A stretch of DNA of 64,000 bases from Nilaparvata lugens (lineage: Eukaryota > Arthropoda > Insecta > Hemiptera > Delphacidae): positions 101,550,051 to 101,614,050 of the forward strand of contig NC_052504.1 of the NCBI RefSeq assembly GCF_014356525.2, written 5' to 3'. The first letter of the stretch is position 1. Each line of letters starts with the position of its first letter. Shown here one piece after another: positions 1 to 64,000 of this stretch. A model generated the notes under the pieces. The model had not been told where the DNA came from. It did not search any database and saw only the letters and a program-made list of their open reading frames with translations. A program made the position numbers and the translations under genes.

Positions 1-58
1 CACTCGCGCAACGAGATCACCAAACGCGAGGCGCTTATCGCTCAGCTCGTCACGCAGA
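1..58 (+). CDS. Amot: Angiomotin-family protein, internal exon (5' part cut by window edge)
   Basis: Nineteen codons read from base 1 (HSRNEITKREALIAQLVTQ) plus one base of the next codon. The exon ends before GTCAGT at 59, and its spare A joins the AT that opens the next exon (3131) to give Asn, which continues as NKEL. AMOT proteins are junctional and actin-associated scaffolds that bind YAP and Merlin in the Hippo pathway; this part belongs to the central coiled coil. The N-terminal region, which would carry the PPxY motifs, lies upstream of the window. Family assignment rests on the run of five exons; this exon alone would not prove it. Confidence 0.8.
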
Positions 59-227
59 GTCAGTGACATTAAACTTCATTCCAATATTCAATACATATTC
101 ATTTGCTTATTCATTTTGTTTGCTGTACCTAGTTGTTCGAACTCACTGCCGGCGCACAAGTTTTCTTTGCCGGTAGTGCCATTTTGTAAGTTCGAATATT
201 TATTTTATCAATCTGTATTATTTTATC

Positions 228-1261
228 AGTGGCGAAGCTGTATACACTGTACACTAGTGACATTCCAAAGCCAGCAGGAGTCACTATAGCTACATTTGCT
301 GATGATACTGCTATTCTCTCAGTCGCAGAAGATATTGAGGAATCTACAGAAAAGTTACAAAGAGCAGTTAATGAAGTAAACACATGGACAAATCATTGCT
401 AATTAAACTAAATGATACCAAGTCTGTACATGTGAATTTTACTAATAAAAGAATTCAATATATTCCAGTATATATAAATGAGAAAGTCATTCCACATGCT
501 AATACTGCCAAATATTTGGGTATGACGCTGGATGTCAAGCTCAAATGGAAAGCACACGTCAAGAAGAAAAGGGAAGAACTAGGAATTAAATTCAAAAAGA
601 TGTATTGGTTGCTGGGAAGAGGATCCAGGCTGTCCATATACAACAAAATTCTACTATATAAACAGCTACTGAAACCAGTATGGACTTATGGCATTCAACT
701 TTGGGGCTGTACTAAACCATCCAATGTACAAATTATCCAACGATTTCAAAATAAGGTACTAAGAATATTGTTGACGCTCCTTGGTGCATCAGAAATGCTG
801 ATCTTCATCGCGACCTTCATTGGAGACAGTCACGAAAGTTATTGAGCACTTTGCGGCCAAGCATGAAGAGAGACTCCACCAGCACGACAATATAGAGGCA
901 ATCCAGCTGCTTGATGTTGATAATCTGGTCAGGAGGCTCAAAAGAACAAAACCGCATGAGTTAGTGAGTGAAATTTGTGTTGTGAATTGATGGCTTGAAG
1001 CTGGTGTTAGTGATAGTGAAATGTTCATCCCTTCAAACCAAACAAATTATTATTGGCCTACTAACTTGATTGTATGAAACTATTTTATAGGATACAAACT
1101 AGACTAAGTAATTGTAGTCAAAAACTAGACAAACTGAATCATAGGATGAGGTTAAAAAGTCTATTTAGTAAAATTAGGATAAAATAAATAGCTTATTAGT
1201 CTCAGACTAGGTGCTAATTTTTATATAATAAAAAAAAAAAAAAAAAAAAAGTGGCGAAGCT
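228..1261 (+). mobile_element. 5'-truncated Jockey-like non-LTR retrotransposon with 12-bp target duplication
   Basis: The target duplication AGTGGCGAAGCT flanks the insertion (228-239 and 1250-1261). The 3' end carries a long poly(A) just before the right copy. The body encodes the C-terminal part of a reverse transcriptase: the catalytic motif TFADDTAI at about 292-315, then KYLGMTLDVKLKWKAHVKKK and further palm/thumb sequence. The two halves lie in different frames (a break near 399), and the reading is lost again after about 775. It is 5'-truncated inside the RT, as is usual for target-primed reverse transcription. Residues match the element at 40301-40480, so both belong to one family. 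Confidence 0.88.
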
Positions 1262-1689
1262 ACCTATAACTATACTATGACTAAGAACTCTATAGCTTAC
1301 CGCTTCTCTTTCAAAGCACATTTTTATTCAAAAGACAAAGAAGAAAACGGAGTTTGAAGCAAATACTTCACCAGATCATTACACTCATGCATTGTATAAG
1401 TATTAAAAAATAAGCAATTATGCTAAAAGTTCAACAAATCAAAGATAAAATTCCAAAATTGAAAAAGGGTTTGGTTTCATTATTGTTGAGTAAACCAAAG
1501 CAAACCGCAAAACCGAGTTGTAGGTTAAGAACAAGCCAAGTGTTACATGAGCTACAACTGATCTATTTGAAATTGAAATCTTCAAATTTTAATAAGCATC
1601 GATGTTTGAAGACGATTGTTTCGATGTCGACCGTTCGATACATCGAGATCTAGACGGAACTCGAACTATGAACACAGCTGGAGTCTAGG

Positions 1690-2525
1690 CTTAATGTCCT
1701 ACTATGGAGTGTTTGGATGGCAAAAGAGGAGTCAGCATTAGAGGAAGACACATAGAGTGCATACGATTTGCAGATGATATGGCGATCCTGGCTGATAGCT
1801 GGACAATGATGAATGGAATGTTGAGAGATGTGAATGAGGCTTGTGAGAGGTATGGAATGAGGATAAACGCCAGGAAGACAAAGTGCATGAGAATTGGTGC
1901 AGGGAAAGCAAGAATGGGAATGCTGTACTGGAGGGTGAACAGTTGGAACAGGTATCATCTTTCAAGTATTTAGGAAGCATAATGGAAGTGGATATGAAAT
2001 GCAACAAAGAAATCAAGTAAGAATTGCTATGGCAAAAACAGCATTCAATAAGAAAAAGAGAATTCTTTGTAGCCAACTGGACAGACAATAAGAAAAGGCT
2101 AATAAAGTGCTATGTTTGGAGTGTGGCACTGTATGGTGCAGAAACTTGGACGCTGAGAACGGAGAATAAGAGAGGCTTGAGGCATTGAAATGTGGATATG
2201 GAGAAGGATCAGTTGGAGGGATAAAGTTACAAACGAGGAGGTGTTGAGGAGGGTTGGGGAAAGAAGGAGTCTGCTGGATGTGATAAAGGGAAGAAGAGGA
2301 GATGGCTGGCTGGGACATTGGATGAGACGGCAATGCTTGTTGGTGGAAGCCATGGAGGGGACCATTCAGGGAAGAAGAGGAAGAGAAAGAAGATACAAAA
2401 TGTTGGACTACATCAAGAGGGGATGAGCTACTATGCAACGAAGCGACTGGCAGAGAATAGAAGAGAGTGGAGGGCTGCTGCCATATAGAAGGACCTGCTT
2501 ACGAGCAGAAAACTACAGACAGACA
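1690..2525 (+). mobile_element. RTE-like (BovB-like) reverse transcriptase fragment, degenerate
   Basis: The reading begins at 1704 with IECIRFADDMAILADSWTMM, carrying the FADD catalytic motif, followed by the thumb-like block NEACERYGMRINARKTKCMR. Later frames give VEQVSSFKYLGS-type sequence and, at about 2190-2430, MWIWRRISWRDKV followed by LGHWMRRQCLL and GRRGRERRYKMLDYIKRG. This order of C-terminal motifs is typical of RTE/BovB-type non-LTR elements in insects. Several frameshifts are present and it is not functional. It ends near a short CAGA-rich repeat at about 2513-2530. Clade placement is from memory of the family. Confidence 0.75.
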
Positions 2526-2870
2526 GACATAGCTATGGTGCTACGTCACGTTGTCATAGCAACCATACAATACACCACGTCCATTATGAATGAATTGAGA
2601 GTCTCCTGAGTTGGAAGCTCACCATGCGAATGAATAGATAGCCAGTCGACTGTCGGCCGGACGAGAGCCACAGAACAGTTTGAAAGGTGGTCTGGCCAGT
2701 TCTTATCTAAATTTGCAAAGAAATGTATGCGTGCTAATAAAAAATAATATTCACATCAATAACAATTAATTTTGGGGAGTCTCAGACTCTTAGATTCCCC
2801 TTCAGCTTCGCCACTGTATTTTATGGCAAATAAATGAATTTGAATTTGAATTTACTTGCCATGAACATTA
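2526..2870 (+). repeat. Unassigned sequence ending in a non-LTR-like 3' tail
   Basis: No gene is visible. The end (about 2800-2860) reads GCCACTGTATTTTATGGCAAATAAATG followed by repeats of GAATTT, which resembles the short-repeat 3' end of insect non-LTR elements. The segment CTTCGCCACTG is the reverse complement of part of the target duplicated at 228 and 1250. No coding sequence accompanies the tail. Confidence 0.4.
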
Positions 2871-3130
2871 ATACATGCTATATGAACAATATTTTCCTAC
2901 AATGCAGAGTCCATTTTCTAGTCAAAACTTAAAAAAACACACACACCCCTCCACTCCTCAGAAATGTCAGATATGAGTAGGATCGTAACGCTGCATGATA
3001 AGTATGGCCTTGACTTTATATTGTAGCGGTTTGATGTGGTTTATATCATGGTTTGCATAGTTGCAATCACATGAGACGGCTACAATCGTTCTCTATTGAA
3101 GAATTGACGTTTTGCCTGCCATCTATGCAG

Positions 3131-3275
3131 ATAAGGAGTTGATGGCAGCTAAGGAGCGACAGGAGATAGAGTTGGCGGCGCAACGGCCACGCTGCAGGAG
3201 CAGAGAACGCACATCGACATCCTCGACACGGCACTCACCAACGCACAGGGCAACGTCGTCAGGCTCGAAGAAGAG
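3131..3275 (+). CDS. Amot: Angiomotin-family protein, coiled-coil exon with a 1-nt deletion
   Basis: The acceptor is ...CTATGCAG and the donor is GTAAGC. The exon opens with KELMAAKERQEIELAAQR and ends with an AMOT signature, THIDILDTALTNAQGNVV followed by RLEEE. The two halves are in different frames: one base is missing near 3186-3190. Adding one would also make the exon phase fit the next exon exactly (phase 0). The peptide is charged and heptad-like, as expected for the AMOT coiled coil. The flanking conservation makes an assembly deletion more likely than a true pseudogene, but the sequence alone cannot decide this. Confidence 0.88.
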
Positions 3276-3485
3276 GTAAGCATTCTCCACACAGTATATA
3301 ATCAATTCTATCTATAATAATAATAATAATAATATTCGAATGGCTGGATATCCACCTCGCCTAGATATATCAAAGTAGAGCTTTATCAAAGTAAATCCGT
3401 GGGGTCGCACGCGTGACTCATGAATGTTATGTTACTAGTTCGAGACAATTTTAAGACGTCATTTTATCTATAATATTATAACAAA

Positions 3486-4624
3486 TCTGGTGTGATACAC
3501 TCACACAACTTTCCTTGCTCATTGAACTGTAAGCCTCATTCTTAAACGAGAATGATTTAGGGGAATAACATAATGACGATTGGCGGCAACATAATTATTA
3601 CTACGCAATACTACACAATATTATAACTACGATCAGCCTACTGTATATGTGTATATAATATATATTGTTTCCAGAGTACTTTTTCCTTTGTGTAAATATA
3701 ATTGTGAAATTCGATGATTTTTTAAAATTCGTCAAAACAGCTGTTCTACAGATGAAATATCTCGACTATCTGTTCTTTTTATAAACTGCTCTACCTACCT
3801 ATCTCATGCACGAGAAGGACAAAAGACTCATGTCAGTTTACAAAGTCCATTTCTCAAGGATGGGGTGGACCACATTAGTTTCCCAGGAAATCGACTCATG
3901 CCATTTAATAGAGCTGATAAATAACTATACAGGGTATGAATTTGAAATAAATCGGTCAAGTCTTTTTTGAGAAAATCGTGAAAAACATTGTTTTTTAGTA
4001 ACTATCTGCCATTTTTCTCAAGAATATTACGGAGCTCCTGTAATTTTTCAAAAAATGAGACTCATGTCAGTTGATAGGGCTTATGAATAGCTCTATCTAT
4101 GGTATAAATTTGAAGAAACCCGTTAGAGCCGTTTTTGAGAAAATCGTGAAAAACATGGTTTTTTAGTAATTATCCGTCATTTTTCTCAAGAATATTACGG
4201 AGCTTCTGCAATTTTCCCAGAAATAAGAATCATGTCAGTTGATAGGGCTTATAAATAGCTACCCATGTATAAATTTGAAGAAAATCGTTAGAGCCGTTTT
4301 CGAGAAAACCGTGAAATACATAGTTTTTTAGTAATTATCCGCCATTTTTTCCGCCACTTGAATCGAATTTTATTGAATTTCTTATTGTCGGGTCCTCATG
4401 GTATAAGGACCTTAAGTTTAAAATTTCAAGTCAATCGGTTAATTAGGAATGGAGTTATCGTGTTCACAGACATACACACATACACACACACACAGACCAA
4501 CACCAAAAAATCATGTTTTTGGACTCAGGGGACCTTGAAACTATAGAAAACATGAAATTAGGGTACCTTAATTTTTTTGGAAAGCAATACTTTCCTTACC
4601 TATGGTAGTAGGGCAAGGAAAGTA
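3486..4624 (+). mobile_element. HINE-like (Helentron-associated) repeat, nearly full copy
   Basis: It starts TCTGGTGTGATACACTCAC, then has ACTTTCCTTGC, and ends with the hairpin CTTTCCTTACC - 11-nt loop - GGCAAGGAAAG (4590-4622) followed by TA and an A run. So an ACTTTCCTTGC-type motif near the 5' end is inverted at the 3' end. A short CA microsatellite lies at about 4466-4500. Bases 3979-4330 hold a tandem duplication of about 166 bp (GAGAAAATCGTGAAAAACAT units). No coding capacity is seen. Related copies lie at 6422, 32836, 48937, 49183, 54222 and 61738. The class is inferred from architecture. Confidence 0.6.
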
Positions 4625-5039
4625 AAAAAGGCTTCAACATAGGAGATGCATGATAGAAGATACAAGAATGACGCAGTATCACTCTTATAAAGTCATGAAC
4701 TGATTAACTTGCAATTTTCCATAAAGATTCTCAATTCACTGAGGCTTATTTTCTAATCAAGTATTCTACTTACTTTACTTATTCGTCATAGTTATGAAAC
4801 TGCATTAAGGGAGCAACGCTCCCGCAGTATATGACACGTCAAAGGTTAATATAATATAATACTACCATCCTTCATATTTCAACAATAGGGCTACTTTAAT
4901 GTTTAATTATTATAAATATTAAGAGTGCCCTCTTAATACTTTTTCATATAAACACAACTAGTTTTGAGCACTCATGCCATTTTCAATTGTCAAAATTCGT
5001 TTATATATCTAGTTGTACATTGGATAAGTAAATTCCGTA

Positions 5040-5880
5040 ATATCAGCCAAGTTAGTAATAAAAAATCTCAAGACTCATATATTTTGCCTACATTCAATCA
5101 TTTTGCAATATAGAATAAAAATTTGGGGTGGAACATACTCAAACCACTTGGAAAAACTTTGTAATTCAAAAATACCTTATAAGAGCTATATTGGGGAAAA
5201 CCAGACTCTATCCAAGTGAGTACCTGTTTAGTGAGCTAGATTTTAACTGTCAGGCAGCTTTACATAAAAAAAATTTAATCATCTACATAAATAAACACAT
5301 GAATCTTTTCAACCTGCGTGTTTCATCGTATAACCTCCGTCCCTCATCCATTACTTTTCAAATTACAGATACTATTTTATCAATTTGTAGAAAACAATTT
5401 TTATATCAGGTATCAAAGCTCATCATGTTATTCCTAACCATTTATCACTATAAATTGAATAGAAAACTGCTAATTGAAATTCATACATGGATAATCTCGA
5501 ACAATGTAATTTTGGCAATGTAATTCCTCATAGCTTAGTATAAAGACTTCTCATGTTTTTTATGTAATTTTCAACTATTCTTTACTTTCCCCTATGCCTT
5601 CAGTCTGCTCTTTCTCTTCCCTTCCTCACTCACTTTTTCTTTTCCATATTTCTTATTATATCCCATTATTATTCTCTTGTACTGTTGAGCATTGAACACT
5701 CGGCCTCTGCGCTCAGGTTCCTCGAACCTTGCAGGGACTTCCCGTTTTTAATATAGTTATGTATAATCCTATTAATGGTATTTTTCTTTTTCATTTTATA
5801 TTGTATTTCACTTTTTCATTTATAACCATTTTTGTCATTGTAATTATGTTTTTGGGACAAATAAAGATTTGATTTGATCT
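5040..5880 (+). mobile_element. Degenerate non-LTR retrotransposon 3' fragment
   Basis: Around 5110-5210 one frame reads IWGGTYSNHLEKLCNSKI, the W-G-G block typical of the C-terminal region of CR1/Jockey-type reverse transcriptases. A neighbouring frame (5128-5520) continues with FSELDFNCQAALHKKNLIIY and NLRVSSYNLR-like sequence seen in the same region of these proteins. The element ends near 5880 with GGGACAAATAAAGATTTGATTTGATCT, a polyadenylation-like signal followed by a short-repeat tail. Frameshifts and stops are present; it is a relic. Confidence 0.65.
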
Positions 5881-6421
5881 AGTTGTGTTTATATAAAACT
5901 GTATAAAGAAGATGCTAGTAATTTCAGTTATAATAAGGCTTATTTTCATTTGTATTAATCAATAAAATTTAGTTTGTAATTATTCATAAAAACCCAATCA
6001 AACAGCTTTGTCCAAGTGAATCCGTGGGGTAATTGGTCGCACGCGTTTCTCATGAATGTTATGTTACTAGTTTAAGACAATTTTTTGTTCTCAACACCGA
6101 TGAAGATTTTCCACTTAATTTTGAAAAAAAAAATTACTTAATCATTCTAATTTTTATGCTTCCTGGACATAAGAAGATTGCATTCTACAACACAAAAATT
6201 TCCCCGGTGCAAACCAAGGGCTATTCGATAGTCTCAAATGTTCAATTTATCTGTGATTCAAGTTATCCCGGTCAATCTGATCGGATATTAGTCTTAATTT
6301 ATTGTTGTTTCTGTTAATAATGATCAATTTCATCTCGAATATATTTTATTCGCCAAGAAATTTTTTGTTTGTTTATTTAATATTTAGTACAGTACGGTAG
6401 CATTATACTTATATTTATTTT

Positions 6422-7215
6422 TACTTTCCTTGCCCTATTACCATAGGCAAGGAAAGTATTGCTTTCCGAAAAAAATTAAGGTACCCCAATTTCAAAATTT
6501 CTATACGTTTCAAGTCCCTGAGTCCAAAAAAGTGGTTTTTGAGTATTGGTCTGTATATGTGTGTGTATGAGTGTATGTGCGTCTGTGTACACGATATCTT
6601 ATCTCTCAATTAACGGAATGACTTGAAATTTGGAACTCAAGGTCCTTACAATATAAGGATCCGACACGAACAATTTCGATCAAATGCGATTCAAGATGGC
6701 GGCTAAAATGGCGAAAATGTTGTCAAAAACAGGGTTTTTCTCGAAAACGGCTCCAACGATTTTGATCAAATTTATACCTAAAATAGTCATTGATGAGCCC
6801 TATCAACTGCCACAAGTCCCATATCTGTAAAATTTCAGGAGCTCCGCCCATCTATGCAAAGTTTGATTTTAGATTCCCAATTATCAGGCTTTAAACACAA
6901 TTTAAACAAAAAAATCCAAATGGAAAAGATTGAGCATGGACATATCTTCAATTAATGTCCAGTAACATTTTCACCTAATATTGAAAATAAGCTTGAAATT
7001 TGAGAAAATATAATTATTCAATTGCAACTGTTGGAAACTGTTGATTCTATTAAATCATTCACTATGAAGAGATAGCAGATCTCGTGTGTATCCAGCGTTA
7101 TTGTTGACCTTTCACCAGCTGGCTCAGATCTTTGACTTGAGATGCGCGTTTACACTAGCATCAGGTGATCAATTTTCATAACGGGAAGGAAAGTTGTGTG
7201 TGTGCGCCACACCAG
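6422..7215 (-). mobile_element. HINE-like repeat, minus-oriented copy
   Basis: On the plus strand it begins TACTTTCCTTGCC, 11 bases, GGCAAGGAAAG (the 3' hairpin, perfect 11-bp stem) and ends GCAAGGAAAG-like sequence then TGTGTGTGCGCCACACCAG. A short GT-rich tract lies at about 6548-6580. Shared internal landmarks are TCAAGATGGCGGC and TTTCTCGAAAACGGCTCCAAC. The 5' terminal TC seen in other copies is lost (CTGG follows an A run in the element's orientation). No protein is encoded. Confidence 0.6.
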
Positions 7216-7822
7216 TTTTTTGTATTTTGTTTTTGGCAAATAAATTCATTCAATAATAGATTTTCAAAATTCAGCTGGAATATTTTGGCAATTCATATTT
7301 ATAGTCCAAAAAGAATTAGTAACGTTGCGGAGTTATTTAATGATAAAGATATTTGCTTTGTCTAATGACAGACAAAGATTGTAAACACGCCTCGAATACA
7401 GGCCATAACCGATATGTGTATAATGTATTTACATTCATAGTAAGCATAATAATCAGTTGATGAAAAGCGTACAGCGTGTGCTCGTGGCGCGTGAGCCTGT
7501 ACACAGCTTTATCGGCTAGTGTGTGTATTCTCAAAGCTACAATAATTCAAATTCTATTCAATCCAATTCAAAATATTTACACATTATAAGCAAAAACATA
7601 ACAGGATCACACAGATGATACAATGTATTGAAGACTTTTAGATTGCTATCTTGAAACGTGTTATATATTTTATTGTTATATACGTGGTATTGTAAATGTT
7701 CTCACATCATCTTTCAGGAATTTCCTTTTATTGTATTATTTTATTTATTCTTCTTTGTAAAAGGTTCACTGTTATGATGGCCTCAAGACGTCACAGTGAT
7801 GAATTATCAATTTGTCATATAG

Positions 7823-8650
7823 TGTCACCTGGTCATATGGGACATATATATGAATCATATATTTATCTCATATTGATCAGGATTTTAGAGTTTTTAAATT
7901 AAAAGTTCAATGAACAGAATTTTGTCTTTGAACAATCTTTTGTCATCCACAGAAAGATTGTTTATTTTATTTGTTGTCAATATTAACGTTAGCTTCTCTC
8001 TGTTTTTAATAACAAACGTGCGCTAGGGTGATAGATAGAAATATGTACTTGAGATGGATTTTATGTTTGGCATTGACTGAGTTTATATTAATACCCAAAA
8101 TTTAGCTTTTGGGGCAGAGCTCGTTCATTAGGACTGTGAGTAAAGTCCAGCTGATCCAGTGAAAAAGGCTAGACTTGTTCATTTTATAATACAGTTATTC
8201 TGTCACAGATCGGACAGTTTAAAAATAATTGTATTATTAAAGGAGACAGGTTCTGAACCTGTTCGGAGATTGGTTCAGTTAATTTTGTTTGTAGATAATA
8301 ATAGTAAAGTCGCGTTTCAACTAGTGAATACCAAAGGGGGAAGCCATCTTCAAAAGGTAGGTGATTACTGGATAAGATCTTGTTCTTAATTTTCATAACC
8401 ACAAAGCGAGTAGTTTCCCCCATTAATTTCATTTTAATATTGTGTTTGTATATATTTTTATATTTTACCTTTTTGGAATAGACAAAAATTAATATTTATC
8501 ATATTCAATCATATTTAACCGAAAGATACCAATTAATTAAAGTTCTAGTTATTCTGTTCTCCTTTTGTTAACATTTTTCACTCCCCCTTTACATATGTAG
8601 TGGAAGTGTCACCGCTTCCTTACATAATTGGTGAAGCCGCCTGCTTACAA
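7823..8650 (+). repeat. Solo-LTR-like repeat, copy 1
   Basis: About 0.8 kb nearly identical to 28646-29482. It starts TGTCACCTGGTCATATGGGA. Near the end, CTTACATAATTGGTGAAGCC resembles the end of an LTR followed by a primer-binding site (TGG...). No pol or gag sequence accompanies it, so a solo LTR plus a few leader bases is the simplest reading. Internal landmarks are AACGTTAGCTTCTCTCTG and CTTTTGGGGCAGAGCTCG. I see no flanking target duplication. Confidence 0.45.
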
Positions 8651-8945
8651 TAGTATGTACTATTTTTGAGTTGTTTTTTTTCTGAGCCTTTTAGATTTTT
8701 GAATATTAGGTGTTATACTTTCTGTAGCTTCATTTAATTTAATTCTTATATCTTTTCTTTCTTGACTAGAATTGAAGCAGAATAAGTAAACCACAACTCA
8801 CTGCCAACACACAAGATTAAACACACATTAATTATAATCAATGTCTATATTTGTTGGTAATTTATTGTATATTGTACAAGTATATTTGTTTGTGATTTTT
8901 GGCAATAAATTCAATTTTGGTTTGTGTGTGTGTGTACGTGTGTAG

Positions 8946-9129
8946 TGCCGCAAGAAGCAGATCCACGTGGAGCGAGTGGCGCAGTTGCAGCGTGCGCTGT
9001 CCTCTCTGCAGTTGGCCAGCGACCGACGCGAGCAGACCGAGCGCAAGTTGCGGCTGCAGCTCGAGCGCGAACTGCGCAGCGAACGCGCCAGAAACAACGC
9101 TAACGCAAACGACGCCACCTCCAGCCAAG
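8946..9129 (+). CDS. Amot: Angiomotin-family protein, coiled-coil exon
   Basis: The acceptor is ...GTGTGTAG and the donor is GTTAGT. The frame is open for 61 codons plus one base, beginning CRKKQIHVERVAQLQRALSS and continuing through a segment rich in Arg, Glu, Gln and Leu (QLERELRSERA), which matches the vertebrate AMOT stretch around LQSACEKREQ. It is markedly GC-rich compared with its AT-rich introns. The end, ANANDATSSQ, is a low-complexity linker. The spare G joins GT of exon 28249 to make Gly. No frame break is seen. Confidence 0.9.
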
Positions 9130-9458
9130 GTTAGTTGCTGCTTCCTATTAAATTACTTAGACTGGCCAGAAACGTAACTTTTCGCTGTCCCATACGTCTG
9201 TACAGTCGAAAACCTATACGTTGGTGACTTCTAATGGTGAGTTTTAGGTGGGCCGTCCACTGGAACCGATTTCGTCTGAATTAGCATCGGCCGAAAACTT
9301 TGTTTGTTTGCTTTTAAAGCTTCCCAGAGACTCTAATCAGAGTATAGGAATTGTCAAAAATGTATAATACATACAGTATTACAAAAAAGAAGAAAAAAAT
9401 CACACAAAGGAACCCTCTCTACACACAAACTCTTCTGTGGTATAAAATACTCCAAGCA

Positions 9459-10007
9459 TCAAAAACGTTTCAACTCCTTCTCATAAACATCGACATCTTC
9501 ACAATTTTGCAAGTGAGTAGGAAGCTTTCTAATAAATTTAAGGCCCATATATGTAGGTGTTTTCTCAAAAAGAGCTGTTCTGTGATACAGTGAAGCATAA
9601 TCTCCTCTATTTCTAGTATTGTATCCATGCGAATCAGCATTTCTAGTCATTGTTTTTCTTCTAACATGCATAATCACCTCATAGATATAAATAGAGGAAA
9701 CGGTTAGTATGCCTAACTCTTTGAAGTGGTTCCTACAGGACTCTAAAGGCATAATACCTTTGATGGCTCTAACAGCTTTTTTTTGGAGCTTGAACACCCT
9801 CTCCAGATTCTGGCACGACCCACCCCACACAATAATGGCATAGTGGATGTGTGTCCTTATGAGTGAGTGGCAAACTACCGAACTCGTCCGAACGATCCCC
9901 CAACAAAGAAAGCTATAGATGCTCGTCCATTGCAACAGGTTCATGCGTCCGTGCACGTCGATCGGCCGGAGCCGTGCTTCGCAAGGGTCTATTTTGAAAC
10001 TTGACAA
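9459..10007 (-). mobile_element. Reverse transcriptase C-terminal fragment of a non-LTR retrotransposon
   Basis: An open minus-strand reading of about 180 codons. After an unrelated N-terminal stretch it reads LIRTHIHYAIIVWGGSCQNL and FKLQKKAVRAIKGIMPLESC, then LYHRTALFEKTPTYMGLKFI and KLPTHLQ. The motifs H.HY.I..WG, LQKKA.R.I, Y.TRN and GLKF..KLP are the standard C-terminal block of Jockey/CR1-type RT proteins in insects. No catalytic domain is included. It lies in the AMOT intron, antisense to the host gene. Confidence 0.75.
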
Positions 10008-10009
10008 AC

Positions 10010-11690
10010 TGAAAACTTGACGTAATGAAATCTAGAAGAATTAATAATAGGCCTATAAGAATCCTCGGTTGATTAAGAATTTATATGCAGCATTTCGAGT
10101 AAATCAGTCCAATAGTTTAGACGTGATGATGCGTCAAAAATAATTTTCATATCCTTTACACGTGTATATGTGTTTAAGCCAGTTCTTTCCTTTATGTTAG
10201 TATAGAAGTGATAGATGGTTGATATATCCATCTATCAATTCTATCATCTTCTATGCTATAATAAAGGAAATGAATGAGAATAAATTTTGAAAGGTTTGAG
10301 ATATCGATGTGCTGGTTTTCAGCATACCTTTTCTCTGGAAATCCTGTATCGGAATCATGTATCATATGACCACCTTTCAATTAAAAAAAGAAGTTGGATT
10401 CAAAATGGCGGAAAAAATTTGGGTGCGACGGAAAATCTGTTTGTTATCATTCGAAAAGGTTCCCCAATCATACTATCTTCTAATTTCCCTTTTAACAGAA
10501 ATGTTCTGCTGCTTCCATACAACAACTGGAAGCATGACAAATAATAATTGAAAACTTGACAAACTGAAAACCTTATGTAATCAAATCTTGAAGAATTTAA
10601 AATAGGTCTATAACCATCCTCGGTTAAGCAAGAATCTATATGCAAAATTTCAAGTTAATCAGATCAGTAGTTCAGACGTGATGGTGCGTCAAACATAATT
10701 TTCTTATACTTTATTCCTGTATATGTGTATAATCCAGTTCTTTCCTTCATTATAGTATAGAAGATGAAGATGGATGATCATGTTATTTTACTAAAAGATA
10801 GAATAGGTTGAGTAGTTTCCCTTCAGAGGGAGTTTGTCCAAATTTTTGGACAAACCCCCCCCCCCTGAATTTAAAATAGGTCGATAACCATCCTCGATTA
10901 AGCAAGAATCTATATGCGAAATTTCAAGTTAATCAGTCCAGTAGTTCAGACGTGATTATGCGTCAAACATAATTTTCTATATACCTGTATACGTGTATAA
11001 TCCGTTCTTCCTTTATCATAGTATAGAAGATGATAGATGGATGGATGATCATGTTATTTTACTAAAAGATAGAAAAGTTGAGTAGTTTCCCTTTCAGAGG
11101 GAGTTTGTCAAAATTTTTGGACAAACCCCCCCCCCCTGAATTTAAAATAGGTCTATAACCATCCTCGATTAAGCAAGAATCTATATGCGAAATTTCAAGT
11201 TAATCAGTCCAGTAGTTCAGACGTGATTATGCGTCAAACATAATTTTCTATATACCTGTATACGTGTATAATCCAGTTCTTTCCTTTATCATAGTATAGA
11301 AGATGATAGATGGATGGATGATCATTGTTATTTTACTAAAAGATAGAAAAGTTGAGTAGTTTCCCTTTCAGAGGGAGTTTGTCCAAAATTTTTGGACAAA
11401 CCCCCCCCTGAATTTAAAATAGGTCTATAACCATCCTCGATTAAGCAAGAATCTATATGCGAAATTTCAAGTTAATCAGTCCAGTAGTTCAGACGTGATT
11501 ATGCGTCAAACATAATTTTCTATATACCTGTATACGTGTATAATCCAGTTCTTTCCTTTATCATAGTATAGAAGATGATAGATGGATGGATGATCATTGT
11601 TATTTTACTAAAAGATAGAAAAGGTTGAGTAGTTTCCCTTTCAGAGGGAGTTTGTCCAAAATTTTTGGACAAACCCCCCCCCTCCCCAAT
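10010..11690 (+). repeat. Tandem array of about 272-bp units
   Basis: The phrase GAATTTAAAATAGGTC recurs at 10593, 10867, 11138 and 11410 (spacing 274, 271, 272), with a diverged unit at about 10039 separated by unrelated sequence. Each well-preserved unit carries a palindrome, GTTTGTCC-AAAA-TTTTT-GGACAAAC, followed by a run of 7-11 C. The last two units are almost identical, implying recent expansion or an assembly duplication. No coding sequence is seen. Confidence 0.85.
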
Positions 11691-12529
11691 TACAAAATCC
11701 TGGCTACGTTACTGAGGACTGTCTTGTAATCACATCTTATTAGTCATGAAATGCACTGTTGATAAATTAGAAGTTTTGGTAGCTATGCAAATTTCAATCG
11801 TGTTGATTGTGCGAGTAGAAATAATGTGTAATCATCATTCCCTCCCAACTCTTCTCGACATAGTTTAGTCAGATAATAGGATGGAGTAAAGGATTTTTTT
11901 AATTTTAAAAAACTATGTTTATTATACACAACACATTTATTAAAGGATTTTTCGCAAATTGGTCCCCTTGTATTTTCCATAAGTTTCCATTGCGAAGTAA
12001 TGCAGTTTTGCGTTAAACTTTCCTCTGCAGTTTCATATGTGTTTTCTCAATATTATTATCCTTTATATCTTTAAAGCTCTCCATTTGTAATCTTACTCTG
12101 AAACACAAAAAACTTGTGTCAATTTCTAGTTTTTATTTTTATTACATTTCATTGTCTACTATTCCTTGTATTGAAAAAATCCTTGTATTGAAATAATTAT
12201 TTACAGACTGTTTGAATTGACAAATTTTGTATTACACTAGTAGTTCTGTGAACAGTATACCTCGCGCTCTGTAAGTTTTTCATTGACCTGTTGTTATGTT
12301 TTCTCAAAAAATAATAAATATTTATCAATTTAAAATGTCTAGAAAAAATCCTAATTAAACATAGAGCTTTCTGTCCTATCGTACCGTAACGTGTCGTCCC
12401 GGAATGTGAGTGTGAGCGCTGTTATCAGTTCTGGCTGCAACTGTCCACAACGTTGATGGAAAGATACATTTACAAGATGTTCGATGTTTTTGAACGGTAG
12501 TATTCTAGTCCACTAAACAGCTGATTTAT

Positions 12530-12800
12530 GTTGAATAATTCTATAGTCTGATTTTTACTCTAATATTGGCGTATGAAGGAGGCTCCTTTTTCCTTTTATA
12601 TTATCCTTGAAATGCAAAATTTCCAAAAACCTTCTATATACGTCGACGCGCAATTTAAAAAGAAACATACCTGTAAAATTTCATGAAAATCTATTTCCTT
12701 GTTCAGCCGTAAATGCGCAACATATAAACACTTAAACATTAAGAAAAATTCCAAACCGTCGACTTGAATCTTAGACCTCACTTCGCTCGGTCAATTAATT
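12530..12800 (-). repeat. Dispersed repeat, inverted relative to 21765-22290
   Basis: From CTATAGTCTGATTTTTACTC to the Cys/Glu-poor tail CTCACTTCGCTCGGTCAATT it matches, in reverse, the segment 21768-22007 plus 22244-22290. The second copy is interrupted by a MITE that this copy lacks, so this copy shows the empty site. It contains GTCGACGCGCAATTTAAAAA. No protein is supported. Confidence 0.75.
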
Positions 12801-13120
12801 AGTGGGGAAACTACTCTAATAGATCCGAGTTGCCAGTTGTTGCAGGTGGATTTGAACTAAATAAATCTCAATTAATAAGATTTGAAAGGTTTTTAAATTA
12901 TTGTGTAAACATTTATTTCTTATGAGAAGTTAACTTGGACATTTAATAGTTCACAACAAGTTAACGATAGTTCTCAATTAACTCTACAGTAATAATTATT
13001 GTAGATTATTATTTCTTCAATCGATAAGTTTTAGTTAAAACTGTAAAATATTCAGTTCTATGTCATTATTAGTGATATTTCGTTATTGATTCAATCTAAA
13101 ACATTTTAATTCAACTTTCA

Positions 13121-13255
13121 CTATCAGTTGCACATTCTTACTTGATCTTACTTTTAAGATCAGTAAAACTTTTTAAGATCAGTTAAACTTATAAGATCAG
13201 TTAACTTTTACGATCAGTTGCACATTTTTTACTTGATCTTACTTTTAATATGTGA
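13121..13255 (+). repeat. Short minisatellite of AAGATCAGTTAAACTT-like units
   Basis: Several imperfect copies of a 15-22 base unit (GATCTTACTTTTAAGATCAG, TTTTTAAGATCAGTTAAACT, TATAAGATCAGTTAAC) run in tandem. No other feature was recognised here. Confidence 0.6.
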
Positions 13256-13394
13256 TTATTCCAACCAGTTGTTAACTATTTACGCACGCCTGCTCGCAAG
13301 GGTCCCAAAGACCTTGCTGTCGAATGGAGCTTATCCTTCGATTGGTCCTTTTTAGGTTGAATTTCGTTGATAACTTTTTCAGGCCAGCTCTCTG

Positions 13395-13436
13395 GTGTTG
13401 TCACGTCTCATTCTTGCCCTGATGTAGCCTAAAATA
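13395..13436 (-). CDS. Possible second copy of the last exon (weak)
   Basis: A TATTTTAG acceptor on the minus strand is followed in phase 1 by GYIRARMRRDNTRELA and a stop. Another frame stays open for about 44 codons (DVTTPESWPEKVINEIQPKK). The downstream bases weakly resemble those below 19237. It could be a diverged last exon of the peptide family or chance. Low support. Confidence 0.2.
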
Positions 13437-13572
13437 TAAAATAATTTCAATCAATAAAACAATATAAAACATGTAGTACCCTTTTTATTAAAAATATTTT
13501 AAAACTTTAAAACATGTGATAAACACGTGTGAATGAGATATTAAGCCGTTCTCAGACTTTTCACCCTCTCTG

Positions 13573-14341
13573 TATAAAAGCGAAATGGCACTCACTCACT
13601 CACTGACTAGTCACTCGCAGAACTAAAAATCTACCGGACCAAAAACGTTCAAATTTGGTAGGTATATTCAGTAGGCCCATTAGAGGCGCACTAAGAACGT
13701 ATTTGGAAAAATTTCCATAGATACGCCCAAAATCTGCGTTTTTCCAGCGTTTTTAGCGTTTTCTCAGCTTTATTGAGAACAAATAACAGAAAATGTTCAA
13801 ATTTAGTACAGAAGGTCAGCTAGGGTGTAATAATGTTGTGTTAGAAGGGATTTGTAATAACGTCGAAGATACGCCCAAAATTAGCGTTTTTTGCTTTTTC
13901 TCAGATTTATCGAGAACAAATGAACAGAAATTGTTCAAATTTAGTGCAGAAGCTAAGCTAGGGTGTAATAATGCTGTGTTAGAAGGAATTTGAAATAACG
14001 CCAAAATCTGCTTTTTTCCAGCGTTTTTTGCTTTTTCTCAGCTTTATCGAGAGCAAATGAACAGAAAATGTTCAAATTTACTACAGAAGCTCAGCTGGGG
14101 TGTAATAATGTTGTGTTAGAAGGAATTTGAAATAACGCCAAAGATACGCCCAAAATGAGCGTTTCTCCAACGTTTTTCTCAGATTTTCTGCGTTTTCTCA
14201 GTACTTTGACTTTCTGTTGGAATGAAGAATGCTCAAATGAAAAATGCAGGCGAGCGAAGCGAGTCCGCTGATCTCATTTTTGGACGATCCAGTCGGGGTC
14301 CAGGGGGCGAGCCCCCTTGCTAGACGGATATGGCGAGCGAA
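13573..14341 (+). mobile_element. Helitron-like repeat B, plus copy
   Basis: It starts around TATAAAAGCGAAATGGCACTCACTC and ends GACGGCTAG followed by T, fitting the Helitron rule of a CTRR end inserted before T. The interior is made of imperfect tandem units of about 125 bp (GAACAAATGAACAGAAA... GTGTAATAATGTTGTGTTAG... GATACGCCCAAAAT). Near the 3' end are a G-rich hairpin, AGGGGGC-GA-GCCCCCT (about 14301-14316), and GGCGAGCGAAGCGAGCC. It is non-autonomous, with no Rep/helicase. An inverted sister copy lies at 14532-15325 plus 18898-19070. Confidence 0.6.
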
Positions 14342-14531
14342 GCGAGCCTGACGGCTAGTCTAACTATAAAGCTAGATTTCCACATATCAGTAATATTATC
14401 CGCGTCTGGTTCAGTGAAAATAATATTCTTCCATGAGTTTTAATGGCACTATTCACACTCAGTATGAATATTCCCATTACAGTTCACGTGGAGAATATTT
14501 CACTAAACTGGACATAGACTTTTATACTACT
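14342..14531. repeat. Spacer between two inverted Helitron-like copies, itself palindromic
   Basis: About 190 bp with an imperfect inverted repeat: TCAGTGAAAATAATATTC and CCATGAGTTTTAATGGCA on the left pair with reversed versions (GAATATTTCACTAAACTGG) on the right. No gene. It could be a small foldback element or the fused flanks of the two insertions. Confidence 0.5.
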
Positions 14532-15325
14532 GACTAGCCGTCAGGTTCGCTTTGCTGCCCTATCCATCTGGCCAGGGGCTTCGCCCCCTGGACCCCTGAC
14601 TGGATCGTCCAAAATTGAGATCAGCGGGCTCGCTTCGCTCGCCTGCATTTTTCATTTGACCATGCTTCATTCCATCAGAAAGTCAAAGTACCAAATTTGA
14701 ACATCTTCTGTCTATTACTTGATGAAAGAACTGAGAAAACGCAAAAAACCGCTAATTTTGTCGTTATTGCAAATTCCTTCCACACAACATTATTTCACCT
14801 TAGCTGAGCTTCTGTACTAAATTTGAACAATTTCTGTTCATTTGTTCTCATAAATCTGAGAAAAAGCATAAAAAACGCTTGAAAAATGCTAATTTTGGGC
14901 GTATCTTTGACGTTATTGCAAATTCCTTCTAACACAATATTATTACACCCTAGCTGAGCTTCTTTACAAAATTTTAACATTTTCTGTTCATTTGTTCTTG
15001 ATAAAGCTGAGAAAACGCTAAAAAAACGCTGGAAAATCGCTAATTTTGGGCGTATCTTTGTCGTTATTGCAAATTCCTTCCACACAACATTATTTCACCT
15101 TAGCTGAGCTTCTGTACTAAATTTGTACATTTTCTGTTCATTTGTTCTTGATAAAGCTGAGAAAACACAGATTTTTGGCGTATCTTTGGCGTTATTTCAA
15201 ATTCCTTCTAACACAACATTATTACACCCCAGCTGAGCAGCTTCTGTACTAAATTTGAACATTTTCTGTTCATTTGTTCTTGATAAAGCTGAGAAAACGC
15301 TGGAAAAACACAGATTTTGGGCGTA
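14532..15325 (-). mobile_element. Helitron-like repeat B, minus copy, 3' part (split by insertion)
   Basis: On the plus strand it begins CTAGCCGTCAGG and contains the reverse of the same about 125-bp tandem units as 13573-14341. It stops abruptly at GGGCGTA (15325). Its missing 5' part resumes at 18898 as GGCGTATCTTTGGAAATTTT and runs to about 19070. The uninterrupted arrangement is seen at 13706-13745 in the plus copy, which proves that 15326-18897 is an insertion. The short open readings here (for example 14795-15085) are the tandem units and are not genes. Confidence 0.75.
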
Positions 15326-15405
15326 AGTAGGGTATTTGTGCCAATTGAGCATCAATTTAACACCAAGGTCAAGGTCAAATTCAAGGTCAAGGTCAATGAT
15401 GATCC
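15326..15405. repeat. Left terminal inverted repeat with GGTCAA subrepeats
   Basis: It pairs with 18825-18897. After the first 45 bases both arms enter AAGGTCAAGGTCAA-type subrepeats that differ in number between the arms. A further reversed stretch of the same subrepeats lies at 18477-18560 (TGGGGATCATCATTGACC), showing that the right end has been rearranged. Confidence 0.85.
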
Positions 15406-15420
15406 CCACTTGGATAAAAT

Positions 15421-15800
15421 ATCTACTGCAAGTAACTAAGGAGAGAGTACGACCGCTGGATATTCTCCAGCAAGAGAAGTTCACACTCTTCCCAATGCAA
15501 TAAGCATCTCAATACCTACTGGATATTCTCCAGTCAAGGGTATTAAATCCATCTATTGCAATCAAATCTAATCTAATGTGAAACCAATCTAAAACTAATA
15601 AATTGAGTCTATCTACTGCAAGTAAAACTAAGGAGAGAGTAACGACCGCTGGATATTCTCCAGCAAGAGAAGTTCACACTCTTCCCAATGCAATAAGAGA
15701 TCTCATACCTACTGGATATTCTCCAGTCAAGAGGTATTAAATCCATCTATTGCAATCAAATCTAATCTAATGTGAAACCAATCTAAAACTAATAAATTGA
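15421..15800 (+). repeat. Two tandem 190-bp units inside the left arm
   Basis: ATCTACTGCAAGTAA recurs at 15421 and 15611; each unit has two CTGGATATTCTCCAG imperfect palindromes. A partial third unit runs to about 15860. The right arm of the element lacks them, so they are either a left-end gain or a right-end loss. Confidence 0.8.
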
Positions 15801-15845
15801 GTCTACCTAGTACAAGGGTAGTGGGAGAATAAACAACTACTGGAT

Positions 15846-16440
15846 ATTCTCCAGTCAAGAGATGTTATCTCAACCACCACCCGCCCCGACTGAATTCTCT
15901 GTTGAATGAGCCCGGTATTTATAGTAATTTATCAGCATCAAAATCCAGTTCCCACGGTTTTTTGTATACCGTCTTCCACATGTTTGAACAGGTCTAATTA
16001 TTAAATAATAAAAAAAATAATTATTTAATATTGAATAATATTAAATAATAATTTAATTTATTCAATTTAATTTATTTTATTTTTATTATTTAATATTATT
16101 AAATAATTATTAATTTATTTAATTTAATTATTTTATTTTTTATATTTAATTTAATTTATTTTATTTTTTATTATTAATATTATTCAATTATGAAATAATT
16201 ATTTAATTAATTTAATTTATTTACTATTAAATAATTTCAAACAAAAATAATTATTCAATAATTGAATAATTTAAATAAAAAAATAAAATAATTAAATAAT
16301 AAATAAAATAAATAAATTAATAAATAAATTATTATTTAATTTAGACCTGTTCAACATGTTTGGAGACGGTATACAAAAAACCGTGGGAACTGGATTTTGA
16401 TGCTGATAAATTACTATAAATACCGGCTCATTCCAACAGA
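15846..16440. repeat. Inverted repeat around a 330-bp A/T-only core, with TATA-like boxes
   Basis: The arms are 15880-15990 and 16345-16435: GAATGAGCCCGGTATTTATAG and CATCAAAATCCAGTTCCCAC on the left are found reversed on the right. The core 15990-16340 is nearly pure A/T. TATAAATA followed by GGGCTCATTCCAACAG occurs at about 16410 and again at about 18755, and in reverse at 15915. The conserved TATA-plus-CATTCCAACAG block suggests promoters in the arms, but which gene they would drive is not shown by the sequence. Confidence 0.65.
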
Positions 16441-16684
16441 AATTTGTATTTTGAATATTGTATCAATAGTATTCATCTTTTGGATGAGACATTATAATTA
16501 TTTCTATTCTTATTTTTATTATATACAATAAATCCTAATCTTTGTAATAGTTCAACATTTTTGGGTGTGAGTTTTATGTTGATTTATCATTGTATTATTA
16601 TTTTTCCACTACTTGAGAATATCAACATTATTTTATATAGTTGGTGATTTTCTTACATGTAAACGAACAGTTATAGTTTCTCCT

Positions 16685-18175
16685 CGAAATTGATCAATTC
16701 ATTATTTTGATCTATTAGTTTTACCGAATGTGATCTATTCGGTTTGTATTGATTGGTAGGTACACTACAGTTTTTGGATATACATTATTTGAAACCTGGT
16801 GGTACAGTTGTATAGAACTCATACAGTATGTGACCTTCACTACCATTATCATAAGATCCTTTTGCAATATTACATTCTACTCTGATGCTATTCACACGCA
16901 TAATGTGAACTGGTTTTGTAGATATGTGCCATTTATTAGCTTCTAGCTTCATGTGTTGGAATCCAAGAATTGGAGCAACACTATCTTTCATACTGATATC
17001 AATTTCTCTATCTGCATATAACTCACACTGTAGTGTATTATTATTAGCTTTGATTTTCAGTTGACCACTTGTAAGAGATAATTTATTTTGATATAATCTA
17101 CTATATCATCCAATTCATAGACCCTACTGGTATTTTCACTTTTTTCCATTATAGCTAAACTTATCATTGATATTGTTTTCAATATTGGAATTGTATTGTA
17201 TGTATATAGATCTATTAGGCTACTTCATATTTGCTAGATGTTTCCAGTTGTACTGGTGGGAAATATCACTTACCAGTGGATTTTGATTTGCTGTTAATGA
17301 GAACATATTTTTTATACAACCACAATAAACATAAATGACCACATACTATTGAATTGTCATCGATTTCTTGATACTTCTTATAGTTGTAATGTATTGTTAT
17401 ATCTTTCATATAAGCCATAAATTCAAGTGGAGGACTCAAATTTCCAAAACTATTGAAATAGTCACATGTATTGTTACATTTAATATAACATGTCCAATGA
17501 CTTCCGTACTGCTTTCATCATCCAAATTGATTACACCATTTCTAGATCTTTGTGTTGTATTCTGGTAGACTATCTCTCATGTAGACACCTCGTAGTGGTA
17601 ATCAAGCTTTCTTGCATAATCTATTATTTCAATGTTTGTGAATGTGTGTTTTTTTTTAGAATTTTCCTCAATGTCTCTTGTATCCTCTTCTGATTCACCT
17701 TCTTCTTTATTGTTTTATTCTTATTCTTTTGCAACCCCACCCTTTGTAGGGTTTCAGAAACAACCCACACCCTTTGTAGGGTCTCAGAACAACCCACCAC
17801 CAAATTTAGTCTTGGCATTCAATAAGTTTGTTACCAAGTATGCTGATGAGCGCTCTCCAAGGCTAGCATCAGGTGATTTGACTCTTTCCCAAGCCAGGGC
17901 AGCTAGTTTCTTATCAGCTTCTGTTCTATTCTGATTAGGATTGCTATAAGCTATATCATGTTCCCGGCATGCATCATCAAGTTTATTTATTCCTTTATCA
18001 CCTCTCTTCAATCTTTTTTCAAGTTTTGTGCCAGGGCCACAAAAATTGTAGCCAGGGATATGAAGTCAACAGGTAGTAAGTCAATTGCTTTGTTCAATAT
18101 AGATCCGATTATTCCAGATCCAGACACAACCTTCTTCCGTTTTATTTTCTTCAACAATGGTTTTTCTTCTTGATC
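16685..18175 (-). pseudogene. Densovirus (parvovirus) VP1 capsid gene relic with phospholipase A2 domain
   Basis: Reading on the minus strand: a basic N-terminal segment (about 18175-18075); a one-base frame break near 18070; the PLA2 calcium loop YNFCGPG (about 18030-18050); and the PLA2 catalytic helix with DDACREHDIAY, including the His-Asp pair (about 17950-17975). The glycine-rich FGGG end at about 17790 is the usual boundary between the VP1 unique region and the capsid body. After about 800 bases with many stops, the capsid reading resumes at about 16990 and shows EFYTTVPPGF (to 16785), then a break, then TVVYLPINT (about 16745-16725). These motifs are characteristic of insect densovirus capsids. 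In densoviruses PLA2 acts in endosomal escape. Stops and frameshifts rule out a functional protein; no NS genes were found. The length from PLA2 to the C terminus (about 500 codons) fits a whole small VP gene. Confidence 0.88.
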
Positions 18176-18739
18176 ATTTTATTAAGTACATTTTTTCAAC
18201 ATGTATATATTTATTTATTCATCTATTTATTGATTCATTCATACAGTATCAAATCTTTGTTAATCTCCAATCTCCGATCTCTGCTTGAAGAAATCTGAGA
18301 TCTCCAATCACTAAAGATGTCATATCTCACTTAATATTCATTATATCTTGATAAATGATATGTTTATTGATTTGTTATTAAATTTACTAAAAAAAGTTAT
18401 TCTGTATTTTTTTTATAACATCAACAGGTTCTTCGTTATTTTGTAATAAAAAAACTAGGTTCACATTTTCATACAATGGGGATCATCATTGACCTTGACC
18501 TTGACCTTGAATTTGACCTTGAATTGACCTTGATCTTGACCTTGAATTTGACTTGAATTTGACTTTTGGTTGTATACCTAGTGGAAATAATAATGGTATT
18601 AGGCCACACATCTTAGGAAGGGGGGGGGGATTTAATTAGGCCACCACTTTTAGGGTGTGGGGGAGGGAATTGAATTAGGCCACGCCCCCCTAATAAAATA
18701 TTTTTCCTCAGTGTTTAATAGAAATTCTTGCTGTAAACA

Positions 18740-18897
18740 TTTCCTCCCTGGTCTATAAATACAGGGCTCATTCCAACAGAGAATTCAGTCGGGGCGGGGT
18801 GGTGATTGAGATAACATCTCTCGACCTTGACCTTGAATTCGACCTTGACCTTGACCTTGGTGTTAAATTGATGCTCAATCGGCACAAATACCCTACT
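18740..18897. repeat. Right terminal inverted repeat of the composite element
   Basis: It carries TATAAATACAGGGCTCATTC, then GAATTCAGTCGGGGCGGGGT, then GGTCAA-type subrepeats, and ends AAATACCCTACT. Relative to the left arm, about 440 bp (the 190-bp tandem units) are absent. G-rich stretches at 18620-18690 lie just inside it. Confidence 0.85.
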
Positions 18898-19070
18898 GGC
18901 GTATCTTTGGAAATTTTTCCAAATCCGTTCTTAGTGCGTCTCTAAAGGGCCAACTGAACATACCTACCAAATTTGAACGTTTTTGGTCTGGTAGATTTTT
19001 AGTTCTGCGAGTGAGTGAGTCAGTCAGTCAGTCTGTGAGTGAGTGCCATTTCGCTTTTATAATGTGAGAA
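18898..19070 (-). mobile_element. Helitron-like repeat B, minus copy, 5' part
   Basis: This is the missing 5' segment of the element at 14532-15325. It is the reverse of 13573-13728, including CCAAATTTGAACGTTTTTGG and the GAGTGAGTCAGTCAGT tract, and ends GCCATTTCGCTTTTATA. Its first six bases (GGCGTA) are the right-hand target duplication of the composite element. Confidence 0.8.
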
Positions 19071-19236
19071 TATATATAATTATAAAAAAAGTATGTGAGA
19101 ACCAGCTGAATCTATAATTTATGAATATTCTCACGGAATTAATTGTATGTTACCATCTGTGGGAGAAAAGGTCTCGTTCGGGAATCGATTGTCTTGCCCC
19201 ATTGGTATTTGGTCGACTGCTGCCATCCCACTAACA

Positions 19237-19331
19237 TCACGGCCCCTCCGTCTGGATTGTGAGCCCACCCGTGGAGTTCACTGCCTGATTCTTTAGCTCT
19301 TCATCTCTTTGGTGCCATTTGTCAGATTGTC
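19237..19331 (-). CDS. Small secreted-peptide family, putative last exon
   Basis: In the minus orientation a pyrimidine-rich acceptor (CTTTTGTTACAG) precedes an open reading of 31 codons that starts in phase 1, exactly the phase left by the four first exons at 21229-25092. It reads QSDKWHQRDEELKNQAVNST and ends with TEGP and TGA. The nearest upstream first exon is 21229-21384, giving a 1.9 kb intron. No homologue is recognised. The pairing of exons is inferred from phase, strand and proximity. Confidence 0.5.
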
Positions 19332-19522
19332 CTGTAACAAAAGTCTAATCAAAAACATTTTCCAAAATCTATTTATTCAATCATACATTTATAAATTTAC
19401 ACATCTTTAATTCAACATAAAGTTCCATTTATTTATGACAGTTTTGCATTAGATATTTAAAGTTGAGTTTCACCTTGTTTAACCTCAAAATTGTTCCAAC
19501 AATCAGATACTTAGCTACTTAA

Positions 19523-19972
19523 CCTTCCAGCAGTCGCGCTGTTGTAAAAAGTACAACAGTGTCAGTTTTTTTGCTGCACAAAACTATTGGATGGGGTGAT
19601 GTCAGTGAATGAGTCACCTATGCATTCAAAACTTTCTCCCCATCCTCCACTGAGTTGCAGTATCAACCGAGCAATGGTTCAGTCTTTAGGTGCCATTTAG
19701 TCGCGACAGGGAAAGACTGTATACGGGGACTGTAAACGAACCAATAACACAGAATGATGGCTTTGCTTGATGTACCTTATTGGGCTATGGAATAGGTAAT
19801 TATCTAAATGTTCTTATGCGTAAAATAATCCAAGAAGATGAAAAAAGTAATTATACCATTAATTAATATGTTTGACAGTAAACAGAGTACATAACACTTG
19901 GAAAATTGGATGTTGTAGAAAGTACAACACGCGACTGCTCATGTGATTGAGTAGGGCGCGACTACCGGAAGG
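19523..19972. mobile_element. piggyBac-like MITE with TTAA target duplication
   Basis: TTAA lies on both sides (19519-19522 and 19973-19976). The terminal inverted repeats are CCTTCCAGCAGTCGCGC and its near complement GCGCGACTACCGGAAGG. A subterminal inverted GTTGTA...AAGTACAACA motif occurs next to each end. TTAA duplication with CC-starting termini is the piggyBac hallmark. At 450 bp with no transposase, it is non-autonomous. Confidence 0.85.
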
Positions 19973-20224
19973 TTAACGAATATGTTTAACGCTAGTTCGT
20001 ATTAGGCAACGCTAATGGACTAGCAAATGATGGCGGTCAAACAACTTATGTTCTCCTGACCAAAAACTGCACAACATCTCGAAGAATTGGAAATATGCAG
20101 TATATTGTAGGCATTGAGACTCATAAGCTTCAAGTGTGTGTATCTGCCATACCTAAATAAATAAATAGCGATAAAACACCTTCATTCACATGGGCTACTT
20201 TTTAAATAATAAAACAATATAAAA

Positions 20225-20483
20225 AAAATCTACTGGCTTCTCCAGTAACATTCGAAATCTGTATAGGCACCAATGGTAGCCTAAATTTATTCAAATGTTC
20301 TCGAATTTCATTGTTGGTGGGCTTCCATCTTCCTTGAGTTGAGGCATGATGATTCTAGCAGTCTGGTTGTTGGCACAGTACTCCTCGTGATCTTTCATCC
20401 TCTGCTCCCCATTATTGTTGATGGTATAGTGTGTAAAGCACCTACGACAAATGATGATGCGTTGTGTGTTTTTAGTGAGTGGT
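20225..20483 (-). pseudogene. Fragment of Polinton/bidnavirus-type protein-primed DNA polymerase B
   Basis: The minus-strand reading TQRIIICRRCFTHYT, later KDHEEYC, then ARIIMPQLKEDGSPP and MKFEN. The pattern C-x2-C-x16-H-x3-C, then A-x-I-x-MP, then KF-x-N, is the zinc-finger-like stretch just before the exonuclease I motif of protein-primed PolB from Polintons and relatives. After a stop and a one-base shift the next residues are AYTDFEC, matching Exo I (YADFE type, with the catalytic Asp and Glu). Only about 80 residues survive and no Exo II/III or polymerase motifs are seen. It sits in the presumed intron of the peptide gene, 1.3 kb right of the densovirus-like element. Confidence 0.72.
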
Positions 20484-21228
20484 GAAGCCAGATTTTTTAT
20501 ATTGTTTTATTAATAAATAGTGATCTATCACTCAATGAGGTAAAAATAGATCTCATTATCACCTGGGCTTAAAATACTCGTGAAGAGTTGCATTTGAAAA
20601 TAAATAAATTTTCATTATATGATAGAGAGATAATTAGAATTGAGTTATATTGATGTTTAATGAAGATCGAATCGAATGATAACAAATTGCTAATATGTTA
20701 CCCACCAAATTAATTGTTAATACCCACCAAATAACTTAATTTATGTTGTTTTGAAATTCAGATTGGTGTATCACAGCTTTTTAAATTAGCACCATTTCAG
20801 GTTTGTATGAAAATAAAAATCTGATCTCAGTTATTGAAGCAAATTTTTGAATCAAATTATGAAACAATTATTTTTCTTGATTTGACATTAATTGATTATT
20901 CTACTAAGGAAATGATAATTATTATTTGATCAAATTAATGGGATGAATTGAGTACAGCTGTGTACACTCAGTGGCAAAATAGAGAGACTTGGCAACGTTT
21001 TTCTCCTATCTTTCTTCACTGCCATTATACGTGGACCTCACTATAGTAAGATTGTTAGAGAAATTTAATTATGAAAGAATTTAAACATAAATACAATATT
21101 GCACACACTTTTTTAAATATACTCATAAGGTGGAAAAGTCATGTATAAATGGTAATAATCCTTGAAATAAGTTGATTGCAACAATCAGTGTAATACTTGA
21201 GAATGTCAGGCCAGGATCTGTCAATTAC

Positions 21229-21384
21229 CACGATTTACGTCTCTGCTTCGTCTTGAGGTTGCACCTATTGCACCCCTATTAACTCCTTTGGATGTTGGAC
21301 TTGGTTTTGATGTCGGTGGGATTCCTCCAGCCAATATCCCAGATACAACACCAGTAGACTGATCGCCAACAGCTCTATTCTCAT
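21229..21384 (-). CDS. Small secreted-peptide family, first exon, copy 1 (frameshifted)
   Basis: ATG at 21384 begins MRIELLAISLLVL, a hydrophobic signal-peptide core; after a one-base break it continues SGILAGGIPPTSKP, then SRRSRDVNRG up to a GTAATT donor. It matches the intact copy at 23003-23156 in layout: signal, short Pro/Thr/Lys linker, SRRSRD motif, donor in phase 1. Length is a multiple of 3 where 3n+1 is expected, a net loss of one base. It is the copy best placed to splice to 19237-19331. Confidence 0.5.
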
Positions 21385-21764
21385 GATTCCAGAAAGATAT
21401 TTCAAAATTCAATCTAGTAATCACTTGTGCAATGACCACTATACCAGCACTGACAACTTTAATTTATTATAAACTATTAATGTATTGATATCATATTTAC
21501 AATTAAGAAATTTTGCATTCTATACGAGTCTATCTGAGAATGATAATGGCTCATCTAGTTTATTTCTAGTTAGTTCTATCTAGTCTGTTTTCTTAAAAGT
21601 TCAGATTTTCTGACCTCCCAGTCATTGGTCAGTGTTTTACAGATAGGAAGAACCGTCTGTTAATTACAGAATCCATAGTGAATGACGTTCAAGATTTCAA
21701 TAAATAATAATTGATCATTTGTTTCACTGTGGTACAAAAGTTTCATCCGTTGAGAATGAGAATA

Positions 21765-22290
21765 ATATTGACCGAGCGAAGTGAGGTCCAAGATTCAGTC
21801 GACGGTTTGGCATATTTCTTATGTTTAATGTTTATATTTGCGCATTTCCGCGAAACACGGTAATAGATTTTCATGAAATTGACAGGTATGTTCATTTTTA
21901 AATTGCGCGTCGACGTATGTACAAGGTTTTGGACATTTTGCATTTCAAGGATAATATAAAAGGAAAAGGAGCCTCCTTCTTCATACGCCAATATTAGAGT
22001 AAAATCCCAAAGACCTTAAAGAGATATAGACCCCACAATGCCTATGCCTTCCCAATGATAGCTCTTACTTGATATTGAAGCCCACCATTGGGTTATTTCA
22101 GCACGAGATATTATATCTATATATTTGTAATACTATAGATTACAAAGGCATTGGTATGTAATAATCTTATGGGTTGCCCCTCAATGGCCGATTTCAATTC
22201 CAAGTACGACACTAGCGCTGCATGTGAGTCTTTAAGGTCTTTGTAAAAATCAGACTATAGAATTATTCATCATAAATCAGCTGACAAGTG
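21765..22290 (+). repeat. Dispersed repeat (inverse of 12530-12800) interrupted by a MITE
   Basis: GACCGAGCGAAGTGAGGTCC to GAGTAAAATCC and, after the insertion, TAAAAATCAGACTATAGAAT onward match the reverse of 12530-12800. The open reading at 21743-21991 is a by-product of this repeat. Confidence 0.75.
22008..22243. mobile_element. MITE with CAAAGACCTTAAAGA termini
   Basis: Left end CAAAGACCTTAAAGA, right end TCTTTAAGGTCTTTG: a perfect 15-bp inverted repeat enclosing 236 bp. The uninterrupted site at about 12552-12570 lacks it. Flanks TAAAATCC and TAAAAATC suggest an imperfect duplication of about 8 bp. Superfamily not assigned. Confidence 0.8.
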
Positions 22291-23002
22291 ATTACACAGA
22301 ATGTGTGGAGAAGCCATTCTATTGCTGTATCTCCATAAGGTCTACAGTTTCAATCAGGTACTTTTGGATGAGAATACTGAGTGAGGTCTACTGTTCACAG
22401 AACTACTAGTCTGAATGAGTATTCTGTTCTGTTCAAATATTGAACATTGAACAGAATTGTTGAAAATAATTGTGAAATTCACTTATCTAGGCTTATCTTG
22501 TACTAGTCTTTATATGTTGGGTAGAAACTTTCAAATTCCAAGCCAAATTCTGTTAATTTGAAATTGCTGTTCTGTGGTCACATTATATTCATAGTCAAAA
22601 AGCGTGTCAAAAAATGGTAATGCGGCTTTGAAGATGGAACTACAAAGTGGAAAGCTTGTCTGAACTAATCTTCAAAAAATTTAACAAATCTTGGTATGAA
22701 AAGAAAAATTAACATCTTTTGATACTGTTTGTGAAATGTCGGGTAGTTTTCCAGTTAAATAACGATAAAATAATTAAATGTATATTGCTTTTCATTGATG
22801 TGGAGTCACTAATGGGCTATACTTCAGCCGGGACCGTGGTTTAACGTGTCCATTACATTACTATCAGTAACTAACAGCTCGTTACTTCTTTAACAGTCTG
22901 TTAACTTTTGTAATGTACTGGAACGAACTACGATTTTCAACAATAAATCAAACTTGAGAAAATACATTATTTTTATTTTATTAATAGGAATTTATTTCTC
23001 AC

Positions 23003-23156
23003 CATTCACGTTTCTGCTCCTTCTAGAATGTACACCTATGGAGCGATAAGCATGTGCGTCTATTATGCGGGGCTTTGGTGTTGTTGAAATTGTATCAGCC
23101 AGTATTTCCGACACAAATAATACAATTAGGGTACACGCAAACAGCACTAGTCTCAT
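23003..23156 (-). CDS. Small secreted-peptide family, first exon, copy 2 (intact)
   Basis: ATG at 23156 begins MRLVLFACTLIVLFVSEILA, a good signal peptide with likely cleavage after ILA. Next come DTISTTPKPRI, a short variable part, and HSRRSRNVNG; the exon ends before a GTGAGA donor, in phase 1. Of the four copies only this one has an unbroken frame. The Arg-Arg pair could be a prohormone-like processing site, but no function is recognised; it could be a secreted effector, neuropeptide-like or defence peptide. Its second exon was not found with confidence; 19237-19331 is the only candidate. Confidence 0.55.
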
Positions 23157-23417
23157 GATTGCAGTTTTAATTGAAAAATGACTGACAACTCTGAGAGATT
23201 CAACTAACAATGCTGACAACTGTGGTGGCCAAATTCAGATAAGTGCGCAATCAATATTATTTGATAGACTGATGTAGAATGAATTGTTTTGTATAATTTG
23301 AGCATAGCTCCAACAGTGTATGACACATCAATTAAATAATTAAACTACATCTAGTTTTCCCAGACCTGAGGTCACAGTAATTAAAAAAAATCAGAAACGT
23401 TATCTTAATATTGAACT

Positions 23418-24090
23418 ATCGGGGCACCGAGCTTCGCTCGTTATTTATTTATTTATTGATAAACAGAACTCAATTCTTTAAAATGATTGGGGAAGGACTA
23501 ACAGGCACAGCCCAAAACTGTTTCTTCCCCGAATTTTTATTTATACACTATAAATATTCCAAAAAGTAGGTTGTGTTCCATACACTTGAATTCAGGTCAA
23601 ATTTTTAATCAAAATATTCTAATTTAGATTGCTTACAAACCAAATTGAATAACAAAATAACACTCTCTAATCACTTAAAACTGTAAAATAATGATTAACT
23701 TTGAATATTATGATATACCATCTCAAGTCAACAAATCAGATTATTTTGATCGAGTCAATTAAAATTTATAGATTTCTCGCGAGATACGGTACGCTAATTG
23801 ATTACACAGCTTATCTCCCACACAGGCACACGCTTCTTCTTTTATCGACAGACGACGAAACTATCATTTTTTTTTTAAGGATGAATTATCCTTTTCATGT
23901 CCTTCGGCGAGTTTTCCCAGGGATGAGACCTAGTGCAATCGAATTTTTATATCATTAACCTACTATGTTTCAAATTTCGTGAAAATCTTTAGAGCCGTTT
24001 TCGAGATCCGTTGAACATAAATAACCATATAAATATCCAGATAACCAGATATAAAAATATATACAGAAATTGCTCTCTTAATATTAATTT
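23418..24090 (-). mobile_element. Dispersed repeat ATCGGGGCACCGAGC, copy 1 (Helitron-like?)
   Basis: The plus strand starts ATCGGGGCACCGAGCTTCGCTCG (palindromic CGAGC-TTC-GCTCG) and ends CAGAAATTGCTCTCTTAATATTA. Shared blocks include GTTCCAAATTTCGTGAAAATC-like sequence and GAGCCGTTTTCGAGATCCG. In the reverse sense it would begin TC near TCCTATAATATTAA and end with a short hairpin, which is suggestive of a Helitron but lacks a clear CTRR end. Related copies are at 25519 and 27203. It lies between peptide exons. Confidence 0.55.
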
Positions 24091-24403
24091 ATTAATTTAT
24101 CATTTACAATCATCTTAAGAACAAAGAAACAGACTACAGTCCAAAACTTCTTTTCATCCAAATTTCATAAAATGGATAAATATAATAGGATTACTTCATC
24201 CACGCACGTTGCGCGTATCTTGTCATGGCCCAAGACAAGCCCAACAAAGCCGCGGAGACCAGGGCGTGTTGCCAGATTTACGATTGTCACATTTATCCAG
24301 CAAAACGCCCTGATAGAGCACTATTCATACATAGATTATGTCAATCGATTTAATATTTTAATATTGTTTTGAATAAGTTAAAAAGGAATTTCCAATTTCA
24401 TAC

Positions 24404-24550
24404 CAGCATTTATGTCTCGGGCACGTCTCGACAATCCTCCTGCAGACCAACCCTTTTTTGGAACGATCTTGGTTTTGGTGTTGTAATTATTTTTGCCAGC
24501 ATTCCCGACACTAATAGAAGTAAAGTAAACGCTAACAGTAGCAGCCTCAT
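24404..24550 (-). CDS. Small secreted-peptide family, first exon, copy 3 (frameshifted)
   Basis: ATG at 24550 begins MRLLLLAFTLLLLVSGMLA (signal peptide), then KIITTPKPRSFQKR; a one-base break near the A6-G3 run at about 24455; then, in the next frame, GGLSRRARDINAG up to a GTATGA donor. The same layout as copy 2 with conservative changes (SRRARD for SRRSRN). Net loss of one base. Confidence 0.5.
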
Positions 24551-24930
24551 AATTGCAGCTATAAATTGAAAATGAAATGCGAAGTCACTTGTGCAATGCC
24601 TCTATCGGCAATGAGAGCGTTTATCAATATTATTATCAACTATGTTTGTTTGTTTTTACAGCTTCTCAGAAACTCTAATCAGAGTATATTAATTATTAAA
24701 ATTAACTATTTTTAAAAATTAACTAATGTTGACGACTAAGGTAGCCAAACTCTGATGATGCTCGCTATCAATTATTTCTTGATATACTAATAAAAAAAAG
24801 TAAATACGTGTGGCTTTTGTTGGTGGGGAGTCGCTCACGGGAAGAACCGGCTTAGCCTGAATAAACTGGTCGTGACTATCAATTTAATACTTGTTTTTTT
24901 TTAATAGATGTATAAGGAATTGTCTCTTAC

Positions 24931-25092
24931 CACCATTTACGTCTCTACTGCGTCTGGAGTTGCCACCCACAGAGCGATAAGCAGTCTTTCCTCCTGGCCT
25001 CAATAGAGGTTTTGGTGTTGTAGTAGTTATAATATTAGCCAGTATTCCACACACAAACACCAATAGAGTAAAAACAACAGCACTAGTCTCAT
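24931..25092 (-). CDS. Small secreted-peptide family, first exon, copy 4 (frameshifted)
   Basis: ATG at 25092 begins MRLVLLFL, then after a one-base break TLLVFVCGILANIITTTTPK, and further on SVGGNSRRSRDVNG before a GTAAGA donor. The break lies in a run of T in the signal region. Downstream parts are conserved in the correct frame, which argues either for very recent inactivation or for a sequencing deletion. Confidence 0.5.
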
Positions 25093-25518
25093 GATTAAAT
25101 ATACAAATTTGAAAATCGAATTTGAAAGCTCCTGCAATGAGAACTGAGAGAGATTTTTATTGAGAACTAATTATGCACTTATTTGCGAATTTCTGATGAG
25201 TCAGTTGGCATATCTCTATTTTATCAAGAAAAATTCATTCAAGTTCATATTGTCTGACCTTTTATCCATAGGTCAAGTATGCTTCTCAGTGTTTATGTTG
25301 ATGATCTTGAGTGGCGTTTAAATTTTTTCTTTCTCATTCAGTATGTAAAACTCAAATACTGTCTCCAACACTGTCCCTCAGTGTTTATGTTGATAATCTT
25401 GAATGACGTTTAATATGTTTCCTTTTAATATTATAACTCCACATGACTTTCAAGCATTACTAATAATATTTATAACATTAAAGTAATTATGGCATTATTA
25501 ATGTTATTAACATTAAAT

Positions 25519-25945
25519 ATCGGGGCACCGAGCTTCGATCGTTATTTTCATCTATTGATAAACAGAACACAATTCTCTAAAATGATCATCATGTTTATAT
25601 TTCACAGTTGGCTATATGTCATCTTATGAATTTCGGGGATGCGATATTTTGATTTTTCACAGAATCACTCGCTCACTTCTTACTATCCAAAGACGACGAA
25701 AGTCTCAGCTGTTTCAGCCAAGGATGAATTTTATCCTTTTAATGTCGTTCAGCGAGTTTTCCCAAGGATGAGACAGGGATGAGTTTTCCTAGTGCAATCG
25801 AATTTTTATATCATAAACCTACTATGTTCCAAATTTCGTGAAAATCGTTAGAGCCGTTTTCGAGATCCGTTGAACATAAATAACCAGTTATAATATAAAT
25901 AACCTGTTATAAAAATACAGAAATTGCTCGCTTAATATTATAGGA
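25519..25945 (-). mobile_element. Dispersed repeat ATCGGGGCACCGAGC, copy 2
   Basis: Starts ATCGGGGCACCGAGCTTCGA and ends TTGCTCGCTTAATATTATAGGAT. Shorter than the copies at 23418 and 27203 by an internal deletion. Contains the shared block AATCGTTAGAGCCGTTTTCG. No coding capacity. Confidence 0.6.
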
Positions 25946-26845
25946 TAACATTAAAGTCTTAATGGCATATTAATGTTATTAACATTGAAAATTTACTGAA
26001 TCGTTCGTGAATGTCTCATTTTAGTACTATTTTTCATTTTTCGTACTTTTTATCTGTATTTATCATCATATCGTCCTAATGCAAAAACAAATCCTGGTTT
26101 GTATTGAAAACTAGCTGGCAAGTGAAAGAAGCTGATCTAATTTCTAATAATGTTTTCAATATTCAATTTTAATTTTAAATTCAACCCGGAAGTAACAAAG
26201 CTTTGGCCACTCATTCACCATTAAACTATTGTCTTATTCGGAAATCGAGATTTGAAGATTTGGAGATTACTGTTGATTATTACTCGAAAAAATATAATCT
26301 ATTTGTCAGGTTTTATATTGTAATTCATTGTTGGCAAATAAAATAAATTCGCTCATTCATTCATCATGAGTAATTCTGGGGGAAATTCCTATTTCCGGAC
26401 ATTCATCTCTCATCATCAACATCATCACTCGTGCCTAAGCTTTAATTTAGGCGCCAGCTTTAAATAAAGATCAAACAAAAATTTTTTTATTGGATTAGTT
26501 TTTTTTCGAAGCGGCACGTAGAATAGATTTCATACAACATAGGGAGAGAATTTCAAAATTTAATTTTGATGAAGATTACAGGTAATGACTTTAATCATGT
26601 TGACTGTAATCATGACTGATAATCATGTTTTTTTTGCCTGAATAGTAATGAATAAAGTCACAATTCAAGCCATAGCGGCCAACCAGTCTGCAATTATTCA
26701 AATGCTAATGATTGATAATTATTATTAAACGAAAATCCAAATTAAATGCTGTAATTCACCCCGAAGACTTCTGCTACTGCAAATATTGACAACAGGATAA
26801 ACAGCTAGATGGAAATTCTATGAACGCTACTATTGAAAAATTATT

Positions 26846-26918
26846 TGTCAGCCCAGGAATCGAACCCATTACCTCCTAATTGCCAATCAGGAATGCTTAC
26901 CCTTACACCAAAACGACA
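26846..26918 (-). tRNA. tRNA-Ala-like head of a SINE (pseudo-tRNA)
   Basis: The minus-strand 73-mer folds as a cloverleaf: acceptor arm TGTCGTT with its partner ending ...GGGCTGACA; anticodon arm CCTGA-TTGGCAA-TTAGG (anticodon GGC, Ala-like); T-arm with B box GGGTTCGATTCC. An A-box-like TGGTGTAAGGGTA is present. The sequence continues in a SINE-like body to about 26757, so it is more likely a SINE promoter than a working tRNA. Confidence 0.6.
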
Positions 26919-27019
26919 ATCTCTGGATAGATTTGAATAATTGCAATATCTCAGTACTTTCCATCTGTAGACGGTGGCCGCTATGTGCTTCGTATAAAAT
27001 GAGTGTGCTATCCAGAGAT

Positions 27020-27090
27020 TGTCAGTTGTGTAAGGGTAGCATTCCTGGACCGGCAATTAGTAGGTACTGGGTTCGATTCCCGGGCTGACA
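27020..27090 (+). tRNA. tRNA-like head of a second, inverted SINE copy
   Basis: The same unit as 26846-26918 in the opposite orientation: TGTCAGT...GGCTGACA acceptor pairing and B box GGGTTCGATTCCC, but the anticodon arm is altered (CCTGGACCGGCAATTAG) and no longer pairs well. The body runs to about 27180. The two copies form a head-to-head inverted repeat with arms of about 170 bp around 26940-27000. A third, body-only piece lies at about 27915-27965. Confidence 0.55.
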
Positions 27091-27202
27091 AATAATTTTG
27101 AATAGTAGCGCTCATCGAATTTCCATCTAGCGGTTACCCTGTTTCAATATTTGCAGTAGAGAAGTCTTCGTGTGATACATCATTTCATATAATAATATTA
27201 AT

Positions 27203-27915
27203 ATCGGGGGACCAAGCTTTGCTCTGGATTGTAAACATAAGAAAAATTTGTAACGAAAGATTGAATTTATAGTTTATATTTATTAATTTTCTCAGTCTTA
27301 CAATTATTTTTACAGTTTTATGAGGCACAACAGGCTTATGCCCAAAACTGTCCCTTTCAAATTTATACTACAGTCCAAATCAAAATCGAGGTTAAGCTAC
27401 TATCACTCATCAAAAAAACAATTTATTCACACTTCAAAAAACTAACACATCATCAATTACAAATAGATATACTATGAATTCGATTTAGAATGATATACTA
27501 TGTTTGCCACAATATTTGTTAATATACTATGTACTATTCTACACTAACACTAACGGCATCTAGTTGCTATTTTGGACTTTCTGAAGTAAACATGTTTTCT
27601 AAAAAAAAATAAACGAAAATAAGTTTTGCTGAATTTTTCTTCTCGTGAGATCAGCTGGATGATCCCACACATGCACTCGTTCACTCTCTTCCATTACGGT
27701 ATCGACAAAATCTCCAGCTGTTTTTCCAAGGACGTATTTATCCTTTTAATGTCCTTCAGCGAGTTATCCCAGGGTTGAGACCTAGTGCAATCGAATTTTC
27801 ATATCATAAACCTACTTTGTTCCAAATTTCGTGAGAATCGTTAGAGCCGTTTTCGAGATCCGGTCACATACAGATAAACATATAAACAGAAATTGCTCGT
27901 TTAATAGTATAGGAT
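27203..27915 (-). mobile_element. Dispersed repeat ATCGGGGxACCxAGC, copy 3
   Basis: Starts ATCGGGGGACCAAGCTTTGC, ends TTGCTCGTTTAATAGTATAGGAT, and shares the internal blocks of copies at 23418 and 25519, including GAGACCTAGTGCAATCGAAT. Non-coding. Confidence 0.6.
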
Positions 27916-28248
27916 GAATTCATTAGAATTTGAATAATTGCAATATCTCAGTACTTTCCATCTGCAAATGAATTATTTTATGATTATGAATGATTTGTAT
28001 GAAAATCATCGAAATGCAGTACTCATTGCATCTGTTGTAATGTGGTATTGCTGCTCTACAGTAGTATTTAATTTTTAGTGGAATTTAATTTTATTTTCAA
28101 TATTCTTTTTTTTTCCTGTACTCTAATTGTATACTATGTATAATGGACTATTGTAATTGTGTTGTTATGGAAGCAATTTTTAGAGAAATCCTGTATGCTA
28201 CCATGTTTTTTTTTCATAAATAAACAAATGAATATGATATGGTTTCAG

Positions 28249-28408
28249 GTGGCGAGCCGGGTGAAAGCCTTCCCGAGCTGAAGCGGCAGCTGCGAGAGAA
28301 GGACGAGAAGATAATGCGGCTGGAGGGAGAGGTGGCCAAGTGGGAGCAGCGCTACCTGGAGGAGAGCGAACTCAGGCAGGCGGCCATTGATGCTGCCAGC
28401 ATACCAAA
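28249..28408 (+). CDS. Amot: Angiomotin-family protein, Angiomotin_C exon
   Basis: The acceptor is ...GGTTTCAG and the donor is GTCAGT. The translation includes LKRQLREKDEKIMRLEGEVA and KWEQRYLEESELRQAAIDAA. The core (LREK(E/D)E(R/K)I..LE....KWEQ.YLEE) is the best-known conserved block of vertebrate AMOT, AMOTL1 and AMOTL2, and starts the Angiomotin C-terminal domain. It follows a 19.1 kb intron that holds the densovirus-like element, the peptide cluster and many repeats. Phase in is 2 bases and phase out is AA, completed by A at 31915. The frame is intact. Confidence 0.93.
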
Positions 28409-28645
28409 GTCAGTAATTATTACAATTATAAATTGTCGTGTGATATCTTGTTGGTGACCTTGTGATGATGTTGGTGACCATGTCCTGTTGGTGATGTTGT
28501 CTTGTTGGTGATTGTTACTTGAGTAGCCTGCACACAGGGACAATAGTAGCAGTCGCGGGAACGCCAAATTCCGGAACTCAAATGTACATGACATTTCCAA
28601 TGAATTGGAATTGGATAGTCAATGAATTACAATTGGGCTGTCAAT

Positions 28646-29482
28646 TGTCACCTGGTCATATGGGACTTATTTATTATATTAATCATATATTGATCAGGAT
28701 TTTAGAGTTTTTAAATTAAAAGTTCAATGAACAGTATTTTGTCTTTGAAGAATCTTTTGTCATCGACAGAAAGATTGTTTATTTTATTTGTTGTCAATAT
28801 TAACGTTAGCTTCTCTCTGTTTTTACTAACAAACGTGCGCTTTTGCGATAGATAGAAATATGTACTTGAGATGGCTTTCATGTTTGGCATTGACTGAGTT
28901 TATATTAATACCCAAAATTTATCTTTTGGGGCAGAGCTCGTTTTGATAGGACTGACAGTAAAAATCCGGCTGTTCTTGTGAAAAGGATAGATATTGCTCT
29001 TGTTTTATAATACAGTTTTCCTGTCGCAGTTCGAGCAGTTTAAAGAGAATTGTATTATTGAATGAGACAGGATCTGAACCCATTTCACTAGTTCAGTTAA
29101 TTTTGTTTTTAATACTAACTGTAAAGTCGCGTTTCAACCAGTGAATGCCAAAGGGGGAAGCCATCTTCGAAAGGTAGGTGTTTACTGGATAAGGTATTTT
29201 TCTTAATTTTTCATAACCACAAAGATTGTATCATTAGCAGCAAGCGAGTAGCTTCCCTATTTATTTCATTTTTAATATTGTGTTTGTTTATATATTTATA
29301 TTTTACCTTTTGAATAGTCAAAATTAATATTATAATTTTTAACCATATTCAACCGAAAGTACCAATTAATTAAAGTACTAGTTATTCTGTTCTCCTTTTT
29401 GTTATCATTTTTCATTCCCCTTTACACATTTTTTAGTGGAAGTGTCACATCCTGCTTACATGATTGGAGGCGACTGCTTACA
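28646..29482 (+). repeat. Solo-LTR-like repeat, copy 2
   Basis: Nearly identical to 7823-8650 in the same orientation. Starts TGTCACCTGGTCATATGGGA; the end has GCTTACATAATTGGTGGAGGCC, an LTR-end and primer-binding-site-like junction, partly duplicated (GCTTACATGATTGGAGGCGA). An intact AMOT exon lies between the two copies, so they are not the two LTRs of one insertion. Confidence 0.45.
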
Positions 29483-30127
29483 TAATTGGTGGAGGCCTCT
29501 CCCCACTGTTTACATAATGAATATGTTGAATTGGAAATTCCATTACATTTGTGTTCCGGATTACACGTTTACTTTTACATTAAGTTCCCACTCATGCACC
29601 GAACTTTTTCAAATTGTAAACAGTTCACAATGTAAGTTCTATAGTATCTTACGTTACATGGACGGGAAGGGGTCTTTGCAGGCGAGAATGATGTTTCTAG
29701 TCGAGGCGTTAGCCGAGACTAGAATTTCATTCGACCACTGTAAAATATATTCTCGTCCAAGTAACGTACACTATTTGTTGTCATAATAATCTAAAGAAGA
29801 ATAATTGGGAAATAGAAAACATTACCTGCTTGTGCTGAAGTTACTACATGTATTCTATAAACTTAACCTAGTTTACAAATTCCGAATCAGGAATTTTGTG
29901 GAAGTTGACAAAACTTCCACGTGGAGCGCTGAAGGTTGTTTTTTGTAGTAATTTTGCTGTTCCTAATTTGGATCTAAGAAACATACTCGACTATAAAGAA
30001 AACATATGGTTTCATTACAATAGAGAGTGCTGTAATGAGAATCGTATGTTTATTTGTTCAGCAAACAGCTGTTTACCGGCTTGATTTCATGCATGGAAAA
30101 CAGCTGAGATTGAATGACAATGACAAA

Positions 30128-30283
30128 AAATATTATGGGAAAATTTCAGCTCCCTAACCTTCGTAGAAACAAAATGGCGGCATATTGAAAATTTTTATGA
30201 ATTGGTAAAATTTTCAATGTGCCGCCATTTTGTTTCTTCAAAGGTTAGGGAGCTGAAATTTTCCCATAATATTTTTAGAACGT
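30128..30283. repeat. Foldback element with about 75-bp arms
   Basis: AATATTATGGGAAAATTTCA... GCGGCATATTGAAAATTTT on the left pairs with the reversed copy on the right across a loop of only a few bases. The arms are nearly perfect, so this would extrude as a strong hairpin. No gene. Confidence 0.85.
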
Positions 30284-30654
30284 ACTTTGTGAACTGTGTA
30301 AAATTTGAAAAAGTTGGGTGCATGAATGGGCATGTAAATGAAATAAAACGTGTAAACCTCTTCGTGGGACACGGTGTATTTCCAATTCCGTGCTCCCGCG
30401 ATGGCTAGTAGACGCTTAATGTAAGTTATTATCGACCCCGTCTGCAGCGTGCTTTATTGTTTTTGAAGGGACGGATTCAAGGATACAAAGGTTCAAAGAA
30501 CTCCACACGTCAACCGAAGCTTATTGTGTTCCCAAGTAGTATGTTAGTTAAGCAAACAATACCCGTGTTCTTTACAAGAACCAGGAGTTTTCCCTATACT
30601 AACATCCCATTCATCACCCGGTTGCTTGTTGCAATCCAGTGTGATATGCTTCAG

Positions 30655-31260
30655 ACTGATTAGTCCTCGTGACCTTTGTGAGTTCCACTCCTGGCCTACT
30701 TTGAAGGTCCTACCGCTGAGGAAGGGTGGCCAAGTTGCCTCTAGGGCGCCCGGCCACCCTTGACTCAACATCTTGACCCACATTTGTGCCTGGAGTTTCA
30801 CCCATCTCTGGTCTCTTGGTGTTTCTCTTTTGCCCCTCCGAAACTTCGCAGGGTCAGAAGCCTCACTCTACCAAGAAGTTTTGCGTAAATGGCCGTCCTT
30901 CTTTGAGCAGTGGTGAGGTTTGGTCACTTCACCCAAAACTCGTGACCTACGTGAGTTCCAATCCTGGTCTTTATGAAGGTCCTTCCGCTGAGAGAGGGGA
31001 CGCCAAACTGCCTCTAGGGCGCCTGGCCACCCTCGACTCAGCCTCTCGACCCACATTTGTGCGTGGAGTTTCACCTATCTCTGGTTTCTTGGGGTTTCTT
31101 TTTGTCCCTCCGAAACTGCCCTGATGGGGCAGATCCCGTGGGTTGAAGGCAAGACAACTTCTGGAGTTGCCTTGAGGTCCATTTTAGTCGCCTCCTACGA
31201 TAAGCATGGATACTGTGGGTGAATTGTGGTTTTCAACACATTCTTGAGTACGATGATCGA
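30655..31260. repeat. Two diverged tandem copies of a GC-rich unit of about 270 bp
   Basis: CTCGTGACCTTTGTGAGTTCC (about 30664) and CTCGTGACCTACGTGAGTTCC (about 30940) start two units with TAGGGCGCC(C/T)GGCCACCCT and CCCCTCCGAAACTT/TGC blocks. In both copies one minus-strand frame reads MKL-x-AQMWV...LS-x-GWPGALEA. The preserved frame hints at a coding origin, but I recognise no family. A tail to about 31260 contains CTACGATAAGCATGGATACTG and an ACCCACAGGGGGC hairpin-like part. Confidence 0.6.
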
Positions 31261-31914
31261 CTCAAAGCTCCCCCAACCCACAGGGGGCAGCGTGTTTTAA
31301 GGTGTCTACAGACTTAGGGTGGCCACAAGACAAGTGTGTACACACATGCTTATCATGCATGCATGTTGTGTCATCAGCGACAGGCTTCGAACAATGTTTG
31401 AAAGTAGCCTCTCAGATGGAATAAACAACCAATAATAATAAATAAACCGCTTAAATAAACAAATTATGATACAAAAATAATTAACCAAATAGAGCAGCAG
31501 CGAAGAAATAACAAAAAATCGAAGATACAAAAACCTAACCTCAAAATTTGTTGGAAGCCTTTCTCTGCGATAACACAACAATGTATGACAGCATGTGTGT
31601 AGACACAGTCATGATCAACACACCTGTCCTGTCGTTAGGAGCCACCCTTATGCACCACTAACACACGTTTTCGCTCTTCATCAGCTGATGCTTCGCTCTG
31701 ATTATATTGTATTTGTACAGAACCGGTAACATACATAAATATAATTAGCTTATGTTTTTATTTGTAATATGGATGATAATGCTAATACATGTAATTTGTG
31801 GTGAAAACATTAATTATTGTATGAATATTTCATTACTAACGGACCCATGTTTACATTAGAGAGTGAAATTAATTGAGTTGAAGATATGAATCTCTATTAT
31901 TGTTGTGCTTTCAG

Positions 31915-32048
31915 AGATGCTAAAATTGCTGCATTAGAAAAAACTAGCCAAGAAACTGAGAAGCTCATCGCTGAAGCAAGATCTGACAAAATAAAGCAGA
32001 TGGATGAAGTGAATGCGGCTAATAAAAAGTGACCGAACTTGAAACAAG
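31915..32048 (+). CDS. Amot: Angiomotin-family protein, C-terminal coiled-coil exon with a 1-nt deletion
   Basis: The acceptor is ...GCTTTCAG and the donor is GTAAAT. It reads DAKIAALEKTSQETEKLIAE and on to MDEVNAANKK, then meets TGA at 32030. Shifting by one base continues as VTELETR up to the donor, so one base (a G after AAG) appears to be missing. An alternative is that the exon ends just before GTGACC at 32029; I think this less likely because the shifted coding continues to a good donor. The remaining C-terminal exons were not found in the 32 kb downstream; they may lie in the N gaps or beyond the window. Confidence 0.82.
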
Positions 32049-32193
32049 GTAAATTATTCAAACTCAGTCAATTTTTGATTATTCTATTGAATTTGAAATT
32101 TCATCTTTATGAATAATATAATGTACAATTTGAAATAACTATCTCTCTATAGTTAGCTATTTCAAAGAAATGTGTACTAAAAAGTAGCTCTAA

Positions 32194-32520
32194 GGGTCGG
32201 TTTCCGAGCTCGGGATTTAGCTAAGCGTAGTCGTTGTCATGTCATAGTCACGTTTAAATTTCGAATTGAATTTCAAAGAACTTGAAATTAAACACAAAAT
32301 GAAATAAAGAGAAAATAGTGTAAGGTTTCAGCTATTTTGAATTATTTAGAAATGTTTAATTTCGTCAAGAAAAAACGTTACCAATTTTAGAAATGAAAAA
32401 TAAAAACTGCGACTACTGTTATAAAAACTGCTACTACGCCCTGTTTCGGAAAGCTAATTTTCTGACTCCAGCTGTTTAAAGTCTAGAACTTAGCTAAATC
32501 CCGAGCTCGGAAACCGGCCC
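32194..32520. mobile_element. PIF/Harbinger-like MITE with TAA target duplication
   Basis: TAA lies on both sides (32191-32193, 32521-32523). Termini GGGTCGGTTTCCGAGCTCGG and CCGAGCTCGGAAACCGGCCC continue as an inverted repeat of about 35 bp (GATTTAGCTAAG / CTTAGCTAAATC). A 3-bp TAA duplication with GGG-starting ends fits PIF/Harbinger. 327 bp, non-coding. It lies in the AMOT intron just after the last recognised exon. Confidence 0.85.
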
Positions 32521-32618
32521 TAAAAGAATATTTGTTCTTTTTTTGTCAATTCATCCATTAATGGAGCAAATAAATAATGCATTATGTTTGAATGTCTAAA
32601 CATTCTCATTGAAACTCT

Positions 32619-32718
32619 NNNNNNNNNNNNNNNNNNNNNNNNNNNNNNNNNNNNNNNNNNNNNNNNNNNNNNNNNNNNNNNNNNNNNNNNNNNNNNNNNN
32701 NNNNNNNNNNNNNNNNNN
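32619..32718. other. Assembly gap (100 N)
   Basis: Exactly 100 N, the usual placeholder for a gap of unknown size. Missing AMOT exons could lie here. Confidence 0.99.
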
Positions 32719-32835
32719 GATTCTATGGAAAATTTTCCATGTGAAGTCTATGAAAACCGTGTCATATGATGGTTGTGAAAAATTTGTCATGTGATGGTTG
32801 CGGAAACCTTGTCATACAGTGGTTTAAATAACCTT

Positions 32836-33000
32836 ATATAGTCATGTAATCGGCCATATCAACTGCCACAATTCCCATATCTGTAAAAATTTTAGGAGCT
32901 TGTCCCATCTATGCAAAGTTTGATTTTAAATTCCCAATTATCAGGCTTCAGATACAATTTAAACGAAAAAAAATCAAGTGGAAAAGATTGAGCATGAAAA
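32836..33000 (-). mobile_element. HINE-like repeat fragment
   Basis: Matches the internal part of other copies: ATCAACTGCCACAATTCCCA and CCCATCTATGCAAAGTTTGA, then CAATTATCAGGCTTCAGATA. Both ends are missing; the N gap is 120 bp away. Confidence 0.7.
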
Positions 33001-33255
33001 TCTCTTAGTCCAGGCAATGAATGTTCAAAAAAGAGTAAAGAGGGAAAAGTTTGGAAGACAATATTTTTGACCCAGCAGTTCTTGGTAGTGAGGAGGTATA
33101 CCAAAAGTCCCCACCCCTACCCACTGTGCTTAGGGGGTGGGGTTGGTTCAAAGGTACCATTTTTTGGTTTCTCACATATATCTCGAAAATTATGTATTCT
33201 ACAGACATGACAATTCATTAAGAAATTAAAGCTTACATAATTTCCTACAATATTT

Positions 33256-33972
33256 GAACACTTACTACGCTCAAACTAATGTGATTTTTAATAATTAGGA
33301 ATTTGTAGTCTTCAGTAGTGCGTTTTGAGTGTGGAGTGTCAAGTGTATTCGAACTCCAGACTTCAGAGGATTATAGAGCCCTGACTGGAAAAGTTCAGAA
33401 AGGTTTTGTGAGTTATTTATTTTACATTAATACATAAATTCTAATTACTAATATCTTATCCCATCAGCCTTTCAAGAAATCCCTAGTAGCCCACAAAGTT
33501 CCAAATTAAATATTTTTCCAATAAAATTTTGTCATAAACTTTGGTAACTTTCATTTAACATTTTGTTTTGATAACTACTTATTTTTCTCTGTAATCTTTT
33601 ATTCAAATATTTTTTATTAATTTTTGGCTCCTCTCACATAACATTGTAAACTTTATCATTTCAGATTTTGTTATCTTCTATAATTCATTTATTTTAATAT
33701 TATTTCAAATAGCCTTTGTTTAGCCTTTGCTTTATTTTTAATTTTCTTTTTCTCAAAAAAATTCCATTGTTATTCTACTTGGCCTTTCACTTATATCTAC
33801 CTTACTCATAACCCTGTCAAGTTTCATTATTTCATTTCATTTTCATCAATCTTAGAGGGATTGATTGGCGCCGGGCATAATCCCAGGAAAATAGAGAAGA
33901 GAATTTAGATCTCTCTCTATTACAAATTCCCAATTATTAAACATCACATTAGTTTGAACGTAGTAAGTGTTC
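33256..33972. repeat. Inverted repeat with about 47-bp arms and 620-bp interior
   Basis: GAACACTTACTACGCTCAAACTAATGTGAT (33256 on) is found reversed at about 33925-33972 with few changes, as is the adjoining AATAATTAGG. The interior is AT-rich with no open reading. It may be a degenerate TIR element. Confidence 0.65.
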
Positions 33973-34565
33973 ATATTGATTCAACAACTTTTTCTATATC
34001 TCTTTCACTTTTTGAGATATCCGCTCTAAAAGATGTGGCATTTTTGAAAAAACACATTTTCCTTCATTTTTTGCTATTTTTGCTCTTATAACCTTTTGAA
34101 TAGCGATGCTGATCATGAGCTTATAGAGAATCAAATTCTCTTCAATTTCATGTATAATTTAACAAGTTTATGCACATCCCCACGACTGTTGCAGCAGCTT
34201 CAGTGTTGAGTGTGAGATCTTCGTCAATCCCGGGATCCCGGTCCAATTTTGATACCTAACAATCCTGGGATTTTTCAGCGTCAATCCCGGGATTTTCGGG
34301 ATTGTAAACCTGAAATTGTGAATCTTCTTTTCCAAAAGCAATAAATTCAACATTTAATTCATTTACGGTGATCAATCAAGCAGTCATAGCGAGCAGATGT
34401 CGTTTTTGGTTTAGTGTGAATAGTTGAAATAGTGTCTATGCAATAGTTAAAGTGCTGAGTTCAGTGTTTTAATTGTTGTGCGCGAGTTCAGTGCCCTGCG
34501 CCGAAAAATCATTTCAGTGCTGAATTATCATCTAGTCTGGCTAAGGAATGTAAAAAATGTGAGGA

Positions 34566-36088
34566 ATGTCGACTCCCAAGAGATTGCCGACCTTCCTCGT
34601 GCCAGAGTTCGAAGAGGAGGAGGAAACAGATGATGTCACAACTATGACGAGTCAACTTACACCAGCTAAGAGCATTGATTCAGCGTCAATGACTGTCAAC
34701 GTCAACAGTTCCCTGGAATGGTTTCTAAAAATGAACCAACTGAAAACTGCAACAGAGCAGTTTTTGTACAATGCATGGAAAGAAGTCACTTGTCAACAGA
34801 GTGAAGAGAGAGAAAGAATGAATAAGCTGGAAAAGGAGTTGGAGAGAGCACAGTTGGAGATCAATCAGCTGAAAGAGATGTGTTTTCATCAGCATCTTCA
34901 ACGAAAACAGAAGCTTCAATCATCAGCTTCAAATACAAAGCAACCAGCATCGTCTATGAGTAGCAATAAAAGTTATTCACCACCGAATTGGAAGGAAGAA
35001 GAGAAAATGGTGGCATCAGAGACTGCATGGATTCTCCCTAAACAAAAGAAGAGAAAAATCCGTGACTCACCAGAAATAATAAGGCCTGCAACTACAGGTA
35101 TGAAACCAACAAAAAAGAAAAACAAGCCTCCACCAGTCATATTAAGCAATGTTCAAGAGTATTCTAAAATTAAAGAGGCATTGAAATCAAAAAATCTCAA
35201 TTTCAGTGCCAACATGATGAACAACAACTAGCTAAAATTGAATGTTGAAACTGAACAAGAATATAGAGATTCAACTAAGATGTTGAATGAAGCTAAATAT
35301 GAATGGTACACGTACGAAAATAAACAAACTTGTCCAATTCGTGTCATGGCTAAAGAGCTTCATCCATTGTGCGATCCAGAGGATATAAAGAACGATCTTC
35401 TAAGCAGAGGCTCTCAAATAATCAGTGCTGTCAACAAAATGAAAAAAGTGAAGAAGGATGGAAGAGAACACATTATCAGACTTCCAATGTTCATGTTAAC
35501 ATTCAAGAATACAGAAGATACAAAAAGAATATTTGAAATTAAACATATTTGCTACATGAAAGTGAAAATTGAATCAATTAGAAGAAATAAAATGATACTG
35601 CAGTGTAAACGTTGTCAGCGGTTTAGTCATACTCAGGCATACTGTCAACATGAGCCTGTGTGTGTGAAGTGTGCTGGAAAACACTGGACCATTCCATGTA
35701 CCAAGGCTAAAGAAACCCCAGCCAAATGTTTCAATTGTGCTGAGACTCACCCAGCTAACTACAGAGGCTGTCTCATCGCTAAAGAACTTCAGAGAAGAAG
35801 AACTGATAAAGACAACATAGTTAAAAGAAGTAGCGGAGTACCACATACAACCCAACAGAGGAAATTCACTTCAAGAAGTACACTGGAGAATTATCCTATT
35901 CTCAAGTAACAAAACCCACTCCAAGCATACAAAAAGAGAGTCAACCAAAGCAGCAGCAGCAACAACAACAGCCAGTTGATGTTAATAATGTTTTGCAGGA
36001 AATTTTAAACAGTTTAAACATTCTTTCTGGACGACTTGACAGCTTAAAAGGGAAGAGTAAGAGTATCGAGAAGAAAACTAAAAAATGA
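34566..36088 (+). pseudogene. ORF1 (gag-like) of the Jockey-like element
   Basis: An acidic N terminus (EEEEETDDVTT), a coiled-coil stretch (about residues 80-105, ERERMNKLEKELERAQLEIN), and a Lys-rich middle. An in-frame TAG at 35229 is followed without frame change by the rest (from 35238). Three zinc knuckles follow: CKRCQRFSHTQAYC, CVKCAGKHWTIPC and CFNCAETHPANYRGC (about 35600-35770), the classic ORF1p nucleic-acid-binding array. Near 35880 the frame shifts and continues through a CAG/CAA-encoded Gln run to TGA at 36086. Two lesions only, so it was active fairly recently. Confidence 0.85.
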
Positions 36089-38740
36089 ATATTACAAGTC
36101 AACAAGATATTAGGATTGCTACCTGGAATGCCAATGAAATAAAAATAATATCAATAGTAATAGAAAACAAGAAATAGAAAAATTTCTAAAGACCCGAAAT
36201 ATAGATTTCTGCCTTATCTCTGTAACCCATTCAACTGAGCAGACTCACTTCAAAATCAATGGATATAATGTTTACGAAACTATTCATCCTCAAAATCAAG
36301 CAAGAGGTGGAAGTGCTGTAATAGTGAAGGAGAGTATTAAACACTATGAAGACTTCAGTATTCAAAGTTGACAGAATCCAAAGTCAGGGCAGTGGACTGT
36401 GAATGATAGTTGGTATTAATACCTACAAATAAATCTCTGAATTCTGTGCATAAAAATACTGATAGCTTGAAGTGCGGTAAGTACGCCAATAAAAACAAAA
36501 TGAGTCAACAAGATGAGATTTAATAATAATAAAATAATAGGCAGATGGTCACATACAAAAACAAGTGTAAGTAAATTAAATCGAATAAAATCTTGGGACA
36601 ATTACAACATGTAATAAAAAACGTTAGAAAAATACAAAATTTAAATGAAATTAGGTCAATGACATTAATGACCATTGAAGCCTGACAATAATCGAAAGGT
36701 ATTATTAATGATACCTGAATTGAGAATATAAATTGAGTGCTACAATAATAAAGTTACTGCTGAAAAATTCAATCTTAATGATTTTTAAAAAGGAATAGTA
36801 ATAAATGATAATAAGCTGTAGATAGTGCTTGATATATAGAAATGGTTAAATGTTGATTAATACTAACACAAATAATCTTAGAATGATTGGATGTCTCGGT
36901 CGACAATAGCACAAGTAAGTAAGTTCAAAAAATGAAAATGCCTTGGTCGGCAGTAAGTTCAAAGGTCAATGTCATATACATTGAAATAGGCATCGGTGGC
37001 CTTAAAATATCACTTATGAGCTAAAGGTAGGTAGCTGTCAAATACAATGAAATAGTTGTTAATATAGAATACATTAATATAGGCGGCATAGGCCTTCAGT
37101 GAATTAAATGTCAAGTTAGACATCAATAGAACAACTCAAATATGAGAATACGCTTGCAAGCCAAGGGTAGCTATCAACAAAATTGAATGAAGTACATATT
37201 ATAACCTTGACGTTATGTAGGACAGTGCTCTCAATGAGACATGCACTGTAGCATATTGAATTCATGAAGATAGGCTCGATTGCCAAAGGTATGGACAATT
37301 AAATGTTTTTAATTGCCGAAAAGGTTGAATGATAGCTACAAAAATTGTATGAATGCACATAAAACTGTTTGAATTAGAAATAGAGAACAACGTGGTCCAG
37401 TATCGACACGCTGTAGTATTTTCATTCAGTTATGTAATACATGCGTAAATGAAAGTTGATTAAAACGATTTACGTAACCTGAATAAAATTTTGAAGAAGA
37501 GATGCAGCCAGGCAGACAGGCAAGGAATCCACGGTACCCAAAAGAACAGGACATCAGCAAGCGACGATGTGATCTGGCCATGCAAAGACAAGAATGGAAG
37601 CGTCCAACAGTAGGCGAAACCCCCAGTGGAAATGTGAGCAGGAACATGAAGAATTCCAAACGAATAATCCGAATTTCGAGTTGTGGAATTTTTAGATTGA
37701 TTTCCAAACGGTAGAGATGATGAAATTGAAAGTTTGAGTTTCAAGAGGTGAAGCCAATTGTTAGAAGAATGGCGATAGACGCCAACACGAGGTTGTGATC
37801 TTGACAAAGTTTATCAGCGTAAATAAGTGAAGAAATCGATGAACAATTGAATCACAATTGAAGAATAGAATAAACGAATTAATTTGAAAGAATAATTCAC
37901 TTTTTAAAAACGTTCCGTAGATCAGATGAATATGGATGAAAAGTTTAGACCAGGAGCGAAAGTGCACTCTCCGACTAGACCTGATCAAAAGACAAGGAAA
38001 CATCTAATGCTCGGCTGAAAAAGGGACATGCCGGATATGTTCGAAACGTAAGTAAAACGTTTGATGAAAAAATAGCAAATATCTAGAAAGTAAGATGCCT
38101 AAAGGACAAAATAAATTCCAAAAAAATTGAATGATACAAAATATTAAAATTGAAACAACGAATAATACGATGAATAATATAGAAAACCAACTTGATTGGG
38201 GCAGTGACGTGGAATCTTGACTGTGACGTCACTGGACAGTGCAGATGGACAAAATGACGACATGATGTCTACATAGTAACGGAACGAGTAACAAGTGGAA
38301 CCGTTCCAATAAATGCTTTGTCAGATTTTACAAAGTAATGAAATACAGCTTACTGTAGTTGGAATAGAGTCCATCAACCAGAGAATACTTGTTGAAGCTG
38401 CATATTTCCCACCACATTACAATTTAAAGAAAAATGATTATTCAAATATTCTTCATTAGCTTGGAGATAGATTCATAGTAGGTGGAGATTTTAATGCCAA
38501 GCATAAGGATTGGGGTTCAAGACTCACAACTACTAAAGGAAAAGAACTCAGAGAGGCTATCCAGGAGCTGGGCTGCGAATTCCATTCAACAGATTTGAAT
38601 AAAACTCCAGCTCTTCTAGATTTCTTTATAACAAAATATCCAGTAATTTTATTGACATTGAAGAGAGCTTTGACCTGGATTCTGATCATTCAGCTGTAAT
38701 TCTCACACTCAGTGAACGAATAATAGAGAAAGAAGACAGA
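36085..38740 (+). pseudogene. ORF2 endonuclease domain (APE type), split by an insertion
   Basis: ATG at 36085 overlaps the ORF1 stop. It begins with RIATWNAN, the conserved N-terminal EN motif, then after a frame break includes YETIHPQNQARGGSAVIVKE and HYEDFSIQS, where the insertion starts. It resumes after 38336 with QLTVVGIES and AAYFPPHYN, then VGGDFNAKHKDWGS, which contains the catalytic GDFNAKH motif (about 38478-38510), and LLDFFITKYP. Bridging the insertion site at the CAAAGT repeat restores a continuous reading. Confidence 0.82.
36369..38330. mobile_element. Unidentified 1962-bp insertion inside the Jockey endonuclease
   Basis: The flanking repeat CAAAGT (36363-36368 and 38331-38336) and the exact restoration of the endonuclease frame when it is removed show an insertion with a 6-bp target duplication. 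The left end starts TGACAGAATCC; the right end has TTTGTCA then GATTTTA, so the termini are only weakly inverted (TGACA/TGTCA). The interior has several CGGCATAGGCCTT- and TTGAATG-type AT-rich motifs and no recognisable gene. An AATAAA lies just before the TTTGTCA. It may be a solo LTR or a non-autonomous DNA element. Confidence 0.65.
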
Positions 38741-38743
38741 TCA

Positions 38744-40481
38744 ATGTTAGTCAACCGAACAACAGACTGGGAAGCTTTTAAAGTGGATTTGGAGAATAAA
38801 ATCAACTTGAATATTTCCCTTAGAACAGCTGAGCAGTTAGATGAAGCCGCAGAAAATTTCATGTGGCAAATCCAGAAATCAGCCTGGAAAAACACTAGAC
38901 AATACACCAGGAAAACAAAAGGATGCAATTACTCATTGGAGATTCGACAACTTGTTTTAGAAAAACAAAGGGCAAGAAGAAGATTGCAACAAACTCGTGA
39001 TCCTGCTGACAAAAATATCTTGAATAACAAAACACAACATTTGAGAAGAGAGATAAGGGAACTAACTGAGGAATCCATTAATAACTACCTTCAAAATTTG
39101 ACAGCTGATGCCAGTACAGATTATTCATTATGGAAACCAACAAAAAGAATTAAGTGACCAATATCACAATCCCCTCCAATCAGAAAACCAGATGGTACTT
39201 GGGCAAGAAATAACAGAGGAAAGGCAGATAAATTCAAAATTTGACAGCTGATGCCAGTACAGATTATTCATTATGGAAACCAACAAAAAGAATTAAGCGA
39301 CCAATATCACAATCCCCTCCAATCAGAAAACCAGATGGTACTTGGGCAAGAAATAACAGAGGAAAGGCAGATATATTTGCTAATCATCTAGAAGAAATCT
39401 TTCAGTCAAAAAACATTCAATCTGAAATTGATCCTGAAGAAGATATAATAGATGATTTAGATACAGAGATTGATCTAGTTTCTATAAATGAGGTTCAAGA
39501 AGAAATAAAAAATAATCTGAATACCAAAAAAGCACCTGGGTTTGATTTGATTACAGGTGAAATCTTGAAGAAACTTCCAAGGAAAGGTATTGTCATGCTA
39601 ACATATTTATTCAATGCATCACTCCGAATACAGCATTTTCCTTCAATTTGGAAGGTGGCAGAAGTCATCATGTTGCAAAAGCCTGGGAAATGTCCTCAAG
39701 AAGCAAAATCGTTCCGCCCAATATCTCTTCTACCTGTAATTTCAAAGCTTTTTGAGAAATTGCTAATGAAGAGATTGGCTCCCATAATAAGTAGCAGGAA
39801 TCTGATACCAGCCCATCAATTTGGCTTCAGGCAGAAGCACTCAACCCTGGACCAAGTACATAGAATCACTAATGTAATAGAGAATTCATTAGAGAAAAAA
39901 TGTATATGCTCAGCAATCCTCCTTGATGTGGCACAGGCATTTGACAAAGTGTGGCATGAAGGACTGATCAATAAACTTCATAAAATTCTTCCCACTCAAC
40001 TTGTAAAACTTTTAAAAGCATACATCACTAACAGATTGTTTAGAGTAGAACAAGGTGATGACGTCTCTGAATTAAAGGAAATAAGGGCTGGAGTTCCACA
40101 AGGTAGTGTTCTTGGACCAGTTCTTTATGTGCTGTACACAAGCTATCTTCCTGAATTGGATGCAGTGACAATTATTGCTACTTTTGCTGATGATACTGCA
40201 ATAGGCTACTGGCAGAAGGTGAAACAGTACAAGAAGCAGCCACAAAACTAGAGAATGCTAGCAACAAACTCAGTGACTGGACCAAAAAATGGAGAATTGA
40301 TTGAATGAGATGAAGTCCATTCATATCAACTTCACAAACAAAAATATCAATGATCCGATTCTTATAAATCTAAATGGGAATGTAGTACCACACAGCAACA
40401 CAGCAAAATACCTTGGAATGACTCTTGATGCCAAGTTGAAATGGAAGGAGCATATCAAGATGAAAAGGAGTGAGCTGGGAA
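38744..40481 (+). pseudogene. ORF2 reverse transcriptase domain of the Jockey-like element
   Basis: RT blocks in order: FRPISLLPVISKLFEKLL; HQFGFRQKHST; LLDVAQAFDKVWHEGL (first catalytic Asp); GVPQGSVLGPVLYVLY; and ATFADDTAI (second catalytic pair, about 40180-40205). The reading 39241-40251 is open for 336 codons. After about 40215 the frame shifts, and the thumb (KYLGMTLDAKLKWKEHIKMK) is read from 40301. The upstream linker at 38744-39157 ends at TGA inside the first copy of a tandem duplication. Confidence 0.88.
39090..39375 (+). repeat. 143-bp tandem duplication inside the RT gene
   Basis: TTCAAAATTTGACAGCTGATG starts at 39090 and again at 39233; the two copies differ mainly by AAGTGACC versus AAGCGACC, which creates a stop in the first copy. 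143 is not a multiple of 3, so the duplication also shifts the frame. It is a post-insertion event or an assembly artefact. Confidence 0.9.
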
Positions 40482-41420
40482 TTTTCTGATGGCTTCTAAT
40501 TTACTGCTATCTTGGGAGATGCCATCTGGGGTGATGATATGACCTAAATATTTGACTTGTTGTGCAAAAAACTCGCATTTTGATAATTTCAATTTGAGTC
40601 CACACCTGATGAGGCGACGAAACACTGTTTTCAGATGTTGGCAATGGTCCTGAATATTTGCTGAAGAAATAATTCCATCATCCACATAGAGTGTACAGAA
40701 GTCTGTGACATCTTCTCCTACAGCTTGACGAAGGCAACAAATAAATATGGCCATGGCGTTCCTCAGTCCATTGAATAAAAATGACATATAATCTCTTGAT
40801 TCTGTTGCTATCTGAATTTGAAAATAGCCTGCGCTTAGGTCAACTGTAGAATATACCTTCTTCCCACTAAAGGTTTGGAGTACTTGTTCTATCTGGTCTG
40901 GGCTATCACGATCATCCTCCAAAATGCTGTTAAGCGCCCATGCATCTAGACATAATCTCACGGTGCCGTCTTTCTTAGCAACACAAACAATTGGTAAGCT
41001 ATATTGAGAGCTTGATGGTTCGATAATCCCCAATTCCAACATTCTATTTATCTCTGCTATAGCTGCCGGGCGGTATGTAAATGGTATTGGATAAGATTTT
41101 CGATAATAGGCTTCATGAGGCTTGACGTTGAGTCGGCATTCAAAGTCTTTGGCTAGGCCGGGCTGTTCTGAAAAGACATCTCTATTTTCAATGAAAACCT
41201 TTGCTACACTGTTTTTTGTATCTGAATCCCATTCGGCACAACAGTTTATCTTATCCAATAGTCTTTCCAGCATTTCTTCAGAGGAGATATCTTTATCCGT
41301 CACACCATCATCTGCTGTCGTTAAACTCAACACTTCAAAATGCTCCATGGTTTCTTCGATTTCATGGATACCCCAAGTCCTGGGAACACCTTCCATGTGG
41401 ATGCAAATTGTACTATCCAA
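40455..41420 (-). pseudogene. Gypsy-like LTR retrotransposon reverse transcriptase, truncated
   Basis: A minus-strand open reading of 321 codons with Gypsy-type RT blocks: INRMLELGIIEPSSSQYSLP; VAKKDGTVRLCLDA; VYSTVDLSAGYFQI (catalytic Asp); FNGLRNAMAIF; LYVDDGII (the YVDD catalytic pair); and LKLSKCEFFAQQVKYLGHII. It ends where it meets the Jockey element (40482), so RNase H and integrase are missing. LCLDAWALN in place of the usual (C/V)DYR.LN is a diverged motif. Confidence 0.88.
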
Positions 41421-41424
41421 TTTT

Positions 41425-41924
41425 CTCCAGGATGTCTTTTTAAACTGAGGGGTGTAATAATTTCGGTGGTGGTAATTTCAGGACTTGCATGGAATTTTAG
41501 TGTTCAGAAATTCAAACAGGTTCGAAAATACTGTAGGAAATCAGCACCTATTATCATTGATGGACCTTTGACTGGTAACACCAGGAAAGTATATTCAAAT
41601 ATAATTCCTTCTATTTCCACTTCTAAGAGACATTGAGTGTTCACTCTTATTCTTCTGCTTATCTTTGATGTTTAAAAACATATCCTCTTGCAATAAACAG
41701 CATTGTGAGCCACTGTCAATCAGGGCTTGTAGTTTAGTCCCATACAGCTTGCATTCGATATAAGTTTGTAGCTGACTGTCTGATGTCCCGTCGGTACTGT
41801 CAGGGTTTTCTAAGAGTGTTTCCCGCTGATCGTCCCGGAAAGTAGCGTCTATGTGGAGAGGTTTAGTAGGTTCCTCTAATTTGGCAGATGAATAATTATC
41901 CTTTACTTCGGGGGTGTCATATAG
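41425..41924 (-). pseudogene. Gypsy-like aspartic protease region, frameshifted
   Basis: Between the gag-like and RT readings, one minus-strand frame gives KLYGTKLQALIDSGSQCCLL, with the retropepsin active-site triad as IDSGS (about 41705-41725). The frames around it are broken several times, so no continuous protein survives. Its position upstream of RT is normal for Gypsy pol. Confidence 0.7.
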
Positions 41925-43301
41925 TCATGTAGTTTTAGAAGCATTTATTTCTTGATTTGGTGGTGGGTTATTTGCATGTTGATTTTGGGTTGTTTTTGCT
42001 GTATGTGCTACTGTGTAAGACGTATTTGTTCGGTTATGATTTTGATGTGTTTCACCTTGACTCTTGTGACCTCCATCTCGCTTATAATTATTCCCATTTA
42101 AACAATCTCTGCCGTCATAATATGCTCCTTTATCCTGCTGTTTATTATTGTAATATGGAGATCTATTTCTAGAACTGTTTTCAAATGAATGACCTCTGCT
42201 AGTATTTTCAGTGTATTTTGGATATCGAGTATTTGCTCCGGCATTTGACATTTGATTCTCACCATTGTAATTTTTCCTGAAGCTATTGCTATTATGCTGA
42301 AGGGAATGATTGGAATCTCCTGCGCGATCGTTTACTTGACCTGATTCAAAAGTAACGGATTGGATACAGTGTAAATGTTCTATCAGTTCTTTGCAACTGG
42401 AAATCGAAGATACTGCCAGTGTCATGCGAACATTGAAAGGAAGCTTTTTTGATAATATATTTGCTAGTGATGAGTCCGCCAAAGATTCATCTAATTGCTC
42501 CTACTTCCTGGGTACCTCATCCAACCGCTCATTCACTTGGCATGTGACATCATCTATACGGGTTTCTAACGTTTTTATGACTGCAGATTGTGTATCTATC
42601 TTGATATCTATCATATTTCTCACTTCCTCCTTGAAGCTAGAAAATTTTTCATCCATAGTTTTGATACCTTCTTGTAGGATTTTGGTATTTTCCTCCATTT
42701 TATCTTCCATTTTTTCCACACTCCCTTGTACAGCTTTGATATTTTCATTGATAATTTTGCTATTTTTCTGCATTTTTTTAGTCACCCCCTCTAAGGCTTG
42801 GCTGAGCAAAAGTTTAAATTCATTTATTGGATCATTTGCCATGAGATTGGTAGTATGACCGACTGAAGAGTCTAATGTGGTGTTGTGCTTTTTTAGGTTG
42901 GCGGTGGCGGATGACAATTGGCTGGCCACATCGGATGACGACTGGGTGGTGGTACTCTTCGTTCCCTTGGCGATGCTTGGGGCAATCTGCAGAGACACCG
43001 GCACCTGGTTGGACGCCCTCACTCCCTCATCTCTGCCAGCTGGACTCTCATCAGGATTCATTACATCTACAACGTTATCGATCCTAGTGGAAGACAAATG
43101 GGCCAGGTTTTGCGGGTCGAAATTGATGGAGCACACACTGCCTCCTTCTCTCTCCCGTGGGGTCTCCGCGGCATTGTCCTGGGGTTGTTGGTCGGCCGGT
43201 GTCATAGTCATAGAGTTTTGGGGGTGGTCGCTAAAGTAAGAGATTTGCAAGTTAGCTGGTGACTGCTTCATGGTGCCGATATTATGGAATACTTCAGACA
43301 A
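41925..43301 (-). pseudogene. Gypsy-like gag ORF with one in-frame stop and probable internal deletion
   Basis: The readings 42501-43301 and 41925-42482 share one frame and are separated only by a TAG at 42501. The N-terminal part is Ser/Gln/Asp-rich, then has a coiled coil (KKMQKNSKIINENIKAVQGS, VEKMEDKMEENTKI and on). The C-terminal part contains LPFNVRMTLAVSSISSCKEL and an Asn/Arg-rich nucleocapsid-like tail without CCHC fingers. The jump from coiled coil to the C-terminal capsid piece suggests most of the capsid domain has been deleted. Confidence 0.65.
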
Positions 43302-43461
43302 GTTGCTAAGTGTACTGCCAAATTACCGGAATATTAAAATGGACGTACTGATAGTGCCTATTCTGGATAAAGTTGTGTGGTGTTAAAAGTTTCAAGTGTC
43401 ATGTACATATATTACGAAAAGACCTTCAAGTGACACAGGTATGCCTGCCAATATGGATAAA

Positions 43462-44694
43462 TTACTTTAATATAGTTCTTAAATTTTTAGGTAGGGTCTT
43501 ATCTTCCTTAATAACAATAATGTTGTTATGTCTCAAATAACTTATAACCCTGGTCAGCATACAATATTTAGATTCACAGATCAAGATCAAAATTTTGCTA
43601 TAAAATTTTATGGAAATTTCCATCCAATTTTTCTCAATTATGAGAATTATGTTATCGAACTTGTGTGATACAGTTTGTCTGTATTTATGCAGCTTGAAAA
43701 ATTTCAATTTGAAGAGCAACTCAATTACTTTAGCCAAAAACTTACAATAGATCATCAGATATATCTTGTTGAATCAACTTCAGATTATACTTCTTGCAGC
43801 TTTCAGTTTTATTAATAATTTTATCGATCATTGATAGTAAGGTTGAGTAGGTAAGCTTTCCATCATGCCTCACGCTTGTGGTGCCATTGTGTAAAGGGGT
43901 AAATTGCAAATCCTTTGTAGATGATATGATGTTCTTGATATTTATAAGAGCAGTTACTAAATTCTCTATTTTGCGAATAAATTCACAAAAAATTAAGGCT
44001 GTCCGGCTCGCAAAATTGCTGTGTTCAAACCTCAGCTTTAGCTCAGCTTTAGCTTTAACATGAATTTTCCAGATGCAATTAATCACCATAAGGTTCAATG
44101 ACCGGTGATTATTAACTCTTACCGCTGCTTCTATGAAGTTCTTGAAGAATACCAATGAGGAAATCAAAAGAATAGTTGATGACTGATTATCAGTAACCAT
44201 GTACACAATAAAGAATAATAAAGACCAACTATAATTTTTCTAGTTGATCCTTAAAACGCTTGTCATGAATACAAGTGTTCACCAATTTATCCTTCTAAAA
44301 TTCCTTAGAACTTACAACGCCAGTTCTTGAAGCTCTCTGGATCCTTATATGATATAACCGGAACCTTATTAATATACTTGTCAATATGTTGTTTCTGGCA
44401 GACTAATATGATTATCATCAAAGGATGATAAATATGGAGTGCTCTTAATAAGATCAATATCAATTGATTCAATAATTTTATATGCTGCTGAATATTTTTT
44501 TGGTACCAAGACAGCTCAAACTGTATATCACGAGATGAGTTAGGATAAAATAAATTTCTATGATTGGTATGCTGACATAAAATACAAAATATATTCCCAT
44601 AAAACAATGTATAAATAAAATATTCTATATCTATAATTTTCCTAAATAAATTCTTTTCTAAAATCTGAATACTTATCACAAGGTTTACTAGCAT
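43462..44694 (-). CDS. Possible four-exon gene of unknown function
   Basis: Proposed minus-strand exons are 44694-44316, 44182-44123, 43965-43746 and 43549-43462. Donors are GTAAGT, GTAAGA and GTAAGT; acceptors are AATCAG, AAATAG and ACCAG. The phases agree at all three junctions and the total is 747 bases, a 248-residue protein including ATG and TAA. The pieces are long for DNA this AT-rich (126 codons before the first donor; a 154-codon reading spans exons 2-3). It is helical-looking with an IIILVC hydrophobic patch, and I recognise no family. Introns of 133, 157 and 196 bp are short for this locus. It could be a retroelement-associated ORF or chance. Confidence 0.35.
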
Positions 44695-46630
44695 TCACAA
44701 TTGTGGACTTTAAAATTTATAAATTACTATACTTAATACTGATGCTCAGACTTCCAGTCAGTTCAGAATTCTACAATTAAAAACCTGTTCGGTCTGCAGA
44801 TTTAATATGATATACATTGATCAATTTGCAAATAATAATTATTAGTAAATTAATATTCAACATGAGATCTCAGGGTTTTATATGAGTTTGGGCCGTGCAT
44901 GGAAGTAAGCTTCCTACATATATCAAGTAAATTCATAAAATGTTCTTATAAATTATGTGACAGCACTCAACACGTTGTGATTTTTCCTTTAATTTAATTT
45001 AACTTGTATAGCGCTTTTGATTAATTCCCTAATTATGCGTAGAAAGGCCTTTAAACGAGCTCATTTGATTTATCACTCACATTAATGACGTTCTTGATGG
45101 TCTCGTGGATAGAATTAATTATTTCCAATAATTAATTAGGCTGGTCCCTTTCGTCTCTGCTGGGCTAACGCGTGGTCCAGATTTCTCATAGATTTCTTTC
45201 CAAATTAAAGATATATTTATGGGAATTGATTACAAATTACGAACTCTTCAACAACACTGAGTTCACAGATAATTCAACATTAATCACAAATATTTCACAT
45301 TTAAAAAAGGGGTTGGCTTGATAATTTTAAAATTTTAAAGGAAGAAAGAACACTAAACTCTATGTGCATCCTCTCAGGTCAAGATCACAAGCCAGAAGAA
45401 AGTGGTTTTCAGAAAAACTTTATCTCTTCCTTGAACAATTTGTAAGCCTCTTTCTGATTGGCTTTTAATTTAGTAAACTCAATACAATTGGTTGCTTCAG
45501 AATCAGGGCTTCTTCAACCTTATAATAGAAAAAATTAAATAAAAAGTTTTTATATAAATACATGGAGTGATAATCTTAAACTATATTCATGAATAAATCG
45601 CGATATATGATGTTAATAGATAATATACATTCAGTTTTTTATGTGAGTTTTGTATACTCTTGATTTTTGTGCTTTTTAGATTATAATACAGAAATAATAG
45701 TTGTCCGTATTTCTATACATCAACCTTCCTTAGTATATATAATACATCTTTTGTGAGTAAATTTTTATAATTCATTATAATTCTGGTTGATCAAACAATC
45801 AGCTGATTCGCTAGGTATTGATTCAAATAACTATCGATTTATTCTAGATCAATTGATTCATTTAAAAGTGTAAACAAATAATTCTAACCTCAATGTACAT
45901 GCAAACTTTTATTTTTTATAATCCGCCAATAATAAATAAGCCGCTTTATAATTTTTAATTCTGCCAATGGATTCTCAGTTGTTGAATCCCAGTTATACAT
46001 GTTTTCTTATCATTTTAGATAATACGATTACTCTTTATCGCTAACAATATTTGATTTAGGTTGATTGATCCTTTGACTAGGTTTAACTTTCTTCTCCATT
46101 TTATAATTCTATTAAAATTCACTGGTTTACTCCAAATATTCTGTGGTGCTAAAATACCACGTGACAAAGCCTAAAAATAAGGGTGGTGAAAGGTTGCATG
46201 AGTGGCAAAAGCAGAAAGAGGTAGGCATTACGGAAGATGCAAGCAAAAAAAAAGGAAAATTATGATGTTGAGGTAATGAGCTGTGGGGAAGAAGATGATA
46301 ATATGTTCCAAAATGTAGAAAATAAGCAAAGTCAGTAGACAGTAGACCAACTGTCTTCCTACTTTGGGTAATAAGTATTGCAATTGATAATCCAGCTGTC
46401 AGTTTAAATGTTTTTAATAATGATAAATCATCACAATTATTGTTTTTCCTATCCACTTACAATTTTATCCTTTTATATGCTCAAAAATGATGAAAATGGG
46501 TGAGTCAATAACGATCCTTATTCTGCTTGACCTAACGAAGAAATTGAGACATCTTCCACGGCTGTTACCCAAAAATGACCACAGAATGACATTTGCGCCC
46601 GGACTATTTCCAAACAGGGGTAGTGGCAGC
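44695..46630. other. No feature recognised
   Basis: AT-rich DNA. A reading at 46127-46456 (minus) has no recognisable domain and its plus strand is A/G-rich; I do not call it. I see no repeat shared with the rest of the window here. Confidence 0.5.
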
Positions 46631-46634
46631 TTTT

Positions 46635-46914
46635 ATAACAGTAGTCGTAGTTTTTATTTTCTCATTTCTATAATTGGAAACGTTTTTCTTGACGAAATTA
46701 GACATTGCTAAATAATTCAAAATAGCTGAAACTTTAGACTATTTTCTCTTTATTTTATTTTGTGTTCAAATTTCTAGTTTTTTCGAAATTTAATTCAAAC
46801 ATGACTATGACAATGACTGCGACTATGCCTCGTTGTGGAAAGCCAATTTTCTGACTCCAGCTGTTTAAAGTCTAGGACTTGGCTAAATCCCGAGTTCGGA
46901 AACCGTCCCCTAGT
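46635..46914. mobile_element. Rearranged relative of the PIF/Harbinger-like MITE
   Basis: The right end, GGCTAAATCCCGAGTTCGGA then AACCGTCCC, matches the terminus of 32194-32520, while 46640-46800 matches that element's interior in the opposite orientation (TAACAGTAGTCGTAGTTTTT). An intact left terminus is not visible. Confidence 0.6.
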
Positions 46915-47063
46915 GTTATAACTGGCCAGGAAAAAGACTATTCGAGCTACAGTATCCTTGCAAGTAGCAAGCAGTCTCCTCACCTTCCAGTACCGGGTCC
47001 AAGAGGGATTCTAACCAGAAGCCAGCTACAGTGAACAGTAAACAGTTGGGAAAATAAGGTATC

Positions 47064-48262
47064 AGTAAACCGGGCTGACTTTGTCCCAATTTTGGGGAGT
47101 TAAAATTTTAAACAGCTTGCAATCAATACTTAAGTTGCAACAAATCTCTTGCAATATTTTTTATTGCCTTCTGCAATGTTTGAAGAGTATTTTAGATTAT
47201 AAAAAGTTAGTATTTTTCTTAACTTTAACAAAGATATATTTTTTGGAAAATAAGAGACAATGTCAACCAGGGGATGGGGTGACTTTTTCTCACTTTAAAA
47301 AATATATGGAAAAAGTTAATTTTCATGAGTTAGACAAAGTGAAACTGTTAACCTTTGAAGTGAACAATGACATTAAAAACAAATGAAATCCACTTCAAAA
47401 AATCACAAATTTATTTATTGAAAAATATTTCAGTTTCTGCTGCCTAAAAATCTTATGGCAAGATGGCTCCAACTGCAGAATCAGTAGAAAATGAATATTG
47501 TGAACGTATTAATTTTAAGCAAGGTGAATATTTTGTTTTATTAGGTAGAATACATTATATTTATCATATTTTGAATTGTATTTGCATCATATCCTGCATA
47601 TCACAATTTTTATACTGGGACAAAGTCACCCCAAGTTAAACTGAAAATGACCTCGTTGTTTTCAACTAGAACAGAATCCTAACCATTTAAACTATGGATA
47701 TTATGGATATACCAATTGAAATACAATAAAAAGGCCAATATAATATGTACTCGCCGATATCATAAGTCTTTTAGAATTAAGTTTTCTAACATGAAGTTTT
47801 CTGACAACAAAATCACAAGATGAAGAAGTTAGGTTCTATGTCAATAATCCAACTAATACAGTGTGATTCTTAATAATTATGGTAAAATAATTTGATACGT
47901 GATATAAGAGGTAAAAATAAGAAAAAAAGTTCTTATAAACATATCCCCCGGAACTTAATACCGGGCGAAATCTTTCACCCTGTGAGCTATACAGCTAATG
48001 AAGCGTTTATGTTTATAAGAACTTTTTTTCTTATTTTTACCTCTACTATCACATATTAAATTATTTTGCCATAATTAAGAATCATCCTGTATATCGAGAT
48101 TCGACAAGATATCAATTGTAGATCCTCGATAATGATTAGGGCTACGGGTATCAATGTTGAACATCAATTTCGAATAACAGAGATCGGAGATAAACTAATC
48201 TGAATATTTTTCTTCGAGGTGGGACAAAGTCACCCCGGGGTAGACAAAGTCACCCCAAGTCG
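47064..48262. repeat. Region with dispersed GGGGTGACTTTGTCCC motifs in both orientations
   Basis: The motif or its complement occurs at about 47072 (GGGCTGACTTTGTCCC), 47273, 47621 (GGGACAAAGTCACCCC), 48224 and 48242. Outer copies face each other, as in a TIR element, with the foldback 47864-48084 inside. The 101-codon reading at 47081 is part of it and shows no known domain. Confidence 0.5.
47864..48084. mobile_element. Foldback MITE with about 75-bp inverted repeats
   Basis: TGATTCTTAATAATTATGG... ACTTTTTTTCTTATTTTTAC-type arms pair across a loop of about 75 bp (about 47940-48010) that contains CCCCCGGAACTTAATACCGG. The arms differ by a few bases. No open reading. Confidence 0.8.
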
Positions 48263-49182
48263 ACGGTATGTACTTGAAGCTACAATATTTCGTATTTAGG
48301 ACTCCTAAAGTTGTAGTTTGTGAGGCGTAGGCCTACAGCCCCAACATTCAGCTTACCTGTTATTCAATAGCCCCACATCCCACTCTCATTTGTTCAACAG
48401 GAAGACCCAAAAATAAGGGGGGGATCTTTAGCTCATTCGGGTGGGGGGGGGGTTGGCGTCATAGACGTTGGGGGGGGATAGGCACCCCTGGAGATATTTG
48501 ACTGAATTATTTCAAACATAAGCAGCTGATTACCTCTAGAAAGGCTGTAATGAAACACTGCTTGGATTATTCGAGGCGAGGTTGTCATTTTCACATTTTT
48601 ATAATCATGTGGCTTGCAGTTGCTGAATTTTTCAATTGTTCTGTATTTTCGTTTTTTGTTGATCCCAGCTATTGATGGAATGATTGATGATCCCAGCCTA
48701 TGGTGGCATACCATTCAGCCTCTATCCTTGACTTTGAAACTCCTGAGAGGCCAAAATACGTTGTTCCGAGTACGTTTGACAATTGAAGAAATAATTTCAA
48801 TATTATTGCTGAGAAACTTTCTCGCTTTCACCACCCATTTATCTTTTGAAACAAAAAAGTTTCCCAGCAGTCGAAAATTTCATGTTTTCTGCTCGAAATG
48901 TCTCGACATTGACGAACATAAATGTTAATTAAAAAATCTGGTGTGGTACACTCACAACTTTCCTTGCTCATTGAACTGTAAGCCTCATTCGTAAATGAGA
49001 ATAATTTAGGGGAATAACATAATGACGATTGGCGGCAACATATATTTGAAACTACGATCAGACTACTATATAATTATTGTTTTCAGAGTACTTTTTCCTT
49101 TGTGTAAATTGCGAAATTCGATTATTTTAAAATTCGTCAAAACAGCTGTTCTACAGATGAAATATCTCGACTGTGTTCTTTC

Positions 49183-49317
49183 TACTTTCCTTGCCCTATT
49201 ACCATAGGTAAGGAAAGTATTGCTTTCCAAAAAAATTAAGATACCCCAATTTCTAAATTTCTATACGTTTCAAGGTCCCCTGAGTCCAAAAAGTGGTTTT
49301 TTGTATTGGTCTGTATG

Positions 49318-49410
<93 letters not shown>

Positions 49411-50057
49411 AGTGTATGTGCGTCTGTGTACACGATATCTCATCTCCCAATTAACGGAATGACTTGAAATTTGGAACGTAAGGTCCTTACAATATAAGGA
49501 TCCGACATGAACAATTTCGATCAAATGCAATTCAAGATGGCGGCTGAAATGGCAAAAATGTTGTCAAAAACAGGGTTTTTCGCGATTTTCTCGAAAACGG
49601 CTCCAACGATTTTGATCAAAGTTATACCTTAAATAGTCATCGATAAGTTCTATCAACTGCCACAAGTCCCATATCTGTGAAAATTTCAGGAGCTCTGCCC
49701 CATCTATGCAAAGTTTGACATTTGATTCTCAATTATCAGGCTTCATATACAATTTAAACAAAAAATTTCGAGTGGAAAAGATTAAGCATGAGAATCTCTA
49801 CAATTAATGTTCAGTAACATTTTCACCTATAATTAAAAATAAGCTTGAAATTCGAGAAAATGTGATTATCCAATTGCAAACTGTTGGCAACTGTTGATTC
49901 TATGATTCACTATGAAGAGATAACAGACCTCGTGTGTCTCCAGAGTCACCAGCTGGCTCAAATCTTTGAATATTAGATTTGAGATGCGCGGGAACACTAG
50001 CGTCACGTGATCATTTTCATAACTGCAAGGAAAGTTGTGTGAGTGCGCCACACCAGA
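49183..50057 (-). mobile_element. HINE-like repeat nested inside another copy
   Basis: On the plus strand it starts TACTTTCCTTGCC with the 11-bp hairpin and ends AAGGAAAGTTGTGTGAGTGC then CACACCAGA; in its own orientation that is TCTGG... to ...AAGTA. Comparison with the empty site at about 3775 shows no target duplication beyond a possible T-rich stretch. It holds the long GT microsatellite 49320-49407. Confidence 0.7.
49320..49407 (+). repeat. (GT)n microsatellite, about 44 units
   Basis: An almost perfect GT run inside the HINE-like copy. The (H/T/Y/V/C)-repeat readings on both strands here are artefacts of the dinucleotide run. Confidence 0.98.
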
Positions 50058-50399
50058 TTTTTATAAACTGCTCTACCTACTACCTCATGCACGAGAAAGA
50101 GGTTACAAAGTCCATTTCTCAAAAATGGGGTGGACCCCCCATTATTTTCCCAGGAAAAAAACTCATGCCAGTTGATAGAGCTGATAATACAGAGTATGAA
50201 TTTTAAAAAAAATTGGTCAGGTCATTTGAGAAAATCGTGAAAAAAACATGTTTCTTCAGTTATTAGCTGCCATTATCTCAAGAATAGTACGGAACTCCTG
50301 CAATTTTCCCAGAAATGACACTCATGTCAGTTGATAGGGCTTATAAATAGCTATCCATTGTATAAATTTGAAGAAAATTGTCAGAGGCGTTTTCGATTT

Positions 50400-53340
50400 T
50401 TTATTCTGTGCAAACAGACTGCAATTGGGGAGGGGGGTGACGAGCTGTCTCAAGGCTGGTTCTGTTGACAATCCAGAACTCTTATCTAAATGACCAGTAC
50501 TATTTTTTTGTTCTCCCTCGAACACTGATACTGCAGTTCCCGAAAACTGAACAGTATTAATATTATTATATTTTATTATTCCATTTAATTTTTTTACACG
50601 TGTTCTTATTTGCATAATATAATACTTGTTATATGAACAGTTGAATTGCTTGATTCCAGTGTTGATATAATTGAAAAAATGTCATTATATATCTGTGATA
50701 AATATGATTTAATCTCAGTGAAAAGGGTAGAAAGCATGGGCGATTGATTATAAAATGACAGTGAAAACACCAAATATATTGACATCTTGCTATTTTACTG
50801 CAGTATTTTTTTATGTTATTAGTTGATTTTTTTGTTTCGAAATTTGGTTTATTTTTATCAATTCCTATATAGTTTGATCTGAGAGTTGGAAGACTGAATT
50901 TAAAATCATATTGGAGTGTTTTTATTAAATTATAATTCTATTTAATTTCCAGTATTGTTATTCAATCAAAACGTAATTCATTCAATCAAAACGTTATTGA
51001 CTGAAATAGTTGGATACAACTCAAATTAACCTTGTGAATTGAAAGCGAAAAGCAATCTATAACCTTCGAACACATTCGATAATATTCAGTTTTCGGTAAT
51101 TGTATTAACATTTCAAATTGCATGTGTTTTCTCACTTTAAGCACTATTATAATATATTTTTTATGTAATATTCCTATAAACTTACAATGTACTAAAATAA
51201 AATACTTATGCAAACTGTGAAATTTCTAGTTATTATGGAAGTGGCATTCACAAGATATACAGTAAATACTAGAAATATCATTACATTTTGAATTTATAAT
51301 CATGCAATACTTGAATATTATCTTCTATGCTTCATCATCTTGTTATGCTTGAAAAGTTCAAGCACACCAAAAATTTCCAAGTTCAACTTATAAAATAAAA
51401 AATGATTTTATAAAAAACACTCCATTTTAGGGGTGGTTTTTAATGTTAATAAAGTTCCCAATAAGTATAATCAGTAGGGGATGATTTTAGAACAAAACAT
51501 TGAATACGTTTCTTCATCTCTTTGAACACTTGATGGAGAAAAGAATTTTTCGAAATTCCAATATTTAAAGTTTTAAAAATGGTTAACCCCTAACGATTTC
51601 AACCCTCAGCAACCATTGAAAAAATATAAATTTTTATCTATTAAGCACTATCTACCATTTCCAAAAAAAAATTGCCTCAAACAGAGAATTCTAAAAAAAC
51701 TACACTTATTTCGTTAACCACCCCCTAATATTAATAATAAAATGATAAAAAAACGAAAAATCCTCTCAAAGAGTAGAATTGAATGACAAAAAGAATTTTC
51801 TGATATCTCAACAACAAAGGATTTTATTTTTTTCATCCCTAAATTTCAACCCCAAAAATGAGAAAAATCATGAATAGTCCATCCACGGTTTCCAGCATCC
51901 TGTCTACTACAAAAATCAATAATAAAAAAAATCCAAAAAACTACCCAGATTTTGTGGTTTACATAAAATAGGGATGATTTTCGTTTTTTGATAATTTCAG
52001 ATGGTTTGAGGTATGATAAAATGTAACTCAAACCCTCACTAACCTTCCCCAGTCCCTTCATCATAATCTCTACTATGGAGGGGGTATGTGGAGTTGTGAA
52101 TACTGGCCAGCCTGCAAGAAATGTAGAAACTCTGTTTAGGAGACAGAGGCTGAACATCTGGCAACACCGCGACAGCTGCTTCAATGTGGCAACATAGGAT
52201 CTATTTCTAGATACAGCGATGGCCGAATGACCTCGAGTTGACGCTACTGTAACGCCAGTTATCGCGTGGCGGAAGGTTGGTGAACTCGGAGTTGCCAGCT
52301 AGCGCTAGCGCTAGAGCGGCGGTTGTTTGGTGAACTACCCCAGGCTGGTTTCAGATTGAATGACGTCATTTGATGGGCGGCGCACTTAATGGATGTAATA
52401 ATAAAAAAAAATTTTACGGTGATGAATATGAGTTTTTATAACTAATTTATTGTTGTAAGTGTTTGACTAATTTATTCTACAGGCACAGCCTACAGTTGCA
52501 TAATATACATAATATTGATTGTATACTGTACTCTCTACTGGCTTAATAGAATTCGCATTATCAGTCCGCATAATTGGCAGAATGGTTGTTGATCGGTTGT
52601 TGTCTCTAAACTTGTTTCTGTTTACACAGCACCACAATTACCAGTCTAGACGGCATAATATTTGCAATAGTGCTGATGGCATTTCCTTGAAATGCATTCC
52701 GAACTTTGAAAAGACTTCAGAAATCAGAAATAAAAAAGCACTAACGATTTTTTAAAAATCGTTTTTTAAAAAGATTAACTCTGTCTAATATAATCTCTCT
52801 TCTTTTCTCTATCTTGAGTAGAATATCTAGTTGAAGTAAATATTATAGTTGGTCCTACGAAATTTCATTTAGTAGTGAAGTGGTTCAGCTTCCGCATTGT
52901 TTGGTCAGTATGGCGTTATGGTCTTACAAAAAATATTCTATTTTATTATTTATATTATTAATTCAAGTGATATTAATTCACTTTACAGTATTTGACGTAA
53001 TTAAAGAATGAGCTCTATCCCGTCCTGATGTAGAATAGAAATGCGTTTGGTCTACATAAAAGTACTCTGATGAGTTATCTTGCTTTCCTCAGTTCTCACT
53101 ATCATCTAGGATACAGCAAATTCAAGGTAGGACATGAGATAAAACAGTTACTCCTAATCTTGTAAACATTTATAGAAATAGAATGTTCAATTTTAATATT
53201 ATTCCCAAGTATTTTTTTCCATTTTAATAATAGCCTCTCCCTCTTTAATGGGCCATTTTTCATCTCCACACATTGTTACTGAACATCCAATTGAGGAGGA
53301 ACAATATTGGTTAAAAATGCATTAAACTGATTTTTGCCAA
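50400..53340. other. No gene recognised
   Basis: AT-rich, with a G-rich patch at about 50425 (GGGGAGGGGGGTGACG). A comparatively GC-rich patch at 52070-52370 contains AGCTAGCGCTAGCGCTAGAG and several CpG; it could be a 5' region or a repeat, but I found no exon beside it. Confidence 0.5.
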
Positions 53341-53485
53341 TCCCGGGATCCCGGTCATAAGAAGGCATAGTTGATGATAATTCTCTTCCCACCGGAAGAG
53401 TTGATGATGATTCTCATCTTCCCGGGAAATAGAAAAAAAATTAACTGTTCAATTTGCGTATTTCAGTATACTGTGTGATTAAAGG

Positions 53486-54222
53486 GGTATCTAAGAGGTC
53501 ATATCTCTTCAACGGGAGATAATTTCTCCAATTCGTTTGCAGATTCGGATTCCTCGCTTCAAGGAGCATAAAAAGACATAATTTAAAATGATTCTTTCCT
53601 TCCCGGAAAAATGGAAAAGTTAATATTCACTGATCGATTTTCGTTTTTTAATGAGCTGGATGATGTTAAAGGTATTTAAGAGGTCATATCTCCTCAACGG
53701 GAGCTCATTTTCCCGATCCATTCAGAGATTCGAATTCTCCTCTTCAAGGAGCATAAGGTGGCATAGTTGATGATGATTCTCTTCTCCTTGGAAATATTGA
53801 AAAAATAATTTACTGATCAATTCGCGTTTTTCAATTAGCTGGGTGATGTTAAAGGTATTTAAGAGGTCAGATCTCCTCAACGGGAGATAATTTCTCCAAT
53901 CCGTTTGCAGATTCGGATTCCTCGCTTCAAGGAGCATGAGGAGGCATAGTTGACGATGATACTCTCATCCCCGGAAATATTAAAAAAATAATTTACTGAT
54001 CAATTTGCGTTTTTCAATTAGCTGGGTGATGTAAAGGTATTTAAGAGGTCATATCTCTTCAACGGGAGCTCATTTTTCCGATCCATTTGGAGATTCGAAT
54101 TCTCCTCTTCAAGGAGCATAAGGTGGCATAGTTGATGATGATTCTTCTCCCCCGGAAATATTAAAAAAATAATTTACTGATTAATCTGCGTTTTTCAATT
54201 AGCTGGGTGATGTTAAAGGTAT
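53486..54222 (+). repeat. Satellite: four tandem units of about 183 bp
   Basis: GGTAT(T/C)TAAGAGGTCATATCTC starts at 53486, 53671, 53854 and 54036, and a fifth truncated start lies at 54218 (spacings 185, 183, 182, 182). Each unit has CTTCAAGGAGCATAA and CCCGGAAATATT-like blocks. A diverged partial unit lies at 53341-53440. The array ends where a HINE-like fragment begins. Confidence 0.9.
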
Positions 54223-54395
54223 TTAAATCTTTCACTATGAAGAGATAGCAGACCTCATGTGTCTCCATCAGCGTTATTGTCCTGTCACCAGCTGACTCAG
54301 ATCTTAGAATAGTAGACTTGAGATGCGCGTGGACACTAGCGTCAGGTGATCAATTTTCATAACAGCAAGGAAAGTGTGTGAGCGCCATACCAGAT
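54222..54395 (-). mobile_element. HINE-like repeat, 5'-end fragment
   Basis: Matches 7055-7215 and 49905-50057: CACTATGAAGAGATAGCAGA, GTGGACACTAGCGTCAGGTG and GCAAGGAAAGTGTGTGAGCG, ending CATACCAGA. The rest of the element is missing; it directly abuts the 183-bp satellite. Confidence 0.75.
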
Positions 54396-55670
54396 TTTCA
54401 TCCACAATTTCCATTTGTGTTTTTGCAATTTGTTGGAAAATATTAGGCCTACTTGAAAATATTTTCTGTGAATCTTATTCTAATACCTAAAATAGTGACA
54501 TTTTACTGCCCCATCTTGTACAATCACAAAGTGCGGTGGTTTGAGGCTTCAGTCTTTGCACTTTGCACTCTGACTGGGGGGCATCAGGCTTCAATCACTG
54601 CTGTATAAAACTACATAAAGGGTGGGTAGCAGTCTCCATGCTTATCAGTTCTCCGGCTCTTGACAAGGTCTCTTTGCATCTTGGACATTTTTCATGAGTA
54701 GAAAGAATAATATGGAACTCTATATTAGCTTTCTTGGGTGAAATCTGTTTCTGTTAATTTTTGTGGAACATTTTCAAAAACTTTGTAATTCATCTTGTAG
54801 CTTCATACTGCAGTGCTGAAAATAAGATTGTTTCTATTCACTTTGCTGTGAAATTATCCTTTGAAAAGTTGGGGAAATTCAGGGGTACCTGGGGGGTATC
54901 CCCCTAGATGAAATTCACTTTCTTTTTAAACTTGTTATCGTTTTTCTATCAGTTCATATTGAATCATGGGCATTTTTGAGGTTCCCTATGCTTCCTGACT
55001 TTCTTTTTATAATTGAGGTCAGGATCGACTCATGCTTTTCGGCTGTTGAATCTGATCGAAATTGCTGTATTGTTCAGTATAAAAGATTATTTTATTCTTT
55101 ATTGATTGATTTAATAATTACATCAAGGTAACCTTGTGCTATTTCTCTCCCAAATTTAGATATGGTTACACAATGTTCGAAATAGGTTAAGTCTTGTGTA
55201 GCTCTTCACTTCACAAAATTTTCAGTCCACTAATATGTTCGCAAAGTAGATTTTCAAATTTAGATGCTTCAAAACAAAAAATAGAACAGATATTTCACGT
55301 GGTAGATAACACGATAAGTTTGGTGATAATTAATATCTATTTAATAAATCCTTTTAGCATTCTGCGCCTGTATACAACATATTGTCTTTGATAAAAAACT
55401 TGTTCAGAACCAAGTTGAAAATTTGTTTGAAACTATCTATGGTAGGCTACAGTTGAATTATGAACACATTAGCGTTGGGTTTTTTAGGGTTTATTGGAAT
55501 GAAATTCATACAATAATTTCAATGCATCTTTAATACATATTTTTTATAGAAAAATGTTCATATTTTGGGAGTTAAAATAACAGCTTTTCCTTGATTATTT
55601 CAATGCCCAATAATTTTTCCTGCATTTTGCATCATTTCATGATAAATATATACATCATATTTGGACATCT
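54396..55670. other. No gene recognised
   Basis: A TATAAAA at 54604 with GCAGTC 27 bases later and TCAGTT at 54645 resembles an insect core promoter, but no coding exon follows that I can recognise. Otherwise AT-rich and unremarkable. Confidence 0.4.
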
Positions 55671-55674
55671 AAAA

Positions 55675-55908
55675 TACGACATAGCAGTCAGGTACTGGTA
55701 TTTATAAATAAAAGCTATTAGCTTCTACTCACATTTGTGGAGAGCTTTCTCACACTAGGCTAACAGTGTTGATGAAGGGCCTAGTATCCGAAAGCGCTAC
55801 ACAAATGTGAGTAGAAGCACGGAATAAGCATACCAGTAGTGCTTCTTTCCTCTGTGGTAGAAGCTAATAGCTTCTATTCATGAATACCTGACAGCTATGT
55901 CGTAATTT
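55675..55908. mobile_element. Foldback element with AATACGACATAGC-like ends
   Basis: ACGACATAGCAGTCAGGTAC and its reversed form GTACCTGAC-like AATACCTGACAGCTATGTCGT lie at the ends. A second inner inverted pair is CTACTCACATTTGTG / CACAAATGTGAGTAG. Between them is TGTTGATGAAGGGCCTAGTATCCGAAAGC, discussed in the findings. Non-coding. Confidence 0.75.
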
Positions 55909-56101
55909 AGTTGTTCAAAAGTGATTATTAACAAGCAGTTCGTAATGGAAACAAACATTGATAAATATATACATAAAGACAAACCTGTTGCATAGCTTTT
56001 TTAATTTCACTACCCACTTATTACAATGATCGACTCATGATAAAAAATTAGGAAAATCATACAACTATGTCACATTGTTGATATTATTTAGTAGGTAGCA
56101 G

Positions 56102-56373
56102 CATAGAGAAACGATATCATAGATATCCCATGGTATAGGGCGTTTATGTCGCAAGTTTTACTGTTATCCCAAGCCGATAGTTCACAAAGTTCTCCCCTAT
56201 GCAGCTGTGTGACGCTGGTAGTCTCTCAAATTGTGCCGTTCATACACTATATCACCCCAACAAAACAGTAAAAATTGACAATAATCGACAGTAATCGGCT
56301 TGAGATAACAGTAAAAGTTGCGACATAAATTCCCTATACCATGGGATATTTACTTACGCTATTGTTTCTCTAT
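56102..56373. mobile_element. hAT-like MITE, copy 1, with 8-bp target duplication
   Basis: GGTAGCAG lies on both sides (56094-56101, 56374-56381). Termini CATAGAGAAACGATA and TATTGTTTCTCTAT; subterminal CCATGGTATAGGG and GTTATCCCAAGCCGA are inverted at the other end. An 8-bp duplication with CA-starting ends suggests hAT. Confidence 0.85.
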
Positions 56374-58061
56374 GGTAGCAGTTTGCTTCAGTTGCAAGGA
56401 GCAGTGATGATTTCATTATTCTTGGAATGTAGGATCGTTCTGTGGTATTTCTAGAAGTCCCTAACATCCATTCAGTTGAAGTTCAAGTTGACATCATTCA
56501 TGTAAAGAATAATAATTGATTAGTGGTGATAAATTATCCTCTCATCTTTACATTAATTCAGTATAGCTAGCATTGTTTTGATTTCAAATTTACAGACCTT
56601 TTTGTGTGGTAACACATCACTTAAAATATTATTTGAAAACTATAATTCAGAGCGTATCATTGAACAGTAAAAAATTAGAATATCAATTCAATAAATTGTG
56701 TTATTATTCATGTAAATTCATTTCTACAGGGTTACTTACTACTTTTGTTTTATGCAACACAATTACACTTTAGTTTCCTTTGATCAAAGAAAATCAAATC
56801 ACTTGTAGGACTAGTGACTGTATTTATAGGCCTAATATCCATGTGAAAAACTTTTGTTTATTGTTTGATTCAATTTATTATACTAGACTAGTACTGAAGA
56901 CATGCAATCGATTATACTCTTATTTTTCATCCTCATGAAAATTGTAAACTGATATCCTTTAGTTATAGAAAGCTATGCTTCAGGCCCGACTTACCGTAAC
57001 TAATTATTCAGCTCGGGTTCTATGTTAGGCATTGTTATTTAGAGATCTATCAAAATATACTAAAAATATGTTGAAATAGCAGATATAAAAATGCAATTAG
57101 TAAATTTTTATTCTCTTAATATATTTAGGCTATAAATTGTGAAAGCTTTATGGATTATTAGAAATAAATGGAAAATTGGAAATTGAATTATGGAAACCCA
57201 TAATAATAGTTATTATTGATGATACTTGAGAGAAGAGGCACTCTATGAGAAGATTCAAAATTGGAGCATATCTATGGAATTTTTATATTTTTTATTCATA
57301 AGCCTATAATATTAATCGTTCAGTTTTTGAAATATTTGCTAGGTGGACATCATAGATCAAGTAGGCTATATAATTTGGAAACACTCCATAGTTAATGAAA
57401 ATGTTTGTGCTTCTTGTGTTCATACTGGTAAACCCTATAAATATCAACCTTTTTTTCTCATGAATAATATTTGAGAGTGCAGAAGTATATTATATTATGG
57501 TGAGTACGGTACCACACCACAACATGTAAGAGAACGTACAACCAGACATGATATTCCATTTCAAATGAATCCAATACAAAAATATATCTAGGTCTACATA
57601 ATTATAGCCTACAGCTATATAATATATCATATCCAATAATATAGTTCATACATATTTCATTTCTAAAATAGAATTCATCATTTAAAGTGACAATATTATC
57701 ACATTTTATGAATAGATTTCTGCAATGTATGAGCAGAGAGCAGATGTGATGTGTACCTACTTCAGAAGGGTCTGTCAAAAACACAAGAATAAAACACATT
57801 ATAGTTTTATAGTTCTCTGCTGAAAATAAGCTGCATATTATCCTGTCAACTGCAAAAATATACTACCGTATAGAGAGATTAATATAATTGAAAATGGAAT
57901 AGGCCAATAATACATTATTTTGACAAAATCAAAAGGGGAGTTATCGATGTTGAAAATTCTAAGGAGAAAAATTTGAGTATATATTCAGCAGAGGATTTGA
58001 AACAACAACTCACTCTCTCTGATCCAGAACCATGAATCCAACTACAGAGCTACGGTAATAG

Positions 58062-58310
58062 CATAGAGAAACAATAGGTAGCGTAAGTAGACATCCCATG
58101 GTATAGGGCGTTTATGTCGCAACTTTTACTGTTATCTCAAGCCGATTATTGTAGATTTTCAATTTTTTGTTGGGGTGAGAGAGTATGAACGACACAATAT
58201 GAGAGACCACCAGCGTCACGGGAAAGTGATATCAGCTTGAGATAACAGTAAAAGTCGCAACATAAACGCCCTATACCATTGGATATCTACTTACGATATT
58301 GTTTCTCTAT
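58062..58310. mobile_element. hAT-like MITE, copy 2, with 8-bp target duplication
   Basis: GGTAATAG lies on both sides (58054-58061, 58311-58318). Same termini and inverted interior as the copy at 56102. Non-coding. Confidence 0.85.
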
Positions 58311-58319
58311 GGTAATAGG

Positions 58320-61070
58320 CAAGACAAAAAAATTGGAAATAAAATTGAAATTGAAAATCAAGACATCAAATTGGAAATCTTGGCCATATCCTTACAATGT
58401 ACAAACACATTCTTATCGTCTCTTATATTTTAAGATACGATATAAATTCTGTAGTGATAAATAATAATTATATAATATTATCCTATACTTCCCTGTTAAG
58501 TAAATAATGCAACAATTCGTTTTATTGATTCTATCTTTAAAAAAATATGTATGAACTTTATAAACATATAGTAACATCGAAAATTTTATTGATATATCAA
58601 CAATTTTTTTTTAAAAGGTAACAAATTGTTGAAGAGTACAAATGTAAAGGATAAGAGCTGTGAAATTATTTTCATGTACCGTATCATTGAAAATAGAGAA
58701 CCGTGAATTATATTCACTGAATACTATTCAGCACTCAAACTACTAAACAGAGAGACTATGCTAGATGAAAGCAAAACAGATTCCACAAAATTGCATTGCT
58801 CACCAGTTTTTTTTTTTATTAATGGTTTTATTGGAGTTTATCGTATTACAAATCTATGAAAAACTTGTTCCAGAACTGCATTTTTCAGTTTCAAACATTT
58901 TTAGTTAGAAATAGAAGTGGAGATCTTAATACTGGGCAAAATGTTACCTACCATTTAAATTTATTCAGCTAGTGGAATTTTTCACTTTAATTTATAAATG
59001 GTTATTTTTGGAAGCAGCAACTATTGAAAAGTATCTAGACAAGCTTCATTTATGCGTTGCAATCTTGAATGGACTTGTACAGGGGTTCTCATTTTGTTAA
59101 TCAGTTGTATTAAGCCTACGGTACTACATTTTACAAATTCTACTTAACATCATCGATTGAAATTTGTTAAGATGTTTTGTTTGTTTAGAATGAATGTCTA
59201 ATAATTCTCAATATTAACAGTACTGTATATGAAATATTTTGTAGTGCCTTGAAGTGCTGAGTAAAATTATCTATATCACATAATAAGTTTTATCTATGGG
59301 GATTCAGCGGAGGTTTTACTGACAGACACAGCTTGTATAATCCTACCTTCTTCTTTTGCTAGTTATTCTAGAAGGTCAGAGAAGTTCTAATTATAAAAAA
59401 TTTCCTAGACCCTCATGACCTTAGGATACCAGGCTCGCAGGCTGAGACACCAATGAGAGTCCAAGCGACTCACTGAGCACTATAAGTTCCTATGCTACTA
59501 ATTACACTAGAGACACCAGCCAAGAAACTACATTTTGGTACCTGGACACCACTGGTGTCCCATCTGGCTTTACAAGCAGACAGCACAGCATGATATCCAA
59601 GCCTGGTCTCCTAATTTAACTTAGGCCTTAATAAAAGAGTAGATGTTTTGCCACTTGATACTGATCAAATCACTTGGATGATTTTTCATCAATAATTTAT
59701 TATTCATAGCTAGTAAAATATTAACATTTTCTGATTCTAGATATCAGAAAATCATCAAATTATTTTGATTGACCTAATTGTCAAAATACAAGAAAAATCG
59801 TTTGAAGTGTTTTTAAAATCATTGGAAAATGTTGTAATATAAATGAACCACACCTATAAAAATAACTATTCTCATTTTCAATCAATTTTTGTATCAACTG
59901 TAAAACAAATCTATCCATCATTAAATGGAATACTATTTATATATTATCTAGTACCGTAATTAAGATATTAAACAGGTAATATTATACAGTTCCACAAATA
60001 ACACTTTTTTAAAAAAAGGATTGTAGAACTAACAATTGATTGGCAGATTGTCTCTTAACATAACACACTTTTTCGAATAATACCTATTCATATATTTCAC
60101 ACTCTAAATCAATGTTCAGGCAATGCTCAAAAATTTTCTCACAATAGTTTTGTTTAATTAAATTATTTTCATGAGGGAGAAGATGGTAGAATTTTCAAAA
60201 CTTAGCTCACTGAAGCTTATACTTTGTCCTTAGTAGGCCTAATTTGCACAACCAAAGCTTCTATTAGAACCTCTTCAAGCTGAATGCACATCAATGTGAG
60301 ATAACCATCTGTAGCAAAACTTGAAGCATCTCTTGCAATGTCTTATGATGTAGCCTATGGTTTGAATGAATTTCTGTGTTGATAATGTTTCCAACCACAA
60401 AAAAGTATTGGCAGTGGGGGTTAGTACATCCATTCAAAACAATAGGGACATACAAGATGATGTGATGGTATTACTTCTTGCTTTGTCATGTCATATTTGA
60501 TGAGCAATCGACATCGAGTTAGCATTCTGATCTGGACAGTTGAAGCTGCCATAGCACACAATCATTTTTCAGTTGCATTTCCATGTGATGCAAACTACAA
60601 CTCAGCAGAGCTGTATGATAATTCAAGGTGCCAAAAATGCTGCTCCAGCCTTCAAATGCTTTAACACATCTACTGTATTAAATAAATACATCTCTCAATT
60701 TGAATAGTAATATTGATATCACTGTAGTGGGAGATAGAGTTTGATATTTGTGATACCGCTTGCATACCTACTTTTTATGGAGCAGCAGGACAGTTGACAC
60801 TCATCAGCAGATGATGCAGCTGAGAAATGCTGTGCAAGGAGAATGCCAATTATATAGGCCACCTACTAACTTTGGCCTAGGCCTACATCACTATACCTCC
60901 GTAAACAAAGCCTTAGTGCATTCTGGTAACGTCAGCACATAATATAGAGCTTCTACAACAATAAAAATTTGTTGATTTCAGCTGACCTATGTGAGCTATA
61001 GGTAGTGTTTTTATTGGTGCAGAAGCCCTGCCTGTGCTGACGTTACCATCAACCACCTGTCATATGCACT
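58320..61070. other. No gene recognised
   Basis: Long AT-rich stretch with scattered short readings. A small palindrome GACACCACTGGTGTC lies at about 59550. I see no repeat shared with the rest of the window. Confidence 0.5.
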
Positions 61071-61078
61071 TTGTTTCA

Positions 61079-61583
61079 CCCTTGGACTACCAACGGGACA
61101 ATATGTCCCAGCATAAATGACCAACCTCACACTACAACTGGGACAATAAGTCCCAATAGAAGTTCATCGAATCCCAGTGGGTGAATAGATCTTCTAAACT
61201 ACACAGCAATGAATCTCAGCGGTAGTCTAGGGTCTATTCTGTGAAATACATCAGCTGTTTAGAACTATCTGATCGCCATATTATTGTGAATTGAGGTTAT
61301 GTGCTCTCATGCATGCATGTGTCACATGCTGGTTTTGTGCTGAATGAAGCTGTTCTAATGTGATTTGCAGTGTCATTTTGAGTTGAAAGTGAGTAAATAA
61401 CTCCATATAATGTCAATAATAACATGTGAAATTGAAATTCCAGAGCTAAATTCCAGAGCTATTTACTAAATTTTATTCATTTTATCGTGGTTTTTGTATA
61501 GGGACACATTATCCCAATGGTAAAATTGATTATTTGGTATTTGATGGGACAAGCTTCATAGACCCTATTTGGTAGTCTAAGGG
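61079..61583. mobile_element. piggyBac-like MITE, degenerate target site
   Basis: Termini CCCTTGGACTACCAA and TTGGTAGTCTAAGGG (one mismatch). TTAA follows the right end; the left flank is TTCA, one base off. Inside are short palindromes GGGACAATATGTCCC, GGGACAATAAGTCCC and GGGACACATTATCCC near the ends. Confidence 0.7.
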
Positions 61584-61637
61584 TTAAGGAGATAGTGCCT
61601 ACACTCGATTTTGAGCCATGGCAGCAAGACATCAGCT

Positions 61638-61737
61638 NNNNNNNNNNNNNNNNNNNNNNNNNNNNNNNNNNNNNNNNNNNNNNNNNNNNNNNNNNNNNNN
61701 NNNNNNNNNNNNNNNNNNNNNNNNNNNNNNNNNNNNN
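61638..61737. other. Assembly gap (100 N)
   Basis: Exactly 100 N. It truncates the 5' part of the HINE-like copy that follows. Confidence 0.99.
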
Positions 61738-62159
61738 AATTTTAGGTGAAAATGTTACTGAACATAATTGAAGAGATTTCATGCTCAATCTTTTCCACTT
61801 GGAATTTTTTGTTTAAATAGTATCTAAAGCCTGATAATGGGAATCTAGAATCAAACTTTGCATAGATGGGGCGGAGCTCCTGGAATTTTTACAGATATGG
61901 GACTTATGGCAGTTGATAAGCTCTTATCAATGACTATTTAAGGTATGAATTTGATCATAATCGTTGGAGCCATTTTCGAGAAAATCGCGAAAAACCATGT
62001 TTTTGACAACATTTTCACCATTTTATCCGCCATCTTGAATTGCATCAGATCGAATTGTTCGTGTCGGATCCTTATATTGTAAGGACCTTAAGTTTCAAAT
62101 TTCAAGTCATCCCGTTAATTGGGAGATGAGATATCGTGTACACAGACGCACATACACTC

Positions 62160-62193
<34 letters not shown>

Positions 62194-62404
62194 CACACAC
62201 ACACACACATACACACACAACACACCACACACACACACAACACCACACACACACACACACCACACACACATACAGACCAATACCCAAAACCCACTTTTTC
62301 GGACACTCAGGGACCTTGAACGTATAGAAATTTGGAAATTGGGGTACCTTAATTTTTTTCGGAAAGCAATACTTTCCTTACCTATGGTAATAGGGCAGGA
62401 AAGT
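61738..62404 (+). mobile_element. HINE-like repeat, 3' part
   Basis: Contains CCATCTTGAATTGCATCAGA, the CA-rich microsatellite at about 62160-62275, and ends with CTTTCCTTACC - loop - GGCAGGAAAG hairpin then TAAAAA. One base of the hairpin stem is missing compared with 4590-4622. The 5' end is lost in the N gap. Confidence 0.7.
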
Positions 62405-62641
62405 AAAAATAGAAACAAGATGAATAATAATATATCAATAGGAATAATATTTACATATCATAACTCAATCATCTCTTAAATTTTAAATATTATTGTAATC
62501 GATTGACAGATGAAAAATTATCATTTTAGAATAAATCTTCTATTCCACTTATATTCACACAAAACAACGGTGAATAATATTATCAGAGTAAAACTTGGAA
62601 GAGGACTAAAAAATCAGCCAATCAGATAGCTTTCTCCCTAC

Positions 62642-62709
62642 CTGCTCCTCTGAAAACGCATGAGTAAATTCTTTTTTTAGCTTGGCCCTTAGACTAGCAC
62701 TGCTTGGTC
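62642..62709 (-). CDS. Possible single exon of an unknown minus-strand gene
   Basis: On the minus strand a strong pyrimidine tract and acceptor (TTCTTCCTCTTCCTCAG) precede 68 bases open in one frame, PSSASLRAKLKKEFTHAFSE then EQ, followed by a GTAGGG donor. Basic and Ser-rich; family not recognised. No neighbouring exon was found on either side, so this may be chance. Confidence 0.35.
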
Positions 62710-62809
62710 CTGAGGAAGAGGAAGAAATATTAGAGTTAAAACATTTGCATCGCTGTAAATAGTAATATAGTAGGCTATAGCTTTTAGAAATTTGACAGAG
62801 CAAACAAAA

Positions 62810-64000
62810 TGCAGCCTATTTTATTTAATTAATTATCACATAGAGTGTTACTTATTTGACCGGTGACTTTCAATCACAAAATATGACAAAAGGTCTATTT
62901 ATAACTGACTGCTATATTCCTAACTTGATTATGAAATCACGGTGTGCTGGTGGTTAACTCAAATAGCTAGATACAACCAGTGAAATATAGCATGAGAAAA
63001 TATCCCATGGCATAGGCGTATATGTTTCAAATTTAACTGTAACTCAAGTCGACAGTGCTGGTAGTTTTTTTTTTTGAAGCTTGTGACACTGGTAGTCTCT
63101 CATATAGTGCTGTTCTTACACTCTCCCCCAAGAAAACAGTAATAATAGATAGTATAGAGTCGAAGTATTGGCTTCATTTAACAAAAAAACCCGCTTGAAA
63201 TTTGGAACATAAAAAATTACTTTACCATGGGATATCTATTTTCTCTATGATACAACTCAGCTGGTTGATCAAATGTTACTGCTTTGCATAGTAGCGTCTT
63301 GATCCTGTTGTCCAGGGATCAATTGTGAGATCGTATAACTACTATAAGTACTGTGATGAATCTTTCAAATAGACCTCATGAGAAGAGAGAAAATTGTGAT
63401 TACCTTTTAAAATGAAAGAATTTGCTAAGGAATAGTTAGCGACCGAGCGATAAAGCTTACTTATCAATAACTGTATATTAGATAAGAGTACCGTTCTGTA
63501 CCGAACATTTTCTAGAAAAATTATTCAATAAAATTATAATTATTTTGCAATAAAGCACAAATTATTTACGAATTGCTCATTGATTTTGAGGTTACACTTT
63601 GTTTACTATCGATCAGATGTTTTTAAAACAGTTTGAACGCAGCTGACTGATTCAAAGTATTGTCAAACGTCATGCTGGCTTCACGCAAGATATATACCAT
63701 CTCTAAAAATTATAAAACTATCAATAAAGGACCAAGAATTTCAAATAAAAAATAAAATGTATGTATTATCGTTGGAATTATTTATTATTTAAGAAATTAT
63801 TTATATGTCAGGTCTTATGTAACTAAATAGGTCATAGCATGAAATTATATTATTGATAAAACGGCAGAAATTAATTATAACAGTCTCAAACCTAATAAAA
63901 ATTGTACAAGAATATTAATTTATTAATGATTTAATTCAACTGAACCACATGGTAATTAAATCTCTTTGGCAAGCCTAAGCCATCAAGTGCATAGAAATAG
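62810..64000. other. No gene recognised apart from the degenerate MITE
   Basis: AT-rich sequence with no coding signal that I can support. Confidence 0.5.
62985..63250. mobile_element. Degenerate hAT-like MITE, copy 3
   Basis: CATGAGAAAATATCCCATGGC at the left and CCATGGGATATCTATTTTCTCTATG at the right match the ends of the copies at 56102 and 58062, but the interior is rearranged and no target duplication is left. Confidence 0.65.

Follow-up and report, generated by a model that had tools for sequence, protein, structure and literature searches.

A non-autonomous, internally deleted Polinton/Maverick from a multicopy family in Nilaparvata lugens

The window analysed here, a stretch of 64,000 nucleotides from Nilaparvata lugens (contig NC_052504.1, positions 101,550,051 to 101,614,050), contains at 15326-18897 a 3.6-kb element delimited by inverted termini of 71 nt (15326-15396 on the plus strand and 18827-18897 on the minus strand) that are 92% complementary and each start with AGTAGGG. 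It is flanked on both sides by GGCGTA (15320-15325 and 18898-18903, no strand). Long inverted ends with an AG start together with 6-bp target duplications are features of Polintons, and the element displays both, its duplication being exact. The empty target is also known: when the flanks are joined minus one GGCGTA, the result approximates the reverse complement of a sister arm in which the site lies at 13722-13727. The original prediction had recognized the inverted repeats, the duplication and the existence of an empty site, and only its position for the latter (13723-13728) was one base off. The insertion host is itself an inverted-repeat (foldback-like) element, older than the insert, which spans 13573-19060 (outer ends by eye), has arms at 13611-13727 and 18898-19014 that are 94% alike, and contains 137/150-nt tandem repeats in opposite orientations. 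Within the insert, TATAAATA boxes are found at 15923 (minus strand), 16415 (plus strand) and 18754 (plus strand). Two of them, one per end region, point outward and have TCAGT, an arthropod initiator, some 30 nt further on, while the inner third box has none.

The element is composed of two blocks that meet at a deletion junction (16446-16451, no strand). The left-end block (15326-16445, plus strand) consists of GGATATTCTCCAG tandem repeats followed by an AT-rich palindrome with arms at 15893-15997 and 16341-16445, and matches other left ends (L035, L008 and L032) piecewise at about 90%. The right-end block (16451-18897, minus strand) is collinear with longer copies and comprises the first codons of a capsid gene, three further genes and the right terminus. 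These three minus-strand genes, whose ends are approximate, encode a penton (minor capsid) protein within which the VPPGF and VVYLP motifs lie (16635-17306), a putative adenain-like cysteine protease (17266-17585) and a stand-alone PLA2-like protein (17630-18193). The frames of all three are broken, and the longest open frame overlapping the element is at most 106 aa. The ATPase, integrase and PolB genes are absent, and the major capsid gene is almost entirely missing.

Intact versions of the penton, protease and PLA2 genes are present elsewhere in the genome, and in the right block of the copy at C15:44.92 they are separate ORFs of 227, 105 and 188 aa, accompanied by part of the capsid gene; in that copy, PLA2 thus does not form the N-terminus of a single long capsid reading frame. 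The PLA2 domain of the window (17787-18065) matches PF08398 over the curated cut-off (E=9e-12), and a 93-aa stretch of it recurs with 100% identity at no fewer than 15 other places (150 of 1899 candidates scored). For the penton, the window stretch from KLSL to VPPGFK equals by eye its counterpart in another copy, C1655, whose 227-aa protein belongs to no Pfam family. A model of the 227-aa protein (pLDDT 96) has the mavirus penton as its top match among solved structures, and proteins of MELD virus and of Drosophila-associated adintovirus are also matched. Pentons are on top of the structure lists, a ranking that does not settle whether a parvovirus jelly-roll capsid domain is present; no parvovirus capsid is found among the 50 listed matches, which proves nothing alone. 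The window's own penton piece gave a single chance match with solved structures (E=1). The 105-aa protein is a protease candidate that shows, by eye, NLDD...GSHW and CGHLCL motifs. Among solved structures it has a weak match to a viral cysteine protease (E=0.043), and in Pfam none. It had been proposed that the element contains a minus-strand densovirus VP with PLA2 and the capsid motifs VPPGF and VVYLP. The PLA2 signature is real, but the pieces of the supposed VP come from three separate genes, and the two motifs sit, according to the structural model, in a penton-fold protein instead.

Database searches provided further, if uneven, information on these proteins. The PLA2 query has 176 relatives at E<=0.01 (best 120 listed), several of which are from named insects, and 17 of 20 examined relative proteins are PLA2 proteins, all short. 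Query length restricts the returns of this search to 51-163 aa, so that longer VP relatives could not show and the separate ORFs in C15:44.92 represent stronger evidence. Among solved structures, the PLA2 piece comes closest to entries that bear the name 'Capsid protein' (E=4e-4) and that, from their entry codes, are presumably those of adeno-associated virus. The 227-aa protein has 132 relatives at E<=0.001 (best 120 listed, returns restricted to 125-397 aa). Rfam returned nothing for the window element at gathering thresholds and PHROGs a single weak match (0.26); penton queries found no relative in viral contigs, and the penton relative P0003 had no match in phage records. With PLA2, a few weak loci were found in viral contigs (one in one search, two in another). 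By eye, loci L001 and L002 look unlike Polintons. A third locus (L003, IMG/VR 3300007522_001028, 15.1 kb) has what appears by eye to be a stand-alone PLA2-like ORF (5877-6314), neighboured by ORFs of 439 and 1313 aa and by an ATPase-like one, and this contig may be a mid-size virus, distantly Polinton-like.

The termini of the element are shared by a genome-wide family. At least 40 near-full-length matches to the 75-bp terminus, with 91-100% identity, were found in the 1.085-Gb genome (40 of 211 candidates scored), more than chance would give; two belong to the window element itself and 38 are further termini elsewhere, while the remaining 27 of 67 matches altogether are short pieces of an internal repeat. 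The seven other end pairs (plus and minus termini on the same contig, at most 25 kb apart) were compared. Five have exact and mutually different 6-bp duplications (GTAACA on C8, CAGCTC on C4, ATTGGC at C15:44.9, AAGATT at C15:28.1 and TTCGGG in C1655), one has a duplication with 5/6 bases in common (AATATG/AATATA at C15:33.4) and one has none (TAGATC/AACTTG at C16:4.98-5.00 Mb). The latter pair may be mismatched since its right flank reappears at a terminus 43 kb away. Target duplications of 6 bp are thus a property of most of these pairs as well as of the window copy, and end-to-end lengths are 5.1 to 22.1 kb, as against 3.6 kb in the window. Two further termini, at C6:25.7 and C6:26.08 Mb (L005 and L006), have mirror-image surroundings and a near-identical flank, which suggests an inverted segmental duplication or a misassembly. 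The genome search with the 75-bp terminus that had been suggested as a check was therefore positive (many copies, the same ends, differing duplications), and the idea of a mobile unit with Polinton-type ends, as opposed to a plain viral integration, stands on these family termini and duplications.

The longer copies reveal what the window copy has lost. C1655, which is 15.35 kb end to end with TTCGGG flanking both ends, encodes a Pox_A32-type ATPase (PF04665, 3.5e-9; a second family ATPase match, 1.9e-9) and a double-jelly-roll capsid protein of 408 aa (PF21738, 2.6e-101; second family match, 7.5e-82). It also retains the tail of an integrase, chromo-like at its end (4e-4, below cut-off), the integrase core being apparently mostly gone as judged by a comparison by eye. 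Two plus-strand PolB frames in C1655 are identical to a PolB from the same genome at 66% of 346 and 69% of 70 aligned residues, and that PolB itself matches PF03175 at 1e-28, while the frames alone fall below Pfam's PolB model. An integrase frame of 309 aa (PF00665, 6.6e-10) is found in C2383, a copy represented by its left end alone among the scored termini. PolB of this type is abundant in the genome (1716 candidates, of which 91 were scored), and seven further places combine a PLA2 match with a PolB match no more than 5 kb away (match rows compared by eye). PolB, retroviral-type integrase, packaging ATPase, double-jelly-roll major capsid protein and penton, i.e. the Polinton hallmarks, are therefore all found in longer copies, but this gene set is spread across several of them and no single copy is shown complete.

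Taken together, these observations make us highly confident that 15326-18897 belongs to a multicopy Polinton/Maverick (polintovirus) family, as a non-autonomous copy with an internal deletion. It is not a captured parvovirus, since the supposed parvovirus capsid gene is three ordinary Polinton genes. Points to be counted against this reading include that no complete copy is shown, that the C16 pair has no duplication, that the protease match is weak and that the C1655 PolB frames by themselves fall short of the Pfam model. By extension from the family, the longer copies would replicate by a protein-primed PolB and insert by means of a retroviral-type integrase, giving rise to the 6-bp duplication. 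Their capsid proteins, protease and ATPase suggest that virions may be formed, of which PLA2 would be the membrane-breaching protein. The window copy keeps both ends, but of the genes only penton, protease and PLA2, whose frames are broken as assembled; its integrase and polymerase would have to be supplied in trans.

The extent of the deletion was estimated by comparison with other copies. The right block is 95-97% identical over its full length (16451-18897) in four copies and, over 16451-18421, 98.2% identical to C2383 (L043), which past 18421 diverges from the right end of the family. Past the 16451 point, the sequence of six compared copies stays in the capsid gene (C15:54.7 has an internal gap there, and C15:28.1 contributes 36 bases, extended by another comparison). 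About 10.8 kb are absent from the window copy relative to C1655, an approximate figure because the left side of the junction lies within AT-rich repeats. Both this junction and the frameshifts could be assembly errors, and the most serious competing reading, although we consider it unlikely, is that a longer Polinton copy lies here whose middle was lost in assembly. The junction adjoins the AT-rich palindrome, and local consensus quality is poor-looking. Some 2 kb of the right block (16451-18420) differ from the nearest copy, C2383, by only seven substitutions but 26 indel events, 24 of which are missing bases (23 single-base; 15 in homopolymers) and two extra bases, whereas in this part other copies, compared in four pairings, differ from one another by 1-3 indel events and 4-22 substitutions. 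However, the flanks and the target duplication are exact, the two blocks meet cleanly, and 15 pairs of other copies, compared over longer stretches with end repeats, show 0-16 gap openings (and 4-50 substitutions), so that some indels are natural to the family. Under neutral decay, substitutions normally outnumber indels. Given the excess of indels, most of the frameshifts are probably assembly error and the copy, with about 0.35% substitutions, reads as young. That the gene is 'decayed', as first described, is hence doubtful, the losses being almost all of single bases and the substitutions few. In view of this excess of single-base losses, frameshifts in this assembly call for caution, as they may be artefacts.

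Another reading is that the 3.6-kb form is multiplied as such, in trans, and makes up a small family of Polinton satellites, as its two ends and exact target duplication would allow and as non-coding palindromic elements with the same ends, which have transposed, would illustrate. We regard this as improbable and have rejected it: a 130-base probe spanning the junction has a two-sided match at the window alone (one of 40 scored places, 160 candidates), and the junction is shared by none of 20 further stretches beside PLA2 copies (11 continue into the capsid gene, three consist of right-block sequence only, five match none of three references and one matches 83 nt of left-block terminus only). 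The internal deletion by which we explain the window copy thus appears to be private to it, judging from these comparisons.

The palindromic elements deserve a description of their own. Those at C4:69691564-69701945 (10.4 kb; L038, L046 and L039) and C8:17205491-17217366 (11.9 kb; L010, L047, L048 and L009) have the family ends and exact duplications, CAGCTC and GTAACA, respectively. They are giant inverted repeats with arms of about 4.2-4.8 kb that are 96-99.8% alike, separated by a spacer of about 1.5-1.6 kb, and no ATG-started ORF of 120 aa was found in the inner stretches read (L046-L048). Their corresponding stretches are 98.4-99.8% identical to each other, and they hold patches 73-87% similar to coding Polintons, one patch overlapping a short-period repeat. 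A spacer probe identified 15 places, five of them at 98% or more, including C4 and C8; among the three further close copies, both ends were found in one, a 12.6-kb element at C15:55788594-55801202 (L076 and L077) that shares the spacer and has an exact TCTCAA duplication, whereas the sequence retrieved for the other two included a single end each. All three elements are apparently Polinton satellites moved in trans. It is tempting to speculate, although we would put this somewhat below an even chance, that Polinton ends alone suffice for copying and integration in trans, and that the genome therefore holds a tier of satellites made up of shortened copies such as the window's and of 10-12 kb non-coding, near-perfect palindromes, the latter possibly arising when a protein-primed strand folds back. 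Such palindromic relatives could make Polinton replication and trans-mobilization testable. A limited literature search found no paper on non-autonomous Polintons, from which it does not follow that they are absent from print.

The idea put forward originally, that a densovirus VP was captured between Polinton ends to give a chimera or an intermediate towards a bidnavirus-like virus, is very improbable: it would account for a PLA2 domain with a parvovirus-type loop and for its 'Capsid protein' relatives, but a parvovirus VP is rejected for this locus because PLA2, protease and penton form a Polinton gene run of three separate intact genes in C15:44.92 and because it is a penton-fold protein that contains the capsid motifs, to which can be added that this block of genes is also found in long Polinton copies, the shortness of the PLA2 relatives being of little weight in a length-bound search.

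How, then, does the element compare with known systems? With the VP1 of densoviruses and parvoviruses it has a related PLA2 domain in common, but here PLA2 is a separate gene and the capsid motifs belong to a penton-fold protein. The closest parallel is provided by the Spodoptera Mavericks described by Geisler and Jarvis. Sf Maverick 1 and 2 encode an ATPase, an integrase, an adenain-like protease and PolB along with a PLA2 protein that resembles parvovirus VP1, so that insect Mavericks with PLA2 have been known from the literature since 2018 (PMC5803895). The N. lugens family resembles them in these genes, its protease being a candidate, whereas the window copy is without ATPase, integrase, PolB and most of the major capsid gene. 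In the Spodoptera study the PLA2 protein is called CAP and no PY homologue is reported (PMC5803895), while here a double-jelly-roll (PY-type) capsid protein and a penton are present besides PLA2; PY and PX were identified as capsid and penton, respectively, by Krupovic et al. (PMC4028283). Hallmark genes are also common to the family and to adintoviruses and MELD viruses, the family being known here from genome copies alone. For Bidnaviridae, an origin from a parvovirus genome that became integrated into a Polinton has been proposed, in an account that describes the BmBDV capsid as being without PLA2 (PMC4061559). In the element studied here, by contrast, the parvovirus gene seen is a PLA2 domain only (in searches that excluded NS1), and the bidnavirus origin model, as set out in that account, is untouched by this locus. 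What looked like a missing link from parvoviruses to bidnaviruses is thereby removed. More generally, an ordinary Polinton can be behind a PLA2 match near a capsid-like protein, and a densovirus integration should be called only after a check on whether the PLA2 is a gene of its own. Since PLA2-bearing insect Mavericks and the roles of PY and PX have already been published, the window element belongs to a known kind: it is an ordinary Polinton/Maverick.
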